Assembly: GCA_014382365.1 (NCBI GenBank)
Contig: JACNJW010000039.1
Location: forward strand, 1 to 64,000
Length of the DNA: 64,000 nucleotides
Direction of reading: 5' to 3'
DNA from: SAR324 cluster bacterium
GTDB taxonomy: Bacteria; SAR324; NAC60-12
Positions 1-64,000 of the stretch are shown piece after piece (within the stretch, counting starts at the first letter, position 1; every line of letters starts with the position of its first letter). Below the pieces are notes generated by a model. It was not told the DNA's origin and did no database searches. It saw only the letters and a list, made by a program, of their open reading frames with translations. A program made the position numbers and the translations under genes.

Positions 1-2
1 CC

Positions 3-284
3 CATCTCAAGGGTGATGAGAATTTCAGCTGGATTGAAACACAAAATAAACAGGTACTGATTAAAAGTAAAAGCAGCGGTTATTTTGAATTTGCTTTACT
101 GAACAAAGATGATAAAAACCGTTTGAGTCTTGTTCCTTCAGGAACTCCGTATGTTGAGGAACCCAAGTCTGTACTCAAGTCCGGCAGTAACTCACCAAAC
201 ATTTCCCGGGAACAGTTGGGCGAAATCTGGCAAAGTAGGATTGAGGAAAAAAGGAATCTTAGGCCACTTCAACCCAGCAACTAG
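3..284 (+). CDS. 3' end of an unrecognised protein (5' end outside window)
   Basis: The frame is open from the window edge to a TAG at 282-284, giving the last 93 residues of a longer protein. The residues are mixed charged and polar (ENFSWIETQNKQVLIKSKSS near the start), with no membrane segment and no motif I recognise. I chose this frame over a shorter ATG-initiated frame at 130-312 because its composition is more protein-like and it runs in from the edge. Its stop shares a CTAG with the stop of a small minus-strand gene remnant, so the two ends converge without spacer. Function unknown. Confidence 0.5.
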   Translation, partial: HLKGDENFSWIETQNKQVLIKSKSSGYFEFALLNKDDKNRLSLVPSGTPYVEEPKSVLKSGSNSPNISREQLGEIWQSRIEEKRNLRPLQPSN

Positions 285-457
285 CAATTCAGTCTCAGAG
301 AGTCAAAAGTGAGGTTGACTCTGCACGCAATTGCAATTCCATTCGGGTCAAGTTCAAATGCGACAGTATCATCGATTATCTCAGAGCCAACGGTCACTAG
401 TGGTGTGGGAAGAAGATATTGTTTAAAGATGTCTGCATTTGCTGATTATTCGAACAT
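281..457 (-). pseudogene. Small broken gene remnant downstream of crcB
   Basis: Reading the minus strand from an ATG at 457 gives Met-Phe-Glu, then a TAA (446-448), then 54 uninterrupted codons to a TAG at 281-283. The downstream part looks like real protein (for example TPLVTVGSEIIDDTVAFELD). The early stop in an otherwise open frame, directly after crcB on the same strand, suggests a small gene inactivated by a nonsense mutation. Alternatively it could be a short gene using a non-ATG start such as the in-frame GTG of the VTVGSE segment. I recognise no family. Confidence 0.35.
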
Positions 458-477
458 TCCAGAGTAAAGGTTTGTGA

Positions 478-858
478 TCAACCTAGGCGGGCCAACTGCA
501 TGCCGAGGTAACACATCCCAAGACAAACTACTGTATTGACAGCAATATTAAGGACTGCCCTCCAGACTGCTCCGCTGAGCATGAGTTGCACTGATTCAAA
601 GCTGAAAGTGGAAAATGTGGTGAAGGCGCCCAAAAATCCTACTGCAAGTCCAAGCCGGAGAGCGCTGTTGATTTCCGGACGATCCAGAAAAACTGTTGCT
701 AACCAACCCAGTGCCAGTGAACCGAGCACATTCACAGCCAGAGTCCCATAAGGTAGATAATTACCAAACATGCGCCCCATCTCTCTGGCCACCAGAAATC
801 GTGACACTGCGCCTAATCCGCCTCCAACAGCAATTGCCAGCAAAGATAATTCAGACAT
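478..858 (-). CDS. crcB: Fluoride channel CrcB/Fluc
   Basis: A 126-residue protein, normal length for the Fluc family of dimeric fluoride-export channels in the inner membrane. It has four hydrophobic segments and the family signatures GNYLPYGTLAVNVLGS (about residues 32-47) and GFLGAFTTFSTFSFES (about 74-89). The Asn of the first motif and the FTTFSTF phenylalanines are the pore and fluoride-box residues known for the family. Its start lies 130 nt from the end of the patatin gene on the same strand. I looked for a fluoride riboswitch in the leader and did not see the conserved pattern. The remnant at 281-457 follows it. Confidence 0.93.
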   Translation of the reverse strand: MSELSLLAIAVGGGLGAVSRFLVAREMGRMFGNYLPYGTLAVNVLGSLALGWLATVFLDRPEINSALRLGLAVGFLGAFTTFSTFSFESVQLMLSGAVWRAVLNIAVNTVVCLGMCYLGMQLARLG

Positions 859-988
859 TGAAGAGATTAGGTTTGATGTGAAAAATAGTAAACTGAAAAT
901 AATCTCTTTGCATATTTAGTCTTGCTGACAGGCTTTATATCTTTCAGTAATTTTTTTAAGGAGAAGTTTTGGGAGCAGAAAAGAAGTG

Positions 989-1819
989 TCAGGAATCAAG
1001 CCAACTCTTGAATTTTTGTTCAAGTACTTCCAGTGAAGAAGGTCCTGCCTTTTCTACCAGCAGTTTGATTTCATCCAGTGCCATTATTCCACTGCGGTAA
1101 CCCTCTGCATAAAGTTTCATCGAATTTCCTGAATCTGTCAAACTGTAACCGGCCAGTGACGGTTTGATAATTACATCTGCCAGATCACCCTGATGATGTA
1201 TAGATCTGTCAATGGCGATGCTGAAGGCATTCAGGAGAACTTCCACCAGTGTTTCCGGTTGACGATAGCCTCCGCTGCCTAAATCAACTCCTACACATAC
1301 TTTTGCTCCCATTTCTTTAACTACTGAAACAGGCACATTTTCCACTATTGCCCCATCAACCAGCATCTTTCCATCAACTTGAGTCGGCATAAAAACACCA
1401 GGGATACAGGTACTGGCCATTATGGCTGTGGACAGGCTTCCGGTTTTGAATACCACCTTTTCACCGGTAGATATGTCTGCAGCAACAATTGCCAGCGGAA
1501 TAGTGGAATCTTCAATTAGTACATCACCCAGGTATTTTTCAATGAATTTTCCGATTTCGTTGTTGGAGAGTAAACCAAGTTTTGAAAAGGTTAAATTTGT
1601 TGCTTTTAGCCAACGTAGATTTCTGGCAACATTACGGATTTCTTCAGGAGGCATACCAAATGCGTAAAATGCGGCAGCCATTGCTCCGGCACTTGTTCCG
1701 CACAACGCACAAGGACGCAGGTTTTCTTCCTCTAAGGCTTTCAAAACGCCAAGATGTGCAGTTCCTCTAAATGCTCCACCTCCTAAAGCCAGCCCCAGAT
1801 TGTGTGGATCTTCTTCCAT
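989..1819 (-). CDS. Patatin-like phospholipase family protein
   Basis: A 276-residue member of the bacterial patatin / RssA-YlbK group of serine hydrolases with a Ser-Asp dyad. The oxyanion-hole motif GGGAFRG is at residues 13-19, the nucleophile elbow GTSAG at 41-45 (Ser43), and the catalytic Asp is in VDGAIVENVP (Asp155). No signal peptide is visible, so a cytoplasmic or membrane-surface role on phospholipids or acyl esters is inferred; the substrate is unknown. It starts 37 nt after the aspartoacylase-like gene and probably shares its transcript. Confidence 0.88.
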   Translation of the reverse strand: MEEDPHNLGLALGGGAFRGTAHLGVLKALEEENLRPCALCGTSAGAMAAAFYAFGMPPEEIRNVARNLRWLKATNLTFSKLGLLSNNEIGKFIEKYLGDVLIEDSTIPLAIVAADISTGEKVVFKTGSLSTAIMASTCIPGVFMPTQVDGKMLVDGAIVENVPVSVVKEMGAKVCVGVDLGSGGYRQPETLVEVLLNAFSIAIDRSIHHQGDLADVIIKPSLAGYSLTDSGNSMKLYAEGYRSGIMALDEIKLLVEKAGPSSLEVLEQKFKSWLDS

Positions 1820-1856
1820 TATTATTTTATGTTCTTAGTTAGTGTTAAATGAATTC

Positions 1857-2762
1857 TTATTCAACCAAAAACTTTGCCAGCTCCTGTCGTTGGTGAGGAG
1901 CATGAATTGGATTTTTCAACAGAAGTACTCCACTGTATGGTGACTCCAAATCCAGTTTCCCTTTTCTGTTGTATAGTGTGGCAATCACATCTCCTTCAGT
2001 GACAGCATCTCCTGCGTTTATATGCCAGCAGAGAACACCTCCGTCTGGAGAATACCATTTTTTGAGCTGAGACTCTGTCTGCCAGATTCGGGATCCTTCA
2101 ACTTTCGGCAACAGACCAAAGAAACGCCTCAGATAAATCAGACTTTCCTCAACCTGCTCGTCCTGAACACTACGACTGCATGACAGCTCAAAGGTCAGGG
2201 CAACTTTTCCACGTTGAAAATTAGTATCAGAGAAACTATGTGATGGAATCTTCCAACTCAAGAGATGCAGAATTCCTAAGCCGCTTACATGTACCTTTTC
2301 GGATTCGTGATAGTAGATGTGTGCTACAGTTTCTACTCCTGCAGTATGTAAATCAAGGATGATATCAGCAGGTGCAGACAAGTCCAGCAAAGTCTTGATC
2401 CAATTCCCTTCCTGGCTTGGCTCATCCTCTAAATTTCCAATTCGGTTCCAGTTCCAACAGTTTTGCTGGTTGGTGTGCAGGTTATTGTAACCAGTCTGCA
2501 CGCCCATGATCTGGCTGTCCAGACCCATTGGATTTGAGAGTGGAACACAAATGAAATTATATGCCAGCTGCTGTTCCTCGATTTCCTGCATGAATTCATG
2601 CACAACCGGAATGCCGGTCAATTCTATACCATGAATTCCTGCCTGCAGATAAACAGTCTTCGTGGCCTCCGGATGCTGATAACGCCAGACATCAATTTCA
2701 AAAGTTGTCCCACTGGCTGTGCTATGCAGAGGAATTGTTTCACAGGAAAAATTTGCTGTCAT
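1857..2762 (-). CDS. Succinylglutamate desuccinylase/aspartoacylase-family zinc hydrolase
   Basis: A 301-residue M14-like metallohydrolase of the AstE/AspA superfamily. The zinc-binding H-x-x-E is in GIHGIELTG (His44, Glu47), the DLHTAG motif at about 137-142 gives further metal and substrate residues, and TFELS near residue 190 probably holds the catalytic Glu. The C-terminal part (about 225-300) has the lipoyl-like beta domain of this family (INAGDAVTEGDVIATL). It begins 12 nt after the lipoprotein gene. The exact amidated or acylated substrate cannot be read from sequence; AstE itself is unlikely because no ast genes are nearby. Confidence 0.8.
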   Translation of the reverse strand: MTANFSCETIPLHSTASGTTFEIDVWRYQHPEATKTVYLQAGIHGIELTGIPVVHEFMQEIEEQQLAYNFICVPLSNPMGLDSQIMGVQTGYNNLHTNQQNCWNWNRIGNLEDEPSQEGNWIKTLLDLSAPADIILDLHTAGVETVAHIYYHESEKVHVSGLGILHLLSWKIPSHSFSDTNFQRGKVALTFELSCSRSVQDEQVEESLIYLRRFFGLLPKVEGSRIWQTESQLKKWYSPDGGVLCWHINAGDAVTEGDVIATLYNRKGKLDLESPYSGVLLLKNPIHAPHQRQELAKFLVE

Positions 2763-2774
2763 TTCATAATTGAT

Positions 2775-4301
2775 TTAGTAGACGTCTGCAGGTGTTGTTT
2801 GATAACTCATTGTTCCAACTTCAACAAGACCGCCGCTGGTGGTAAATGTAAAAACTCTCCAGAGAGTTCCAGCACTGTTTGGTGCATTATACGTGGTTAT
2901 AGTACTGTTGTAATAAACTTTAACCGAAGCACCGGAATTAGCTAGCTTTGAAATACTGGAGCTGGCTTTATTTGTATAATCATGAATGCTGTAGCTGTAG
3001 TTTCCACTTCTGACAGCAGTAACAGTTATAGTTTCAGTTCCGGGTGCTGATGTTTCATCTCTGTCTAGTGTTGTGTTATCGCTGGCACCATAGATATATT
3101 TTTTATGATTTACACCACTAACATTGGTATCGTAATAAATATGAAAAGTAGCACTGGAATTGTCTGGAATGCTAAAGTGTGAGTCTATGTCTGTAGCTGT
3201 ACTGCCTGTGGGCCAGGACAAGACAATCCGCATGGCACCACTGGCCAAAGTTGTTGAAATAGAGGAATCCTGACTGCTGACGTTTCCACAGGAATAAACA
3301 TGAAATGTGCTGTCAATGTATCCGGATTTACTGGTCTGAGCGGTATACCAGCCACGGTTCATACTGAGGGAATAATTGCCTGACCCATCTGTGGTAGCAG
3401 TATAGTCTGCAGTTCCGCTGGTTGTGTTCAACCCTCTGCGAAAACTCATAGAAACACTGCTTACATTTGCACTGCTGACAGCATCAGTTATATTTCCTGA
3501 AATAGTACCGGAAGTTGCGCAACTGCTTGAAAGCATTTTAAGTGATGATACTTTCAGTGTCTGGCCATCTGAAGAGAGTGTTGCTGTCTGGGTTTCATCC
3601 AGATAGCCGCTTTTGCTGTATGTCAGAATATATGTGCCGGTTGCCAGTGAGGATTGTGTATAATCTCCGCTGCTGTCAGAGGATGTTGATGCCACAGTAG
3701 TAGCAGATAAAGCATAACTGATGCTGACATCCGACAATGCACTGCTGCCTGACTGACTGATGATACTGCCCTTAATGGTTCCTGAGCCAGAGGTTGAGGT
3801 AGTGAAACCATTGCTGGTATAGGCACTTGCGAGTTTATTGCAAGAAGAGTCTGTTACTGAAGTGGTTGCACGTAGTTGATAAGTGGTTCCTGAACTAAGA
3901 TTGTCTGCAGGCGTTGAAGTAAAAGTCTTGTCACTGTTTGAAACAGAAGGTGCAGCCGACATTTTGATACAGGTTGAAAAGTTATCTGCTGATAGTTGAA
4001 AACTGCCGGAACATGTTGTGTCAGAGGTGTTTGTAGAGAGACTGTCTGTAAACATTGCTTCACTAAATGTAAAAGCAACTGTAGAAGTGACTGCATTTCC
4101 TGTTGAATTATCCGTGGGGCTTACTGCAGAAACGCTAGGCTTGGTGGTATCGCTTGATGCAGTACAACCGGCTCCTAATTTTTGATAATCACTCTTCTTG
4201 CCGTATTCACTTCTTTCGATTCCACAACTGTTCAAAAAGAGAAATAACAGAGGTAAAATAAACGGTGTTAAAACAACACTCATTTTTTTTGTTAAATACA
4301 T
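2775..4301 (-). CDS. Ser/Thr-rich lipoprotein with Ig-like and carboxypeptidase-regulatory-like domains
   Basis: A 508-residue predicted lipoprotein. The N-terminus has a hydrophobic signal ending in the lipobox FLNSC (Cys26). About residues 53-165 resemble a bacterial Ig-like (Big_5 type) domain opening with KPSVSAVSPTDNSTG and containing FTFSEAM. Two beta-sandwich repeats of the carboxypeptidase-regulatory type follow (GTIKGSIISQSG and SGTISGNITDAVSS). The C-terminal part (about 355-450) has the pattern of a YfaP-like domain (TDIDSHFSIPD, then GTETITVTAVRSGNYSYSI). It is extremely rich in Ser and Thr. A surface or periplasmic binding/adhesion role is inferred only. It is 12 nt upstream of the aspartoacylase-like gene. 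Confidence 0.75.
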   Translation of the reverse strand: MYLTKKMSVVLTPFILPLLFLFLNSCGIERSEYGKKSDYQKLGAGCTASSDTTKPSVSAVSPTDNSTGNAVTSTVAFTFSEAMFTDSLSTNTSDTTCSGSFQLSADNFSTCIKMSAAPSVSNSDKTFTSTPADNLSSGTTYQLRATTSVTDSSCNKLASAYTSNGFTTSTSGSGTIKGSIISQSGSSALSDVSISYALSATTVASTSSDSSGDYTQSSLATGTYILTYSKSGYLDETQTATLSSDGQTLKVSSLKMLSSSCATSGTISGNITDAVSSANVSSVSMSFRRGLNTTSGTADYTATTDGSGNYSLSMNRGWYTAQTSKSGYIDSTFHVYSCGNVSSQDSSISTTLASGAMRIVLSWPTGSTATDIDSHFSIPDNSSATFHIYYDTNVSGVNHKKYIYGASDNTTLDRDETSAPGTETITVTAVRSGNYSYSIHDYTNKASSSISKLANSGASVKVYYNSTITTYNAPNSAGTLWRVFTFTTSGGLVEVGTMSYQTTPADVY

Positions 4302-4417
4302 CAGACTTGCTCCAGAGATTATTCTGCTGGGATTTTGTGCATTAATTTATTTTTAGATTCACCCAGTTTAAAGTTCAAGTTAAATGCAGTATTCAAGCCA
4401 GTTTTGAGTACAATTAG

Positions 4418-6025
4418 TTACATCCTAAAAACTCCGTAGCGTGTTTGCTCAACAGGTGCATTTAAAGCTGTTGAGAGCGCCAATCCCAGGACCATTCTTG
4501 TATCTGCGGGATCAATAATTCCATCGTCCCAGAGACGTGCTGTAGCATAATACGGATGTCCCTGATGTTCATATTGTTCTCGAATAGGACGCTTAAATTC
4601 TTCCTCTTCTTCAGTTCTCCATTTTTTTCCGGAGGCTTCAATGTTTTCCCGTTTTACAGTTGCCAAAACTGATGCAGCCTGTTCTCCACCCATCACAGAA
4701 ATACGGGCATTGGGCCATGTCCAGAGCATTCTTGGACCATAAGCTCTTCCGCACATGCCGTAATTTCCAGCGCCATGAGAGCCGCCGATTATCACAGTGA
4801 ACTTTGGTACTTTTGCACAGGAAACAGCAGTTACCATTTTTGCTCCGTCTTTAGCTATACCACCGTGTTCATATTCCTGACCAACCATGAATCCGGTAAT
4901 ATTTTGCAAAAATATCAGTGGAATACCACGTTGATTGCACAACTCCACAAAATGCGCCCCTTTGAGTGCAGACTCAGAAAACAGGATACCGTTGTTTGCT
5001 ACAATTCCGACCGGATAACCGTGAATGTGTGCAAAGGCAGTCACCAGGGTTGTGCCGTAAAGTTCCTTGAATTCACGAAACTCAGATCCGTCAACGATGC
5101 GTGCCAGTACTTCGCGCACATCATAAAATTGTCTAGTGTCTTGAGGTAAAATACCATGCAGTTCCTGCAGTTGATAAAGCGGTTCAACTACTGGTTTGGT
5201 CTGTAACGGCATCACTTTTTTTCGATTCAGTCCGGAAACAATTTCTCTGGCAATACTTAGGGCATGTGCGTCATTTTGGGCAAGATGATCCGTGACTCCG
5301 GAAATACGGCTGTGAATTTCACCACCGCCAAGTTCTTCGGCAGTCACAGAATGTCCGGTTGCTGCTTTAACCAGCGGCGGTCCTCCTAAAAAAATTGTAC
5401 CTTGATCCTTGACGATTACATTTTCATCACTCATTGCGGGAACATAGGCTCCACCGGCGGTGCAGGATCCCATCACTACTGCGATTTGAGAAATTCCTTT
5501 GGCCGATAAATTTGCCTGATTGTAGAATATCCGGCCAAAATGCTCTTTGTCCGGAAAAACCTCATCCTGTCGAGGAAGAAATGCTCCTCCGGAATCTACC
5601 AGATAAATACAGGGCAGATGATTTTCCAATGCGATTTCCTGTGCCCGCAGATGTTTTTTGACCGTCAGCGGATAATATGTCCCGCCCTTGACTGTTGCGT
5701 CATTTGCGACAACCATTACTTCTGTTTCGGAAACACGACCGATACCTGTTATTATTCCGGCAGCAGGAACATCATCATCGTACAAATCATGTGCAGCAAG
5801 TGGCGAGAATTCTAAAAATGGAGAGCCTGGATCAAGTAATAAACGCACACGTTCATGCGGCAGGAGTTTACCTCGGGCACAATGTTTTTTCCGGGCCTTT
5901 TCACTGCCTCCGAGGGCTGACATTTCCAATTTTTGCTTTAGATCTTCAAGCAGATTTTCCATGAATTTCGTGTTACTCAGAAAATCTTGGGAATGTACGT
6001 CAATTTTTGTGGCAAAGACAGGCAT
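4418..6025 (-). CDS. mccB: Methylcrotonyl-CoA carboxylase carboxyltransferase (beta) subunit
   Basis: A 535-residue biotin-dependent acyl-CoA carboxyltransferase, the normal length for MccB. It opens with the MCC-type N-terminus ([19 protein letters not shown]) and has the acyl-CoA-site glycine motifs ([31 protein letters not shown]) and the C-terminal carboxybiotin half ([37 protein letters not shown]). In leucine catabolism it carboxylates 3-methylcrotonyl-CoA with a biotinylated alpha subunit. The alpha subunit, hydratase and isovaleryl-CoA dehydrogenase are not in this window, so the partner must lie elsewhere. A geranyl-CoA or propionyl-CoA role cannot be excluded but MCC is the best fit. 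Confidence 0.87.
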
Positions 6026-6880
6026 TGCTAGAATTCAGAATTCAGGATTTAGACAGAAAATTACACAAAAGTGCACTCGTAACTAATTTGATACTAGCTG
6101 GATATATGTTTAATTTCAAGCCAATCACGCTTGGTATAATCAAACAGCTTTCAAATACCAGTCATATTCAAGTGGTGCAATTTTGTTCAAAAAACGACTT
6201 TGCTCACTGCTCTTCAAAGTAGAATACAAGCTGCAAAAATCTTGTCCAAAATATTCAGGTAAGATTTTTGCCTGCTCAAAATTATTTTCAGCCTGTTTCC
6301 AGGTTCGTGAAAGATTGGTATCAGTTTGTAAACAGGTATTACCAACAGAGTCAGTATGAATATTACCACTGAGAAAACTAGCGGCCAGTCATGGTAGCTG
6401 GAAAAAGCAGCCTGAACACTTTTCTAATCATCATTGTTTCAGCAGTACCAAACTATTCCGGAATGACAAAATAGTCCTATGATGGAATAATAAATCAGCA
6501 GCAGTGCGGTGAGGATATTTTTTTCTGAAAGAACTAATGTGATTGTTAAATTAGCTCTCGAATTAGCTCTCGAGAGATGTGCTATCAAGTCCAGAGATAC
6601 TTCAATCAGCAAAGGGTCTTGTTTCACTAGATGGATGCATTTTTAGCATAAGCATGAATGACATGGTATATTAATGTGTCAATTAACACAGACATTCTGG
6701 AAGACACATATTTTTGTTATTCAAGACAGAATCAGGCTGTAATATTTCAAGAAAAATGAGACTTGAGGTCTAGGCATTCTGATGTTATTTCTATTATCTG
6801 ATTTCGACTTGGTATAAACAGAGAACAGGTAATGATGATTTTACTAAAATAGTTCACAGCATTTTAATGAAAACTTAAAA
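6026..6880. other. 855-bp interval without an intact gene
   Basis: The stretch between mccB (minus) and the flavoprotein gene (plus) holds no intact coding region I can support. Its middle holds the decayed membrane-protein frame described separately (6214-6627). Within that frame, positions 6549-6572 are a perfect tandem duplication of AATTAGCTCTCG. The rest is AT-rich and should include the promoters of the two divergent neighbours. I could not assign convincing -35/-10 pairs. Confidence 0.5.
6214..6627 (-). pseudogene. Decayed membrane-protein gene
   Basis: One minus-strand frame reads from an ATG at 6627 to a TGA at 6214-6216 and is broken only by a TGA (6439-6441) and a TAG five codons later. 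Both halves are strongly hydrophobic: before the stops NILTALLLIYYSIIGLFCHS, after them PLVFSVVIFILTLLVIPVYK. Two membrane segments separated by in-frame stops suggest a gene of about 138 codons that has lost function. A 12-bp in-frame tandem duplication (6549-6572) produces a repeated Arg-Ala-Asn-Ser. The family is not recognisable. A chance open frame in AT-rich DNA is the alternative. Confidence 0.35.
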
Positions 6881-8956
6881 ATGAAAAGAGACCCTCGTTA
6901 CGATATTCTTTTTGAACCGGTAAAAATAGGACCAGTGACTGCAAAAAACCGGTTTTTTCAAGTTCCTCACTGTAACGGAATGGGCTATCTACGTCCAAGA
7001 AGTTTGGCTGCAATGCGTGAAATGAAAGCTGAAGGAGGATGGGCTGTGGTTTGCACTGAGGAAGTGTACATTCATTCCAGTTCTGAATGTGATTCTATGG
7101 TTGAAGGGCGTCTTTGGGACGACGGTGACATTCCGGCATTAGCATTGATGACCGAGGCTGTTCACAAACATGGTTCTCTGGCTGGAATCGAATTGCAGCA
7201 CGCCGGCTATTGCAGTACAAATAACTTCAGTCGTATACCTCCTATTTCTCCCAGCACGATGTCAGTTGACAGCTACGCTCCAGTTCAGTCACATGCAATG
7301 AATAAGTCTGATATACGTGACTTCCGGAAATGGCACCGCAGGGCGGCATTGAGGGCAAAGCAGGCTGGTTTTGATTTGATTTATGTTTATGCGGCACACA
7401 GCGGAACACTATTGTCACACTTTCTTTCTCGCCGCATCAACAAACGCACGGACGAGTATGGAGGAAGTCTGGAAAACCGTGTGCGCCTCTTTCGCGAATT
7501 AATTGAAGATACCAAGGATGCAGTCGGAGATTCATGTGCAGTAGCTGTACGTTTTGCAGTTGAGGAATTTCTTGGACCGCAGGGAATTACTGCTGACAAT
7601 GAAGGCAGGGACATCGTGGAAATGCTGGCGGAACTGCCGGATCTTTGGGATGTTAATATCAGCGACTGGAGTATGGATTCAGCTACATCTCGCTTTGAAC
7701 TGGAAGGTTATCAGGAACCATACATAAGTTTTGTGAAATCATTGACATCAAAACCGGTGGTTGGTGTAGGCCGTTACACTTCTCCGGACTCAATGCTCTC
7801 TTTGATTCAACGCGGTGTGATGGATATGATCGGCGCAGCACGTCCCTCAATTGCAGATCCATTTTTGCCAAAAAAAATAGAAGAAGGGCGTGAAGATGAA
7901 ATCCGGGAATGTATCGGTTGCAATATCTGTGTTTCGGGTGATAAGCTTTCTGTACCCATTCGCTGCACCCAAAATCCAACTATGGGAGAAGAATGGAGGC
8001 GCGGTTGGCATCCTGAACAGATTGAAGCAAAAAAAAGCGATGACGGTGTTCTGATAGTAGGTGGCGGACCTTCCGGATTGGAATGTGCGCTTGCGCTCGG
8101 ACAGCGCGGATATCGGGTAATTCTAGCCGAAGCTTCTGCAGAACTTGGCGGGAGGGTCAGCAGGGAAAGTCGACTTCCAGGTCTAGCTGAATGGGGACGT
8201 GTCCGAGATTACAGAGTTTTGATGCTGGAACGATTGGCAAACATCTCCATCTATCGCGAAAATCCACTTAGTGCAGCAGATATCATAGAGTTCAGTGCAG
8301 AAGACCAATTTAATTATTCCCATGTACTGCTTGCAACTGGAGCAAGATGGAGAAAAAATGGAATGGGAAGGGTCCACAGGGAGCCAATTCCGGGACTTGA
8401 AAAAATTCCGGTATTTACGCCGGATGATATTATGGACGGTGTATTAGTACCAGGAAAAGTAGTTATATTCGATGATGATCATTATTACCTGGGTGGTGTC
8501 TTTGCAGAAAAACTACGGGCAGAAGGCCACGAAGTTATACTGGTCACGCCTGCACCGGATGTCTCTACCTGGACACATAATACTCTTGAGCAGAAAAAGA
8601 TTCAAAAAAAATTAATTGAAATTGGAGTGGAGATAATCACGCAGACTGAACTAAGTGCTGCGGCTACAGGGAAAGTTGAACTCTCCTGTGTTTTCACTGC
8701 CAGAAAAACAGAAAAACTTTGCGACAGCCTGCTGCTTATTACAGAACGAACACCGAATAATGAACTTTTTCAGGCTTTGGATGCAGATCAAGGTAGCATG
8801 TCCAGGGCTGGAATCAAGTCACTTAAATGCATTGGAGACTCATTTGCTCCAGGTACCATTGCTGTTGCAGTATACTCAGGTCACCTTGCAGCCAGAGAGT
8901 TTCAATCCGAAAGACAGGAGGAGGTTCCCTTCATGCGGGAACGGATTCAACTTTGA
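6881..8956 (+). CDS. TMADH/DMADH/histamine dehydrogenase-like Fe-S flavoprotein
   Basis: A 691-residue oxidoreductase with an Old-Yellow-Enzyme TIM barrel (about 1-340), a 4Fe-4S site (CIGCNICVSGDKLSVPIRC) and a C-terminal ADP/FAD-binding part (VLIVGGGPSGLE). The whole layout matches trimethylamine dehydrogenase, including VPHC at 28-31. Its Cys31 corresponds to the TMADH Cys that forms 6-S-cysteinyl-FMN. The catalytic set YVYxAH and WxxD is kept. Two of the three aromatic substrate-cage residues differ: TMADH Tyr60 aligns with Glu, and Trp355 aligns with Asp; Trp264 is kept. A quaternary-like trimethylamine pocket is therefore unlikely. A primary or secondary amine such as histamine, or another substrate, is inferred. 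It ends 5 nt from the convergent nnrDE gene. Confidence 0.85.
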   Translation: MKRDPRYDILFEPVKIGPVTAKNRFFQVPHCNGMGYLRPRSLAAMREMKAEGGWAVVCTEEVYIHSSSECDSMVEGRLWDDGDIPALALMTEAVHKHGSLAGIELQHAGYCSTNNFSRIPPISPSTMSVDSYAPVQSHAMNKSDIRDFRKWHRRAALRAKQAGFDLIYVYAAHSGTLLSHFLSRRINKRTDEYGGSLENRVRLFRELIEDTKDAVGDSCAVAVRFAVEEFLGPQGITADNEGRDIVEMLAELPDLWDVNISDWSMDSATSRFELEGYQEPYISFVKSLTSKPVVGVGRYTSPDSMLSLIQRGVMDMIGAARPSIADPFLPKKIEEGREDEIRECIGCNICVSGDKLSVPIRCTQNPTMGEEWRRGWHPEQIEAKKSDDGVLIVGGGPSGLECALALGQRGYRVILAEASAELGGRVSRESRLPGLAEWGRVRDYRVLMLERLANISIYRENPLSAADIIEFSAEDQFNYSHVLLATGARWRKNGMGRVHREPIPGLEKIPVFTPDDIMDGVLVPGKVVIFDDDHYYLGGVFAEKLRAEGHEVILVTPAPDVSTWTHNTLEQKKIQKKLIEIGVEIITQTELSAAATGKVELSCVFTARKTEKLCDSLLLITERTPNNELFQALDADQGSMSRAGIKSLKCIGDSFAPGTIAVAVYSGHLAAREFQSERQEEVPFMRERIQL

Positions 8957-8961
8957 TGCTT

Positions 8962-10563
8962 TTAGCTGTTTTGTGATTTTAGGGCATTTCTTGCTAATGA
9001 CAAACCTTCAAAAAGATCGCTGGCAAGCAGATAGTTTGAAGCAGTTTTTTTGAGGAAACATTCTGCAGCAAGCCCGTGCAGATAGGCGGCGCATAAAGTT
9101 GCCTGCAGGGATGATAAACCCTGTGCTAGAAAACTTCCAATGAAACCACTTAAAACATCTCCGGATCCAGCAGTTGCCAATGCCGAATTTCCGGTAGGAT
9201 TGATATATATCTTACCATCCGGATTTCCTATAACTGTATATGCACCTTTAAGCAGCAGAACTACATTCCATTCTTGTGAGAGACGTCGAACTGTTGCAAT
9301 CCGGTTTTCCTGAATTTCTGTTACGCTTTGACCGCAAAGTCTCGATAATTCACGCGGATGAGGTGTAATGACTGCAACTCCAAGTCTTTCCTGCAGAGTT
9401 TCTTCATCCAAATTGTTGAGCCCATCAGCATCAATCAGCAGGGGGCCCTCAAGGTGTTTGGTCAAATGCTGCACAAATTTTGCTGTCTGAGAATTAACTC
9501 CCAGTCCGCAACCAAGGACCACAGCATCCCGGACTGCTGCAAGCTGCAGCACAAAATCTGCATGTTCTTCAGAAAAAAATTGATGTGCATTGTGCGGACT
9601 GACAGTCATGACCTCAGGTGGTTGCCCTGGAAGGTGATCGCGAAGCTCGTTTGGAACACAGGCAGTAACTAAACCGGCACCGTTTTTCAGAGCTCCTAAT
9701 GATGCCAGACTTGCTGCGCCGCCCATGCCTGCAGAGGCGCAGACTGTCAGCAAATGACCGGAACTGCCTTTATGTGCATCGGAGGCACGTTCAGGAATCA
9801 ATTCGCTGATATATTTTCGTGTCAGCAAAAAAGTATGATTTTGTTCCAACAGCTTGGAAGAGTCTGTTTCATCTTGTTCTGAGTTTATATTTTCAGGCCA
9901 GTATTCAGGAATAGAGATGTCGACAATGTTGACTTTTCCCGCATACTTTGCCCCGGGATATTGGAAGCATCCGTTTTTAGCTGCTTGAAAAGAAATTGTA
10001 TACTGACACTCTGCGGCAACTCCAAAGATCAGGCTCTCGTCAGTTGAAACACCAGATGGAATGTCAACAGCAAGGCGCAACGCAGTTTTGTTTGAGTTGA
10101 ATATTTCAAGCCATTCCCGGTATGCTCCTTCAATCTGCTGCACCATTCCAATACCAAAAATGGCATCAATCAGGATATCTGCTTCCTCAATCAGGCGGAC
10201 TGCATTTGTATCCGGAAAGGAGACACTATCACCAAATTGTTGCCACAAAATCTGGTTCTTACGGGCATCCCCTTTTTTTGCAGTACCAGCATCAACTACT
10301 TTGATGTTATATCCCCGGTTTGCTAAAAGCCTGGCAATTGCAAATCCGTCACCGCCGTTATTACCCTGGCCGCAGCAAACGATGACAGATGCTTCAGGTT
10401 CATTTCTTAATTTATAAATTTCAACCCAATCTGCCACACTACGGGCAGCATTTTCCATCAAGATTGCTCCCGGAATTCCTAAGTCTTCAATTGCATGCCG
10501 ATCCATTTCACGCATTGAAAGCGTGTCTGCAAGTCGAATCAGTTTATCAATATTAGAATCCAT
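8962..10563 (-). CDS. nnrDE: Bifunctional NAD(P)HX epimerase / ADP-dependent NAD(P)HX dehydratase
   Basis: A 533-residue fusion of the two NAD(P)H-hydrate repair enzymes (E. coli YjeF/NnrDE layout). The N-terminal epimerase half (about 1-220) has CCGQGNNGGDGFAIARLLA and DAIFGIG. The C-terminal ribokinase-like dehydratase half (about 250-530) has HKGSSGHLLTV, TPHPRELSRLCG and GSGDVLSGFIGSFLAQG. It repairs hydrated NADH and NADPH in the cytoplasm, and length is normal. It is the last gene of the hisA-hisF-hypothetical-nnrDE run, starting 6 nt after the small exported protein gene. Confidence 0.93.
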   Translation of the reverse strand: MDSNIDKLIRLADTLSMREMDRHAIEDLGIPGAILMENAARSVADWVEIYKLRNEPEASVIVCCGQGNNGGDGFAIARLLANRGYNIKVVDAGTAKKGDARKNQILWQQFGDSVSFPDTNAVRLIEEADILIDAIFGIGMVQQIEGAYREWLEIFNSNKTALRLAVDIPSGVSTDESLIFGVAAECQYTISFQAAKNGCFQYPGAKYAGKVNIVDISIPEYWPENINSEQDETDSSKLLEQNHTFLLTRKYISELIPERASDAHKGSSGHLLTVCASAGMGGAASLASLGALKNGAGLVTACVPNELRDHLPGQPPEVMTVSPHNAHQFFSEEHADFVLQLAAVRDAVVLGCGLGVNSQTAKFVQHLTKHLEGPLLIDADGLNNLDEETLQERLGVAVITPHPRELSRLCGQSVTEIQENRIATVRRLSQEWNVVLLLKGAYTVIGNPDGKIYINPTGNSALATAGSGDVLSGFIGSFLAQGLSSLQATLCAAYLHGLAAECFLKKTASNYLLASDLFEGLSLARNALKSQNS

Positions 10564-10569
10564 TTCTAG

Positions 10570-11148
10570 TCAACGGTTAGACTGCTGTCTTAATTGCTGA
10601 ACAAATATCTTTGATTCCTGGTGTCTTTTGTAAACGTGTGTACCATAAAGGTCTAGCTCACGGGGTTTTTTCCGCGGAGTGTTACCGAAGTATGGTTTGG
10701 GTTTAAAAGCATTGGTACAATAGGCAGGCGCAATTATGGGGTCACATAATTTGCTGACTGCAGGTGGTTCAGAAACAGGATTATTGTAGCTACCCTTATT
10801 TGAAACAACTGGTCTGGTTGCTTCTTTCCTGCCATACAATTTTTTCTTGTAGTTAACCGGAGAAATCAACAGGTTTTGGAGTTTTTGTGCAGTACGTCTT
10901 TCTTGGATTGTTGGTTCCGGAGGTTGCAACTGTTCAAGGGTAGGTGTAGATTTTCTAACTGTATCAGCAGAGTATGCTGATTTATCTAATTTGGTTTTTC
11001 CTTCAATGATTGATTTGACACGTTTGCTGCTGGAACGTATTTCTTTTTCTTTGTAAGCCCACAAATCTGTTGCACTGCCTATAAAAAGTAACAGAAATGC
11101 AAAAGAAACTGGTGCCGAAATTAGTTTTTTTCGAGTCAGCAAAAACAT
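10570..11148 (-). CDS. Small exported basic protein, unknown function
   Basis: A 192-residue protein with an N-terminal signal sequence (basic start, hydrophobic stretch at about 11-27, probable cleavage near Trp30-Ala31). The mature part is rich in Lys, Arg and Pro and has two Cys (about 136 and 143) in CDPIIAPAYC, which could form a disulfide in the periplasm. I recognise no domain. It sits between hisF (21 nt) and nnrDE (6 nt) and is probably cotranscribed with them, but neither neighbour predicts its job. Confidence 0.65.
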   Translation of the reverse strand: MFLLTRKKLISAPVSFAFLLLFIGSATDLWAYKEKEIRSSSKRVKSIIEGKTKLDKSAYSADTVRKSTPTLEQLQPPEPTIQERRTAQKLQNLLISPVNYKKKLYGRKEATRPVVSNKGSYNNPVSEPPAVSKLCDPIIAPAYCTNAFKPKPYFGNTPRKKPRELDLYGTHVYKRHQESKIFVQQLRQQSNR

Positions 11149-11169
11149 AAAATATGTTACTCCAGAAAA

Positions 11170-11964
11170 CTAAACTGTTCGTACCGGAATGTTATGATCA
11201 CGAAGATACTGTTTGACTTGTGAAACTGTATATTTACCATAGTGAAAAACAGATGCAGCCAAAACTGCATCTGCTTTGCCAATTGTGAGTGCATCCCGAA
11301 AATGTTCAAATGTGCCACCACCGCCAGAAGCAATGACAGGGATATTAACTGTGCCACTGATTGCTGCAGTCAATTCCAATTCAAAGCCATCCTGATGTCC
11401 GTCAGCATCCATGCTTGTTAATAATATTTCACCTGCACCACGTGCTTCCATTTCTTTGGCCCAGAGCACTGCATCCAATCCGGTTGCACGGCTTCCTCCG
11501 TGACTGAAGACCTCCCATTTTGAAGCAGTCTCTTTTGTTTTTTGATTTTGTACTTCTAAATCACATTTTCTGGCATCAATTGCAACAACAATGCATTGGG
11601 AGCCAAAACGCTTTGCACCTTCCGTGATAAGATCAGGGTTACTGATTGCGGAAGAATTCACTGAGACCTTATCTGCTCCCGCAGTTACCAGAGCATGAAT
11701 GTTATCAAGTGATGAAATTCCACCGCCAATAGTAAAGGGTATAAACAATTCACGTGCCAAGCGTGTTGCCAACTCAATTGTTGTACCTCGATTTTCAGCC
11801 GAAGCAGCTATATCTAGAAAAATAAGTTCGTCTGCAGACTGTTCATTATAACGCTGAGCAAGCTCCAGTGGGTCGCCTGCATCTCGCAAGCCAACAAAGC
11901 TCGTCCCTTTGACCACGCGTCCGTCTTTTATGTCTAAACAGGGAATGATACGGCGTGCTAACAT
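11170..11964 (-). CDS. hisF: Imidazole glycerol phosphate synthase, cyclase subunit HisF
   Basis: A 264-residue (beta-alpha)8 barrel, slightly longer than the usual 252-258. It starts with the canonical [18 protein letters not shown] (catalytic Asp11), has [11 protein letters not shown], and holds the second catalytic Asp in [15 protein letters not shown]. With HisH (not in this window) it makes IGP and AICAR from PRFAR in histidine biosynthesis. Its start overlaps the end of hisA by 7 nt, so the two are translationally coupled. The few extra residues lie in a loop after the [10 protein letters not shown] strand. Confidence 0.96.
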
Positions 11965-12677
11965 TTGAAAACTTCCTTTAAATCAAGTTTTTCTTCGTAA
12001 ATTGCTTTGCCGCTGATTACCTGATCAACACCAACAGCCTCAAGAACTTTGAGCTGTTCCAGATCCTCCATCGAAGATACTCCTCCGGATGCTACTGTTT
12101 TTAAACCGCTGCGACTGGCAAAATCGTGGAGTGCGGATAAATTTGGTCCACTCAGCATGCCGTCACGGGCAATGTCTGTAAAAACGACTCTTTCTATCCC
12201 AAGTTTTTTCCATCTTAAGGCAAAATCAACGTCATCAATTTCAGTTCCTTCCTGCCAGCCTTCAATTGCAACTTTACGGTTCCGCGCATCAATTCCAAGA
12301 ATTATTTTTTCTCCGGTAAAATGTTGCAAAGAATTCTCGAGAACATCAGGATCCTTGACTGCCATTGTACCTACTATTACTGAGGATATTCCCAGCTCTA
12401 ACATTCGCTCAATGTCTGCTGTTGTACGTATTCCACCACCCAACTGGACTGGTATGGAAATGTTATTTAGAATTGAGCGGATACTTTTTAAATTGGCAGC
12501 TTTTCCGTGGAATGCTCCGTCCAAATCAACCAAATGTAGTCGTTTTGCACCTGCTTTTTCAAATGAAAGTGCCATTGCAGCAGGATCATCTGAATAGACA
12601 GTTTCTGCAGCAGCCTCCCCCTGAAGCAATCTTACGCAGCGACCATTTTTTAAATCTATTGCCGGAATTAACAGCAT
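11958..12677 (-). CDS. hisA: Phosphoribosyl-formimino-AICAR-phosphate isomerase HisA
   Basis: A 239-residue (beta-alpha)8 barrel of normal length. The first catalytic Asp is in [16 protein letters not shown] (Asp8), and the second is in [14 protein letters not shown]. The phosphate-binding sites PVQLGGGIR and [12 protein letters not shown] are present. It catalyses the Amadori rearrangement of ProFAR to PRFAR in histidine biosynthesis, feeding HisF encoded next to it. It is the first gene of the minus-strand run; the promoter should lie in 12678-12800. Confidence 0.95.
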
Positions 12678-12911
12678 ATACTAGCTTTAGTTTTGGGTTT
12701 TTGGTTCTAATATTAGTGAGAACTCTGAAATAATTAAACTTTATTGTCCATGATCCTGTAAATTTCACTTCAAATCAAGTTAGATCGTACGACTTCTGCT
12801 GAAAAAAAATGGCTCAATACTTGAATGCCAGTATGGTTGCAAAATTATGCTGATTGTCAAACCAGCATAATCATCAAATGTATATTGTTAATAAAACTAA
12901 ATCCGGAAGAT

Positions 12912-13538
12912 ATGCAAATTTCAGCAAATACTCCTGCAGATAAAAAAGCTGTAATGGAAAGGTCGGTTCAGAGTAATGAAAGAACCGCTGTTCAAAGTCC
13001 TAAAACACAAACAGCAAAAGCAGAGGAAATTATTTTAGCGAAGGGTGCTGAACGAAACGAAACCTCACAGTATTTGAAGGTACTCTCAAGGATAGAAAAT
13101 TTACTGATCCAGAATAAATTGCCGGATGCTGCAGTAGAAGGATTTATTGGTGCAATTAAAAAACAGCTTGAAGCAATAAATGAAGCAGACAAAAAAATGT
13201 TGATGAATCTGCCTGAACTCAAAAAACTGGATGTGAAAAAATTGGAAGATCTTCCGAATTTGATCAAGAGTGATTTCAGGAACAAAGAAAAATCAGCAGA
13301 TTTGTTTAAGCTGCTGCGTCAGCCAGAGTTTGCGGTTTTGATGCGGACTGATAATAAACCTGCGCCAAAAACTTACTCTGCACAGCCCGTACAACCGTTA
13401 TCAGCTGCAAAATTGCCAGTAATGAAAGCTGAACAAGGACCTGCAGGTAAAGGGATAGAAGTTCTTACTGTACCCTCAATAACTGTTGGCAAAACGCCTG
13501 AAAACAACAGTTCTCCAAGAAAAAATCTGGTTACCTGA
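12912..13538 (+). CDS. Lys/Ala-rich soluble protein, unknown function
   Basis: A 208-residue protein starting at the ATG at 12912, which has GGAAG just upstream. An in-frame ATG at 12825 would add 29 residues that look like untranslated leader. No signal peptide or membrane segment is seen. The middle (about 50-125) is predicted helical and charged (for example NLPELKKLDVKKLEDLPNLI), and the ends are Pro/Ala/Lys-rich and probably disordered. It converges on a bactofilin gene 21 nt away, which may be coincidental. No family recognised. Confidence 0.6.
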   Translation: MQISANTPADKKAVMERSVQSNERTAVQSPKTQTAKAEEIILAKGAERNETSQYLKVLSRIENLLIQNKLPDAAVEGFIGAIKKQLEAINEADKKMLMNLPELKKLDVKKLEDLPNLIKSDFRNKEKSADLFKLLRQPEFAVLMRTDNKPAPKTYSAQPVQPLSAAKLPVMKAEQGPAGKGIEVLTVPSITVGKTPENNSSPRKNLVT

Positions 13539-13559
13539 TTAAATAAATAAAAAGAATCG

Positions 13560-13907
13560 TCAGTGATTGTCAATCTGTGGTGTTTGATTCATGATGAATT
13601 TTCCTGAAAATTCACCGCCAAGCTGCATCTCCAAGCCACCGTTTGGAGTATAAATATCTCCTTCAACTTGTGCATTTTTTAATATTTCTACGAGTTGACT
13701 GGCTCTTAGATCTCCTTCAACACGCCCATCAACCCTGATCACAGGTGCCTCTATATGCCCCTTAACGTTTCCTAATGAACCAACTAAAACTGTGTGTTCA
13801 CTTGTGATACTTCCGACATAGGCACAATCAATTCGGATACTATCGATGGTGGACAGGCTTCCTTCCAATTGTAAATCCGGTCCCAAATAACCTTTAACTG
13901 CTTTCAT
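13560..13907 (-). CDS. Bactofilin (polymer-forming cytoskeletal protein)
   Basis: A 115-residue right-handed beta-helix protein of the DUF583/bactofilin family. It shows the periodic Gly/Val turns of that fold (GYLGPDLQLEGSLS, VDGRVEGDLRAS, AQVEGDIYTPNGGLEM). Bactofilins self-assemble without nucleotide into filaments and help position envelope or chromosome-segregation factors. The short disordered tails on both sides of a roughly 90-residue core are typical. The gene stands alone on the minus strand and is convergent with the 12912-13538 gene. Confidence 0.88.
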   Translation of the reverse strand: MKAVKGYLGPDLQLEGSLSTIDSIRIDCAYVGSITSEHTVLVGSLGNVKGHIEAPVIRVDGRVEGDLRASQLVEILKNAQVEGDIYTPNGGLEMQLGGEFSGKFIMNQTPQIDNH

Positions 13908-14152
13908 AACCGAACCTTTTACTAAATGTATTTATTTTTAACATAGTGTTTTAATTATTTCTATTAATGCTTATGTATACTTGACGCAAATTTCAAACTA
14001 GTAGTATTTTCTGCATTGATGTCTGAACTGAAGTATAGTTGTAGTAAAATTATTTTAAATATAATCTTAAGCAAAACTAAACTGGAGTTGTAATATTAAC
14101 TGGAGAACTATCAAGAATGCTTAATATTCTAAGTAGACTTCTGACAGTAAAC

Positions 14153-15418
14153 TCATTTCAGCCAATTATTAATCCTCCGGCAGGCTTCAACCAACTTAGG
14201 AAACAGACTTAAATTCAACTCTTGTGTGAGTTCTGTTTTTCCAGGGAAATCATGCAAAACTTGTGCACCATCATAGTCAACACTTGCGATTCGAACTGCT
14301 AAATAATTTTCAGGCATATAAAAGTCTGCTCCTGGGAGCAATGCTACACCAACTTCATCCAAGAGGCGTTTGCTCAATTCTGTACTGGTCTTGATGCCGC
14401 GTGAGCTAAGTTTATCTTTAAAATTTTCAAAATCCGGAAAGAGGTAAAATGCACCTTGAGGTTCAGGACAATTCAGACCAATTTTTCTAAATTGCTGACA
14501 TAAATAGTGTCCTGTAGCAGCATGTATATCGCGGCAACGTTCAACATATTCTCTAAGCTCATCATAGCCAGCAAATCCTGGCAGGGCGCCAAACTGAATT
14601 GGAGCACTGACACAACTGAAAGTTTCACTCACAAAAGCAGAAAGCGGTTTTGTGATTTCAGCGAACTCGTCTGGAATCATAGCAAAGCCAAGTCGCCAGC
14701 CTCCGGCAGAAAAGGCTTTTGAAATTCCACTGGTAGTAATTGTTGCTTCAGGATAATATTTAGCAATTCCCTCAAACTGCTGTCCATCATACTGTGTAAG
14801 CGCATATATCTCATCTGAGATTACGATAACTCCATGTTTGCGGCAGACTTCAGCTAAATCTCGTAATTCAACTGCAGAATGAACACTACCGGTCGGATTG
14901 CTGGGATTATTTAATATCAGAATTTTTTGAGGATAGTCTTGACTGGAACAGGCTGCATCAAGTTCTTCGGCCTGTAAACGGTAACCATTTTTAAAGTCGG
15001 TTTTAATTGGTAAAAATGTTTTAGATCTGATTCTTGCCTGAGGACCATAACTGACCCAACTTGGTGCGGGTACCATGAGCGGACCTTCCAATAAGTAAAG
15101 CAATTGAAATATCAACTCTTTACTTCCTGGACCAATGAAAATATTTTCATATGAGTAGTTATAACTGAATTCTTTCTGAGAAAAATCTGCAACTGCCTGG
15201 CGTAATTCAGTCAAGCCATAACCAGAAATATATTGTTTGCGCTGGGCGTTATTACGCAAGGCATCCTGCATCTGTTCCGGTACTGGAAACGGAGACTCTC
15301 CAAAACCCAGATGACAGATGTCTTTACCTTCATTTCGTAATTTCAGTGCAAGCTGGTTGATAAATAAAGTTGCAGATTCCTTCAAATTACTAATCTGCCG
15401 GTTAAGAATAGGCCGCAT
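14153..15418 (-). CDS. Class I/II PLP-dependent aminotransferase
   Basis: A 421-residue fold-type I aminotransferase. The PLP region is clear: ILNNPSNPTGSVHS, VISDEIYALTQYDG, and the Schiff-base lysine in SGISKAFSAGGWRLGFAMIP. The N-terminus has the substrate-recognition motif LGFGESPFPVPEQM. A cytoplasmic aspartate/aromatic-type amino acid aminotransferase is likely; substrate not determinable here. It begins 26 nt after the HelD-like gene and probably belongs to the murA-helD-aminotransferase transcript. Confidence 0.85.
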   Translation of the reverse strand: MRPILNRQISNLKESATLFINQLALKLRNEGKDICHLGFGESPFPVPEQMQDALRNNAQRKQYISGYGLTELRQAVADFSQKEFSYNYSYENIFIGPGSKELIFQLLYLLEGPLMVPAPSWVSYGPQARIRSKTFLPIKTDFKNGYRLQAEELDAACSSQDYPQKILILNNPSNPTGSVHSAVELRDLAEVCRKHGVIVISDEIYALTQYDGQQFEGIAKYYPEATITTSGISKAFSAGGWRLGFAMIPDEFAEITKPLSAFVSETFSCVSAPIQFGALPGFAGYDELREYVERCRDIHAATGHYLCQQFRKIGLNCPEPQGAFYLFPDFENFKDKLSSRGIKTSTELSKRLLDEVGVALLPGADFYMPENYLAVRIASVDYDGAQVLHDFPGKTELTQELNLSLFPKLVEACRRINNWLK

Positions 15419-15444
15419 TTTAGATTGAATTATTTAAATGAATG

Positions 15445-17898
15445 TTATTTTGACTCTTCCCTGATTCCGGCAATCAACGAAGATGGATTTCCACAATGCA
15501 TGATCCACAGTTGATGTGCTGCCCGGGTAACTCCAACATAGAGCAATTGTCTGGAACGAATGTCCGGTCCATATGTAGATGCGTCTGCATCTGCAATTAT
15601 AACAGAATCAAATTCCAGGCCTTTGGTCTGTGAAATATCAGTTACATCAATACCTGGCGTAAATGAAAATTCCTGATCACTGATGAATCGCAGGCCAACA
15701 AGATCTGTTCTCAACAAACCTTCATATAAGATTTTGGCACTTTCCTGAGTACGTGCCAACACAGCCACACTGGCCAGTGGTTCACGTATAGATAAATCTT
15801 TCAATGTATCTGCCAGGAATGCGACCATGGCACCTCTTTCACGGAAACGGAAAACATCAACAGGGGCGCCGTGACGAGTAGAATGCCAAACTGTATTAAC
15901 ACTATGTTCACCAATAACCTGTTTTGCAATAGTCATTATTTCATGAGTTGAACGGTAACCAATTTTTAAAGGATCCAAGGCAGTAATGTCTGGTTTAGAA
16001 CCGTTTGGCAGAGTCAAATGTCCGAGTGATTCTCCCCAGGTTTCATGTCTGCGCCCAATCATGATACGTTGATCTAAATCACCTGCCAGAGTCACACTTG
16101 GTAGTTCTTCAGGAGTCAGACTGACTAATAGTTGAAATTCAAGGGGTCCAAAATCCTGAGCCTCATCGAGCATCAAGTGTGTGTAATTAAGCTGTTTACC
16201 GTTTTTACGTTGTAAGGGCCCCATCAGCAGTTGATACAGTAAAAGCAGGAGAGTATCATCTTCCTCGTCCAAAAGAGCCTTTTCATCAGCAAAATTTAAA
16301 TTAATGCTGCCTAATCCTTCCACGGGGTCAGTCAAAGAAACACGATCTGATTCTATCAGTTCTCCAGCTTCTAGACGTTTTTGATATTGTCTAACAGCCC
16401 ATGAACAGGCACTTGTGAGCTGAGTTTCGCTAAAAACTCCAGGTGCCAGACGCTCAACTGTTTCAAATAACAACTCCTGACGGACAAGACAATCATTCCA
16501 AATTTGAGAAGTTAACAAATGCGGAGCTTCAAACAGCTCGGGAAATGCATGCTCCAAAACTTTCTGCAACTGTTTCTCCATTCTGGAACTGCTAAGTCCG
16601 GGAACATTTTCGATCGAATCTTCACCTTTTGACCAACGTACTAAATATAGTAAACGAGGTATTAAGACTAACTCAGACAGTGCATCCCAAGCCTCAAGCA
16701 CGAGATCCAGTTCTTCAACTTTAACAAGTTTGTCTTCAAACAACTTGCGGAATTTTAGTGTTCGTTTTTCTATTTCCTCACGATAGTATTTCAGCCACAA
16801 TGGATGACGTTTTAGTTCAATCACATCCATCGGTGTGTTTTCAGCATAACTCGAAGGTAATTCAGGCAGCATACGCTTACGGAGCCCGGAAACCCATTTG
16901 TGATAAGTACGTGGCCGGACACCATTTACTCCTAATGCAGGTAAGACTTTTGACATGTAATTTGCTAAAGCCGGACCGAAAACAATCGGTAGAACAGTTT
17001 TTGGTTTAAAATACTGAGGTTTTTTTGACATTAAGTATGCCAGCCGATGAAGTGCAACTGTGGTCTTGCCAGAACCTGCACCACCTTGTATCAACACAAT
17101 TCCGGATTCAGAATGTGTAATAACGTTAAATTGTTGAGGATCCACCAGTGCAGTGATTTGCCGGAGATGTTTATCCACTCTATAACCGGAAAAATTAAGG
17201 TCTGTAGTCTGTCCTGAATTTGAGCTTAATTCTTCAGGTACTTTTAGTTCGTCCAGAGTTTTTTCCGGACCGCTTTCTAACTGTGGTGTTTTTTGGCTGA
17301 CTAAATGCCATTTCATTTCCTTTTCAGGTTTTTTGGAGAAGTCTTCCAAAACTCCTCCTGGCCAGTTAATTCTCATCAAAGTGCCATTTTCTATCAGTAG
17401 CATTCTTCTGACAATCAGCACACCTTCAAGTTCCCGCTCTCCAACTTCTTCAACGTACTCTTCTCCTTCATTGTAGCGATAAAATATTTGACTGATTGGA
17501 GCATTTTTCCAATCTACGATTGGACAGGGTAAGTGAGTGGAAAAGCAATTTTGATTGCCAATCAGCAAATCCCTTTCACGTTTGTTTTCACGTAAACGGA
17601 TGTGAGCAAAATAGGGAGTGTCAAGGTTATATCCTGATGCGGCCTTATGTGAATCCTGGTGAGTATGCAGTAGAACCAGGCGTTCCATTTGTGCCATCAC
17701 AGCAGGTACATCTTCAGGCAACGTGTCTGCAAGAGAGTCTCTCAACTCAATAATATTATTAAAGTTTACATCATTAAGGTTGTTCTGTTTTTCATCGACA
17801 GCAAGCATCAAAAGCCCCTGTTTCACCTGAATTAACAGTTGTTGTTCTTCTTCCAGAATTTTTGTCTGTTCCGGAGATATAGTATGGTTATTTTCCAT
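15445..17898 (-). CDS. HelD-like superfamily 1 helicase
   Basis: An 817-residue UvrD/Rep-type ATPase. Walker A is GGAGSGKT (272-279), Walker B is in MLDEAQDFGPLE (about 585), and later SF1 motifs include KIGYRSTHEI and QTKGLEFDSVIIADA. The roughly 270-residue N-terminal arm with a long coiled segment, and the YFAHIRLR and APISQIFYRY motifs, match HelD proteins. HelD pushes into RNA polymerase to recycle stalled complexes rather than unwinding DNA. Function by homology only; an ordinary DNA helicase IV role is the alternative. It starts 8 nt after murA ends, so the two are likely cotranscribed. Confidence 0.8.
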   Translation of the reverse strand: MENNHTISPEQTKILEEEQQLLIQVKQGLLMLAVDEKQNNLNDVNFNNIIELRDSLADTLPEDVPAVMAQMERLVLLHTHQDSHKAASGYNLDTPYFAHIRLRENKRERDLLIGNQNCFSTHLPCPIVDWKNAPISQIFYRYNEGEEYVEEVGERELEGVLIVRRMLLIENGTLMRINWPGGVLEDFSKKPEKEMKWHLVSQKTPQLESGPEKTLDELKVPEELSSNSGQTTDLNFSGYRVDKHLRQITALVDPQQFNVITHSESGIVLIQGGAGSGKTTVALHRLAYLMSKKPQYFKPKTVLPIVFGPALANYMSKVLPALGVNGVRPRTYHKWVSGLRKRMLPELPSSYAENTPMDVIELKRHPLWLKYYREEIEKRTLKFRKLFEDKLVKVEELDLVLEAWDALSELVLIPRLLYLVRWSKGEDSIENVPGLSSSRMEKQLQKVLEHAFPELFEAPHLLTSQIWNDCLVRQELLFETVERLAPGVFSETQLTSACSWAVRQYQKRLEAGELIESDRVSLTDPVEGLGSINLNFADEKALLDEEDDTLLLLLYQLLMGPLQRKNGKQLNYTHLMLDEAQDFGPLEFQLLVSLTPEELPSVTLAGDLDQRIMIGRRHETWGESLGHLTLPNGSKPDITALDPLKIGYRSTHEIMTIAKQVIGEHSVNTVWHSTRHGAPVDVFRFRERGAMVAFLADTLKDLSIREPLASVAVLARTQESAKILYEGLLRTDLVGLRFISDQEFSFTPGIDVTDISQTKGLEFDSVIIADADASTYGPDIRSRQLLYVGVTRAAHQLWIMHCGNPSSLIAGIREESK

Positions 17899-17906
17899 TA
17901 GTTTGA

Positions 17907-19193
17907 TTATTCCATTACTCTATTTATTTTTGCACCTAAAGCATTTAGCCGTTTGTCAATTGCTTCATAACCACGGTCAATCTGGTCAATATTGTGAATT
18001 TCAGTAATTCCATTTGCACCAAGTGCTGCAATCAGTAAAGCCATGCCGGCTCTAATATCAGGAGAAGAAACTCTTGCCCCTTTGAGTGAGGTAGGTCCTG
18101 AAACAACGGCCCTGTGTGGGTCGCAAAGAATAATTTGTGCTCCCATTTCTATCAATTTATCCACCCAGAATAAACGGCTTTCAAACATTTTTTCAAAAAT
18201 TAAAACTGCACCGCTGCATTGAGTTGCGACTACAGTCATGATACTGGTTAAATCTGCCGGAAAACCTGGCCACGGTGCATCATCAATTTTTGGGATTCCA
18301 CCGGGAACATCTCTTTGGACAATTAGCTGTTGTTTTTTTGGAATGAGAATATCATCTCCATTTACTTGAATTTCAACACCAAGTTTTTCAAACATCAGCT
18401 TTGTCATTCGTAGATATTTGACTCCGGCATTTTTGATTATCAGCTCACTTCCTGTCACTGCTGCCAAACCAATGAAAGAACCAACTTCGGTGTGGTCAGG
18501 CTGAATTGTGTATTCTCCACCACCTAGTTCAGGTACTCCATCTATGATAATGGAATTGCTGCCAATGCCTTCAATCTTTGCTCCCAGATTCACCAGAAAA
18601 TTGCAAAGTCCCTGCACATGTGGTTCACAGGCAGCATTGTAGATATTTGTTTTCCCTCGTGCAGTAACTGCGGCCATAACAGCATTTTCAGTTGCCATTA
18701 CACTGGCCTCATCAAGATATATTTCTGTTCCTGCTAAGCCCTTGGTCCGCATCTGATATAGACCTTTTTCATTTTGCTCAATGCTGGCACCAAGCATTTC
18801 AAGTGCAGTTAAGTGAGTTTGTACAGGTCTGAGACCGATGCGGTCACCACCAGGTGCAGGCAAATCAATGGACTTTTTTCGGGCCAGCAGTGGTCCTGCC
18901 AGCAGGAATGAACCTCTGATCTGCACCGCCTCTAATTCATCTGGAACTGTTGACTGTAATTTGCTGGAATCAAAACGATAGCTGTGCTTGTCAATTTGTG
19001 TTACTACAACACCTAGACTTATCAGCAGCTGGCGCATAATTGCTATATCCAGAATATCTGGAATATTATGTATAATAACTGCTTCCTGTGCCAGTAAAGT
19101 TGCTGCAAGTACTGGAAGGGCTTCGTTTTTGTTGCCGGAAGGTGTGATGCTTCCGGAAAGTGGAAAGCCACCTTCAACAATGAATTTTTGCAT
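17907..19193 (-). CDS. murA: UDP-N-acetylglucosamine 1-carboxyvinyltransferase MurA with Asp at the Cys115 position
   Basis: A 428-residue EPSP-synthase-fold enzyme that transfers enolpyruvyl from PEP to UDP-GlcNAc, the first committed step of peptidoglycan synthesis. Lys22 and Asn23 of the family are present in PSGNKNEALPVLAA. The active-site loop reads APGGDRIGLRP, so residue 117 is Asp where E. coli has Cys115. Asp here is known to keep activity and give fosfomycin insensitivity in other bacteria. The rest (FIGLAAVTGSE, ADLTSIMTV, HNIDQIDRGYE) is intact. It leads the minus-strand helD/aminotransferase run. Confidence 0.95.
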   Translation of the reverse strand: MQKFIVEGGFPLSGSITPSGNKNEALPVLAATLLAQEAVIIHNIPDILDIAIMRQLLISLGVVVTQIDKHSYRFDSSKLQSTVPDELEAVQIRGSFLLAGPLLARKKSIDLPAPGGDRIGLRPVQTHLTALEMLGASIEQNEKGLYQMRTKGLAGTEIYLDEASVMATENAVMAAVTARGKTNIYNAACEPHVQGLCNFLVNLGAKIEGIGSNSIIIDGVPELGGGEYTIQPDHTEVGSFIGLAAVTGSELIIKNAGVKYLRMTKLMFEKLGVEIQVNGDDILIPKKQQLIVQRDVPGGIPKIDDAPWPGFPADLTSIMTVVATQCSGAVLIFEKMFESRLFWVDKLIEMGAQIILCDPHRAVVSGPTSLKGARVSSPDIRAGMALLIAALGANGITEIHNIDQIDRGYEAIDKRLNALGAKINRVME

Positions 19194-19338
19194 GAGTGTT
19201 ATTTAATTGTTATAACTTATTAAAAAATATCTAACTCAACTACTTGAATTAGCTTCAAGTCTGCTGGTTTAAATTAATTCCAGAGATTTCGAGAGGAGCA
19301 TCGTTTAAATACACTTCTCCAAAACTACTATCTGGAGT

Positions 19339-20646
19339 TCAGTTAAGTTCTGTGAAATTTGCTCCAAGACGATGACGCAAAAGCTCTAAATTGTTTGGAA
19401 CTGCAGTCAGTGTCAGCAGTATTCCTTCCTCCTGATAGTCTATGTTGTCAACCCGACTCCATTCGTAAATATTAGCTAACTGCTGAGAGTGCTGATAGTC
19501 CAGTCGGATTGTCATGCTTTTCATTCTTTGATCGAAAAAACTCAGAATCTTATTCCTTAAATTTTCAACATACGTGCTTGTTTTTTCCAGACCATTATTC
19601 TCACCCTTGATGACTGAAATAAAAACTGCATCCGGAAATAATTTTTCCATCATCATCAAGCGGGTTGCTGACACCTGATCGATTTTATTAAATACTTTGA
19701 TGATCGGAATACATGAAGCGTCCAAATCTGATAACACCTCAGAAGTTGTTTTTAAATGCTCATCAATATCATCACTGGCATCTATTATCTGCAGCAACAA
19801 ATCTGCATCTTTAACTGTAACCAATGTAGAACGAAAAGCCGCAACTAATTCATGCGGTAACTGACTAATAAAACCTACAGTATCCGAAAGTAATACTTTT
19901 GGCCGTGAATCTTTATCTAAAAGTCTAGTTGTTGAATCGAGTGTTGCAAATAAACGGTCCTCCACTAACAAGCTGGAATTGGTCAGCAAATTCATGATTG
20001 TAGACTTACCTGCATTTGTGTAACCAATCAGACTCACTTGCAGACAGTTTGAGCGTCTTTGTTTTTGTGTGTTCCTTTCTTTTTCAACTCTTTTTAACTG
20101 GCCTTTTAGACGCGTAATGCGATCACGTAAAAACTGTCTGTCTTTTTCAATTTGTTTTTCACCAGTACCACGGGATGCCCCAATTCCACCTCGTTCCCGG
20201 TCAAGGTGTTTCCATAAGCCAACTAGTCGCGGCAACAAATATTCTGACTGTGCCAGACCTATTTGCAATTTTGCCTCACTGGTTCTGGCATTTTTTGCAA
20301 ATATTTTTAAAATTACCTGGGTCCGGTCCAGAATTTCGCATTCTAAAAATTCTTCTAGATTTTGTGTTTGTTTTGGACTGAGTGGATTATCCACAAGAAC
20401 TGCATCAACACTCTCATTCTGAATGAAATTTTTAATTTCATTCAGTTTCCCTTTACCAAAAAAATATGCCGGATGTATTTGAGCACGAGCCTGAATGATT
20501 TGGCCTGCTACTTCTCCACCAAGTGTGTAGGCTAGAGAAGACAACTCTTCCAGTGAACTCAAGACTTCAGTGTTTGCTCTGTGAGGAAGATGAAGTGAAA
20601 TAAGTAAGGCGCGCTTCCAATTATTGAATAATCTGTTATCGTCCAA
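19339..20646 (-). CDS. hflX: Ribosome-associated GTPase HflX
   Basis: A 435-residue HflX-family GTPase. The N-terminal HflX domain (about 1-195) includes LVDNPLSPKQTQNLEE and GGIGASRGTGEKQIE. The G domain follows, with the P-loop GYTNAGKS (208-215), switch motif DTVGFISQLPHEL and NKID. In known cases it splits stalled or stressed 70S ribosomes. Length is typical of proteobacterial HflX. No hfq neighbours it. It lies 145 nt upstream of murA on the same strand. Confidence 0.94.
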   Translation of the reverse strand: MDDNRLFNNWKRALLISLHLPHRANTEVLSSLEELSSLAYTLGGEVAGQIIQARAQIHPAYFFGKGKLNEIKNFIQNESVDAVLVDNPLSPKQTQNLEEFLECEILDRTQVILKIFAKNARTSEAKLQIGLAQSEYLLPRLVGLWKHLDRERGGIGASRGTGEKQIEKDRQFLRDRITRLKGQLKRVEKERNTQKQRRSNCLQVSLIGYTNAGKSTIMNLLTNSSLLVEDRLFATLDSTTRLLDKDSRPKVLLSDTVGFISQLPHELVAAFRSTLVTVKDADLLLQIIDASDDIDEHLKTTSEVLSDLDASCIPIIKVFNKIDQVSATRLMMMEKLFPDAVFISVIKGENNGLEKTSTYVENLRNKILSFFDQRMKSMTIRLDYQHSQQLANIYEWSRVDNIDYQEEGILLTLTAVPNNLELLRHRLGANFTELN

Positions 20647-20824
20647 ATAACCTCAGGTTAGCAACTAAATTCATGCAGTATTTTCGCACAACATTGTAGC
20701 ATTAATAAGTACTAAAAGTACAATGAAAATAAATTGAATTGTGCAATAAAAACTTAAAGTTCTATTCGAAATAATCCAATCATGAAAAAGACATTATCAA
20801 AGATAAACTTGCAAAACTAGACAG

Positions 20825-22375
20825 TTATAATTTGTTGTTTATGTAAATATCACGTATTTCACGTTTAAGTGTTTTTCCAGCAATATTTCGTGGAAAATCA
20901 GCAAGAATATGCACTGCATCCACACGTTGAAACTTTGCGTCCACCCGCTCATTAATCCAAATTTTTAAATCAGCGGTTGCAACATTTTGTTCATTGTGAA
21001 ATATGACTGCGGCAATTGGAATCTCACCCCATTTTTCATCAGGAACACCAAATACTGAAACTTCAGCCACAGCCGGATGCAGAATAACAACTTCCTCAAT
21101 GTCTTTTGGATAGACATTAACACCGCCGCTGATGATCATGTCTTTGACTCTATCCACTAAAAATAAATAGCCTTCCTCATCCATGTAACCTAAATCACCT
21201 GAATGAAGCCATCCGTCAACAATTGTCTTTTTGGTCAGATCTGCACGTTTATAATATCCCGGCATCATCATAGGCCCGCGACCGCAGATTTCTCCAACTT
21301 CCAGTGGGTCACACTGATCACCGTTTTCACTGAGGATGCGGATGTCAATAAATGCTGGTGCAGAACCCACAGATCCGACTTTACGCAGGGCATCATCACG
21401 ATCCAAAATTGAAAAGAAACCCTCAGTAACGCCGTACAACTCGTAGAATATGCCTGGTAAAACTTCATTCAGTTTGTGCTTGTATTCCAGCAGCAATGGA
21501 GCACCTACGTTTTGCAGCATTTCCAGTGAACTTAGTTTCTCTGCATTAAATTCAGGATGATTCAGCAGGGCCATGATTTGTGAAGGAACCATGATGATAT
21601 GCGTTACTTTTTCTTCCTCAATAGTCTGCAGAACTGCAGCTGCATCAAAACTGTGGTGTAAAATATAAGTTGCCCCCAAATACATCCAGGGCATAATATC
21701 CAGCATTGCTCCATTAAAAACAATTGCTCCTGCATGCAGTACAATACTTTCCGGACTCATACGCCAGGCTGTCGCAAAATGAGTGCAGTAATTTGCACGG
21801 ACGTAGTGTGTGTGAATAATCCCTTTCGGCGCACCGGTTGTGCCGCTGGAGTACATAATGTTGTATACGTCAGTATCACTCAGGTCTGCATCCGGTGGCT
21901 CAGATTCAGCAGCTGCGGAAATAAAATCTGTATAGGACTTAAATCCGGGAATCGTTTCAGTACTACGCTGAGCTTCGTCTGTACCGATCAGAATCCAGTG
22001 CTGACTTTGAATTGCAGGCAGCTCAGTTTTAATTTTTTCCAGAGTTGCCGCAAAAGCCGCATCCGCAAAAACCAGCTCTGTATCAGAGTCCTGCAGTAGT
22101 GTTGTCAGTCCGGAAGCCTGCAGTAATGGACTGCCTGGTACAATTACGATTCCTGTTTTTGCGGCAGCCCAGTAAAGCAGCATCAACTCTTCACAATTTG
22201 GCAGGACAGTTGCCATTTTTTGTCCCTTACAAAATCCGGCATTCAACAAAGCATTGGCCAGACGATTTACGCGAATATTTAATTCAAAAAAATTTAAACG
22301 TTCCTTTCCGATCACAATAGCAAGATGTTCGGAGCGATAAAGTGCATGTCGAGGTAATAAAGAGCCGATATTCAT
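20825..22375 (-). CDS. AMP-dependent acyl-CoA synthetase/ligase
   Basis: A 516-residue ANL-superfamily adenylating enzyme. The P-loop-like motif is MYSSGTTGAPKG (about 170-181); YELYGVTEGFF, GWLHSGDLGYMDEEGYL and the C-terminal catalytic lysine region PRNIAGKTLKREIRD are all present. It probably activates a carboxylic acid (fatty or aryl) to the CoA thioester in the cytoplasm; the substrate is not determinable. It stands alone on the minus strand, divergent from the S41 protease gene. Confidence 0.83.
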   Translation of the reverse strand: MNIGSLLPRHALYRSEHLAIVIGKERLNFFELNIRVNRLANALLNAGFCKGQKMATVLPNCEELMLLYWAAAKTGIVIVPGSPLLQASGLTTLLQDSDTELVFADAAFAATLEKIKTELPAIQSQHWILIGTDEAQRSTETIPGFKSYTDFISAAAESEPPDADLSDTDVYNIMYSSGTTGAPKGIIHTHYVRANYCTHFATAWRMSPESIVLHAGAIVFNGAMLDIMPWMYLGATYILHHSFDAAAVLQTIEEEKVTHIIMVPSQIMALLNHPEFNAEKLSSLEMLQNVGAPLLLEYKHKLNEVLPGIFYELYGVTEGFFSILDRDDALRKVGSVGSAPAFIDIRILSENGDQCDPLEVGEICGRGPMMMPGYYKRADLTKKTIVDGWLHSGDLGYMDEEGYLFLVDRVKDMIISGGVNVYPKDIEEVVILHPAVAEVSVFGVPDEKWGEIPIAAVIFHNEQNVATADLKIWINERVDAKFQRVDAVHILADFPRNIAGKTLKREIRDIYINNKL

Positions 22376-22541
22376 GTGTAAATTATTTGTACGTTAAATA
22401 AAGAAACAGCAAAATAAAAATTTTTAGTGCTGTGATAAATAACACAGACACTTTGCATTTTCAAGAAAAAGCTGGAATCATCAAGTGTAATAGTTATTAT
22501 GCAACAATTTACTCATTCACTATTTATACTTTTGCAACTGG

Positions 22542-25277
22542 ATGCAACAAATAATCAAACAGTTCCTGTGTTCCATAATTCTGCTCTCTCTCGTTTTCAG
22601 CAGTTGCAGTAACAATGGTGGCTACCCGCTAAATCCGCTTCCGGCTACTCATACAGCACCTGAAGCTCCACTGCTGGCAGAGGTGCTGATGCATCTGCAG
22701 TTGGATTATGTTACACCGGAAAAACTGCTTCCTGAAAAATTACTGCATGGTGCTTTGAAGGAACTTGGTCGGATGGTTCCCGAAGTTTGGGTTGTTGCAG
22801 AAATGGAAGCAAAAGGTTCCGGCCTAAATTTGAAAATAATGGTTGAAAATGAATATACTGTTCTTTCTGTATCTGAACTGAGGGGATTGTCTGATCTTCA
22901 GCATATTTTGCAAAAGTTGATACAGCAGCTTTTAAAAATGAATTTACAACAGTCTCAGTTAAAAATTGAACAGGTGCTTGCAAGTGGTATTTTAAACATG
23001 TTGGATGCCTATTCGGTTTTACTTCCACATGAAATATATAATGAGTTCAACATTAACATCGGCGGTCAATTTGCTGGAGTAGGCCTGGTTGTAGGAATCA
23101 GAGATGACCAGTTAACTGTGATTGCCCCTATGGATGGCAGTCCTGCGGCATTGGCCGGAATGCTGCCACTTGATCGTATTGTTGCAGTTGATCGGCAAAA
23201 AACAAAGCACATGACTCTGGATGAAATTCTTCACCGTATGCGGGGCAAAATAGGAACTTCAGTCAGGCTCAGTGTTTTACGTAAAGGTCAGGCAAAAACT
23301 TTAGAATTTGAACTATTGCGAACAGAAATTAAGCTTGAAAGCGTTGAAGCATTTAATCTGGAAAGCGGTAGTAAAACTATACGTTATGTCAGAATTAAGA
23401 ATTTTCAAATTGATACAGCTCAAGAGTTGAAAAAGAAGCTAGGCGAGTTGAATAATATCCAAGGTTTGATTCTGGATCTTCGCAATAATCCTGGAGGTTT
23501 GTTGGAGGAAGCTGTTCGTGTAAGTGATTTGTTTTTACGGGGTAAGAAGCGCATCGTAAGTACCAGAGGTACGAATCTCTCCACTATCCATAATGCAAAA
23601 AATCTTTTTGCGGAAGAACATTTATTGAAAATTCCACTGGTTGTACTAATAAACCGCGGTAGTGCCTCTGCTTCAGAAATTGTGGCTGCGGCCTTCAAAC
23701 AAAATAAACGGGCACTTGTGGTTGGTGAGCAAAGTTTTGGCAAAGGTACTGTACAGACGCTTTGGAATATGAAAGACGGTTCCGGACTAAAATTAACCAT
23801 CGCAGAATATCTAACTCCTTCAGGACTTTCAATTCACAATGTTGGTGTTATGCCATCCCTGCAAATGGTTCCAGTTAATGTGCCAGAGTTCTTAAGTCAG
23901 GAATCCGAGTTTAGCAGCCAGTATCGGCGTTTCGGACTACTGCCGGAAACTCTGAGCAAAGAAGCTAAAAATGATGCTCGAATACTGCAATTAAGCTACT
24001 TGTCCGCCAATGTTAAGCTGTTTGATGAAACTGAGATAATAGTTGACAGTGAAAAGATTAATAAATTAGACGCAGATATCTTCATCAAAATCGCAAAAAA
24101 TGTTTTGTCTCAGGCAGACACAGAAAATCACAATTCTACAGTACGGAAGATTTACCGTCAGACAGAACAACTCGAAACTAAAAAAATTATAGCTGCACTG
24201 GCAAAACACGGGATAGACTGGAGCCTGAATCCCTACTTAAAAAATGTGACTGCAGATAAAATTAAATTGAACTGGTTTGCAGAAAAAGTTGCGGAAGATA
24301 TACTAAAATTAACAATACAACTGAAGAATAATGGTGAAAATATAATTCAGCGTTTACTGGTTGTCACAAAGTCTGCAAATGCACTATTAGATGGTTTGGA
24401 ATTTCCTATCGGGAAACTCGAGCCGGAAAGAGAGGCTACCCGTAGTCTTTATGTAAAAATACCTGCAGGAATGATGGAAGAGTTGGAACCAGTTCAACTT
24501 GTGTTGTTTGATTATAAAATGGAAAAGTTGAAATCTGTTCAAGAAAAATTAGTGTTTCCTGCTAAACGGATATCTGCTTTCATGCTGAGGTTAAAAATTT
24601 ATGACAATGGAAAGTTTGGGAGTCAGGGTAATGGTGACGGTAAAGTACAGGTAGGAGAAACTATTGCACTGCGTTTTATAATTGCCAACAGCAGCAAAAA
24701 TTCTGTACCGGAATTATTATTGAAAATACGGGGTTTGGATGGGAACTTCAAAATTGACCGTGGAAAAATCGTACTGAAAAATTTACTTCCGAAAGTTAAA
24801 TATACAGATCATTTCATTTTTGAAACTTTTGCGCAAACAAAAAATTTGGGCAAAATCAGTCTGGAAATTGTTGACACTAAATCTGGTCATCCAGGGATCG
24901 ACTATCTTTGGGATTTAGAAAAAACACTGCCTGTACAAAGGCTGGCTACACCTAAATTATTTGGAGTCAACTGGCAGGACAAAAAAGGAAATATTGTGGA
25001 AGCAGTTACTGACTTGGAGTCACTGGTTTTAAGAGGCAAAGTCAGCAATACTGCCGATATCCGGGATGTTTTTGTTCACTTGAATGATCAAAAAGTATTT
25101 TATTCAGTAAACAATTCAGTAACTGATGGAATTGCTGCTCAAGAAAAAAACAAAAATGTGTTCAACTTCAAAACAGCACTTAATCTGGTACCAGGAAGAA
25201 ATCAAATTTCAATCTATTACAGAAGCCGTACCGGATTTACTTCTGAGCGCAGGTTTCGGATTATGCGCAGCGAATGA
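22542..25277 (+). CDS. Lipoprotein S41 (C-terminal-processing type) serine protease with long C-terminal extension
   Basis: A 911-residue predicted lipoprotein: hydrophobic signal and lipobox VFSSC with Cys22. A PDZ domain (about 170-270; FAGVGLVVGIRDDQL, GSPAALAGML) is followed by the S41 peptidase core. The catalytic dyad is Ser376 (in RGSASASEI) and Lys401 (in QSFGKGTVQT), 25 apart as in CtpA. Beyond residue 460 about 450 extra residues form beta-rich, probably Ig-like segments (GNGDGKVQVGETIALRF). This resembles long deltaproteobacterial S41 proteins rather than the short Ctp. Envelope-protein processing is inferred. Confidence 0.87.
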   Translation: MQQIIKQFLCSIILLSLVFSSCSNNGGYPLNPLPATHTAPEAPLLAEVLMHLQLDYVTPEKLLPEKLLHGALKELGRMVPEVWVVAEMEAKGSGLNLKIMVENEYTVLSVSELRGLSDLQHILQKLIQQLLKMNLQQSQLKIEQVLASGILNMLDAYSVLLPHEIYNEFNINIGGQFAGVGLVVGIRDDQLTVIAPMDGSPAALAGMLPLDRIVAVDRQKTKHMTLDEILHRMRGKIGTSVRLSVLRKGQAKTLEFELLRTEIKLESVEAFNLESGSKTIRYVRIKNFQIDTAQELKKKLGELNNIQGLILDLRNNPGGLLEEAVRVSDLFLRGKKRIVSTRGTNLSTIHNAKNLFAEEHLLKIPLVVLINRGSASASEIVAAAFKQNKRALVVGEQSFGKGTVQTLWNMKDGSGLKLTIAEYLTPSGLSIHNVGVMPSLQMVPVNVPEFLSQESEFSSQYRRFGLLPETLSKEAKNDARILQLSYLSANVKLFDETEIIVDSEKINKLDADIFIKIAKNVLSQADTENHNSTVRKIYRQTEQLETKKIIAALAKHGIDWSLNPYLKNVTADKIKLNWFAEKVAEDILKLTIQLKNNGENIIQRLLVVTKSANALLDGLEFPIGKLEPEREATRSLYVKIPAGMMEELEPVQLVLFDYKMEKLKSVQEKLVFPAKRISAFMLRLKIYDNGKFGSQGNGDGKVQVGETIALRFIIANSSKNSVPELLLKIRGLDGNFKIDRGKIVLKNLLPKVKYTDHFIFETFAQTKNLGKISLEIVDTKSGHPGIDYLWDLEKTLPVQRLATPKLFGVNWQDKKGNIVEAVTDLESLVLRGKVSNTADIRDVFVHLNDQKVFYSVNNSVTDGIAAQEKNKNVFNFKTALNLVPGRNQISIYYRSRTGFTSERRFRIMRSE

Positions 25278-25335
25278 AAAATAATTTTCAAATTAAGGTA
25301 GTAAAAGGAACAGTTCCGGGATGCGGAAATATACT

Positions 25336-25821
25336 TCAGCGGTAATTTGTAAACTGAACATCAAAGTCAAAATCCTGCTCTTTAATTTCCTGCATCACAG
25401 TTTGCAGATCATCCTTTTTTTTGCTACTCACTCTCACAGAATCACTTTGAGTTTGCGGTTGCACTTTGACTTTGAGGCCTTTAATAAACTGATTTATTTT
25501 TTTACACTGCTCTTTGGTCAATCCCTGCTGAACAGTGATCTCTTTCTTTTGAACTCTTCCGCTGGGCTCTGTCTTTCCGTAAACAAGAGATTTGACCGGT
25601 ACTGAGCGTTTAATCAACTTTGTCAGTAATATGTCGATTGTAGTTTGCATTTTTAATTCATCGTCTGCAGTGATCATTAATGCAGGTTTTTCTTTGTCTA
25701 GTTCAATTTCACAGTTTGTACCTTTAAAGTCATAGCGATTGTTAATCTCCCTACGTGCCTGATCTACTGCATTGGTAACTTCCTGAATATCAATTTCACA
25801 AACAATATCAAATGAAGACAT
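25336..25821 (-). CDS. yajQ: YajQ-family nucleotide-binding protein
   Basis: A 161-residue protein, normal for YajQ, with two ferredoxin-like halves. It has the conserved start SSFDIVCEIDIQEVTNAVDQ, the motif INNRYDFKGTNCEIEL and the end DDLQTVMQEIKEQDFD. Family members bind nucleotides (cyclic di-GMP in Xanthomonas) and some regulate transcription. No partner gene is adjacent; prfB lies 39 nt upstream on the same strand, so cotranscription is possible. The gene converges with the S41 protease. Confidence 0.93.
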   Translation of the reverse strand: MSSFDIVCEIDIQEVTNAVDQARREINNRYDFKGTNCEIELDKEKPALMITADDELKMQTTIDILLTKLIKRSVPVKSLVYGKTEPSGRVQKKEITVQQGLTKEQCKKINQFIKGLKVKVQPQTQSDSVRVSSKKKDDLQTVMQEIKEQDFDFDVQFTNYR

Positions 25822-25860
25822 ATTAAGTTTCTTTGTTTGGGGTTATTATTTTGTTTAATT

Positions 25861-26965
25861 TCAACACACTTTTTGAGAAAGAGCAGCCTTAATAAAACCA
25901 TTAATATCACCATTTAGAACGGCTTGAGTATTACCTGCTTCCCGATTTGTCCGATGGTCCTTGACCATCTGATATGGATGTAAAACATAGCTCCTGATCT
26001 GACTGCCCCAGGCATTTTCCTGTTTTTTGCTGTTCTGGAGATCTTTTTCCTTGTTCAGTTCTTTTTGCTGCAAATCAAATAATTGTGCCTTGAGCATTTT
26101 CATGGCAGTTGCTTTGTTCTTATGCTGAGAACGTTCGTTTTGGCATTGCACTACTATTCCACTGGGCATATGCGTTATTCTTACTGCAGAATCTGTGGTG
26201 TTAACATGCTGACCGCCTGCACCACTGGCACGGTAGGTGTCAACCCGAATGTCATCTGTCAGGATTTCAACTTCTACATCTTCATCAATTTCTGCATAAA
26301 CAAAAACAGAAGCAAAGGAAGTGTGGCGTCGTTTTTGTGAATCAAAAGGTGAAATGCGAACCAGTCGGTGAACCCCAATTTCTGCTTTCAGCTTTCCATA
26401 AACATAAGGACCTGCAACAGAAAAGGTGACAGACTTGATTCCGGCCTCATCCCCTGGTTGATAGTCCAAAAGTTGATATTTAAAGCCTTCCTCTGAAATC
26501 CATCTACGGTACATTTCGTGGAGCATTGAGGCCCAATCTGTAGATTCGGTACCACCTGCACCTGGATGAATTGAAACAATTGCATTTCTGTCATCTGCTT
26601 CACCATTAAAAAGCCCAGTGATCTCTAAGGAATCTAGTTCAAAATCCAGTTTTTCACATGAATCAAGAATTTCTTTCAGCAGTTCTGTATCCTCATCTTC
26701 GCGATATAAATCTGCGGCCGCAGAGAGATCTTCATGTAGCGAATCCAGATTTTCCCAACCATTGATGGAATCTCCTAAACGCGAAATCTGCTTTAAGAGA
26801 ACAGTACGTTCAGACTGTGGTAATTCCCAAAATCCGTCCTCGGTTGTTTTGGACTCCAAATCCTGCATTTGTGTTCGTTTGTCAGAGACTTCAAAGAAAC
26901 CCTTCTAAGTCGCCCAGCCTCTGAGTCAAACCATCAATCCTGGTACTGATTTCTTCGCTCAACAT
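25861..26965 (-). CDS. prfB: Peptide chain release factor 2 (programmed +1 frameshift)
   Basis: RF2 recognises UGA and UAA. The reading starts at ATG 26965 (AAAGGA upstream), runs 24 codons to an in-frame TGA at 26891-26893, then shifts +1 by skipping one T and continues with Glu-Val-Ser-Asp to the stop at 25861. The downstream frame carries the stop-codon-reading tripeptide Ser-Pro-Phe in VRISPFDSQ and the catalytic GGQ in RASGAGGQHVNTTD. The total is about 367 residues, usual for RF2. The second frame alone (from ATG 26868) would lack the N-terminal helices. It is followed by yajQ. Confidence 0.95.
26891..26905 (-). promoter_or_regulatory. prfB programmed +1 frameshift site
   Basis: On the minus strand the sequence is GAAGGGTTTCTTTGA. 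A Shine-Dalgarno-like GAAGGG lies three bases before the slippery CTT, which is followed by the TGA that RF2 itself recognises. This is the same arrangement as E. coli prfB (AGGGGG, UAU, CUU, UGA). When RF2 is scarce, ribosomes slip +1 and make more RF2. Confidence 0.93.
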
Positions 26966-27128
26966 TGGTACAAATCCTTTTAATTTAAGGGAAATATTAA
27001 TCCACCAAGGCTATGGTTTATTAATTGAAATAACAAGTTTAAATCTAAAACGCTTGTGTTTGATGTGTGGCCCAGTATGGTGGTTTAGTGAAATAAAAAA
27101 ACAATTTTGTAATTTGAAATATAAAAAA

Positions 27129-27821
27129 ATGAAGCAAAATAAATCATCTTTTTCAAGACCAATATTTTATACCAGTTTTTCTTTACTGTTTTTCCTGTTG
27201 AGTGCCTGCAAAACGACAGACCTCAAAGACAAAGCAAACCTTTTGCCTTATATGCAGAAACCTGTGGCTTTTCTGACAATAAAATCTCCAAAGAACCTGG
27301 AGACAGTTTGGCCGGAATTAATGGACAGGATTGAGCAGCGCTTACGCGATTTGCCTGCACTGGGAAAGGTAGAAGGAGTCAAAGAAATTAATCAGAAATT
27401 AAAAAACAACCCCAAACTCCTCACTCAATTCAGGAGTTATCTGAGTACATTGACTCTTACGGGTATTTCAGAAAAGGAACTTGCCTGGAAACTTGAAGAT
27501 GAATTGAACAGTCCTTACTTTTTACTGCTGGATTTGGTTTCATTTCCTTGTACAAAGGAATGTCCTTCAAATGAACAGTGGGTAGTTCGACTAAAATTGA
27601 TTGAGGCACATTCTGGTGAACAGGTTTATCGGGTCAGGTTACAGCATAAGCTTGATGAAGACGAAAAAACTGCCGAATCATACAGTGAATTAGCAGCTAA
27701 ACTTACTGCGGAAGTGGTAGATGAGTTTGCTGCAGGATTTATTGTGCCGTGGCATCGCTGGCGATATGAGCATTTAAAACCAGCAACGGAACGCACTTTA
27801 CGCAGCAAAACCGGAATTTAG
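27129..27821 (+). CDS. Putative lipoprotein, unknown function
   Basis: A 230-residue protein starting at ATG 27129. An upstream in-frame ATG at 27054 would place 25 unlikely residues before the signal. The N-terminus is basic and then hydrophobic, ending in the lipobox LLSAC (Cys about 27), so it should be lipid-anchored. The body is mixed alpha/beta with a conserved-looking strand PYFLLLDLVSFP and the Cys pair-like segment CTKEC. It resembles periplasmic lipoproteins of unknown function; no domain recognised. It lies 25 nt upstream of tpm on the same strand. Confidence 0.7.
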   Translation: MKQNKSSFSRPIFYTSFSLLFFLLSACKTTDLKDKANLLPYMQKPVAFLTIKSPKNLETVWPELMDRIEQRLRDLPALGKVEGVKEINQKLKNNPKLLTQFRSYLSTLTLTGISEKELAWKLEDELNSPYFLLLDLVSFPCTKECPSNEQWVVRLKLIEAHSGEQVYRVRLQHKLDEDEKTAESYSELAAKLTAEVVDEFAAGFIVPWHRWRYEHLKPATERTLRSKTGI

Positions 27822-27846
27822 TTTTATCTTCAAAGTAATTATTTTT

Positions 27847-28491
27847 ATGAATCAGTGGGAGGCACGTTGGCAGGAAGGCCGGATTGGTTTTCATCTGCCT
27901 GCAGTAAACACATACTTGTTACGATATTCTGCAGAATTGTTGCAACAAGACACCGAAAGAGTCTTTGTTCCTCTTTGCGGCAAAACTCTTGACTTGAACT
28001 GGCTAGCCGCAAGAACCCAAAAAGTAGTTGGTGTTGAACTGGTAGAAAAGGCAGTTGCAGATTTTTATCAGGAAAATGAACTAAGTTATACAATTCAGCA
28101 GTCAGGTAATTTACGTCTTTTCTGTAATACTGAAATAGATCTTTATCAAGGTGATTTCTTTGAATTGTTTTCGGAACAAACTGATACATTTAAAGCCATT
28201 TATGACCGTGGTTCTATAGTTGCGATTGAGCAGTCGGAAAGACAAAAGTATGTTGAACATCTGATGTCATTCCTTGAACCTGGAGGCAGGCTTTTACTGG
28301 TTAGCCTGGAATATAAACAAGAACAAATGTCGGGTCCTCCATATAGCGTTTCCCGGGAAGAAATTGAAATGCTGTGTTCTCCATTTGGGTCGCTTCAATT
28401 GTTGGAAAGCTGTGATATCCTTGATGAACGATTACTTAAAAAAGGTCTGGATGGAATCTTAGAGTGCGTATTTTTATTACAGAAACATTAA
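27847..28491 (+). CDS. tpm: Thiopurine S-methyltransferase family protein
   Basis: A 214-residue SAM-dependent methyltransferase of the TPMT family, length normal. It has the diagnostic N-terminus NQWEARWQEGRIGFHLPAVN, then VPLCGKTLDLNWLA and VVGVELVEKAV (SAM site), and AIYDRGSIVAIE. In other bacteria Tpm methylates selenite, tellurite or thiopurines; the natural substrate here is unknown. It is followed 31 nt later by kdsB. Confidence 0.9.
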   Translation: MNQWEARWQEGRIGFHLPAVNTYLLRYSAELLQQDTERVFVPLCGKTLDLNWLAARTQKVVGVELVEKAVADFYQENELSYTIQQSGNLRLFCNTEIDLYQGDFFELFSEQTDTFKAIYDRGSIVAIEQSERQKYVEHLMSFLEPGGRLLLVSLEYKQEQMSGPPYSVSREEIEMLCSPFGSLQLLESCDILDERLLKKGLDGILECVFLLQKH

Positions 28492-28522
28492 TTTTAGCTA
28501 TTCTCAAACCGAGCAAAATATT

Positions 28523-29287
28523 GTGAGTAGTAGTGACTATCAAAAAACTTTAGCAATCATTCCTGCACGCTATGCCTCTACGAGGTTTCCGGGCAAGCCA
28601 CTGGTGGAAATTGCAGGTAAAGCAATGATTCAGCATGTCTGGGAGCGTGCGGTGCAGACACCGTCAATTGATGAGGTTTTGGTGGCAACAGATGATCAGC
28701 GTATTGTTGCTGCAGCTGAAAAGTTTGGAGCGGATGTGGTACTGACAAGTCCGGAACATAAAACTGGAACAGACAGAATTGTTGAAGCACTTGCAGAACG
28801 TTCTTGTGACTGGGTACTCAATATTCAAGGTGATGAACCGTTGGTTTTGCCTGCTGATTTAGAAAATCTGATTCAAAAAGCAAAAACAACTGAAGACACA
28901 AAAGCTGCAACGCTGATTTACAATATTACTGATGAAGCGCAGTTACATGATCCCAATGTGGTAAAGGTTACTTTAAACCTCAAAGGGCAGGCACTTTATT
29001 TTTCACGTTCTCTGATTCCATTCCCCAGATCCGCAGATGCAGTTAATTTTACGATTTGGAGGCACCTGGGTGTATATCTTTTTAAACGTGATTTCCTTTT
29101 ACAGTTTAATCAATGGCCCCGGACTTTGTTGGAGCAGACCGAACAATTGGAACAATTGCGGATTCTGGAAAATGGTGAAACCTTAGTTTGTGTGGAAGCT
29201 GAAAATGACGGAATTGGTGTAGACGTTCCTGAGGATGTTCAATATGCAGAAATGATGCTGAAAGAACAAAAAATTACTTCAGCATAA
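28523..29287 (+). CDS. kdsB: 3-deoxy-manno-octulosonate cytidylyltransferase KdsB
   Basis: A 254-residue CMP-Kdo synthetase, normal length. It has IIPARYASTRFPGKPLVEIA at the nucleotide site, NIQGDEPLV, and the C-terminal AENDGIGVDVPEDV. It activates Kdo with CTP for lipid A/LPS core synthesis, so the cell has an LPS outer membrane. The first codon is GTG at 28523 with no strong ribosome-binding site; the next in-frame codons are three Ser, and translation may be coupled to tpm. Confidence 0.95.
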   Translation: MSSSDYQKTLAIIPARYASTRFPGKPLVEIAGKAMIQHVWERAVQTPSIDEVLVATDDQRIVAAAEKFGADVVLTSPEHKTGTDRIVEALAERSCDWVLNIQGDEPLVLPADLENLIQKAKTTEDTKAATLIYNITDEAQLHDPNVVKVTLNLKGQALYFSRSLIPFPRSADAVNFTIWRHLGVYLFKRDFLLQFNQWPRTLLEQTEQLEQLRILENGETLVCVEAENDGIGVDVPEDVQYAEMMLKEQKITSA

Positions 29288-29315
29288 TATTTTAAATATG
29301 GTCTGAGCTTAAAAC

Positions 29316-29338
29316 TAAATTTAGCAGATCTAAATTTA
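29316..29338. terminator. AT-rich perfect inverted repeat between convergent genes
   Basis: TAAATTTAG (29316-29324) and CTAAATTTA (29330-29338) are perfect 9-bp arms around a 5-nt loop, between the ends of kdsB (plus) and the 85-residue protein gene (minus); the right arm just enters the latter's last codon. A bidirectional transcription end is plausible, but the stem has little GC and no clean T tract. Confidence 0.35.
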
Positions 29339-29593
29339 ACCGCTATAATGGTCCGGACTGACTCCAAAGATTACATAGAGTAGTAATATCGTGACTACTG
29401 CAGCCAGACTGAGCATGATAACTCCGACATAGTTGTCAGTTCCATGAGAGATACCGATTTCTCCTGCTGCCATGCGCATCTGGATCTCCTTGTCCAGTGC
29501 TTGCCCTTCTTCAATGCTTTTCTGTCTTTTTTTCGTGTCCTGTTCAACACTTGCCTGAAAATCTTTAATCAATTCTTCCTGATTACTCATCAT
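29336..29593 (-). CDS. Small single-pass membrane protein, unknown
   Basis: An 85-residue protein (84 if the second Met is used). The N-terminal half is a charged predicted helix (QEELIKDFQASVEQDTKKRQ) and one transmembrane segment spans about residues 54-78 (VGVIMLSLAAVVTILLLYVIFG). No family recognised. It lies 180 nt downstream of tatB on the same strand. Confidence 0.6.
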   Translation of the reverse strand: MMSNQEELIKDFQASVEQDTKKRQKSIEEGQALDKEIQMRMAAGEIGISHGTDNYVGVIMLSLAAVVTILLLYVIFGVSPDHYSG

Positions 29594-29773
29594 TCGCCTT
29601 TAAAATAATACAAAGTTAAATTACCAATCAGGATATAAAAAGATAGATTCTGACCTGGTAACAAGTTACAAATATTTTATTTACTGAGCCACGACACTAA
29701 CATAGAACATAGTGTTGGCCAAGCTTTTTTTAAATTACCCGAGATCAGCTTTGTAAAAAACTGTCCGGACTGT

Positions 29774-30277
29774 TTAGGCTTTTTCTTTTGTAGAATTTTT
29801 TGCAGAAATTTCAACGCTTGCCAGATCTTTTGTCTGTGCGGAATTAGTTGCCGGAGCCGGAAAACCTTCTGCAGAAAGTTCTGTCGGTTTTGGCTTCGTT
29901 GATGTTACTTCTGTCTCTGTAGTATCTTCTGTCTCAGTATTTTCAGTTATTTCAGTGTTTTCAATTGCATCAGCAATCGTTTCCAATTGCTCTCCGGAAC
30001 TCATTTTAGAGAGAGACAAGGGTTCCATTTTATTTGCAACACCACCAAGTTCATTACTAAAATTTTGAGCAGATTCACGTACATCTTTAAGTTCAATTTC
30101 TTCTTCAATTTTATGCATTTCATCTTGAACAGTTGAACGGACATCACTAGTTGCACGTTTAAGTTCAACGAGTCCTTTACCAATAGAACGTAATACTCCA
30201 GGTAGTTTGTCCGGACCAATAAAAACGAGTGCAACAACTGCGATTATCATCATTTCGGGAAGCCCGATGCCAAACAT
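29774..30277 (-). CDS. tatB: Sec-independent protein translocase TatB-like
   Basis: About 167 residues from ATG 30277; an upstream in-frame ATG would add nine non-typical residues. The start MFGIGLPEMMIIAVVALVF is the TatA/B signature. It continues through the Gly-Pro hinge (IGPDKLPGVL) into an amphipathic helix and a long acidic, Thr/Glu-rich tail. Length and the early Glu in LPEMM favour TatB over TatA. TatB works with TatC in the inner membrane to export folded proteins; tatC is not in the window. It is divergent from guaA. Confidence 0.85.
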   Translation of the reverse strand: MFGIGLPEMMIIAVVALVFIGPDKLPGVLRSIGKGLVELKRATSDVRSTVQDEMHKIEEEIELKDVRESAQNFSNELGGVANKMEPLSLSKMSSGEQLETIADAIENTEITENTETEDTTETEVTSTKPKPTELSAEGFPAPATNSAQTKDLASVEISAKNSTKEKA

Positions 30278-30365
30278 GTGAATGCTCCTTGTGAGATTGT
30301 GCAAATTTTAAGATACTGCTACGATAAATCAACATATAGATTATCTTGCTCTGAAAGGAAAAGCA

Positions 30366-32177
30366 ATGCAGGACTTCATAGCTGTACTGGATTTTGGCAG
30401 CCAATACGCACATTTGATCGCAAAACGCATACGGCATTTAGGTGCCTACACCAAAATATTTTCTCCTTCTACAAAAGAAACCACACTGGCTCAGGCTAAA
30501 GGCATAGTCTTGTCTGGAGGCCCGGCATCTGTGTATTCTCCTAATATTCCAGCATTTAATACAAAAATATTGAACCTGAATTTGCCTATTCTAGGCTTAT
30601 GCTATGGACATCAATTGATTGCCAGCGAATTTGGAGGAAAAATATCCAACACAGGAAAAGGTGAGTTTGGCAAAGCAAAGTTAACTGCAGTTGCTGATTT
30701 TCCTCTTTGGGAAAATGTCTCGTTTCCAAATCAGGTCTGGATGAGCCATCAGGACAGCGTTACAGAATGTCCTCCTGATTTTAAAATTACCGGAGTGACT
30801 GAGGCCGGAAGTGTTACTGCGATGCAGCATCTTAAACGTCAAATATATTCCCTGCAGTTTCATCCAGAAGTCAATGATTCTGAAGAGGGTGAAAAAATGC
30901 TCTTAAATTTTGTTAAGTGCTGCTCAGTAAATTCCAGTTGGTCGATGGAAAAATTTATTGATGAAACAACAGTACGTCTTAGACAGGAAGTTGCGGAGCG
31001 TAAAGTGTTGATGTTTATCAGTGGCGGGGTAGATTCTTCGGTGGCCTATGCCTTGTTGGCAAAAGCACTTGGAGAAGATCAGATGCTGGGTCTCTACATC
31101 AACAATGGTTTCATGCGAAAAGATGAAAGTACCGAAATTATGGAGCGTTATCAGCAACTGGGTTTTTCCGGAATTAAGTCAAGAGACTACAGCTCAATAT
31201 TTTTGGAAGCAGTTGCAGACCAGATAGATCCTCAAATAAAACGCCATAAAATTGGAGCAGCTTTTATTCAGATGCGTGACAAATTCCTGAGTGAATTTGA
31301 CTTGCAAACAGAGGATTGGCTGCTTGGGCAGGGTACACTTTATCCGGATATCATTGAATCCGGTGGAACTGAACATGCCGAAGTCATAAAATCTCATCAT
31401 AATAGAGTACAGGAAGTTTTAGATCTGCTGGCTGCAGGAAAAGTTGTTGAACCACTCAAAGATTTATACAAAGACGAAGTCAGGAAAGTTGGCAGTTTGT
31501 TGGGGTTGCCGGACTCTATAGTTTGGAGACATCCTTTTCCTGGACCTGGACTTGCGGTCAATGTCTTGTGTGCCCGTGGAGATGAGCAGTTTCCGGAATT
31601 GGCAAAAACAGCAGTTGAAGTTAGAAAATGTCTGCAGGATCGTGCATGCGATTCAATTATTCTTCCGGTACGTTCAGTTGGTGTGCAGGGAGATCAACGG
31701 ACCTATACGTCTCCTGTTGCACTCATGAATGCACCTCGTGACTGGCACTGGCTTGAAAAAGAAGCAACCCGCTTAACAAACGAAGTTCGCAATGTAAATC
31801 GGGTTGTGCTGCAGCTTGGATCAAAAAGCAAAGACCTTTTTGCTCCATTTCAAATACGTAGTGCTTTTTGCACTAAGGCACGGCTTAATTTGTTGAGAGA
31901 AGCAGATTTTTTGGTAACACAAATGCTGCAGACAAATGCTTTGATGCAGGAAATATTTCAGTTACTGGTGATTTTACTGCCAATTTCCAAAAGTGGAATG
32001 GAGGATAGTCTGGTTTTGCGACCAGTTATTTCTGAAGATGTAATGACTGCTCAATTTGCTCGTATTGATTGGAATTTACTTGATCCTCTGCTAGAATCAT
32101 TACTCGAGCTGGCAGGTATAGAAACTGTCTTTTATGATATTACACATAAGCCTCCGGGTACTTTTGGGTGGGAGTGA
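30366..32177 (+). CDS. guaA: GMP synthase (glutamine-hydrolysing), long form
   Basis: A 603-residue GMP synthetase, about 80 residues longer than typical bacterial GuaA. The N-terminal class I glutaminase has nucleophile Cys79 in GLCYGHQL and the His-Glu of LQFHPEV. The ATP-pyrophosphatase domain has FISGGVDSSVAYAL, and the end has LRPVISEDVMTAQF and the usual GTFGWE terminus. The extra length lies in the dimerisation region after RSVGVQGDQRTY, as in the longer eukaryotic-type GMPS. It makes GMP from XMP, ATP and glutamine. It is divergent from tatB. Confidence 0.95.
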   Translation: MQDFIAVLDFGSQYAHLIAKRIRHLGAYTKIFSPSTKETTLAQAKGIVLSGGPASVYSPNIPAFNTKILNLNLPILGLCYGHQLIASEFGGKISNTGKGEFGKAKLTAVADFPLWENVSFPNQVWMSHQDSVTECPPDFKITGVTEAGSVTAMQHLKRQIYSLQFHPEVNDSEEGEKMLLNFVKCCSVNSSWSMEKFIDETTVRLRQEVAERKVLMFISGGVDSSVAYALLAKALGEDQMLGLYINNGFMRKDESTEIMERYQQLGFSGIKSRDYSSIFLEAVADQIDPQIKRHKIGAAFIQMRDKFLSEFDLQTEDWLLGQGTLYPDIIESGGTEHAEVIKSHHNRVQEVLDLLAAGKVVEPLKDLYKDEVRKVGSLLGLPDSIVWRHPFPGPGLAVNVLCARGDEQFPELAKTAVEVRKCLQDRACDSIILPVRSVGVQGDQRTYTSPVALMNAPRDWHWLEKEATRLTNEVRNVNRVVLQLGSKSKDLFAPFQIRSAFCTKARLNLLREADFLVTQMLQTNALMQEIFQLLVILLPISKSGMEDSLVLRPVISEDVMTAQFARIDWNLLDPLLESLLELAGIETVFYDITHKPPGTFGWE

Positions 32178-32332
32178 TACTGCATGAAAAAGCTAACAGA
32201 GATCAAAAGTAAAATTGCATTTAAAACATAAGAACTGGGAATGAAATTCTCTCTGTAATTTGCAGATTAATTTTGAGTTGTTACGAAAGAAATTACTGAT
32301 GAAAATTCATAAAATTATTAAAGTGAAATCAT

Positions 32333-33436
32333 ATGTTTGATCAACGTCTACTTGCCAACATCGATTGGACTTTGTGTTTTTTAGTTTTGCTGATTTCCGG
32401 TGTAGGCTTAGTAGCACTTTCTTCTGCAACTGTAGGAACACCAGGCCAGGAAGATTATTTGATGCAGCAGGTTTATCGTATTGTTGCAGGTATAGGTGTT
32501 ATTATCATGACCCAGTTGATTCATTATCGGAATTGGGCACGCTTGGGTTTTGTGCTGCACCTTGTTGTAATTGGTTTGCTGGTTTTGGTGTTGTTTTATG
32601 GAACTGGAGGACCTGGAGCTCCAGTGCAGCGCTGGTTGAAAGTCGGCCCATTCTTTTTTCAGCCTTCTGAATTCAGTAAGTTTACACTAATTTTGGCTTT
32701 GTCTCATCATTTCAGAGACTTTGAGAAACCTAAAGGGGATTGGTTGTGGATGGTCTGGCCGCTGGCTTTAATGGTAGTTCCGGTGGCATTGATCATTAAA
32801 CAACCAGATTTGGGTACTGCCATGTTATTGGTGATTGTTTTTGCACCAATAATTTTTTTGATGGGAATTCGTTTCAAAACTATTTTTGTTTTGGGAGTAT
32901 TCTCACTGGCTTCATTACCAATAGTTTGGCTGTTCGGACTAAAATCATATCAAAAGGGGCGTATCCTGACATTTCTTGATCCTGAACGTGATCCTTTAGG
33001 TTCAGGTTATCACATAATTCAATCCAAAATTGCTATTGGAAGTGGAGGATTATTCGGCAAAGGTTTTGGTGAAGGCACACAGGGGCAGCTTAATTTCTTA
33101 CCTGCACATCATACGGATTTCATTTTTTCAGTTTTTTCAGAAGAATGGGGATTTGTGGGAGCAATGCTGGTCCTAGTCTTATTCTTGATGCTTGCATTAT
33201 GGTCATTAGCTGAAGTTCTGAAAGCAAAAAACCGTGTGAGTGCAATTCAGATTATTGGTATTGTCTCAATCATAATTTCACATGTTTTGATAAATATTGG
33301 TATGACTACCGGTTTGATGCCGGTTGTGGGTGTACCTTTACCATTTTTCAGTTATGGTGGTTCTTCGATGCTCTCGATGATGTTTGGAATTGGTCTTTTG
33401 TTGAATATTCGTATGCGTCGTTTTGAAAAAAATTAA
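32333..33436 (+). CDS. rodA: Rod-shape SEDS glycosyltransferase RodA
   Basis: A 367-residue integral membrane protein with about ten hydrophobic segments, normal for RodA. SEDS signatures include IIKQPDLGTAMLLV, SGYHIIQSKIAIGSGG, FLPAHHTDFIFSVFSEEWGF and the C-terminal MPVVGVPLPFFSYGGSS. RodA polymerises lipid II with PBP2 in cell elongation. Neither pbp2 nor mreBCD is in this window. It lies 52 nt upstream of gltX. Confidence 0.92.
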   Translation: MFDQRLLANIDWTLCFLVLLISGVGLVALSSATVGTPGQEDYLMQQVYRIVAGIGVIIMTQLIHYRNWARLGFVLHLVVIGLLVLVLFYGTGGPGAPVQRWLKVGPFFFQPSEFSKFTLILALSHHFRDFEKPKGDWLWMVWPLALMVVPVALIIKQPDLGTAMLLVIVFAPIIFLMGIRFKTIFVLGVFSLASLPIVWLFGLKSYQKGRILTFLDPERDPLGSGYHIIQSKIAIGSGGLFGKGFGEGTQGQLNFLPAHHTDFIFSVFSEEWGFVGAMLVLVLFLMLALWSLAEVLKAKNRVSAIQIIGIVSIIISHVLINIGMTTGLMPVVGVPLPFFSYGGSSMLSMMFGIGLLLNIRMRRFEKN

Positions 33437-33488
33437 TTTGTATTTCCTTTTGCTTCACAATTTTTATTTCCCATTTTGTCAATAATAT

Positions 33489-34925
33489 ATGGTTCGTCTT
33501 CGTTTTGCTCCAAGTCCCACCGGTTTTTTGCATGTAGGTGGTTTACGAACAGCACTCTTCAGTTGGCTTTATGTCAGGCAACATGCAGGTAAATTCATCT
33601 TCCGTTTAGAAGACACGGATCAGAAACGTAAAGTTGAGGGTGCAGAAAATGATCTGATCAGAATGCTGGAGTGGGCCGGAATTGATCTTGATGAGGGACC
33701 AGGATTTGGTGGTGATTTTGGTCCATACCGGCAATCAGAACGTCTGGACATATATCAGGAACATGTCCGCAAACTGCTTGATGATGGGAATGCATATCCC
33801 TGCTTTTGTTCTGCAGAACGCCTGGAAAAACTTAAAGACGATCAACGTGCAAAGGGTGACACTCCGCGTTATGACGGATTATGCAGGATGCTGCAGCAGG
33901 AAGAATCTTCTCGGCGTGTAGACTCAGGAGAGCAGCATGTTGTACGGATGAAAATTCCTGAAGTTCCGGAAACTATTGTGCTGCAGGATTTAATCCGCGG
34001 CAATGTCTCAATTGATACCAGCCAAACTGAAGATCAGGTACTGCTCAAGAGTGATGGTTTTCCAACTTACCACTTGGCTGTTGTTGTAGATGATCACTTG
34101 ATGCAGATCACACATGTGGTACGCGGAGAAGAATGGTTGCCGTCATTTCCAAAACATTTGCTGCTCTATCGTTATTTTGGCTGGACTCCGCCGGAATTTG
34201 CTCATTTGCCGTTGATTCTCAATCCTGACCGCTCTAAACTTAGTAAGCGGCAGGGGGATGTTGCAGTTGAAGACTTTCTGGATCAAGGTTTTCTACCGGA
34301 AGCCCTCTTAAATTTTATTGCATTACTCGGATGGTCTCCTGCAGATGATCAGGAGTTGTTCAGTCTGACTGAACTGGTCAAGGAATTTAGTTTTGAGCGA
34401 GTCAATAAATCGGGAGCAGTTTTTGATCGTGATAAATTTAACTGGATGAACCAGCAATATATCCAGCAATTGGAACTGAATGATCTGCAGCAGCGTCTGC
34501 TTCCGTTTCTAGATAAAACCCCTTATGCAGGTGAGGACACAGTTCTCCTCAAAAAAGCCTTTGGTATTCTGCAGCCGCGTCTGTTGACTCTGAGAGAAAT
34601 TGGTCAGCGTCTCTCAATATTTTTTGATGAGAGTCCTCAGGCAACCGATCCGGAAGTTTTTAAACTTCTACAGGAGGAAACTTCAAAGCAGGTACTTTCT
34701 GCTTTTATCAAAGAGTTGGAATCAGTTGAAAAATTGGGTGAGGATAATCTGTCCGGTCTGGTAAAAAATGTTCAGCTGACAACAAATATTAAGGGAAAGA
34801 ATCTCTGGATGCCTCTGCGTTATGCAATCACTCTTGAAGTTCAGGGGCCGGATTTGAAGCTGATAGTTGATTTGTTTGGCAAGCAAAAATGTTTACGGCT
34901 ACTACGGAGTGCACTGGAATTATGA
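33489..34925 (+). CDS. gltX: Glutamyl-tRNA synthetase
   Basis: A 478-residue class I synthetase. The HIGH-type motif is in APSPTGFLHVGGLRTALF, and the KMSKS-type motif is in SKLSKRQGDVAVEDF. The catalytic half also has RLEDTDQKRKVEGAEND and GFPTYHLAVVVDDHLM, and the C-terminal half is the anticodon-binding domain. It charges tRNA-Glu; the discriminating or non-discriminating form cannot be told here. The start ATG at 33489 follows rodA by 52 nt. Confidence 0.95.
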   Translation: MVRLRFAPSPTGFLHVGGLRTALFSWLYVRQHAGKFIFRLEDTDQKRKVEGAENDLIRMLEWAGIDLDEGPGFGGDFGPYRQSERLDIYQEHVRKLLDDGNAYPCFCSAERLEKLKDDQRAKGDTPRYDGLCRMLQQEESSRRVDSGEQHVVRMKIPEVPETIVLQDLIRGNVSIDTSQTEDQVLLKSDGFPTYHLAVVVDDHLMQITHVVRGEEWLPSFPKHLLLYRYFGWTPPEFAHLPLILNPDRSKLSKRQGDVAVEDFLDQGFLPEALLNFIALLGWSPADDQELFSLTELVKEFSFERVNKSGAVFDRDKFNWMNQQYIQQLELNDLQQRLLPFLDKTPYAGEDTVLLKKAFGILQPRLLTLREIGQRLSIFFDESPQATDPEVFKLLQEETSKQVLSAFIKELESVEKLGEDNLSGLVKNVQLTTNIKGKNLWMPLRYAITLEVQGPDLKLIVDLFGKQKCLRLLRSALEL

Positions 34926-34961
34926 AGTGGACTACAACTGAAATTAACAAAACTACCGCAG

Positions 34962-36518
34962 ATGTTTCAGCAAAATAATGTGACTTGCAACAAGCAAACT
35001 GTGTTGATGCTGTTCTTGACGAGAGCAGTATTATCTTTCTTTATCATTTCGATTTTCAGCCTCATATTAGGTGAAGTGCCAGCAGTTAATGCAGTTACAC
35101 CAACTGTTGAAACGGCAGAAACTTTTGACTCAAAGCTTGAACTTGCTTTAGGGAGTGTGGCAGCACTGGTACTGAAAAATCAGAAGAAAGTGACTTTAAC
35201 TGTAATCGATCTCTTTAATTACGAAACTCAGGAACGTGACACACAAACAGAGTTACTGGAAGAAAAAATCACAGCTTCTCTCTATCAAAAGTTGCCGAAG
35301 CAGGTAGTCCCTTATTATGAAATAGTTTATTTGCGCTTGGAATGGAAAAGCACTTTCCCGGAAATAAAACATGAGCCGCTTACGGAAGATATTGCAAAAC
35401 TAACTGAAGCAAACTGGCTGCTGACAGGAACACATCAAAACATTAAGGGGCTTCTCTCTGTGCAGTTAAAACTCTTTGATCTTACAAGTGCTGAATTACT
35501 CTGGGAAACAAATATTGGCAGTAAAACAGCAGTTGAAAATGAACTTGCTGAAAGTATTCCGGATGAAAGTGAACTGGAAAAACAAAGTCTGGAAGAAATA
35601 GTAAGATTAAGAATTAATCAGGACAGTACTGCACGTTTAGCACAAGATGTTCTTTCTGTTATAGCTCCTGTTACAACTCCTGTTTCAGAACCGGTTTTAC
35701 AGGACTCCGGTTCTGAGGAAGTGGGTGCGGATGCAGACAAATCAGAATTTTCTCCTCTTGAGTCAACAATACCTGCAACAGAAGATAAACCAACTCCGGA
35801 AGGAATGGTAATGCTTCCAGAGGGAGAATTTCTCATGGGAAGTTATCTTGGAAATGAAGATGAGTTGCCGGATCATTTGGTTTTCATCAAAGGATTTTAT
35901 CTGGACCAACATGAATTGACAAATGCTGATTACAGCAGCTGCAGCAAATGTGAAAGAGGTCAGGGAGGATTTGATACCAGTGATCCTCTGCAGCCGACAG
36001 TTTATGTTGACTGGAAAAATGCAGATATTTTTTGCAAAACCCAAAACAAACGCCTTCCCACTGAAGAAGAGTGGGAATACGCTGCCCGTGCAGGAAGTGA
36101 AGATGAGTATAGTTTTGGTGATAATATTTCTCAGCTCGAGAACTATGCCTGGCTAAAAAAGAATACTGAGGATCTTGGCCTTTGGGGGGCTAAAAAAGTA
36201 GCTACCAAAAAGCCTAATCAATGGGGACTTTATGATCTTTACGGTAATGTGATGGAATGGGTTCAGAACTATTACAGACCGAATTATTTTGCTTCAGTCC
36301 GAAAACAAGATGAACCTCAAGGTTTAGCAAAAGCTCCGGATGAAGAATATCCTCTTCGTGTTGTCAGGGGGGGGGCCTGGGGCGGCATGCACAAGGCGGG
36401 AATGCCAGAAGGAATGCGTTCAGCAAAACGCTATGCTTTTGTAGAATGGACGCGCTCATTCCAAATTGGTTTCCGTTGCGCAAAGGATCTTCCAGCAGAT
36501 AATATATTGAAAGAATAA
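34962..36518 (+). CDS. Exported protein with C-terminal formylglycine-generating-enzyme-like (SUMF1) domain
   Basis: A 518-residue protein with an N-terminal signal or anchor (about 18-40). Next is a roughly 200-residue domain resembling a periplasmic lipid/curli-type TolB-like NTD (LTVIDLFNYETQERDTQTE, NWLLTGTHQNIKG), then an acidic linker (about 230-285). A SUMF1/FGE-like domain (about 285-515) has MVMLPEGEFLMGS, RLPTEEEWEYAARAG and GNVMEWVQNYYRPN. The N-terminal part looks like proteins that assess a FlgO/CsgG-like complex. The SUMF1 fold is often non-catalytic, and sulfatase activation cannot be claimed without the Cys pair. It lies 36 nt after gltX. Confidence 0.72.
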   Translation: MFQQNNVTCNKQTVLMLFLTRAVLSFFIISIFSLILGEVPAVNAVTPTVETAETFDSKLELALGSVAALVLKNQKKVTLTVIDLFNYETQERDTQTELLEEKITASLYQKLPKQVVPYYEIVYLRLEWKSTFPEIKHEPLTEDIAKLTEANWLLTGTHQNIKGLLSVQLKLFDLTSAELLWETNIGSKTAVENELAESIPDESELEKQSLEEIVRLRINQDSTARLAQDVLSVIAPVTTPVSEPVLQDSGSEEVGADADKSEFSPLESTIPATEDKPTPEGMVMLPEGEFLMGSYLGNEDELPDHLVFIKGFYLDQHELTNADYSSCSKCERGQGGFDTSDPLQPTVYVDWKNADIFCKTQNKRLPTEEEWEYAARAGSEDEYSFGDNISQLENYAWLKKNTEDLGLWGAKKVATKKPNQWGLYDLYGNVMEWVQNYYRPNYFASVRKQDEPQGLAKAPDEEYPLRVVRGGAWGGMHKAGMPEGMRSAKRYAFVEWTRSFQIGFRCAKDLPADNILKE

Positions 36519-36541
36519 ACATTATTTCCGGAAAATAAGTT

Positions 36542-37651
36542 ATGTCTGAAATTCCAGTTGAAGCTCAAGTTCCGCCCAGTACTAATTTTTCAGAAGCAGT
36601 AAAGAAGCCTCTGCAAGCTTGTAATACAGCTGATTCTGCATATGAAAAGCTTTTACCTTTCAGCACGGATTTGGAGCTTCGTGAGCGTTATATTAATTTC
36701 TTTGGCGGACTGCGTCTCGGAAAACTGCTCGAAGATTTGGATTTGATTGCAGGGCAGGTTGCCTACAAACACACAGAAGGCTGGGAACGCGGATTGACTA
36801 TTGTTACTGCGGCCTGTGATCGAATAGATTTGTTGGGTGAGCTTCGTTCTGACCGTGATCTGCAGTTGCTTTCCAGTATAAACTGGGTGGGACGCAGTTC
36901 TTTGGAGGTAGGAGTAAGGATTTCCGCACGGAAAGGCAAAAGCTGGCAAAGGGTAGCCCGTGCATATTTTATTATGGTTGCCAGGCGTGCAGGAAAAGCA
37001 GAACAGGTGAATAAACTTGAGCCGTCCAGCAGTGAGGAAAAGCGGCGTTTTCAAGAGGGAGAGCAGCGTCAGCTTCAGCGAAGGGCAATTGTGCAGACGA
37101 GCTATCTTCACAATACACCAACTGCAGAGGAAAGCAGAGTTCTGCATGATCTGTTTTTGCGTATCAAGAATAACGAAATAGTTGGTACGGCCATGCAGAA
37201 ATCGGTACGGCAATCAACCTTGCTGATGCATCCGCAGTCCCGCAATGTACATAACAACATTTTTGGCGGTTACCTGATGCGTGAAGCTTTTGAACTGGCC
37301 TGGAATATCACCTATCTTTTCTGTAGAAAAAAACCTCAGTTTGTCAGCATGGATCACATGTATTTCTACAAACCGGTTGAAATAGGTTCAATAATTTCCT
37401 TTACAGGAACAGTAATTTACACTGTTGATAAATCACTGATGGTCGAAGTTGTGACAGAGGTTATTTGGCCAAAAACCGGTGAGACACAAGTCACCAATAT
37501 ATGTTATTTTACTTTTAATACTCTTGATGATTCCGGAATACCACAAAAAGTTCCGCTAATTCTACCGCATAGTTATGAAGAAGGTTTGAAATATCTTGAT
37601 GGCGCAAAACGCTTTAAACTAGGTGAGAAAAAACGGAACTACTCTTGTTAA
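36542..37651 (+). CDS. Acyl-CoA thioesterase, ACOT9/BACH-like double hotdog
   Basis: A 369-residue protein with two hotdog thioesterase domains (about 30-170 and 205-345). The second shows the diagnostic MHPQSRNVHNNIFGGYLMRE and ACOT9-like SMDHMYFYKPVEIGS. Family members hydrolyse medium/long acyl-CoAs in the cytoplasm. The first repeat has GGLRLGKLLEDLDLIAGQVA. This double-domain form is better known from eukaryotes, so its origin is of interest. It lies 23 nt after the FGE-like gene and probably ends that transcript. Confidence 0.83.
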   Translation: MSEIPVEAQVPPSTNFSEAVKKPLQACNTADSAYEKLLPFSTDLELRERYINFFGGLRLGKLLEDLDLIAGQVAYKHTEGWERGLTIVTAACDRIDLLGELRSDRDLQLLSSINWVGRSSLEVGVRISARKGKSWQRVARAYFIMVARRAGKAEQVNKLEPSSSEEKRRFQEGEQRQLQRRAIVQTSYLHNTPTAEESRVLHDLFLRIKNNEIVGTAMQKSVRQSTLLMHPQSRNVHNNIFGGYLMREAFELAWNITYLFCRKKPQFVSMDHMYFYKPVEIGSIISFTGTVIYTVDKSLMVEVVTEVIWPKTGETQVTNICYFTFNTLDDSGIPQKVPLILPHSYEEGLKYLDGAKRFKLGEKKRNYSC

Positions 37652-37723
37652 TTTATGAAATTAGTGATCTCTGAAAACAAACAAATATTTATTTAGTCGT
37701 AAAAAGTACAGAATATTTAAAAA

Positions 37724-37802
37724 TTAACCACAGAGCCACAGAGTTCTCAAAGCATAAATAATAACAACAGAGTCTCTGTGCACTCTGTGACTCTGTTGTT
37801 AA
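37724..37802. repeat. Inverted repeat, dispersed-element type
   Basis: TTAACCACAGAGCCACAGAG starting at 37724 is mirrored by CTCTGTGACTCTGTTGTTAA ending at 37802, two mismatches over 20 bp, with a further AACAACAGAGTC/CTCTGTG inside. It sits between the thioesterase and aminotransferase genes. The symmetric ends and intergenic site suggest a miniature inverted-repeat or REP-like element; it could fold as a terminator-like hairpin. Confidence 0.7.
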
Positions 37803-37868
37803 ACACCTTTTGGATAGTTTTTTACGATTTGCAACTGGATTTTCTTTAATCTTTCAAATAATAAAAAC

Positions 37869-39023
37869 ATGATCAGCAACTCACAAACTTCACATCTCGA
37901 TTCAATCGATTCCTTTCTGGCAATGGAAATATTTTCCAGAGCTCAGCAACTTGAAGCACAGGGGCGTGAAGTTATCCATCTGGAATTTGGCGAACCGGAT
38001 TTTTCAGCACCTGAGTCAGCAGCAGAATCAATCAGAAAAAGTATGGAAATTAATGATGCCGGCTACACATTTTCACAGGGATTGGAGGGGCTGCGGAATG
38101 AAATTGCCAAGAAATACTTGCGAGATTATGGTGTCGATATTCTTCCGGAGCAAGTTCTGGTTTCAAATGGATCGTCTCTTTTACTGTATTTATCTGTTTG
38201 TCTGTTGGCACCTCCAGGTAGTGAGGTAATCCTAACCGATCCTGCATATGCCTGCTACGCAAATGCAATACGATTGGCTGGAGCAAAACCGGTTTTTGTC
38301 AAGTTGCATCATGAGGATGGTTTTCAGTTGAATGTCTCAGAATTAAAAAAACAGGTTACAAAAAAGACCAAAGCAATTCTGATCAACTCACCAATGAATC
38401 CGACCGGAGTCGTCTTTAGTGAGGAAGTTATGCAGTCACTGGCGGAGTTGGATATTCCTGTAATATCAGATGAAATTTATGCCGATTTGAGCTTTGAGGA
38501 TCAACCGCACAGCTTTTTGAGTTATTCGCCACAAACAGTGGCTATCAATGGTTTTTCAAAATCATTTGCAATGACCGGCTGGCGTCTGGGTTACATGATT
38601 ACTCCTGAAGAATGGATGCCTGCTGCTGATCGTCTGCACCAAAATCTGATGATTTCTGCTACCGAATTTGTACAGGAAGCAGGAGCAGCAGTTTTGCAAA
38701 AGAGTACTGCCTACTGTGAGCAAATGAAAGCAGAATTTAACCGCAGAAGGCTCTTTGTTCTGGAACGCATGAGCGAACTGGGAATGGAACTTGGGTATAC
38801 GCCGACAGGTGCATTTTATGTGCTTTACAAGTATCGTGATTCTGGAAAATCTTCATTGGATCTTTGTCATGAAGTGCTTGAAAAAACGGGTGTTGCGATT
38901 GCTCCGGGAAGAGATTTTGGCTCGGCAGCAGAAGGTTATATCCGGATAAGTTACGCACAATCCATGGAAAATATCGAGCGTGCCCTGACTAAACTCGCAG
39001 AAAGTAAGTTGCTGACAAGTTAG
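37869..39023 (+). CDS. Class I/II PLP-dependent aminotransferase
   Basis: A 384-residue aspartate-aminotransferase-family enzyme. It shows EFGEPDFSAPESA, SNGSSLLLYLSVCLLAPPG, SPMNPTGVVFS, VISDEIYADLSF and the PLP lysine in NGFSKSFAMTGWRLGYM, then the C-terminal GRDFGSAAEGYIRISYA. A cytoplasmic amino-donor/keto-acid transaminase is sure; substrate not. It differs from the enzyme at 14153-15418, so they are separate subfamilies. The gene follows the inverted repeat at 37724. Confidence 0.87.
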   Translation: MISNSQTSHLDSIDSFLAMEIFSRAQQLEAQGREVIHLEFGEPDFSAPESAAESIRKSMEINDAGYTFSQGLEGLRNEIAKKYLRDYGVDILPEQVLVSNGSSLLLYLSVCLLAPPGSEVILTDPAYACYANAIRLAGAKPVFVKLHHEDGFQLNVSELKKQVTKKTKAILINSPMNPTGVVFSEEVMQSLAELDIPVISDEIYADLSFEDQPHSFLSYSPQTVAINGFSKSFAMTGWRLGYMITPEEWMPAADRLHQNLMISATEFVQEAGAAVLQKSTAYCEQMKAEFNRRRLFVLERMSELGMELGYTPTGAFYVLYKYRDSGKSSLDLCHEVLEKTGVAIAPGRDFGSAAEGYIRISYAQSMENIERALTKLAESKLLTS

Positions 39024-39090
39024 CTCCTCGATTTAAGGAATATCCAAATTATCCAAACTTTAAGGCTCTAATCTTTTTGAAGAAAGCAAA

Positions 39091-39558
39091 ATGGGCGAAA
39101 TCATCAATATATTCATTTCAAAGGAAGCAAATAAGTTGCCTGTGCCTGTGGATTCTGCAGAAACGGTCAAACATCGGGGACTGACCGGTGACAGGTATTA
39201 TCACAAGACCGGAACCTATTCGGATGTTGAGCCTAAAGGGCCGGGAAGGGAACTGACTCTGATTGAACTTGAGGTGCTGGAACAACTTGAATCGGAGCAT
39301 GGTATCATGCTTTCAGGTGCTGAAGCCCGCAGAAACATTGTTACTCAAGGAATACTGCTTAACAAGCTTGTTGGGAAACGCTTCCGAATAGGAGAAGTGA
39401 TCTGTGAAGGCATCCGCTTGTGTCATCCGTGCAAACTATTGGAAAAACTCACAGGAAAGAAAGTATTAGGACCCTTAGTCGACCGAGGAGGTTTGAGGGC
39501 CGATATTTTGACAAATGGTACAATTAGAGTGGGAGATTCGATAATGGTGGTGGACTGA
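39091..39558 (+). CDS. MOSC-domain protein
   Basis: A 155-residue stand-alone MOSC (molybdenum cofactor sulfurase C-terminal) domain protein. Conserved elements are VKHRGLTGDRYYHKTG, ELTLIELEVLEQLE, RRNIVTQGILLN and a Cys-containing RLCHPCKLLEKL (family conserved Cys), ending VDRGGLRADILTNG. MOSC proteins are predicted sulfur-carrier or molybdenum-cofactor-binding factors; the reaction here is unknown. It has no molybdoenzyme neighbour in the window. Confidence 0.85.
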   Translation: MGEIINIFISKEANKLPVPVDSAETVKHRGLTGDRYYHKTGTYSDVEPKGPGRELTLIELEVLEQLESEHGIMLSGAEARRNIVTQGILLNKLVGKRFRIGEVICEGIRLCHPCKLLEKLTGKKVLGPLVDRGGLRADILTNGTIRVGDSIMVVD

Positions 39559-39563
39559 CCTTT

Positions 39564-39612
39564 AAATCGTTCCCATGCTCTGCGTGGGACTGCAACTAAG
39601 ACGCTCTGCGTC
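39564..39612. repeat. REP hairpins upstream of the RAYT gene
   Basis: Two hairpins in a row: TTCCCA (39571-) pairing with TGGGA around TGCTCTGCG, then GACGCTCTGCGTC (TCT loop, perfect 5-bp stem) ending at 39612. The whole is the reverse complement, with small changes, of the 59-bp units downstream of the transposase, so the RAYT gene lies between inverted REPs. Confidence 0.82.
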
Positions 39613-39635
39613 ACAAAAGCAAGCCGGGATATAAA

Positions 39636-40187
39636 ATGGGCCGCAGCCGCTTTACTGTTATCAATGAATCGCCTCATTTTTTAACCTGTACTGTTGTGAA
39701 CTGGATACCACTGTTCAGTGATCCCAACATTGCAAAACTGTTATTGGATTCATTAATGTTTCTCCAAAATCAGCAACGGTTAAAACTGTTTGCTTATGTA
39801 ATCATGGAAAACCATCTTCACTTACTCGCTTCTTCTGCAGAACTCTCCAAAGAAATTGGTAATTTTAAATCATTTACTGCCCGTCAAATTGTGGATTATT
39901 TGGAGGAGAAGAAACATGTATCTCTGCTTAAACAGTTGAACTATTATAAAAGTGAACACAAGAAAAATAGAAATTATCAGGTCTGGCAAGAAGGTTCACA
40001 TCCGGAAATGATATTGAGTGACAAGATGTTTCAGGCAAAGTTGGAATATATACACAATAATCCTGTTAAGAGGGGATATGTTGATCAGCCTGACCATTGG
40101 CGGTATTCGAGTGCAAGAAATTATTTAGGGCTTGAGGGATTGTTGAGTTTAAATGGTTTAGAAGACAGGACGCAGAGCGTCAAGTAG
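39636..40187 (+). CDS. REP-associated tyrosine transposase (RAYT, IS200/IS605-type Y1)
   Basis: A 183-residue HUH-type Y1 transposase. The HUH histidines are His60 and His62 in YVIMENHLHLL, and the catalytic Tyr is about Tyr138 in KLEYIHNNPVKRGYV. The N-terminus SPHFLTCTVVNWIPLF is typical of TnpA-REP. RAYTs are thought to move or spread REP hairpins as single-stranded DNA. REPs in inverted orientation flank the gene on both sides, and its last codons and stop lie inside the first downstream REP unit. All catalytic residues are intact, so it may be active. Confidence 0.92.
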   Translation: MGRSRFTVINESPHFLTCTVVNWIPLFSDPNIAKLLLDSLMFLQNQQRLKLFAYVIMENHLHLLASSAELSKEIGNFKSFTARQIVDYLEEKKHVSLLKQLNYYKSEHKKNRNYQVWQEGSHPEMILSDKMFQAKLEYIHNNPVKRGYVDQPDHWRYSSARNYLGLEGLLSLNGLEDRTQSVK

Positions 40188-40392
40188 GCGTTCCCACGCA
40201 GAGCATGGGGACGATTTGGAGAGTGAGGATGCAGAGCGTCAGTTAGGCGTTCCCACGCAGAGCATGGGAACGATTTGGAGAGTGAGGACGCAGAGCGTCA
40301 GTTAGGCGTTCCCACGCAGAGCATGGGAACGATTTGGAGAGTGAGGACGCAGAGCGTCAGTTAGGCGTTCCCACGCAGAGCATGGGAACGAT
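40169..40392. repeat. REP array: four tandem 59-bp units
   Basis: Units begin at 40169, 40228, 40287 and 40346. Three are complete 59-bp units; the fourth continues only to the shared CGAT before the 33-bp array. Each holds GACGCAGAGCGTC (5-bp stem, AGA loop; the second unit has GATGC) and CGTTCCCACGCAGAGCATGG with its matching TGGGAACG arm (8-bp stem). Differences among copies are one to three bases. The first unit overlaps the end of the RAYT gene. Confidence 0.92.
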
Positions 40393-40591
40393 GAAGCGTG
40401 TAAAAACGCAGAGCATGGGAACGATGAAGCGTGTAAAAACGCAGAGCATGGGAACGATGAAGCGTGTAAAAACGCAGAGCATGGGAACGATGAAGCGTGT
40501 AAAAACGCAGAGCATGGGAACGATGAAGCGTGTAAAAACGCAGAGCATGGGAACGATGAAGCGTGTAAAAACGCAGAGCATGGGAACGATG
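40373..40591. repeat. 33-bp tandem array, about 6.6 copies
   Basis: The period is 33 bp. Starts are at 40373, 40406, 40439, 40472, 40505, 40538 and 40571, the last cut after 21 bp. The unit opens ACGCAGAGCATGGGAACGAT and closes GAAGCGTGTAAAA; all copies appear identical. It reuses the right arm of the REP hairpin but drops its left arm, so each unit keeps only a 4-bp GCGT/ACGC stem. The period is a multiple of three, leaving both strands open; this is a by-product, not a gene. It ends 29 nt before rluD. Confidence 0.95.
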
Positions 40592-40620
40592 TATGTTAAT
40601 AAAAAAACCGAACAACAAAA

Positions 40621-41613
40621 ATGAACTTGCAGCATTGTGTAAAAGAAACTGAATCAGGAATACGCCTGGATCAGTTGCTGACATCCTTGGATGAGATTAT
40701 TTCCCGGACACAGGCCCAGCGGCTGTTGAAATCCGGAAATGTTTTAGTTAACGGAAAGTCCGAACTGGCACCATCGCGGAAAGTTCGTGAAGGACAGGAG
40801 ATATTAGTTACAATTCCACCGCCGGAATCAACTGAAGTTCTACCGGAAAAGGGTAATCTCGATGTTTTATTTGAAGACTCACACTTAATCGTGATCAACA
40901 AAGCCGCAGGTGTTGTTGTGCATCCTTCTGCCGGACATGCTTCCGGAACTTTAGTAAATTATTTACTGGATCATTGTCAGGATCTATCCGGAATCGGCGG
41001 CGTGCTGCGTCCGGGAATAGTTCACCGGATTGACAAGGACACTTCCGGAGTTTTGCTTGTGGCAAAAACTGATGAGGCGCACCAGCATTTGTCCGCACAA
41101 TTTAAGTCGCATTCAGTTAAACGGCAGTATCAAGCCCTGGTTTGGGGTGTTCCGAAAACAAAACACGGAGTTATAGATGCAGCCCTCAGGCGACATCCGG
41201 TACGGCGGAAGGATATCTCAATCATAGAAAATGATGATTCAGCAGAAAATGAAGACGAAAATGAAAAGAAAATGGGCAAATCTGCAGTAACACACTGGCG
41301 TCTTTTACAGGGTTTTGAATTTGCGGCATTGCTGGCTTGCCGTTTGGAGACAGGACGAACACATCAAATCCGAGTGCACCTGACTTCGATTGGACATCCG
41401 CTGATTGGAGATCCGCAATATGGAAAATCTCCCCTAAAAAGGCTTTCACATCTTTCAGCAGAATTGAGTTTGAATCTCAAAAATTTTAAACGCCAGGCTC
41501 TGCATGCGGAAATACTCGGTTTTGAGCATCCTGTTTCCGGAGAGTGGCTGGAATTCAAAGCAGTGTTTCCGGAGGATTTTCGTAACTTACTGACAGCAAT
41601 TCAGCATGATTAG
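40621..41613 (+). CDS. rluD: 23S rRNA pseudouridine synthase RluD-type
   Basis: A 330-residue RluA-family enzyme. An S4 RNA-binding domain occupies about 15-75 (RLDQLLTSLDEIISRTQAQR, VNGKSELAPSRKVREGQ). The catalytic domain has HRIDKDTSGVLLVAKT with Asp140 as nucleophile, RQYQALVWG and TGRTHQIRVHLTSIGHPLIG. RluD makes pseudouridines in helix 69 of 23S rRNA, helping ribosome assembly. The ATG at 40621 has no clear Shine-Dalgarno and follows the 33-bp array by 29 nt. The gene's promoter must therefore lie in or beyond the repeats. It overlaps the nitrilase gene by 8 nt. Confidence 0.92.
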   Translation: MNLQHCVKETESGIRLDQLLTSLDEIISRTQAQRLLKSGNVLVNGKSELAPSRKVREGQEILVTIPPPESTEVLPEKGNLDVLFEDSHLIVINKAAGVVVHPSAGHASGTLVNYLLDHCQDLSGIGGVLRPGIVHRIDKDTSGVLLVAKTDEAHQHLSAQFKSHSVKRQYQALVWGVPKTKHGVIDAALRRHPVRRKDISIIENDDSAENEDENEKKMGKSAVTHWRLLQGFEFAALLACRLETGRTHQIRVHLTSIGHPLIGDPQYGKSPLKRLSHLSAELSLNLKNFKRQALHAEILGFEHPVSGEWLEFKAVFPEDFRNLLTAIQHD

Positions 41614-42436
41614 AGCGAAAAGAGAGATCAATATTGCTTGTCTTCAAACACGACCAAGAGCAGATTTTAAAACTGCTCTTGATGAAGCAATAGCGCTAGC
41701 AGAAGAGGCGACAGCAGCAGGAGCGGATTTTCTGACGCTACCGGAATATTGCGGTGGCTTAAAAACAGAAGGTTCTGCATTTGCTCCACCATTTGAAGTT
41801 GAGGAATCTCACCCTGTTTTAAACGGCCTCAGGGATTTTGCAAAAAACCGGAAAAAATATTTGCTTATTGGTTCAATTGCTGTCAAAGGTCCCAGAGAAA
41901 AGACTTTGAACCGCAGTTATATTATTGATGATTTTGGCAACATCATCAGCCGCTACGACAAAATTCATCTATTTGACATCAAACTCTCGGAACAGGAATC
42001 GTACCGTGAAAGCACAACCGTTCATGGCGGGCAGACAGCCGTAATTTGCCAAACACCTTTAGGATGTTTTGGACAGACAATCTGTTATGATTTACGTTTC
42101 CCTCATCTTTATCGGGTTTTATCACAAGCAGGTGCAGAGATATTGTTTGTACCTGCAGCATTCACTAAAAAAACAGGTGAGGCACATTGGCATGTACTTA
42201 ACAGGGCACGTGCCATAGAAAACAGTGCTTTTGTGGTTGCGCCATGTGCTGTCGGCAAGGTTGAAGGCGGTGGAGAAAGCTATGGTCATTCATTGATCAT
42301 AAATCCCTGGGGTGAAATTCTTGCTGACGGAGAAGCAGAATCGGGTTTTATCAATGTAAATATAAAGCTGGACGAAGTTGATTCTGCACGGTCTCGAATT
42401 CCAAGCCTGAGTCACGACAAGTCATTTGAGTTTTAG
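41606..42436 (+). CDS. Nitrilase-superfamily amidohydrolase (Nit1/Nit2 type)
   Basis: A 276-residue C-N hydrolase. The Glu-Lys-Cys triad is Glu47 (FLTLPEYCG), Lys119 (SRYDKIHLFD) and Cys160 (GQTICYDLRFPHLYR). The pattern fits the Nit1/Nit2 branch, so deaminated-glutathione amidase or omega-amidase activity is the likely role. It is cytoplasmic. The ATG lies 8 nt before the end of rluD, so translation is coupled, an arrangement not expected on functional grounds. Confidence 0.88.
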   Translation: MIRAKREINIACLQTRPRADFKTALDEAIALAEEATAAGADFLTLPEYCGGLKTEGSAFAPPFEVEESHPVLNGLRDFAKNRKKYLLIGSIAVKGPREKTLNRSYIIDDFGNIISRYDKIHLFDIKLSEQESYRESTTVHGGQTAVICQTPLGCFGQTICYDLRFPHLYRVLSQAGAEILFVPAAFTKKTGEAHWHVLNRARAIENSAFVVAPCAVGKVEGGGESYGHSLIINPWGEILADGEAESGFINVNIKLDEVDSARSRIPSLSHDKSFEF

Positions 42437-42445
42437 CTTTGAGTG

Positions 42446-42526
42446 CAAGCAAGACCTCTTTTTTCGCTCGAGCTGACAAACTGCACAGAGGGAAATCTCT
42501 CTTCGATTGAGCTGACAAACCGCACT
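42446..42526. repeat. Direct repeat of a dispersed motif
   Basis: Two adjacent copies, CGCTCGAGCTGACAAACTGC near 42465 and CGATTGAGCTGACAAACCGC near 42504, each preceded by a CTCTTT/TCTCTC run, lie between convergent nitrilase and FAAL genes. They resemble the GATCTCTC-TTCGAGAT motif at 44968 and 55501. Confidence 0.5.
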
Positions 42527-42544
42527 AAAAAATACCAATAATTT

Positions 42545-44572
42545 CTAACTCAACTCAAGCTGCTTGATAATATCCCTCAGACTTGTCCCATCTTCAATTT
42601 CAAGACTCCGCGCGAATTTAGACTCAAGCTTGTCAATAAGCTCAACAATCACTACTGAATCTGCACCACAATCCAAAATTGGTTGATCCAAATCCGGTTC
42701 CAGCGAAACAACTTTTTTGAAAAGTGCAACAATTTCATTTTTAAGTGAAGGAGTTGTTTCTGCAATTGCTGAATCATCCTCATCCTGTGAACTGTAGATC
42801 CGCTCTAAAAGTCCGCTAAAACTCTTCTCTGCAAAAGTTTGACGGTTACGCTGATGTTTTATTTTTCCGCTGGATGTTTTGGCAACAGTACCCGGTTCAA
42901 GGTAGAGACGTTCAGTTGGCGTGATTTGAAAATGTTTGCCAACGATTTCAATAATTTGCTGATCAATGTTTGCCAAAACATATTTGCGGAAAAGATCCTG
43001 GTCTTTGAGTAAATCTGCTCGGACTTCAACTGCAACCGCCAGATGTTCCGACTCGTTTTCTGCTCCGGAAGCATAAGCCATCAAGCAACCCGGCCTTAAT
43101 TCTTCCACACCGGTGAGTAACTGTTCAATGTCCTGTGGATAATAGTTTCGTCCACGGATGATGATAATATCTTTGATTCTGCCTGCAAAATAAAGCTCTC
43201 CTTTCCAGAGTAATGCTGTGTCACCGGTGGCCAGAAAATGTTGTTCTTTACCCTGTATATTTTGCTGGAAAATCTCTTCGGTAGCCTGTTCATTTTCGTA
43301 ATAGCCCTGGGCAACCGAGGGACCACTGACCATCAGTTCGCCAACTTCACCTTCCGGAAGCGCCTGGTTTTCAGCACCTTTAATCACAATTTCATGACCG
43401 TCCATTGCTGAACCCAAATTGACCAGCATTTTTTTATCTGCTTCCGGAGCAGAGTCATCCAGCACTTTGATTTTACCCTCTGTTTCCAGCACATGGCGAT
43501 TCACGCAAAGTCCATGGAGTCCTGTTTTGCTACCTGAAAACATGATCACTATTTCCGCCATTCCAAAGCCTGGACGGATAACATCTGCTTTTAATCCACA
43601 TGCGGAAAAACGATCATTAAACTTTTTAGTTGGTAAATAATGAACCGGTTCAGAACCGTCTGTTACAGAAACCATGCAGGATAAATCGAGTTGATTCAGG
43701 TCTTCATCCGAGATTTTTTTCAGGCATAAATCGAGTGCGAACGGTGGTACATAACTGTGAGCGCATTTGTGTTTTGACATTGCGGAGAGCCAGCGCAGAG
43801 GCTTGCGGATGAAATGTGCCGGTGTCATCAGAACTGAGTAACCTCCTGAATATAGTGAACCCATCAGTCCTGCAGCTAAACCAAAATCATGAAAAAGCGG
43901 CAGCCAGATCATTGTTCCATTTTCTTCTTTAAGCTGCATAAATTTTCGGGCCTCCTCCAAATTTGCAAGCAAATTACTGTGTCCAATCATGATGCCTTTC
44001 GGTGTTCCTGTACTGCCGGAAGTGAATTGGAGGTATGCAGTATCATCCGCATTTATTTCAGGAGCCAAATATTCTCCGGACGTATCTGTTAAGATTTCTT
44101 TATCAGTTGCGATCTTAAGTCCGTCAAAAACTTTTTGCAGTTCTGGAGGCAACTGGTTCCGTAAAAAATCCACCAGAGTTGGTGTGGCAATTAATAAACT
44201 GGGTTTGCTGACTTTCAAAGTTGGCAAAAAAGTTTCCAGATAGGCCGCCATGTTTTTCGGTCCTGCTGGTTCTGATAATGGAACTGCAAGGATTCCTGCG
44301 TACAGACAACCGTAAAAAATATTGACGAATTCCAAGCTATTGGGAAGAATGATCAGTACTCGTTCGCCTTTGGAAATTCCACGTTTTTGCAGGGCTGCAG
44401 CAACTTGACGGGCAGATTGATCATTTTGCAGATAGTTCATTGTACCGGAATAGCGGCTTTCGAAGGCCGGATTTTCACCATCTTCGAGGAAAATAACGCA
44501 GTCTCTGTCTGGATGTTCAACTGCCCTTTGTTGGGCGATTTCTACGAAATTATTATAAGTATTTGGTTCCAT
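42545..44572 (-). CDS. Fatty acyl-AMP ligase fused to an acyl carrier domain
   Basis: A 675-residue FAAL-type protein. The adenylation domain (about 1-580) has YLQFTSGSTGTPKGIMIGHS, the A-domain end KTSSGKIKHQRNRQTFAE and FAAL-typical WLPLFHDFGLAAGLMGSLY. A linker follows, then a phosphopantetheine carrier (about 600-675) with DCGADSVVIVEL, whose Ser should carry the prosthetic group. Such proteins activate fatty acids and hand them to polyketide or peptide assembly lines. No polyketide synthase or peptide synthetase lies in the window, so the product and partner are unknown. It converges on the nitrilase gene. Confidence 0.88.
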   Translation of the reverse strand: MEPNTYNNFVEIAQQRAVEHPDRDCVIFLEDGENPAFESRYSGTMNYLQNDQSARQVAAALQKRGISKGERVLIILPNSLEFVNIFYGCLYAGILAVPLSEPAGPKNMAAYLETFLPTLKVSKPSLLIATPTLVDFLRNQLPPELQKVFDGLKIATDKEILTDTSGEYLAPEINADDTAYLQFTSGSTGTPKGIMIGHSNLLANLEEARKFMQLKEENGTMIWLPLFHDFGLAAGLMGSLYSGGYSVLMTPAHFIRKPLRWLSAMSKHKCAHSYVPPFALDLCLKKISDEDLNQLDLSCMVSVTDGSEPVHYLPTKKFNDRFSACGLKADVIRPGFGMAEIVIMFSGSKTGLHGLCVNRHVLETEGKIKVLDDSAPEADKKMLVNLGSAMDGHEIVIKGAENQALPEGEVGELMVSGPSVAQGYYENEQATEEIFQQNIQGKEQHFLATGDTALLWKGELYFAGRIKDIIIIRGRNYYPQDIEQLLTGVEELRPGCLMAYASGAENESEHLAVAVEVRADLLKDQDLFRKYVLANIDQQIIEIVGKHFQITPTERLYLEPGTVAKTSSGKIKHQRNRQTFAEKSFSGLLERIYSSQDEDDSAIAETTPSLKNEIVALFKKVVSLEPDLDQPILDCGADSVVIVELIDKLESKFARSLEIEDGTSLRDIIKQLELS

Positions 44573-45035
44573 ATTATTTTATTCGACAGTTGCGAGTATT
44601 GTTATGTCATCCCGCACTCTTGTGTGGGATCGTGTAATATATCAACACTTTTTTAGATCTTTCACTTAGATCAAGGTTATAAATTATAGTTTATAAATTC
44701 AGAATCTTATGCTAACTAGCGACTCACGAGTTAGCTGGTTGGATTGTTAAGATGACGAATACCGTTTAAACAACACTATTTTTCTTCAATGCACAGTCTA
44801 GCACATTAAAGTCCGTCCTCAAAAAACATTTCTCAAGGCAAGAGTAAAGTCAGAAAACGGTTTTTAATTTATAAATATAAATTTGTTGAATCCTGATTAA
44901 GACCAAAATCCGTCTCACTGCTTACGAAACTGGAAACCTTCCATATACGACGCACCAATAATTCAAACAGATCTCTCCCTTGGTTCGAGATGATTATAGA
45001 CGCAGCAGAAATAACTATAAGGATTTCAGGTATTT
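44573..45035. other. 463-bp intergenic interval with palindromes
   Basis: No gene is supported. ATCCCGCAC (44609-44617) and GTGTGGGAT (44622-44630) form a near-perfect hairpin with one mismatch and a 4-nt loop. At 44968-44993 is CAGATCTCTCCC followed by TTGGTTCGAGATGA, like the right half of the element at 55447-55525. The rest is AT-rich. It should contain the FAAL promoter and perhaps a terminator for the esterase gene. Confidence 0.55.
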
Positions 45036-45848
45036 TTATGTAAGCTTCAATTTCCGAATAAATTTCAATGAAATATCAGCTACCTCTTCAAATTCCTGAT
45101 CGAGTATAACTACGTGCCCAGATTGTTCCATCCAATGAGATTCACGAACTGCAGACTGTATCCGCTGTAAAATGATCTCACCACTTTTTAAATCAACAGT
45201 TTGATCTAAATTTGCCTGGATGATCAAAACCGGCTGATAAATTCTGCTCAGACGCGGCTTTGTTTCCCACTGTAGTCTTAGCAACTGTACACCTGCTTTT
45301 AAAGGGTTGACCTTGTAACCCTGCCACTCCATTTCATCCTTAGTCTTTCCACTCTCCTTTTGGATAGCAAAAACAAAAGGTGAGGCTAAGACCATTACAA
45401 ATTTACGCAGTAAAGAAGAAGCCAGCCGCATGGCCGGCGCATAAAGCAGCAGTCCCTTTATTTCAGGATGCTCGCTGGCTAAATGGAGTGCAAGCACAGC
45501 ACCTGCAGATTCTCCGCCGACAAAAATATGGGTACATTTTTTCTTCAATTCAAAATAGGCTCTTTCGCTGGCAGTCACCCAGTCTGTGTATGAAGTTTTG
45601 TTTAGATTTTCCGGTGTAGTTCCATGTCCCGGCAGCAGAACAGCAGAAACTGTGTAACCGGCCTCATTGAACCGTTTTGCCAGGGGTCGAACTTCTGCAG
45701 TAGTTGCAGTAAAACCGTGGATTAGCAGAATCCCGATTTTTCCACCCTCCCAGTAGAAAGAAGCGCCTTCCAGTTCAGGATTTTGCAAAGGTGTTGCTAA
45801 AGATGTGTGAGCTTCATTAACTGTTGATTGTTCTTTGTTCAGACTCAT
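45036..45848 (-). CDS. Alpha/beta hydrolase (carboxylesterase / monoglyceride-lipase type)
   Basis: A 270-residue alpha/beta hydrolase. The oxyanion region is LLIHGFTATTAEV, the nucleophile elbow GGESAGAVLALHLA (GxSxG), and the acid and His lie in LDQTVDLKSGE and EQSGHVVILD. The pattern resembles Est30/YvaK-type carboxylesterases and monoglyceride lipases acting on short or medium acyl esters. No signal peptide, so cytoplasmic. It stands alone on the minus strand, divergent from the Gld-type ABC genes. Confidence 0.87.
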   Translation of the reverse strand: MSLNKEQSTVNEAHTSLATPLQNPELEGASFYWEGGKIGILLIHGFTATTAEVRPLAKRFNEAGYTVSAVLLPGHGTTPENLNKTSYTDWVTASERAYFELKKKCTHIFVGGESAGAVLALHLASEHPEIKGLLLYAPAMRLASSLLRKFVMVLASPFVFAIQKESGKTKDEMEWQGYKVNPLKAGVQLLRLQWETKPRLSRIYQPVLIIQANLDQTVDLKSGEIILQRIQSAVRESHWMEQSGHVVILDQEFEEVADISLKFIRKLKLT

Positions 45849-45985
45849 AATTATTCGTTTCTCATCAGTTTTAGAGGATTGAAGATAAAGTGGTTATTGT
45901 ATTTTGTCTTGATACCTTTTTCCGCAAGAGCTAAAATCTTCTATTTTCTTGAAAACAGTTTGTTTATAAATAATACAGGTTTTTT

Positions 45986-46924
45986 ATGATTCGTGTTCAT
46001 TCTCTGAGCAAAAATTTTAACAACATTCCGGCAGTCGATCAAGTTTCATTTGAAGTCCAGCGTGGAGAAGTACTGGGATTTCTGGGGCCAAACGGAGCAG
46101 GAAAATCTACTACCATGAAGATGCTGACCTGTTTTATTCCTCCAAGTTCCGGATCTGCAGAAATATGTGGATTCAGCATTTTAGATGATGCGTTGCAGGT
46201 ACGCGCCCAAATCGGTTATTTGCCCGAGAGTGCTCCTTCATATGACGAAATGCTGGTTGGAGAGTTTCTGCGTTTTGTAGGCGAAATCCGTGGTTTCAGT
46301 GGACGAGAGTTAAACCGGCGGGTAAGTATTGTACTTGAGATGACTGCACTGAGAGAAGTTGAAAATCAAATGATTGAGACTCTCTCCAAAGGTTTTCGGC
46401 AACGTACCAGTCTGGCACAGGCCTTGATTCACGATCCACCGGTACTGATCCTCGATGAACCAACAGATGGACTTGATCCAAATCAAAAACATGAGGTTCG
46501 TTCATTGATCAAGAACATGAGTGAAGACCGTACGATTTTAATTTCTACACATATTTTAGAAGAAGTTGATGCAGTCTGTACTCGGGCCATGATCATTTCA
46601 GCAGGTAAGGTTGTGGGCTATGGAACACCGGATGAGTTACGCTCACGGTCTCTGTATCGCAACTCTGTTACAGTGAGTGTGAATGCAGATAATCACGTGC
46701 CTTTAATGAATGATTTTAATGAACTCGACTTTGTTTACTCTGTCGAGCATCTTCCAGAACAACAGCAGGGTCTGGTTAGCATGCGTCTGTATCCTAAAAA
46801 TAAAGAATCCATCACACGTCAACTCGAACAGTATTTATGTACAAAAAAAATTCCGCTGGAGCAGTTTGTTGTGAATAAAGGTCGGTTGGATGAAGTGTTT
46901 CGTGAACTAACTGTTACAGGCTGA
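45986..46924 (+). CDS. ABC transporter ATPase, GldA-like
   Basis: A 312-residue ABC ATPase. Walker A is GPNGAGKST (34-42), the signature LSKGFRQR, Walker B with VLILDEPTDGLDPNQKH, and the family tail. With the two genes after it, it forms a GldA/GldF/GldG-type set found in Bacteroidetes gliding genes and widely in other bacteria. The exported substrate is unknown. It lies 62 nt upstream of the permease gene. Confidence 0.9.
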   Translation: MIRVHSLSKNFNNIPAVDQVSFEVQRGEVLGFLGPNGAGKSTTMKMLTCFIPPSSGSAEICGFSILDDALQVRAQIGYLPESAPSYDEMLVGEFLRFVGEIRGFSGRELNRRVSIVLEMTALREVENQMIETLSKGFRQRTSLAQALIHDPPVLILDEPTDGLDPNQKHEVRSLIKNMSEDRTILISTHILEEVDAVCTRAMIISAGKVVGYGTPDELRSRSLYRNSVTVSVNADNHVPLMNDFNELDFVYSVEHLPEQQQGLVSMRLYPKNKESITRQLEQYLCTKKIPLEQFVVNKGRLDEVFRELTVTG

Positions 46925-46986
46925 AAACTGCAAAATGAAAGCAGGTACTTTTTTTATGCTAGATACTAAAACCAAATAAAATTATT

Positions 46987-47721
46987 ATGAACGGATTTAA
47001 TCCAATTTTTAAACGTGAACTGCTGGCCTACTTTCGCTCACCGGTAGCATATGTTTTTATTATTATATTTTTAGCAGCAAATGCAGGCTGCACATTTTTT
47101 CTGGGCAATTTTTATAATTCTCAGCAGGCAAGCCTGGAAATCTTCTTCCTCTTTCATCCCTGGTTATATTTGTTTCTGATACCTGCGGTTGGGATGCGTC
47201 TCTGGTCAGAAGAGCGCCGTTCCGGTACTGCCGAGTTACTGCTCACATTTCCAGTTAGACTGACTACAACTGTTTTTGCCAAATTTTTTGCTGCCTGGTT
47301 TTTCATCGGCATTGCGCTGCTGCTGACTTTTCCCATGATTTGGACAGTTCATTTTTTGGGTAGTCCGGACAATGGTCCAATCATCACAGGCTATTTAGGC
47401 AGCTTTCTGATGGCAGGTTCATACCTCGCAATTGCCAGTTGTACATCTGCACTGACAAAAAATCAGGTCATCAGTTTTATCCTGAGTGTTAATATTTGTT
47501 TAATCATGGTTTTGTTGGGCTGGGGAGTTTTGAACGATACTTTAAATGCAGTTTTTCCTGTCTGGATCGGAGATTTGATCAGTCAGTTCAGTTTTACAAC
47601 CCACTTTGATGCAATCCGCAGGGGTGTGGTTGACCTGCGAGATATAATTTATTTTGCTTCGATTATAGTCGTTGTGCTGATGTTAAATGTGGTAGTGCTG
47701 GATTCGCACAAAGCATCATGA
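46987..47721 (+). CDS. ABC transporter permease, GldF-like
   Basis: A 244-residue membrane protein with six hydrophobic segments. It has the GldF-like start NPIFKRELLAYFRSPVAYVF and the motif EERRSGTAELLLTFPV, normal length for ABC-2 permeases of this class. It should form the membrane domain for the ATPase next to it. Spacing to the following GldG-like gene is 49 nt, so an operon is likely. Confidence 0.87.
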   Translation: MNGFNPIFKRELLAYFRSPVAYVFIIIFLAANAGCTFFLGNFYNSQQASLEIFFLFHPWLYLFLIPAVGMRLWSEERRSGTAELLLTFPVRLTTTVFAKFFAAWFFIGIALLLTFPMIWTVHFLGSPDNGPIITGYLGSFLMAGSYLAIASCTSALTKNQVISFILSVNICLIMVLLGWGVLNDTLNAVFPVWIGDLISQFSFTTHFDAIRRGVVDLRDIIYFASIIVVVLMLNVVVLDSHKAS

Positions 47722-47770
47722 TTGTGGTGAAATTATTATTTAATAATAGAATTATTAGCTTAAAAACATA

Positions 47771-49681
47771 ATGAAAGAAGTTTCTTTATCCAGTACCTGG
47801 GGTAGTGTTGCCATGTTGCTGATTTGTCTGGTAGTTGTAAATCTAATGGCCTTTTTTCTTCCTCTACGTTTTGATTTGACTGAGGAACGTCTTTATACAA
47901 TATCAACTGGTTCCCGTAATATTATAGCCGGTTTACAGGATCCGGTCAGAATCAATTTCTACTATTCAAGGAATAACTCTGAACTGCCTCCAAACTTCAA
48001 AACATATGCCCAACGTGTACAGGAACTGCTTGAAGAATATCAGACTCTCTCGAATGGAAAACTGATTCTGGAAATATCAGATCCAAAACCGGATACTGAA
48101 GAAGAAGAATGGGCGCAAAAGTACGGCATCAAGCAAATCAGACTTCCCTCCGGAAACACAGTGTATTTTGGTGCAATTGTTTCCATGCTGGATCAGGAAA
48201 TGACACTGCCGTATTTTGATCAACGCAGAGAAAAGTTTTTGGAATATGATATTTCTCAGGCCATTCAGAAAGTCAGTTCAACTTCAACTTCCAAAATTGG
48301 TTTGTTGAGTGTCCTGAATCTTCAAGGAGGAAGATCAATGATTCCGGGTCAACCTCCGGCAGAAAAATGGGTTTTTCTCAGTGAACTGGAAAAATCGGTT
48401 GCAGTGGAAAATCTGGCTTTGACAACTGAAGAGATTCCGGATGACATCAGTTTGTTGCTTGTGCTGCATCCACGCGGTTTTAGCCCTCGCCTGCAATATG
48501 CAATCGATCAATATGTTTTACGTGGCGGCCGACTTGTAGTACTGCTTGACCCAAATGCACGCATCGATATGACCTCACCGGAAAATCAGTTTGGTCAACA
48601 ACCGCAACTGTCCAGTGACCTTCCGGAACTACTCAAACAATGGGGTGTGGATTATGATGTGAGCAAAGTTGTGGGAGATCAACTGAATGCAACTCAAGTC
48701 AATACCGGACAGGGTGTGATGAGCTTTCCTATGTGGATGACTTTTCGTTCAGATTCTCTTGATCAGGAACACCCGATTACTGCACAACTGGAAAATCTGC
48801 TTTTTGTAGAGGCCGGTGCATTAAAAAAAGCTGACGAGAGTCAGACAGAATTTACTCCGCTGTTGTCACTATCAGCTCAAAGCGGTTTGATCGAGGCATT
48901 CAAATTACGTTTTAGCTCTCCGGATCAACTTTCAAGAGAAATGCAGGTTGATGCTGATTCCAAAGCAGTAATGGCGATCACATCCGGCAATTTTTCAACA
49001 GCTTTTCCGGACGGTCAACCTGTCAAAGAGCAAAAAGAATCACAGTCACCGCAGACTGCAGAGGAAAGTAAAGAAGAAACTCCACTCAAACATTCACATC
49101 TGGATCAGGCAGTTGAGCGCAATTCAATTTTAATATTCAGTGATGTTGACTTTATTTCAGATCAATTTTCTGTACAGAAAATGAATTTCCTGGGTCAGTC
49201 CATCATCCAGCCTACTAATGATAATCTGAATCTGCTGCTAAATGCAGCCGAACATCTTTCGGGGAACGAAGCCTTAATGAGTATTCGTTCAAGAGGGCGA
49301 TTTTCCAGACCGTTTACCCGGTTACTGGCCCTGCAGCAACAGGCACAGTTGCGGCATCAAGCAGAGGAAAAATTACTGCTGGCTCAACTGGAGGAGGTTC
49401 AGCAACGTTTGAACAGTCTGCTCGAATCTGCAGGAAATGAAGGACAGACAGAAGTGATTTTGCCACCTGAGGTTCAGCTTGAAATTAAAAAATTCAGGGA
49501 AGAGGAGCGGCAGGCGCGACGTAATTTACGTGAAGTCCGTAAAATCTTACGGCAGGATATCGAGTTGCTGGGTCAGGGATTGCTGCTGTTGAATATGCTG
49601 CTCGTGCCTTTAATTGTCGGCATCATTGGTGTAATTGTTTACCGGCGTAGAACTCGTCAGCGTAGAAAAACCACAGGCTAG
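47771..49681 (+). CDS. GldG-like ABC accessory membrane protein
   Basis: A 636-residue protein with an N-terminal transmembrane helix (about 12-33), a large extracytoplasmic ABC-type uncharacterised domain (RINFYYSRNNSELPP; RGGRLVVLLDPNARID), an acidic variable linker (about 420-450), a coiled coil (about 525-605), and a C-terminal transmembrane helix (about 600-625). This matches GldG / DUF4350-type proteins found with GldA/GldF. It completes the three-gene system. No other gliding genes are near, so a transport or envelope role is more likely than motility. Confidence 0.82.
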   Translation: MKEVSLSSTWGSVAMLLICLVVVNLMAFFLPLRFDLTEERLYTISTGSRNIIAGLQDPVRINFYYSRNNSELPPNFKTYAQRVQELLEEYQTLSNGKLILEISDPKPDTEEEEWAQKYGIKQIRLPSGNTVYFGAIVSMLDQEMTLPYFDQRREKFLEYDISQAIQKVSSTSTSKIGLLSVLNLQGGRSMIPGQPPAEKWVFLSELEKSVAVENLALTTEEIPDDISLLLVLHPRGFSPRLQYAIDQYVLRGGRLVVLLDPNARIDMTSPENQFGQQPQLSSDLPELLKQWGVDYDVSKVVGDQLNATQVNTGQGVMSFPMWMTFRSDSLDQEHPITAQLENLLFVEAGALKKADESQTEFTPLLSLSAQSGLIEAFKLRFSSPDQLSREMQVDADSKAVMAITSGNFSTAFPDGQPVKEQKESQSPQTAEESKEETPLKHSHLDQAVERNSILIFSDVDFISDQFSVQKMNFLGQSIIQPTNDNLNLLLNAAEHLSGNEALMSIRSRGRFSRPFTRLLALQQQAQLRHQAEEKLLLAQLEEVQQRLNSLLESAGNEGQTEVILPPEVQLEIKKFREEERQARRNLREVRKILRQDIELLGQGLLLLNMLLVPLIVGIIGVIVYRRRTRQRRKTTG

Positions 49682-49716
49682 ATTCTTATTATTAAAAGTA
49701 TTTTTGAACTTTGAGT

Positions 49717-49744
49717 CGCCGGTTATATAATTTCACAACCGGCG
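49717..49744. terminator. Hairpin between convergent GldG-like gene and aceA
   Basis: CGCCGGTT (49717-49724) and AACCGGCG (49737-49744) are perfect 8-bp arms around a 12-nt AT-rich loop. The position between two convergent genes fits a bidirectional terminator, although no clear T run follows on either strand. Confidence 0.55.
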
Positions 49745-49760
49745 ATCAGTTCGAAGTTGA

Positions 49761-51056
49761 TCAGGCAGCGCGCTGGTTGAACTGTTCTGCTTCGGTTGAC
49801 TCCTTTAGTGCAGCAGTTGAAGATTCTCCTCCGGCTACTGTGTTCTGCACGGCATCAAAATAGCTTGTACCAACAAAACTCTGATGCTTGACTGCCTTGA
49901 AACCTTGTGTTTCATTCAATCTGAATTCACGTTTCTGCAGTTCTGAGTATGCTCCCATTCCACGTGTACTGTAACCTTTGGCCAGCTCAAACATACTGGT
50001 GTTAAGTGCATGAAATCCTGCCAGCGTTACAAACTGAAATTTATACCCCATTTCACCAAGCTTTTCCTGAAATTTCTCAATCGTCAGGTCATCAAGATGC
50101 ATACTCCAGTTGAAAGAAGGAGAACAGTTGTAAGACAACATTTGATCGGGGTACTTTTCATGGATGGCTTCTGCAAATTCACGGGCCTCACCCAAGTCCG
50201 GCTTTGATGTTTCACACCACAAAAGATCTGCATACGGTGCGTAAGCAAGCCCGCGTGCAATTGCGCAGTCAAGACCACCTTTAATTCGGAAGAATCCTTC
50301 TGCTGTCCGTTCTTTAGAAGCAATGAACTCATGATCCCGCTGATCAACATCACTCGTCAATAACTTGGCACTATTAGCATCAGTTCTGGCCATCAGCACA
50401 GTAGGAACACCCATCACATCTGAAGCCAGTCTTGCAGCAGTTAATTTGCGAACAAATTCAGAGGTTGGTACAAGTACTTTCCCGCCCATATGACCACATT
50501 TTTTTTCTGAAGCAAGTTGATCTTCAAAATGAACACCTGAAGCACCTGCCTCAATCATATGTTTCATTAACTCAAAGGCATTCAGTACACCGCCAAATCC
50601 GGCTTCAGCATCAGCCACAATTGGAGCAAACCAGTGTACATCGTCTCTGCCTTCACTGCAGTCAATTTGATCAGATCTGGTGAGTGCATTGTTGATTCTC
50701 TTGACAACATTTGGAACGCTGTCAACCGGATATAAACTCTGATCGGGATACATCTCTCCGGCAGTGTTTGCGTCACCTGCAACCTGCCAACCGCTGAGAT
50801 AGATGGCTTTCAATCCAGCCTGAACCTGCTGCACTGCCTGATTTCCAGTCAGAGCACCCAGCGTATTGATATACGGATTTTCCTGCATTAATTTCCATAA
50901 GCGCTCTGCACCGACTTTTGCCAGTGTGTGTTCTACCTGCAGCGAACCCTGCAGTTTTTTTACTTCCTCTGCTGCATAAGGGCGTTCAACACCTTGCCAG
51001 CGTGGATTGTTTTCCCATTCCTGAGAGATTTTATTTATTTGCTCTTGCTTGGACAT
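49761..51056 (-). CDS. aceA: Isocitrate lyase
   Basis: A 431-residue glyoxylate-cycle enzyme, normal length. The catalytic-loop signature KKCGHMGGK is present with Cys187 as base, plus [11 protein letters not shown] and [15 protein letters not shown]. It splits isocitrate to succinate and glyoxylate, allowing growth on acetate or fatty acids. Malate synthase is not in this window. It has a good ribosome-binding site (CAGGAGG a few nt before the ATG) and is divergent from the GYD gene. Confidence 0.95.
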
Positions 51057-51498
51057 TTGGCCTCCTGATTAAACAGTTTAATTGATTCCGGATGAACTAT
51101 TACAACCGGATTGATAGTTCCCTTTATGCCGGGAATAAAATCTTGATACCACTTTATTTTAGTGAAATGCAAATAACAAGCGAAAATTCGCTAAAAATAA
51201 TAAATTCACAAAAAAATATTATTTGCTATCTATTTAGAATTATAAGTGTCCTGAAAACTGCTATAGAAATAGAATCTATTGCGGTATGGATTATAAGTTA
51301 CATTTTGTGTTTCAAATATTGTCTTGACAAGTTAAGTTGAGGGACTATAATTCACCCCTGAGACTATCACTATAAGCAGAAATGCATAGAGATGTCTTCC
51401 ATGAAAGCTGTTAGCGGTACATCAAGCTGACACTTGTTAGTGAGAAAAGTACCTTAGTGGCTTTTGTTTTTCTCTCTCAACTAATAAAAGGAGGCATA
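51057..51498. other. 442-bp intergenic leader region between aceA and the GYD gene
   Basis: No gene is supported. The right part holds the near-consensus promoter at 51324-51351 and a leader of about 140 nt before ATG 51499. The leader has complementary segments such as TGTTAGCGGTAC and GTACCTTAGTGGC that could fold. The left part should hold the aceA promoter. Confidence 0.6.
51324..51351 (+). promoter_or_regulatory. Near-consensus sigma-70 promoter for the GYD gene
   Basis: TTGACA (51324-51329), a 16-bp spacer, and TATAAT (51346-51351). Both boxes are exact consensus, which predicts strong constitutive transcription starting near 51358. Confidence 0.85.
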
Positions 51499-51825
51499 AT
51501 GGCACATTATTTAGTTCAGGCATCCTACACGTCCGGTTCGTGGGCTGCACAGATAAAAGATCCTCAGAACAGAATTGAACAGGTAGGGATGATGTTTGCC
51601 AAGAAAGGAATAAAGTTCCTTTCGGGATACTACTCGTTTGGTGATTATGATCTTTGTTTTATTGCTGAAGGACCTGATAATCCTAGTATGGCATCAGCCC
51701 TTATTGCTGCAGGAGCAGGAGGAGCTATCTCAAAGATGCATACTACAGTCCTGCTGACGCCTGAAGAAGGTCTTGAGGCTATCAAAGCAGCCGGCTCTGT
51801 AGAATACAGACCACCAGGTGCTTAA
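51499..51825 (+). CDS. GYD-domain protein
   Basis: A 108-residue GYD-family protein from ATG 51499, which has the strong ribosome-binding site AAAGGAGG just upstream. An in-frame ATG at 51457 is unlikely. The sequence AHYLVQASYTSGSWAAQIKD, then IKFLSGYYSFGDYDLCFI carries the Gly-Tyr-Asp signature and a ferredoxin-like alpha/beta pattern. Function of GYD proteins is unknown. The consensus promoter, strong ribosome-binding site and terminator at 51881 suggest high expression as a single gene. Confidence 0.87.
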   Translation: MAHYLVQASYTSGSWAAQIKDPQNRIEQVGMMFAKKGIKFLSGYYSFGDYDLCFIAEGPDNPSMASALIAAGAGGAISKMHTTVLLTPEEGLEAIKAAGSVEYRPPGA

Positions 51826-51880
51826 TCGCACTGAATAAATTGCAGCGGTCGGTCCGATGATCGACTGCTTTCTAATTGAA

Positions 51881-51912
51881 AAAAACCGATAGCTATGTTG
51901 ACGGGTTTTTAT
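51881..51912 (+). terminator. Rho-independent terminator after the GYD gene
   Basis: AAAAACC (51881-51887) pairs with GGTTTTT (51904-51910), with extra G-C contact at 51888/51902, ending in a T run. An earlier, weaker hairpin (GCAG at 51842, CTGC at 51868) followed by TTTCT may also contribute. Confidence 0.6.
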
Positions 51913-52100
51913 TATTAACCATTAATGATGGCCTCAAAAAAAGACAGCAATTCATGATTTACCATTTCGACCAGAGGGATAAAACTTTTTGATATTAGGC
52001 TGGTTGCTTATAAGGATTTCTTACTTCTCTAGAAATGATACGAATTAAGTACTTTTTTACGGCAGCATCATTAGTAATTTTTCCAACATGAAGGAGGCTT

Positions 52101-52514
52101 ATGAATACTCAAAAGAACCTGATGATGTTCACCATCGTCATTTCAGCAATCTATGGTGTTTGGGCTGTTTTTGCACCAGCTAACATTTTAAGTACCTATG
52201 GAACTCCGGAAGAATTTATTAATCCGGTTGCTCAGGGTATTGTTATGTTGTTCGGTGTTTCTGCCTGGGTAGTTGCTCTACTGGGTTGGCACATCAGGGA
52301 GAATGTAACTGAAGAAAACGTTGAGAAAGCCATGAGCTATTTTGCTCTGGCCTGGCTGCTATACGGACTTCACGGTGTCCTGTCAGAAAAGTTACAAACA
52401 TGGCCGGATGGATTAGAACCAGCTACTTTTTCGGAGTCAACAATAGGAGGGATTGTATTCCTCGTTTTTAGTGTTGTGTATTATATGCTACGAAAACCTT
52501 CAGGTACAGAATAA
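52101..52514 (+). CDS. Small multi-pass membrane protein, unknown
   Basis: A 137-residue protein with four hydrophobic segments (about 8-28, 43-62, 74-95, 112-131) and a ribosome-binding site AAGGAGG. The first loop is Ala-Pro-Asn-Ile (APANILSTYGTPEEF). No family recognised. It is alone between two terminators (51881 and 52536), so it is a monocistronic, probably well-expressed gene of unknown role. Confidence 0.7.
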   Translation: MNTQKNLMMFTIVISAIYGVWAVFAPANILSTYGTPEEFINPVAQGIVMLFGVSAWVVALLGWHIRENVTEENVEKAMSYFALAWLLYGLHGVLSEKLQTWPDGLEPATFSESTIGGIVFLVFSVVYYMLRKPSGTE

Positions 52515-52535
52515 ATAGCTATTTTCTCACCTCAT

Positions 52536-52562
52536 AGGGGGGCCTCCGTCCCCCTGATTTTT
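52536..52562 (+). terminator. Rho-independent terminator
   Basis: AGGGGG (52536-52541) and CCCCCT (52550-52555) make a perfect GC stem with an 8-nt loop, followed by GATTTTTAT. It ends the small membrane-protein transcript. Confidence 0.8.
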
Positions 52563-52795
52563 ATAATCTTGCTGCAATCCAGAATTTACCTGGATTAAGA
52601 ATGTATATTCTGACTCTGATCTACAATTGAATAGTTAACAAATATGCCACATAATAACTGTAAGCAACTTTATGTTGGCATAGACCAAACAAGATATTAT
52701 TTATTGCCTTTGTAGAGTTCCTCAAGTATTAAACCACCAAGTATAGACGAGCGAATTTTTAACTAATCAGCCACAAACAAAATTTAAAAAGCTTC

Positions 52796-55405
52796 ATGGT
52801 CAGTGAACTGTTAAACCGTCTCAATCAATGGTTTGAAAAACTACCTGATCGAGTACGTCAGCGTCGAAAAATGGTCTGGAGTCTTTTTGTTGCCCTCACT
52901 TTGCTGATTGCATCCGGAGGTTCTTTTGTCAGAATCGATATGACGCTGGATGCTTTTTTTCAGGATGATGATCCAACGAAAATTGAGATGAACCGTTTCC
53001 GCTCACTGTTCGGTAGTGATGAAGTTGCATATGTGATTTACAAAACCAAAGACGGCGATATTTTTTCAGAAAAATCATTACAGTTGGTGTATGAAATTCA
53101 GCAGGAGCTGCAGAATTACCGGTTGCTGTTATCTACTTCTGAAGCCTCTCCGCTGGATCACATCACTGATGTCAAGACCATCCTCAACGCATCCTATATG
53201 GAAGCCGGAGAAAACTCACTGATCTCACGGAATTTTATCGGCGACAATATTCCAAAGACAACTGAGGAACGTGAAAAAATACGGAAAGCGGCATTGGCAC
53301 ATCCGGAATATCCTTTGCTTTACATTTCGGAAAATACGGAATATGGAGCAATTTTGATTCGTACTGATTTTGGTACAAAAATCAAGGGTGAAGCCCTCAG
53401 TGTGACTGCTGATTCAGATTTTGAGGAAAAGAATCTAAAAACCGTAGACGATTCGGAAATTTTTGGTTTCGAGGAATTAAATGAAGATGCTGATTTTGAT
53501 GTTGGCAGTGACTCAGTGGACGTAATCGAATTGGGGCAAACAGAGGGACTGCCGGAATATGAAACTCCGGGAATGCCGGATTATGCTGAATTTATGCGCG
53601 TGTTGAACGCAAAATTAGAACAGCCTCAATACAGAGAACATCTGAAATTTTATCCGGTGGGTAATCCGCCGATGATGGCATTTTTTAACGATGTTATTGT
53701 GGAAGAAATTGGGACTGTTTCTGCATTATCAATATTGTTGATTGCCATAGTACTTTGGATTTTATTCCGTTCCTTCAGTGCAGTAATCTGGCCGTTGGTG
53801 ATTATTGTAGTGAGCTTACTCTGGGTTGTTGGTTTGATAGGTTGGAGTGGAATGACAATGACCATGATGCTGAATATCATCATCTTTCTTGTACTGGCAA
53901 TAGGTGTGGCGGACACAGTACACATTCTTTCCGGTTATTTATTTTTCCGCAACCGAGGAGAAAATCATGAACAAGCTCTGCGTTCCGTTTTCCGAAAAAC
54001 TGCTTTGGCCTGTCTACTGACCAGTATTACGACCATGATCGGCATGTTTTCGCTGCTGCTCGTACCGATTGAACCGATCCAGAGTTTTGGTTTATTTGCC
54101 GGCTTTGGCGTTTTTATCGCGTTTCTCTTATCGGTATTTGTCTTGCCGGTGATGCTCGATCTTTGGTCACCATTTGCAACAAATCCTAAAAAGAACAACC
54201 AGCGTTTGGATGATGACGGACAACGCCTGCATTTTGTGCAGTATATTTTACGTAAAGTCGAACCTTTGAGTTATCGTTACCCACTCATTGTGACCTTAAG
54301 TTTTGTGAGTGTGGCCGTGATTTTGGGTTATGGAATGAGCAAAGTCAAAATAGACACCAACATGGTCAATATCATCAAAGATGGTCTGCCCATGCGCAGT
54401 GCTTACAATATCGTGGATAATTTCATGGGTGGTGCCGGCAGTGCTCAAATTCTGGTAAATACCGGAAAAATAGACGGTTTGAAAGATCCTCGTGTTTTGC
54501 AGGCCATGGAAGATCTGCAAATCTTCATGAAAAAAGAATATCCGCATTTGGTGACCAAAAGCACATCATTGGTTAGCATCAGCAAAGATTCATTCAAGGC
54601 TCTCAACGAGGGACAGGATTCGATGTATGTGATACCTGAAGATCCGGGAATTTTGGCGAATACCCTGTTTATGTTCAACAATGCAAATCCCAAAGAACGG
54701 CGACGCATGGTCACAGATGATTATGCCTTGGGCCGCATCTCAGTCAACCTGCGTAATTCCGGTTCCGAGGAATACAATGAGATGATCAATAAAATACATG
54801 TTTTTGCCGATCAGCGTTTTGCAGAATTGAAAAACGATTATCCGCAGATACAGGTCCGCGTTACCGGCACGCTGGCCATGCTTTCACAAATGACGGATTA
54901 CATCAGTTGGTCACAGGTCCGTAGTTTTGGTTTAGCCTTAATCGTAATTTCTCTGCTTTTGCTGCTGGTCTTTTCTTCTTACCGGGCAGGAATGGTGGCT
55001 TTGCTGCCGAACATTTTTCCGGTATTGACGATTTTCGGAATTATGGGTTATCTCGATATTTCACTGGACACCGACACTCTGCTCGTTGCTCCAATCACTA
55101 TCGGAATTGCAGTCGATGATACCATCCACTTTTTGACTCATTACAGAACTGAAGTCAGTAAACATGGGAATATTAAGGAAGGTATCATTAAAGCCTTCAG
55201 GGAAACTGGACAAGCCATCGCCTTCACTTCAATCATCCTTTCAATTGGTTTTCTAATATTTTTGATGTCTTCACATCAGGGTTTGAGTAATTTTGGAATT
55301 ATGAGCGCAATTGCTTTTTTTTCGGCACTTTTCGCAGATTTATTTTTGCTGCCTTCGATGTGTATGTTGTTTAAGGTGCGCTTCAAACAGAAAGGTGCAG
55401 TTTGA
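52796..55405 (+). CDS. RND-superfamily exporter (MMPL/HAE3-like), module 1
   Basis: An 869-residue inner-membrane protein. It has one N-terminal helix (about 24-45), a first periplasmic loop (about 45-300), a sterol-sensing-type bundle (about 300-460), a seventh helix (about 495), a second periplasmic loop, and a C-terminal bundle (about 710-865) with IGIAVDDTIHFLTHY. Acidic proton-relay residues of this family are present (GVADTVHIL, AVDDTIHF). The first loop carries an acidic stretch (about 200-255). It is the pump of module 1; the LolA-like gene follows after a 148-bp gap. It probably exports lipids or envelope lipoprotein cargo; substrate unknown. Confidence 0.85.
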   Translation: MVSELLNRLNQWFEKLPDRVRQRRKMVWSLFVALTLLIASGGSFVRIDMTLDAFFQDDDPTKIEMNRFRSLFGSDEVAYVIYKTKDGDIFSEKSLQLVYEIQQELQNYRLLLSTSEASPLDHITDVKTILNASYMEAGENSLISRNFIGDNIPKTTEEREKIRKAALAHPEYPLLYISENTEYGAILIRTDFGTKIKGEALSVTADSDFEEKNLKTVDDSEIFGFEELNEDADFDVGSDSVDVIELGQTEGLPEYETPGMPDYAEFMRVLNAKLEQPQYREHLKFYPVGNPPMMAFFNDVIVEEIGTVSALSILLIAIVLWILFRSFSAVIWPLVIIVVSLLWVVGLIGWSGMTMTMMLNIIIFLVLAIGVADTVHILSGYLFFRNRGENHEQALRSVFRKTALACLLTSITTMIGMFSLLLVPIEPIQSFGLFAGFGVFIAFLLSVFVLPVMLDLWSPFATNPKKNNQRLDDDGQRLHFVQYILRKVEPLSYRYPLIVTLSFVSVAVILGYGMSKVKIDTNMVNIIKDGLPMRSAYNIVDNFMGGAGSAQILVNTGKIDGLKDPRVLQAMEDLQIFMKKEYPHLVTKSTSLVSISKDSFKALNEGQDSMYVIPEDPGILANTLFMFNNANPKERRRMVTDDYALGRISVNLRNSGSEEYNEMINKIHVFADQRFAELKNDYPQIQVRVTGTLAMLSQMTDYISWSQVRSFGLALIVISLLLLLVFSSYRAGMVALLPNIFPVLTIFGIMGYLDISLDTDTLLVAPITIGIAVDDTIHFLTHYRTEVSKHGNIKEGIIKAFRETGQAIAFTSIILSIGFLIFLMSSHQGLSNFGIMSAIAFFSALFADLFLLPSMCMLFKVRFKQKGAV

Positions 55406-55446
55406 ATTATTTGAAAACTGCTAAAAAATTTCTTTAGACCAAAATT

Positions 55447-55525
55447 ATGTCATTTCGACAGTAGGGAGAAAACTTACATCAGCTGCTTTAGCAAATTTAT
55501 GATCTCTCTGAGTTCGAGATAACAT
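55447..55525. repeat. Palindromic element between RND1 and its LolA-like partner
   Basis: ATGTCATTTCGACAGTAGGG starting at 55447 is mirrored by GATCTCTCTGAGTTCGAGAT and AACAT ending at 55525, imperfectly over about 28 bp. Similar half-sites occur near 42446-42526 and at 44968-44993. It looks like a dispersed miniature element that entered the RND/LolA-like pair. Confidence 0.55.
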
Positions 55526-55553
55526 CTATTTATGAAACTTTCTTCTATAAGAA

Positions 55554-56444
55554 ATGAGTAAAATTATGAAGCATAAAATCAAAATTTTGAGTTGCATTAC
55601 CAGTTTCATGGTTTTGTGGACAGTACCTGTTTATGCGCAAAATGCGCGCGACATCATGCAAAAAGTATTGTACAGAAATGATGGTACAACTGAAGTATCG
55701 CGGCAAAAACTTTCAACCTGCCGCTATGTAAAAAAGAACAAAAAGCTGGTTTGTGCAGAAAGTCCGCGGGTAAAGATATTTGACAGTGTGCGTAAAGATT
55801 ACGGCTCAAATCAAAAAGATACCAAATCAATCACTATTATCCGGAAACCTGTCAGTGAAAAAGGAATAGGCTTTCTGCAGTTCGATTATGAGGAGCAGGG
55901 TCGGGACTCAGATCAGTGGATGTATTTGGCTGCTATGAGAAAGACCAAACGGATTGTCTCAGGAAATTCTGATGAACCAAAAAGCGGTAGTTTCTTTGGC
56001 TCAGAAATCAGTTACGAAGACTTGGAAGCTAGGCATGTTGAAGATTACCAGTATCGGATTTTGAAAAGTGTGACCTACCGTAAACGTCCATGCTGGATCA
56101 TTGAAAGTCTTCCAACTCCACAAAGAGCACGAAAAAGTAATTACAGTAAATCCATCCAGTGGGTGGACAAGGAGAGGGACATGATTCTTAAAACCTTAGT
56201 ATATGACCGTCAGGGCAAACCAGTGAAGCAAATCGTGCTGGCTCAAGTGGAAAACGTGAATGATATCTGGGTTGCACGAAAGATTCATGTGACTAATGTC
56301 CAAACTAAACGGCGTACATCAATGAGTCTGGAATCCGTGATGTTCAACCTTGAAGTTCCGGATTCTTTTTTATCACAACGCGCACTCACCAGTGATACTT
56401 TCCGTGAAAAACATCTCAGTCGTTTAACAAAAGCATTGCAGTAA
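55554..56444 (+). CDS. Outer-membrane lipoprotein-sorting (LolA-like, COG2834) protein, module 1
   Basis: A 296-residue exported protein (or 292 if the ATG at 55566 is used). A signal peptide ends at about VYAQNA (cleavage near 29). The rest is a LolA/LppX-like half-barrel with DARDIMQKVLYRNDG-type start (ARDIMQKVL), IGFLQFDYEEQGRDSDQW and LESVMFNLEVPDSFLS. Such proteins usually sit beside RND pumps and carry lipid or lipoprotein across the periplasm. It is the partner of the RND protein at 52796-55405, split from it by a palindromic element. Confidence 0.83.
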   Translation: MSKIMKHKIKILSCITSFMVLWTVPVYAQNARDIMQKVLYRNDGTTEVSRQKLSTCRYVKKNKKLVCAESPRVKIFDSVRKDYGSNQKDTKSITIIRKPVSEKGIGFLQFDYEEQGRDSDQWMYLAAMRKTKRIVSGNSDEPKSGSFFGSEISYEDLEARHVEDYQYRILKSVTYRKRPCWIIESLPTPQRARKSNYSKSIQWVDKERDMILKTLVYDRQGKPVKQIVLAQVENVNDIWVARKIHVTNVQTKRRTSMSLESVMFNLEVPDSFLSQRALTSDTFREKHLSRLTKALQ

Positions 56445-56516
56445 AGAATTTAGTTCATTTATTGTTTTAATGTTTTTTCGTATCAAATTGAAAAATGACA
56501 GCTAAACCCAGCTTGT

Positions 56517-56606
56517 CTGACATCACTATTTCCTGCCTGTATAAAATGTACTTGAATTTATTGTTGATGCATATATGATGTCATCATACGATGTCATATG
56601 ATATGC
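56517..56606 (+). promoter_or_regulatory. vapBC promoter and candidate operator
   Basis: CTGACA (56517-56522), a 17-bp spacer and TATAAA (56540-56545) form a good promoter. Just downstream, GCATAT (56569-56574) and ATATGC (56601-56606) frame two direct copies of GATGTCAT (56577 and 56590). This is the layout expected for a VapB-bound autoregulatory operator, ending 20 nt before the vapB start. Confidence 0.65.
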
Positions 56607-56626
56607 ACATTTTTTTGAGAATTGTA

Positions 56627-56824
56627 ATGAGAACCACTATAAATATAGATGATGAATTGATGGAAAAAGCCCAAAGCTTGACAGGCATGTCCGAAAAAAC
56701 AGCACTTGTTCGTCAGGGTTTGCAGGCATTGATTGAACGGGAGAGTGCACTAAGATTGGCACGGCTCGGAGGAACTGAACCAGAAATACAGAGCATTCCA
56801 CGTCGGCAACCAGAGCTGAAATGA
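56627..56824 (+). CDS. vapB: VapB-type antitoxin
   Basis: A 65-residue antitoxin from ATG 56627, starting MRTTINIDDELMEKAQSLTG, the classical VapB DNA-binding ribbon-helix-helix. The C-terminal tail (RLGGTEPEIQSIPRRQPELK) should wrap the toxin. An in-frame ATG at 56591 would add 12 residues but overlaps the operator. The stop overlaps the vapC start by 4 nt (ATGA), so the two are co-translated. Confidence 0.87.
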   Translation: MRTTINIDDELMEKAQSLTGMSEKTALVRQGLQALIERESALRLARLGGTEPEIQSIPRRQPELK

Positions 56825-57195
56825 TTTTGGTTGATACATCTGTTTGGATTGACCATTTTAGATTCAGGGATGAAGGATTGGTGTCCCTGCTGGAAAGTAG
56901 ACAAGTCGTGAATCACCACTTTGTGACTGGAGAACTGGCCTGTGGCAACTTGCATAACCGGGAACTGATTTTGAAAATGTTCAAATCTTTGCCGCAAACA
57001 TTGACTGCGACTGAAGAGGAAGTTCTGCACTTTATGGAGAAGCAACAGTTGATAGATCAAGGATTGGGTTATATTGACTGTCATCTTTTGACCGCCACAG
57101 CACTGACTCCATCAACGCGTCTCTGGACACGTGACAGACGGTTAAAAGCAGCGGCAGCTTCACTGAACTTGATTTACAACGCAGTTGAAGTCTGA
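56821..57195 (+). CDS. vapC: VapC-type PIN-domain ribonuclease toxin
   Basis: A 124-residue PIN nuclease. Acidic metal-binding residues are Asp5 (MILVDTSVWIDHF), Glu38 (GELACGN), Asp86 (YIDCHLL) and Asp105 (WTRDRRL). VapC toxins cut tRNA or rRNA when the antitoxin is lost. The pair sits between the two RND modules and is all intact, so it may be active. Confidence 0.92.
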   Translation: MILVDTSVWIDHFRFRDEGLVSLLESRQVVNHHFVTGELACGNLHNRELILKMFKSLPQTLTATEEEVLHFMEKQQLIDQGLGYIDCHLLTATALTPSTRLWTRDRRLKAAAASLNLIYNAVEV

Positions 57196-57511
57196 TTTCA
57201 GGTTTAAATTTCTTGTCGTCACGAAAATGACCTTTCCCCTTGAAATAGTACTGTTCCACTAAGGATTGAGGAGGCAAAAATAATTCTTGTCATTCCCGCA
57301 AAAGCGGGAATCCAGGGGGAGCAATTACAAAGCTTGCTTTCGAGCCGATCAGGGGTGGCGGCAAAGCACAAAGTCTCGTAAACAAAAGATTTCGGAAAAC
57401 CGTGTACAGGAAAACAGTCTGCACGGTTTGATAAGGGAGTTTAGGGGCTACCCTGCTCTACTCTACTCTTAATTATTTTGCTTAATCATATACATAGGCC
57501 TGAATCTTCTA
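57196..57511. other. 316-bp interval between vapC and a convergent lipoprotein gene
   Basis: No gene is supported. It contains a dispersed palindrome at 57292-57311 and a second perfect inverted repeat, AAACCGTG (57397-57404) with CACGGTTT (57422-57429), loop 17 nt. An open frame at 57287-57472 is an artefact of the palindrome. Confidence 0.6.
57292..57311. repeat. Dispersed ATTCCCGC palindrome
   Basis: ATTCCCGC (57292-57299), AAAA, GCGGGAAT (57304-57311): a perfect 8-bp stem, the common intergenic repeat that when translated gives the spurious FPxKRESR motif. Confidence 0.85.
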
Positions 57512-58948
57512 CTATTCATGAGCAAATGAATACTGAGCCTGCCCTATCTTGTAACTACAGAAAATTCTTTGTAAATCATTAGTCTGTAAATCAGAGGTTG
57601 GAGCAAACTCATATTCAGTACTGGATGTTGAAATATTACCATTGTCTGAACCTGGGAAATTAATTGAATTGTTTGTATCAGTCTTCAAAACATACGAACA
57701 AAAAATATTCCAGGCAACAGATTCAAGGAAGGTTGTGCTAACGTTCTCAAAGCTACCGGTTGAGGACTGTCTGTAGAATTTCAAATTAATTGAAGTTAGC
57801 TTACCGCTGCTATTATCAGAGTTCACCTTTAAACTGGGAATAAAACCTTTAAATGTACTTGCATTATCAAATGGATCAGCACCAACAAATTCGAAATTGC
57901 CAATTGAAGTATTATCCGTATACGTCAGCTTCCAATCTCCTGCAGGTAGAGAATCTACTTGTGGCCCATAGACTCCAATAGTTTTTCCATCGTTACTCCA
58001 CCAGACAGTATCTCGGGAACGCAATCCAATCGGCGTTGTATTATCAGCATCATTGCTCAAATTGTCAGACGTTGGGCTAGTCGATGATGGCTGTTTATTA
58101 CTATGCTTTATTGCAGATGGTGGATACAAGAATGCTGAGATAGCTTGTCCATTGATGCAAAGACTGCTCGAGATACAACCCCCACCTGTAAAAGGACTGC
58201 TGTTATCTGTATATAAACTGCCCGCACTATCTAAATCACCGTTAATTTTCGGTGACATTCCATGGTAATTATTCGTCTTACTGAAATTATCAATATTACC
58301 ATAATTATTGATAACATTAGTTAAATTGTCTAAAGAAAATGAAACATATAATTGTGCATCTAAATTTGGGTTCCGCCAATTATTTGAATATAAGGCCACC
58401 GCATCATCGCTTCTCGAAATATTTTGTAAATTGTCCAGTTCACTGCTTTTAAATGAAGTCGTAGTGGATAGTGTTTCGGTAGAAGAACAGTTGTCAGCAC
58501 AATCTACATTCCCCAGATTTAAATCTTTCTCCATTTTGGAGGTGTCCAGCAATTCTAGTTTTTCATCATTTGAAGCCTTCAAATTCAGGTGACCGAAAAT
58601 CGTTTTACTGCTACTGTTGACGACAAATACAACCAGATCATCTTTGTTTAACAGAGAAGTATCTACCTCAAAACTCCCATCGCTTTGAATCGTAAATTCT
58701 TTGTTGTATTTACCATGGTCATAGATGGCCACTATCTTATCCGGAGTAGTTGAAGAAGATGAAGCCAGAGAACTTCTTGAAGAATTTGCGTTGCTGGAGA
58801 TTTTACCTGTTATTTTTATTGATGTTGCTGAGCTACTGGTGGCGGCACTGCTCGAATCACTACTTGTGTTGCTTTTTTTACTGCATGACTGCATAAAAAA
58901 TAATTGGGAGGCAACTAAAACCAAAATTAATGTTGAAATATTTTTCAT
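57512..58948 (-). CDS. Ser/Asn/Asp-rich lipoprotein, unknown
   Basis: A 478-residue predicted lipoprotein. The signal ends in the lipobox FMQSC (Cys22), followed by a Ser/Thr-rich linker (to about 68). A beta-rich part (IVAIYDHGKYNKEFTIQSDG; FEVDTSLLNKDDLVVFVVN) and a C-terminal domain with several Cys and the GDWKLTYTDN motif follow. No domain recognised with confidence. It is a lone minus-strand gene; its promoter should lie in the AT-rich interval before the TetR operon. Confidence 0.68.
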   Translation of the reverse strand: MKNISTLILVLVASQLFFMQSCSKKSNTSSDSSSAATSSSATSIKITGKISSNANSSRSSLASSSSTTPDKIVAIYDHGKYNKEFTIQSDGSFEVDTSLLNKDDLVVFVVNSSSKTIFGHLNLKASNDEKLELLDTSKMEKDLNLGNVDCADNCSSTETLSTTTSFKSSELDNLQNISRSDDAVALYSNNWRNPNLDAQLYVSFSLDNLTNVINNYGNIDNFSKTNNYHGMSPKINGDLDSAGSLYTDNSSPFTGGGCISSSLCINGQAISAFLYPPSAIKHSNKQPSSTSPTSDNLSNDADNTTPIGLRSRDTVWWSNDGKTIGVYGPQVDSLPAGDWKLTYTDNTSIGNFEFVGADPFDNASTFKGFIPSLKVNSDNSSGKLTSINLKFYRQSSTGSFENVSTTFLESVAWNIFCSYVLKTDTNNSINFPGSDNGNISTSSTEYEFAPTSDLQTNDLQRIFCSYKIGQAQYSFAHE

Positions 58949-59507
58949 CTTTTCCTCATCCAGTTCAGATTAATAAATTAAATTTACTTAATGTTCTGAA
59001 GTGGCCTCCAAGTCACTGACAGTTCTTTCTCAATATGATGTTGAATCTATTGCTATCCATCTCAAATTCATAATCTGCTGAAAGAATCGTGTATCTTATT
59101 TATCAATATAAACCTTCAAATAATTAATGCAAGAACTATTTTGCTAATAATTAACTAATAATTCAGCAGGTTATGGTTAAGATTTAGAAATGCACATATT
59201 TTTTGGAAATCTCGTATATTTATATATATTTGAATTTATTGAATATATAAATTTTGATATTTGCGTTTTTTACCGCTAGAGGTAAAAAATAAGTGCTTAG
59301 CGGTAAAAAATGAATTGAATAAAAATTGATATTTTTGCAGAAAAAGTGTTTTATTCTGCAAAATCACTAAATTTCTAAGAAAAAGGTAAATTGTTGGCAG
59401 AGAATTCTTCAGGAATATATTTAAAAAGTTGAGTACTTTAGACAACACTTAGACTGAGTAATAATCGTTCAGTTTAAAATTGTAAAAAAGGAAAGTTATA
59501 AAAAAAC
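58949..59507. other. 559-bp AT-rich interval rich in hairpins
   Basis: No gene is supported; the minus-strand 70-codon frame at 59236-59448 is low-complexity and lies over the hairpins. Perfect inverted repeats are TTTTTTACCGCTA (59266-59278) with TAGCGGTAAAAAA (59298-59310), and TTTTGCAGAA (59333-59342) with TTCTGCAAAA (59354-59363). An extra AGGTAAAAAA half-copy sits between the first arms. Confidence 0.6.
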
Positions 59508-59562
59508 TTGACAAATATTAGTCGTGCGACTAAACTGGTTGAAAAGTTAGTCGTTCAACTAA
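59508..59562 (+). promoter_or_regulatory. Promoter with two TetR-type operators
   Basis: TTGACA (59508-59513), a 17-bp spacer and TAAACT (59531-59536). Operator 1 is TTAGTCGTGCGACTAA (59518-59533; perfect 7-bp arms) and operator 2 TTAGTCGTTCAACTAA (59547-59562; one arm mismatch), 29 bp apart. Operator 1 covers the spacer and part of the -10 box, so autorepression is likely. Confidence 0.82.
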
Positions 59563-59572
59563 ATATATAATT

Positions 59573-60238
59573 ATGATTCAGGATACAAGAAAGAAGCTGT
59601 TAGAAGGTGCACACAGATGTTTGGTGGAGCAAGGTTTTCAGGGGACCACGGTAAAAGCAATTGCAAAATATGCAGGTGTCAATCATGGTCTGGTGCATCA
59701 TTATTTTGGTTCCAAAGAAGAGCTGCTGGCAGCTCTCGTTGAAAAAGTTGCTCAGGGAGAAGGGACTCCCGCTGCTGCTTCAAATAATAAAATGTCTCAG
59801 TCAGGTGATGTCGCAACAATGTCAGCTGAGCAATTGGAAACATTTGTCAAAAAGAGGATAGTTCCCCACCTGACTTCTGATTACAACAAGTTTGTAACCG
59901 AGTTACTGGTCATGAGTGAAGAAATGCCTTTAGTTGCCAGACAAGTCCGCAAATTGTTAAACCGCAGGCGTGAGTGGTTTGGCCTAATATTGGGTGTTAA
60001 AGACTCCAGCCAACTCTTGTTGATCAGTGGAGCATTGATGGGGTTGATGTTGCAATATAAACTGGATCCAGCCCTCAACGTAGAAGATGCGGTTGTCCGC
60101 TTATTTCGTTTAATTTCTAAACAAGAAAAAAGGAGTAATGATGTTAAAAAAATACAGCAACAAATTAGTGACAATACACTGGTTGACAGCACTATTGGTA
60201 ATATTCAGTCTGGTGATGGGCACCCTGGTTTTGGCTGA
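59573..60238 (+). CDS. TetR-family transcriptional regulator
   Basis: A 221-residue TetR/AcrR regulator. The N-terminal HTH (about 8-52) reads TRKKLLEGAHRCLVEQGFQG, then AIAKYAGVNHGLVHHYFGSK. The C-terminal ligand domain is not specific. Ten nt separate operator 2 from the start, so it probably represses its own operon (b561-ytfJ-RND-LolA-like). Its end overlaps the b561 start by 101 nt in another frame, which is unusual. Confidence 0.88.
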   Translation: MIQDTRKKLLEGAHRCLVEQGFQGTTVKAIAKYAGVNHGLVHHYFGSKEELLAALVEKVAQGEGTPAAASNNKMSQSGDVATMSAEQLETFVKKRIVPHLTSDYNKFVTELLVMSEEMPLVARQVRKLLNRRREWFGLILGVKDSSQLLLISGALMGLMLQYKLDPALNVEDAVVRLFRLISKQEKRSNDVKKIQQQISDNTLVDSTIGNIQSGDGHPGFG

Positions 60239-60665
60239 ACTGCCAAATAATGCGGAGAAAATAAATTCATTACGAGTACACATGATCATTGGCTTTGTGA
60301 TTGGCCTGTTGACGTTGATCAGAATATTCGTCAAAAAGAATCATCAACCGCTTGAACCCTTGAAAGTTGAAAATGAGGCGAGAAAAAAATTGATTCGTTT
60401 TATTCATATGTCACTCTACACACTGCTATTATTGATGGTGGCCAGTGGAGTCAGTCTTTCCTTAATTTCAGGTTTAGGTGAAATAGTTTTCTTTGGTTCA
60501 GAGGCAGCACTTCCGGAAGACTTTGGAGTATTTCTGCCGAAAACCGCACATGCGATTTTTGCCAAGGTTCTGTTTGCCTTCATCGGTGTTCACATCGTTG
60601 GTGTTCTGCTTTATAAATTCAAAACAGATTCCAGTATTTCTAAAAGAATGTGGTTTGGAAAATAA
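60138..60665 (+). CDS. Cytochrome b561-family protein
   Basis: A 175-residue membrane b-type cytochrome. His14, His48, His138 and His152 match the CybB heme-ligand spacing (13, 45, 137, 151). Four hydrophobic segments. AGGAG lies 8 nt before the ATG at 60138, which supports that start despite the 101-nt overlap with tetR. It may pass electrons (quinol or superoxide linked) for the following module; role inferred. Confidence 0.85.
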   Translation: MMLKKYSNKLVTIHWLTALLVIFSLVMGTLVLAELPNNAEKINSLRVHMIIGFVIGLLTLIRIFVKKNHQPLEPLKVENEARKKLIRFIHMSLYTLLLLMVASGVSLSLISGLGEIVFFGSEAALPEDFGVFLPKTAHAIFAKVLFAFIGVHIVGVLLYKFKTDSSISKRMWFGK

Positions 60666-60672
60666 AACGAAT

Positions 60673-61197
60673 ATGCGTGTCACTTCATTATTTCTACTTC
60701 TTTTTCTGTCAGTAACAATTGTGTCGGCAAAATTACCGTTTGGGGAAATCCCTCCAATAATCATCTTAGCAGACGATTCAGGAGCAAAAATAGACGGTGC
60801 TTCATGGAGCAGTGAAGAATTGAATTCTGGAAAAATCACTATTCTATTTTATGCAGATCCGGATGTTGGAGAAATTAATGCTCATGTCAATGATGCAGTT
60901 AAAGCTGAAAAATTTCCGCAAGAAAAATTTACTACTGTTGCTATTCTCAATATGGCGGCAACCTGGATTCCAAATGCCGTGATTAGTTTGAAATTAAAAA
61001 GCAAACAGCGGGAAAACAAAAACTTGATTTATGTGAAGGATTTACAAAAAGTGTTGGTAAAAAAATGGGGACTGCATGACGACGGCAGCAATATACTCCT
61101 TTTTGGCAAACAAGGAGAAGTACTTTATAGTGCAAATGGAAAATTATCTGAGGCACAAATTCAAAAATTATTAACCATGATAAGGGAGAAATTATAG
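60673..61197 (+). CDS. YtfJ-like periplasmic thioredoxin-fold protein
   Basis: A 174-residue exported protein from ATG 60673. The signal ends near IVSA (about 19). The mature part matches YtfJ: LPFGEIPPIIILADDSGAKI, EKFTTVAILNMAATWIPNA, and the C-terminal LYSANGKLSEAQIQKLL. There is no CxxC, as in YtfJ. YtfJ is of unknown function. It lies 7 nt after b561, and its stop overlaps the RND start. Confidence 0.78.
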   Translation: MRVTSLFLLLFLSVTIVSAKLPFGEIPPIIILADDSGAKIDGASWSSEELNSGKITILFYADPDVGEINAHVNDAVKAEKFPQEKFTTVAILNMAATWIPNAVISLKLKSKQRENKNLIYVKDLQKVLVKKWGLHDDGSNILLFGKQGEVLYSANGKLSEAQIQKLLTMIREKL

Positions 61198-63641
61198 TGA
61201 AAAACATAATAGCAAGCATCGAAAAACAATTTGAACGACTGGGGCATTTTGTTTTTGCACGCCGCTGGGCGGTCATAGTGGTCTCACTTGTATTGTTTGG
61301 GGCAATGGCATATCAGTTGCCCAACATAAAATTTGATACTTCAAACGAAGCATTTATTGAACCTGACGATCCTGTTTTGACTCAGTATGACGCATTCCGG
61401 GATCAGTTTGGACGTGATGAAGTAATAGTAGTTGCGATCAAACCCACGGATGTCTTTGATAGAAAATTTTTAGATCGTCTCAAAACATTTCATGAGGAGT
61501 TGGAAAATGAGGTGCCATATCTGGATGAAGTAATCAGTTTGGTCAACGTGACTTCAATCAAGGGCGAAGCCGATGAACTGATAGTCGAAGAACTGCTGGA
61601 AAACTGGCCGGAAGACGAAGCTGAAATAGCAAAGCTCAAAAAAGATGTTCTCTCAAACAAATTTTATAAAAACCTGCTGATTTCTGAAGATGGCACATTT
61701 ACCACAGTAGTGATCCGCTCAAACGCTTTTATCTCGGAAGAAACGCTGGATGAAGACGCGGAATTTGGTGATGACATGTTTGAGGAGGAGGATCTTGCTG
61801 CGAACGATAAAGAAGGAGCGGCGAAAAAAACAACTCAGGAACGTATGACAGACCAGCAAAACTCAGATTTTGTAAAAGCTGTACAAAGTGTTGTCGATCG
61901 TTATCATTCAACAGAATTTCCAACTTACGTAGCAGGTTCACCGGTGATGACAGGTGTTCTGAAAGGTGAAATGATGACCAACATGCCGCGTTTTACTGCT
62001 GTTGCACTGGGCTTAATTGCACTGTTGTTACTGCTTTTATTTAGGTCTCCGGTCGGAGTGGTTTTACCATTATTAACGGTGATTTTCACTTTGTTGTCCA
62101 CTGTAGGTTTAATGGCGGCAACTGACACACCCTTTACAGTGATCACCCAAATTCTGCCTTCATTGATGCTTGCTGTAGGTGTTGGCTATTCGGTACACTT
62201 GTTGACGGTTTATTTTCATCATGTTCACAGACACGGTGACAAACGGGAGGCGATTGTTTTTTCCCTTGGACATTCCGGACTGGCCATTTTGATGACAAGT
62301 TTAACTACTGCAGGAGGCTTGCTTTCCTTTATGCCTGCTCCGCTGCCGCCTGTTTCCGCATTGGGAACATTTGGTGCGATCGGCGTCTTGATAGCGGTTT
62401 TTTACACTTTGATGTTCGTACCTGCTGTACTTGCGGTTTTACCAGTCAGTAAAAAACGGATAGAAGTGGACGATCGATCAGGATTAGTAGACAGAATTCT
62501 GGAAAATTTTGGTTCGTTTGCAGTCAATAAACCCTGGACTGTAGTGATCGGCAGTGCGTTATTAGCTCTTGTTTCAATAGGCGGTATCACTCAGCTACGT
62601 TTCTCGCATGACGTAATTGGTTGGCTTCCGGATGAAAGTTCAGTCCGGCTTGCTACAGAAATAGTTGATAAAAACCTGAAGGGTGCGTCTTCTGTAGAAA
62701 TAGTAGTAGATTCAGGCAAAATGAATGGAGTCAAATCACCTGAATTTATGCAAAAACTAAACGAGTTTAATCAGTTCTCAGAACAATGGAGAGACAGCAA
62801 TTTGTTTGTTGGAAAATCAACTTCTGTTGCGGATACCCTCAAACAAATACATCAGGCGTTAAACGAGAATCAGGAATCCTTTTACAATATCCCTGAAGAT
62901 CCGGAGTTGATTGCTCAGGAATTGATTTTGTTTGAAAACAGTGGTTCTGATGATTTGGAAAATGTGGTCGATTCTCAATTTTCTCAGGCACGGATAACGG
63001 TCAAGACTTCATGGGCCGATGCAGGAGCATATACGGCAATGATTGATCAGTTGGAACAAAAAGCAAACGAATTATTTATAGAAGCCAAGGAAATAACTGT
63101 GACTGGTCTGATTCCGTTAATGGCTCGTACTATCAAACTTGTCATGGTGAGTATGGGCATGAGCTATTCTCTCGCTGCCATTATTATTACTTTGATGATG
63201 ATGCTATTATTGACAAGCTGGAAACTGGGACTCTGGAGTATGATTCCCAATTTTTTGCCGATCCTGATGGGATTGGGCTTAATGGGCGCTTTGGATTTGC
63301 CGCTGGACATGATGTCCATGCTGGTCGGTAGTATAGCGCTCGGATTGGCGGTGGATGACACTGTGCATTTTCTGCACAACTTCCGCCGTTACTTTGCTAA
63401 TACCGGTAGTGTTTCAACAGCAGTTTCGAACACGCTTCACACTACCGGACGGGCAATGTTTTTTGCGACAGTCGCTCTCTCGATTGGGTTTTTCGTTTAC
63501 ACTCAATCTTCATTGAATAATCTTTATTCGTTTGGTTTAATCACAGGAATCACGATCATCATGGCTTTGCTGGCGGATATTTTGTTGGCGCCGGCAATGA
63601 TGGCTTTGATTTACCGTAATCAAGAAACAAAATCTAAATAA
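61197..63641 (+). CDS. RND-superfamily exporter (MMPL/HAE3-like), module 2
   Basis: An 814-residue homologue of the RND protein of module 1, with the same plan: helix (about 22-44), first periplasmic loop (about 45-265), membrane bundle (about 265-420), helix at about 450, second loop, and C-terminal bundle (about 645-805) with LGLAVDDTVHFLHNF. The first loop has an acidic stretch (about 180-210: DEDAEFGDDMFEEEDLAAND). The GTG start at 61197 overlaps the TAG of ytfJ. A 11-nt gap leads to the LolA-like gene. Substrate unknown. Confidence 0.87.
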   Translation: MKNIIASIEKQFERLGHFVFARRWAVIVVSLVLFGAMAYQLPNIKFDTSNEAFIEPDDPVLTQYDAFRDQFGRDEVIVVAIKPTDVFDRKFLDRLKTFHEELENEVPYLDEVISLVNVTSIKGEADELIVEELLENWPEDEAEIAKLKKDVLSNKFYKNLLISEDGTFTTVVIRSNAFISEETLDEDAEFGDDMFEEEDLAANDKEGAAKKTTQERMTDQQNSDFVKAVQSVVDRYHSTEFPTYVAGSPVMTGVLKGEMMTNMPRFTAVALGLIALLLLLLFRSPVGVVLPLLTVIFTLLSTVGLMAATDTPFTVITQILPSLMLAVGVGYSVHLLTVYFHHVHRHGDKREAIVFSLGHSGLAILMTSLTTAGGLLSFMPAPLPPVSALGTFGAIGVLIAVFYTLMFVPAVLAVLPVSKKRIEVDDRSGLVDRILENFGSFAVNKPWTVVIGSALLALVSIGGITQLRFSHDVIGWLPDESSVRLATEIVDKNLKGASSVEIVVDSGKMNGVKSPEFMQKLNEFNQFSEQWRDSNLFVGKSTSVADTLKQIHQALNENQESFYNIPEDPELIAQELILFENSGSDDLENVVDSQFSQARITVKTSWADAGAYTAMIDQLEQKANELFIEAKEITVTGLIPLMARTIKLVMVSMGMSYSLAAIIITLMMMLLLTSWKLGLWSMIPNFLPILMGLGLMGALDLPLDMMSMLVGSIALGLAVDDTVHFLHNFRRYFANTGSVSTAVSNTLHTTGRAMFFATVALSIGFFVYTQSSLNNLYSFGLITGITIIMALLADILLAPAMMALIYRNQETKSK

Positions 63642-63652
63642 AAGGAGACACT

Positions 63653-64000
63653 ATGAAAATTTTGAAATTTACTTCAATCACAATCGGTTTTGCCGTTTTT
63701 AGCATCCTCTTTTCAGGAGCATTTATTTTTCCGGATAAAGTATATGCGCTCAGTGCACGTGAAATAATGGAAAAGGTCAATGAACGTGATGACGGTGACC
63801 GTTCAATTGCAGAAATGGAAATGATTTTAATTGACAAAAAAGGTAAGAAACGTGTCCGAAAAATAAAAACTTACGGTCGTGAAAAAGGTAAAGACTCGCA
63901 AAGTTTGATGTTTTTTCTCTCGCCTGCTGATGTCAGAAACACCGGCTTTTTGACCTTTGATTATGATGAGTCTGGCAAAGACGATGACCAGTGGCTTTAT
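63653..64000 (+). CDS. Outer-membrane lipoprotein-sorting (LolA-like) protein, module 2 (3' end outside window)
   Basis: The first 116 residues of a homologue of the 55554-56444 protein. A signal peptide is followed by SAREIMEKVNERDDGDRS, then MFFLSPADVRNTGFLTFDYD, the same motifs as in module 1. It has AAAGGAG upstream and lies 11 nt after the RND gene. The rest lies beyond the window. Confidence 0.85.
   Translation, partial: MKILKFTSITIGFAVFSILFSGAFIFPDKVYALSAREIMEKVNERDDGDRSIAEMEMILIDKKGKKRVRKIKTYGREKGKDSQSLMFFLSPADVRNTGFLTFDYDESGKDDDQWLY

Follow-up and report, generated by a model that had tools for sequence, protein, structure and literature searches.

The window, by which we mean the whole stretch of 64,000 nucleotides analyzed here (on contig C67 of a 3.2-Mb draft genome), carries a RAYT element, or REPtron, whose right end was probably amplified in two steps. 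In this reading, to which we give a probability of roughly 0.7, head-to-tail copies of a 59-bp end were followed by copies of a 33-bp half unit that would have arisen from the end by deletion and multiplied by slippage or recombination. We propose that the resulting array is a by-product of repeat instability and no new product of transposition. The combination of a RAYT gene, REP brackets and 59-bp and 33-bp arrays had been noted earlier from the letters of the sequence, and the observation proved to be real (Table 1).

Table 1. Positions of the RAYT element and its right-end arrays within the window.
Feature	Position	Strand	Basis
Left-end large REP hairpin, in opposite orientation to the REPs downstream	39566..39591	-	DNA fold of left end
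Left-end small hairpin GACGCTCTGCGTC	39600..39612	.	Sequence and DNA fold
RAYT / TnpA-REP gene	39636..40187	+	183 aa; HUH N59-H60-L61-H62, WQ 117-118, catalytic Tyr138 in YIHNNP
Four 59-bp right-end units (13-nt spacer, small hairpin, foot, large hairpin)	40157..40392	+	TRF, hairpin register
Right-end small hairpin GACGCAGAGCGTC, overlapping the RAYT 3' end	40169..40181	.	Sequence and DNA fold
Right-end large REP hairpin, first copy	40190..40215	+	Hairpin search and DNA fold
Six identical 33-bp half-REP units (GAAGCGTGTAAAA + ACGCAGAGCATGGGAACGAT)	40393..40590	+	TRF, unit alignment
Short leader separating the array from the pseudouridine synthase gene downstream	40591..40620	.	Sequence, ORFs

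A complete RAYT gene bracketed by two-hairpin ends

The gene had been described as complete, and its open reading frame, profile matches and intact motifs agree with this. The encoded protein scores 106.7 bits against the NCBIfam model NF047646 ('REP-associated tyrosine transposase'; cut-off 80) and 23.6 bits against Pfam Y1_Tnp (cut-off 23), and its sole PDB match is 4ER8, a TnpA-REP. It has the HUH motif and the catalytic tyrosine of the IS200/IS605 superfamily, and H60, H62 and Y138 are unchanged across an alignment with relatives (9 sequences). The protein is 96% identical to a RAYT of a SAR324 cluster bacterium, which makes it most likely that the genome belongs to this group. RAYTs of this type were found in only 2 of 52 genomes of the phylum; the protein has one match in its own genome, and most relatives likewise have one copy per genome.

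Among described groups, the element most resembles the TnpA-Y1 class 2 RAYTs, nearest subclass 2.4 or 2.6, in its HUH/Y1 signature, its NHxH, WQ and YIxNNP motifs and its REP brackets (Quentin et al. 2018, PMC6006769). Members of this class usually occur as one RAYT per genome, in cyanobacteria, Bacteroidetes and scattered phyla (PMC6006769). When motif descriptions rather than subclass profiles are compared, WQ and YIHNNP fit both subclasses, and NHLH fits 2.6 (NH[LIV]H) better than 2.4 (NH[IFV]H, with a long or double-foot REP; group 4 of Bertels); the taxonomic spread of the relatives fits 2.4. Unlike the ends described for class 2, those in the window consist of two hairpins with a common core word, and the foot here is often TTAG or ATAG as opposed to GT[AG]G (PMC6006769).

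Both ends of the element comprise a small hairpin GACGCAGAGCGTC and a large hairpin GTTCCCACGCAGAGCATGGGAAC, followed by GAT. As originally noted, inverted REP hairpins bracket the gene, with one upstream on the minus strand and four downstream on the plus strand. The left end folds at -10.6 kcal/mol, a value reached by no shuffle. At the right end, the GTAG foot (40184-40187) overlaps the RAYT stop codon, and the word ACGCAGAGC is common to the small and the large hairpin, its two occurrences lying 26 bp apart.

Two arrays in succession at the right end

The downstream REP hairpins start at 40190, 40249, 40308 and 40367, a spacing of exactly 59 bp (0 expected by chance), and TRF reports periods of 59 bp (3.8 copies at 97%) and 33 bp (6.6 copies at 100%). 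The passage noted from four 59-bp REP units into 33-bp units was thereby borne out, at the boundaries given in Table 1. All copies had been thought identical, which is true of the 33-bp units but not of the 59-bp units, the first and second of which carry substitutions. A recent expansion is likely, as identical 33-bp copies fit recent growth.

The first 59-bp unit starts within the RAYT reading frame, and its 13-nt spacer TTTAGAAGACAGG is sequence of the RAYT 3' end. Each unit of this block keeps both hairpins, including a complete large REP hairpin as in the tandem clusters of the SBW25 type, and the foot reads GTAG in unit 1 and GTTAG in units 2-4; in relatives, it varies as NTAG, one or two bases 5' of the stem. 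The 33-bp units, in contrast, lack a foot and contain no complete REP hairpin: the left arm is missing, and the weak 4-bp stem that is left is no better than in shuffles (z of -1.1 to -1.2, versus -4.7 for the REP).

Other identities of the array were considered. A CRISPR array was ruled out, as the 13-nt spacers of the 33-bp units are all identical, and a known RNA family was ruled out by the lack of an Rfam match. Open frames cross the array at 40334-40624 (+) and 40357-40635 (-), with the repeats TQSMGTMKRVK and MLCVFTRFIVP, and an annotation pipeline could call them genes. A repeat-coding protein is unsupported, since open frames on both strands follow from the 33-bp period.

Origin of the 33-bp unit

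The 59-bp unit can be written as 13 + 9 + 17 + 9 + 11 nucleotides, and subtraction of one word and the 17 nt gives 33. It had been suggested that the 33-bp unit drops the left arm of the REP and adds GAAGCGTGTAAAA. The arm is indeed missing, but simple addition does not hold: a 26-bp deletion between the ACGCAGAGC words fits better because 59 - 26 = 33, and GAAGCGTGTAAAA takes the place of another 13-nt spacer. After removal of these 26 bp, the 59-mer agrees with the 33-mer in every one of the 20 positions outside the spacer. The two spacers have only 5/13 positions in common, too few to establish descent of one from the other. Capture of a host leader as the source of the 13-nt spacer was rejected; the leader of the downstream gene is A-rich and loosely similar, and offers no convincing match.

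Comparable units were found in other genomes. In Oscillatoria PCC 10802, the unit after a 71-bp unit is 44 bp long, and its letters are exactly those of the 71-mer once 27 bp between two AGGCGGAGCCT words are taken out. A congener (G014) holds a relic that has no RAYT gene and sits in the same gap between an aminotransferase and a pseudouridine synthase gene as the window element; it comprises a full REP followed by RAYT-tail sequence, which passes into the first word and from there directly to the large hairpin's right half. This fusion (RAYT tail - ACTCAGAGC - ATGGGAA) aligns with a score of 64, against a shuffle maximum of 32. Judged by its letters, the relic preserves the fused unit in the context where it arose, although it and the 33-mer may represent two separate fusions instead of one ancestral event. 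Another truncated-REP array (29 bp x 2.8) lies beside a REP pair in a further congener (G003).

We propose that the 59-bp right-end unit (RAYT-tail spacer, small hairpin, foot and large hairpin) would first have been duplicated head to tail, possibly seeded by the transposase. Through the word ACGCAGAGC, which both hairpins contain, the 26-bp deletion would then have fused the left half of the small hairpin with the large hairpin's right half, and the 33-bp unit would have reached six identical copies via replication slippage or unequal recombination acting across the 20-bp half-REP. Such slippage or unequal recombination at direct repeats would cover both amplifications and the deletion without a transposase; for the 33-bp array, slippage would be the most likely mode of growth.

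An active role of the enzyme was weighed against this. The RAYT itself could have made the 33-bp units by nicking single-stranded REP arrays, rejoining them at shifted points and ligating truncated units head to tail; the gene next to the array is intact and its catalytic motifs are complete, and TnpA-REP is able in vitro to cut REP DNA and join it again (PMC8266576). We regard this as unlikely, however, since the fusion points lie inside a direct repeat, as recombination or slippage would give, the half unit has neither foot nor stem, and pattern searches of the genome found no dispersed half units. E. coli TnpA-REP acts on single-stranded, folded REPs with a GTAG foot, no change in GTAG was tolerated in SELEX, and a stem bulge is required (PMC8266576). 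By analogy, the half unit, which is without foot and stem, would probably be no RAYT substrate, neither bound nor moved; the recognition rules applied here stem from other RAYT groups.

Arrays in relatives

Relatives of the RAYT were inspected in genome contigs (n = 60) and among matches from 25 cyanobacterial genomes (n = 26). Most have the two-hairpin layout, often with a common word, and many have REP-derived tandem repeats in their flanks, with units that are whole ends (61, 62, 74 and 86 bp) or half ends (17 to 44 bp). Tandem repeats with a period of at least 18 were observed in 24/111 cases within 500 bp of a RAYT versus 20/295 further away in the same loci (p = 5e-5, Fisher's exact test), an enrichment that is indicative only because the flanks are intergenic and the loci related. 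The window has the longest half-REP array among the loci compared; an automatic count, which misses diverged arms, ranked it first with 6 half-REPs, followed by six other loci with 1 each. The same array with an equal number of diverged copies in distant relatives would have spoken against the original claim; the relatives do not have the same array, and the claim is not refuted.

At a shared cyanobacterial locus, Aphanizomenon FACHB-1287 (L126) has three 61-bp units and a related element (L142, genome G315) has one. The two have common sequence downstream of the element, and the layout of the latter matches that of Dolichospermum FACHB-1091 (L056). REP arrays thus change between close relatives. 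One genome per species was compared, and the window's array, which had been suggested to vary between strains, is a candidate VNTR. Carriage by phages was rejected, as a search of viral contigs found neither the REP nor the array word as an exact copy, and carriage by plasmids was rejected with one distant RAYT relative as the only match.

Comparable arrays in independent assemblies also argue against the quite improbable explanation that the number of 33-bp (perhaps also 59-bp) copies is an artefact, produced by assembler collapse or expansion of a shorter or longer repeat. Perfect identity of the six units, a draft of 71 contigs and an N run between duplicated sequence at a REP site of another congener are compatible with it, but the array lies inside a 264-kb contig and has unique flanks on both sides.

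The chromosomal site

In several congeners (L095, L096, L099, L100 and L102), the pseudouridine synthase gene comes almost immediately after the aminotransferase gene. A sister genome (G012/NORP237) has a RAYT in the same gap. It is accompanied there by a single full right end, a partial duplicate and a left-end copy in inverted orientation; a 33-bp array was not found at this locus. The window element is 93.3% identical to that of the sister, as compared with 77-79% for the flanking genes. Because the RAYT is 83% identical at fourfold sites and its neighbors 43-49% (window 39561-40217 against sister locus L027), the element did not diverge together with its neighbors; either exchange from one species to another or independent insertion at a common site likely accounts for its higher identity.

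Between the aminotransferase gene and the RAYT, the window has a MOSC-domain gene (39091-39558) that is missing from the gap in the congeners examined. In the sister (L027, 1671-1744), a second left-end copy lies downstream of the RAYT and extends almost to the start codon, forming a right-end/left-end composite. In another congener (G011, L094), other DNA, with no aminotransferase gene, lies upstream of the pseudouridine synthase gene, and this may be a spot of repeated gene exchange.

It is very hard to credit that the array serves as a repeated protein-binding site or leader tuning the pseudouridine synthase gene, or as a repeat peptide (33 bp being 11 codons), for although it ends 30 bp upstream of that gene and is open on both strands, a stop-free frame of a 33-bp repeat necessarily stays open, the corresponding gene of congeners is not preceded by such an array, and neither significant secondary structure nor an Rfam match was found.

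Other REPs in the genome

Pattern searches, on which all genome counts of REPs and units rest, located, besides one degenerate palindrome, only two other clear REP sites, both of them inverted pairs; they found no second array of half units. The original claim, against which the absence of any other REP copy would have counted, is therefore not refuted here either. Dispersed cognate REPs in many copies, which are typical but not universal for RAYTs, were not found beyond these two sites; according to Di Nocera et al. 2013 (PMC3733652), REPtrons are also present in species that lack abundant REP families. Both other pairs lie inside 180-bp MITE-like copies (C22:47333-47512, L011; C40:20823-21002, L013) with perfect 19-bp inverted ends GGTAGTGGTTATCTTGTAA, and the REP pair seems to ride in another element. 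The REPs in these copies have the perfect stem GCGTGGG, versus GCATGGG at the RAYT locus.

Discussion

Tandem REP clusters beside RAYTs are already known. Pseudomonas fluorescens SBW25 has highly ordered tandem clusters of REPINs and REPs that include flanking sequence, one beside each RAYT, and a second mechanism by which clusters form was inferred in that study (Bertels and Rainey 2011, PMC3116915). Those clusters consist of whole REPs or REPINs at longer spacing, whereas the window has head-to-tail single right ends and then half-REPs without a REP hairpin. The view that conversion of a REP into a tandem array beside its own transposase is little described must therefore be narrowed: expansion beside a RAYT is published (PMC3116915), but the half-REP step is undescribed in the literature searched. 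The accessible text of Di Nocera et al. 2013 (PMC3733652) reports REPs reiterated in tandem with flanking DNA, as well as double palindromic inverted repeats (TIRs) around some tyrosine transposase genes, and in that text we found no tandem unit derived from a half-REP. The word 'tandem' does not occur in Quentin et al. 2018 (PMC6006769), where tandem arrays are not discussed. Our literature search, which lay mostly outside subscription papers, found no description of half-REP units formed via deletion between two hairpins.

At the sequence level, the two-step reading is supported by the units themselves, their arithmetic, the exact 71-to-44 deletion in Oscillatoria, the relic in the congener and the cyanobacterial difference in copy number. 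The perfect short array and the 3 versus 1 copies at a related locus resemble minisatellites (VNTRs) growing by replication slippage; unlike in an ordinary minisatellite, the seed here, a transposon end, brings direct repeats of its own.

The array finding alone reveals no new function. It does provide a testable path from a transposon end to a minisatellite, comprising a word in two neighboring hairpins, a deletion, a half unit and slippage, and intermediates of this path are seen in different genomes, with Oscillatoria providing the same kind of event in another phylum. A tentative extension, which we would not yet favor, is that the two-hairpin ends of this RAYT clade, with their shared core word, could act as a built-in deletion switch, time and again converting ends recognized by the transposase into half-REPs that escape it and grow as minisatellites, by a general route across phyla. 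The path predicts that RAYT genes with two-hairpin ends should have variable arrays at their 3' ends.
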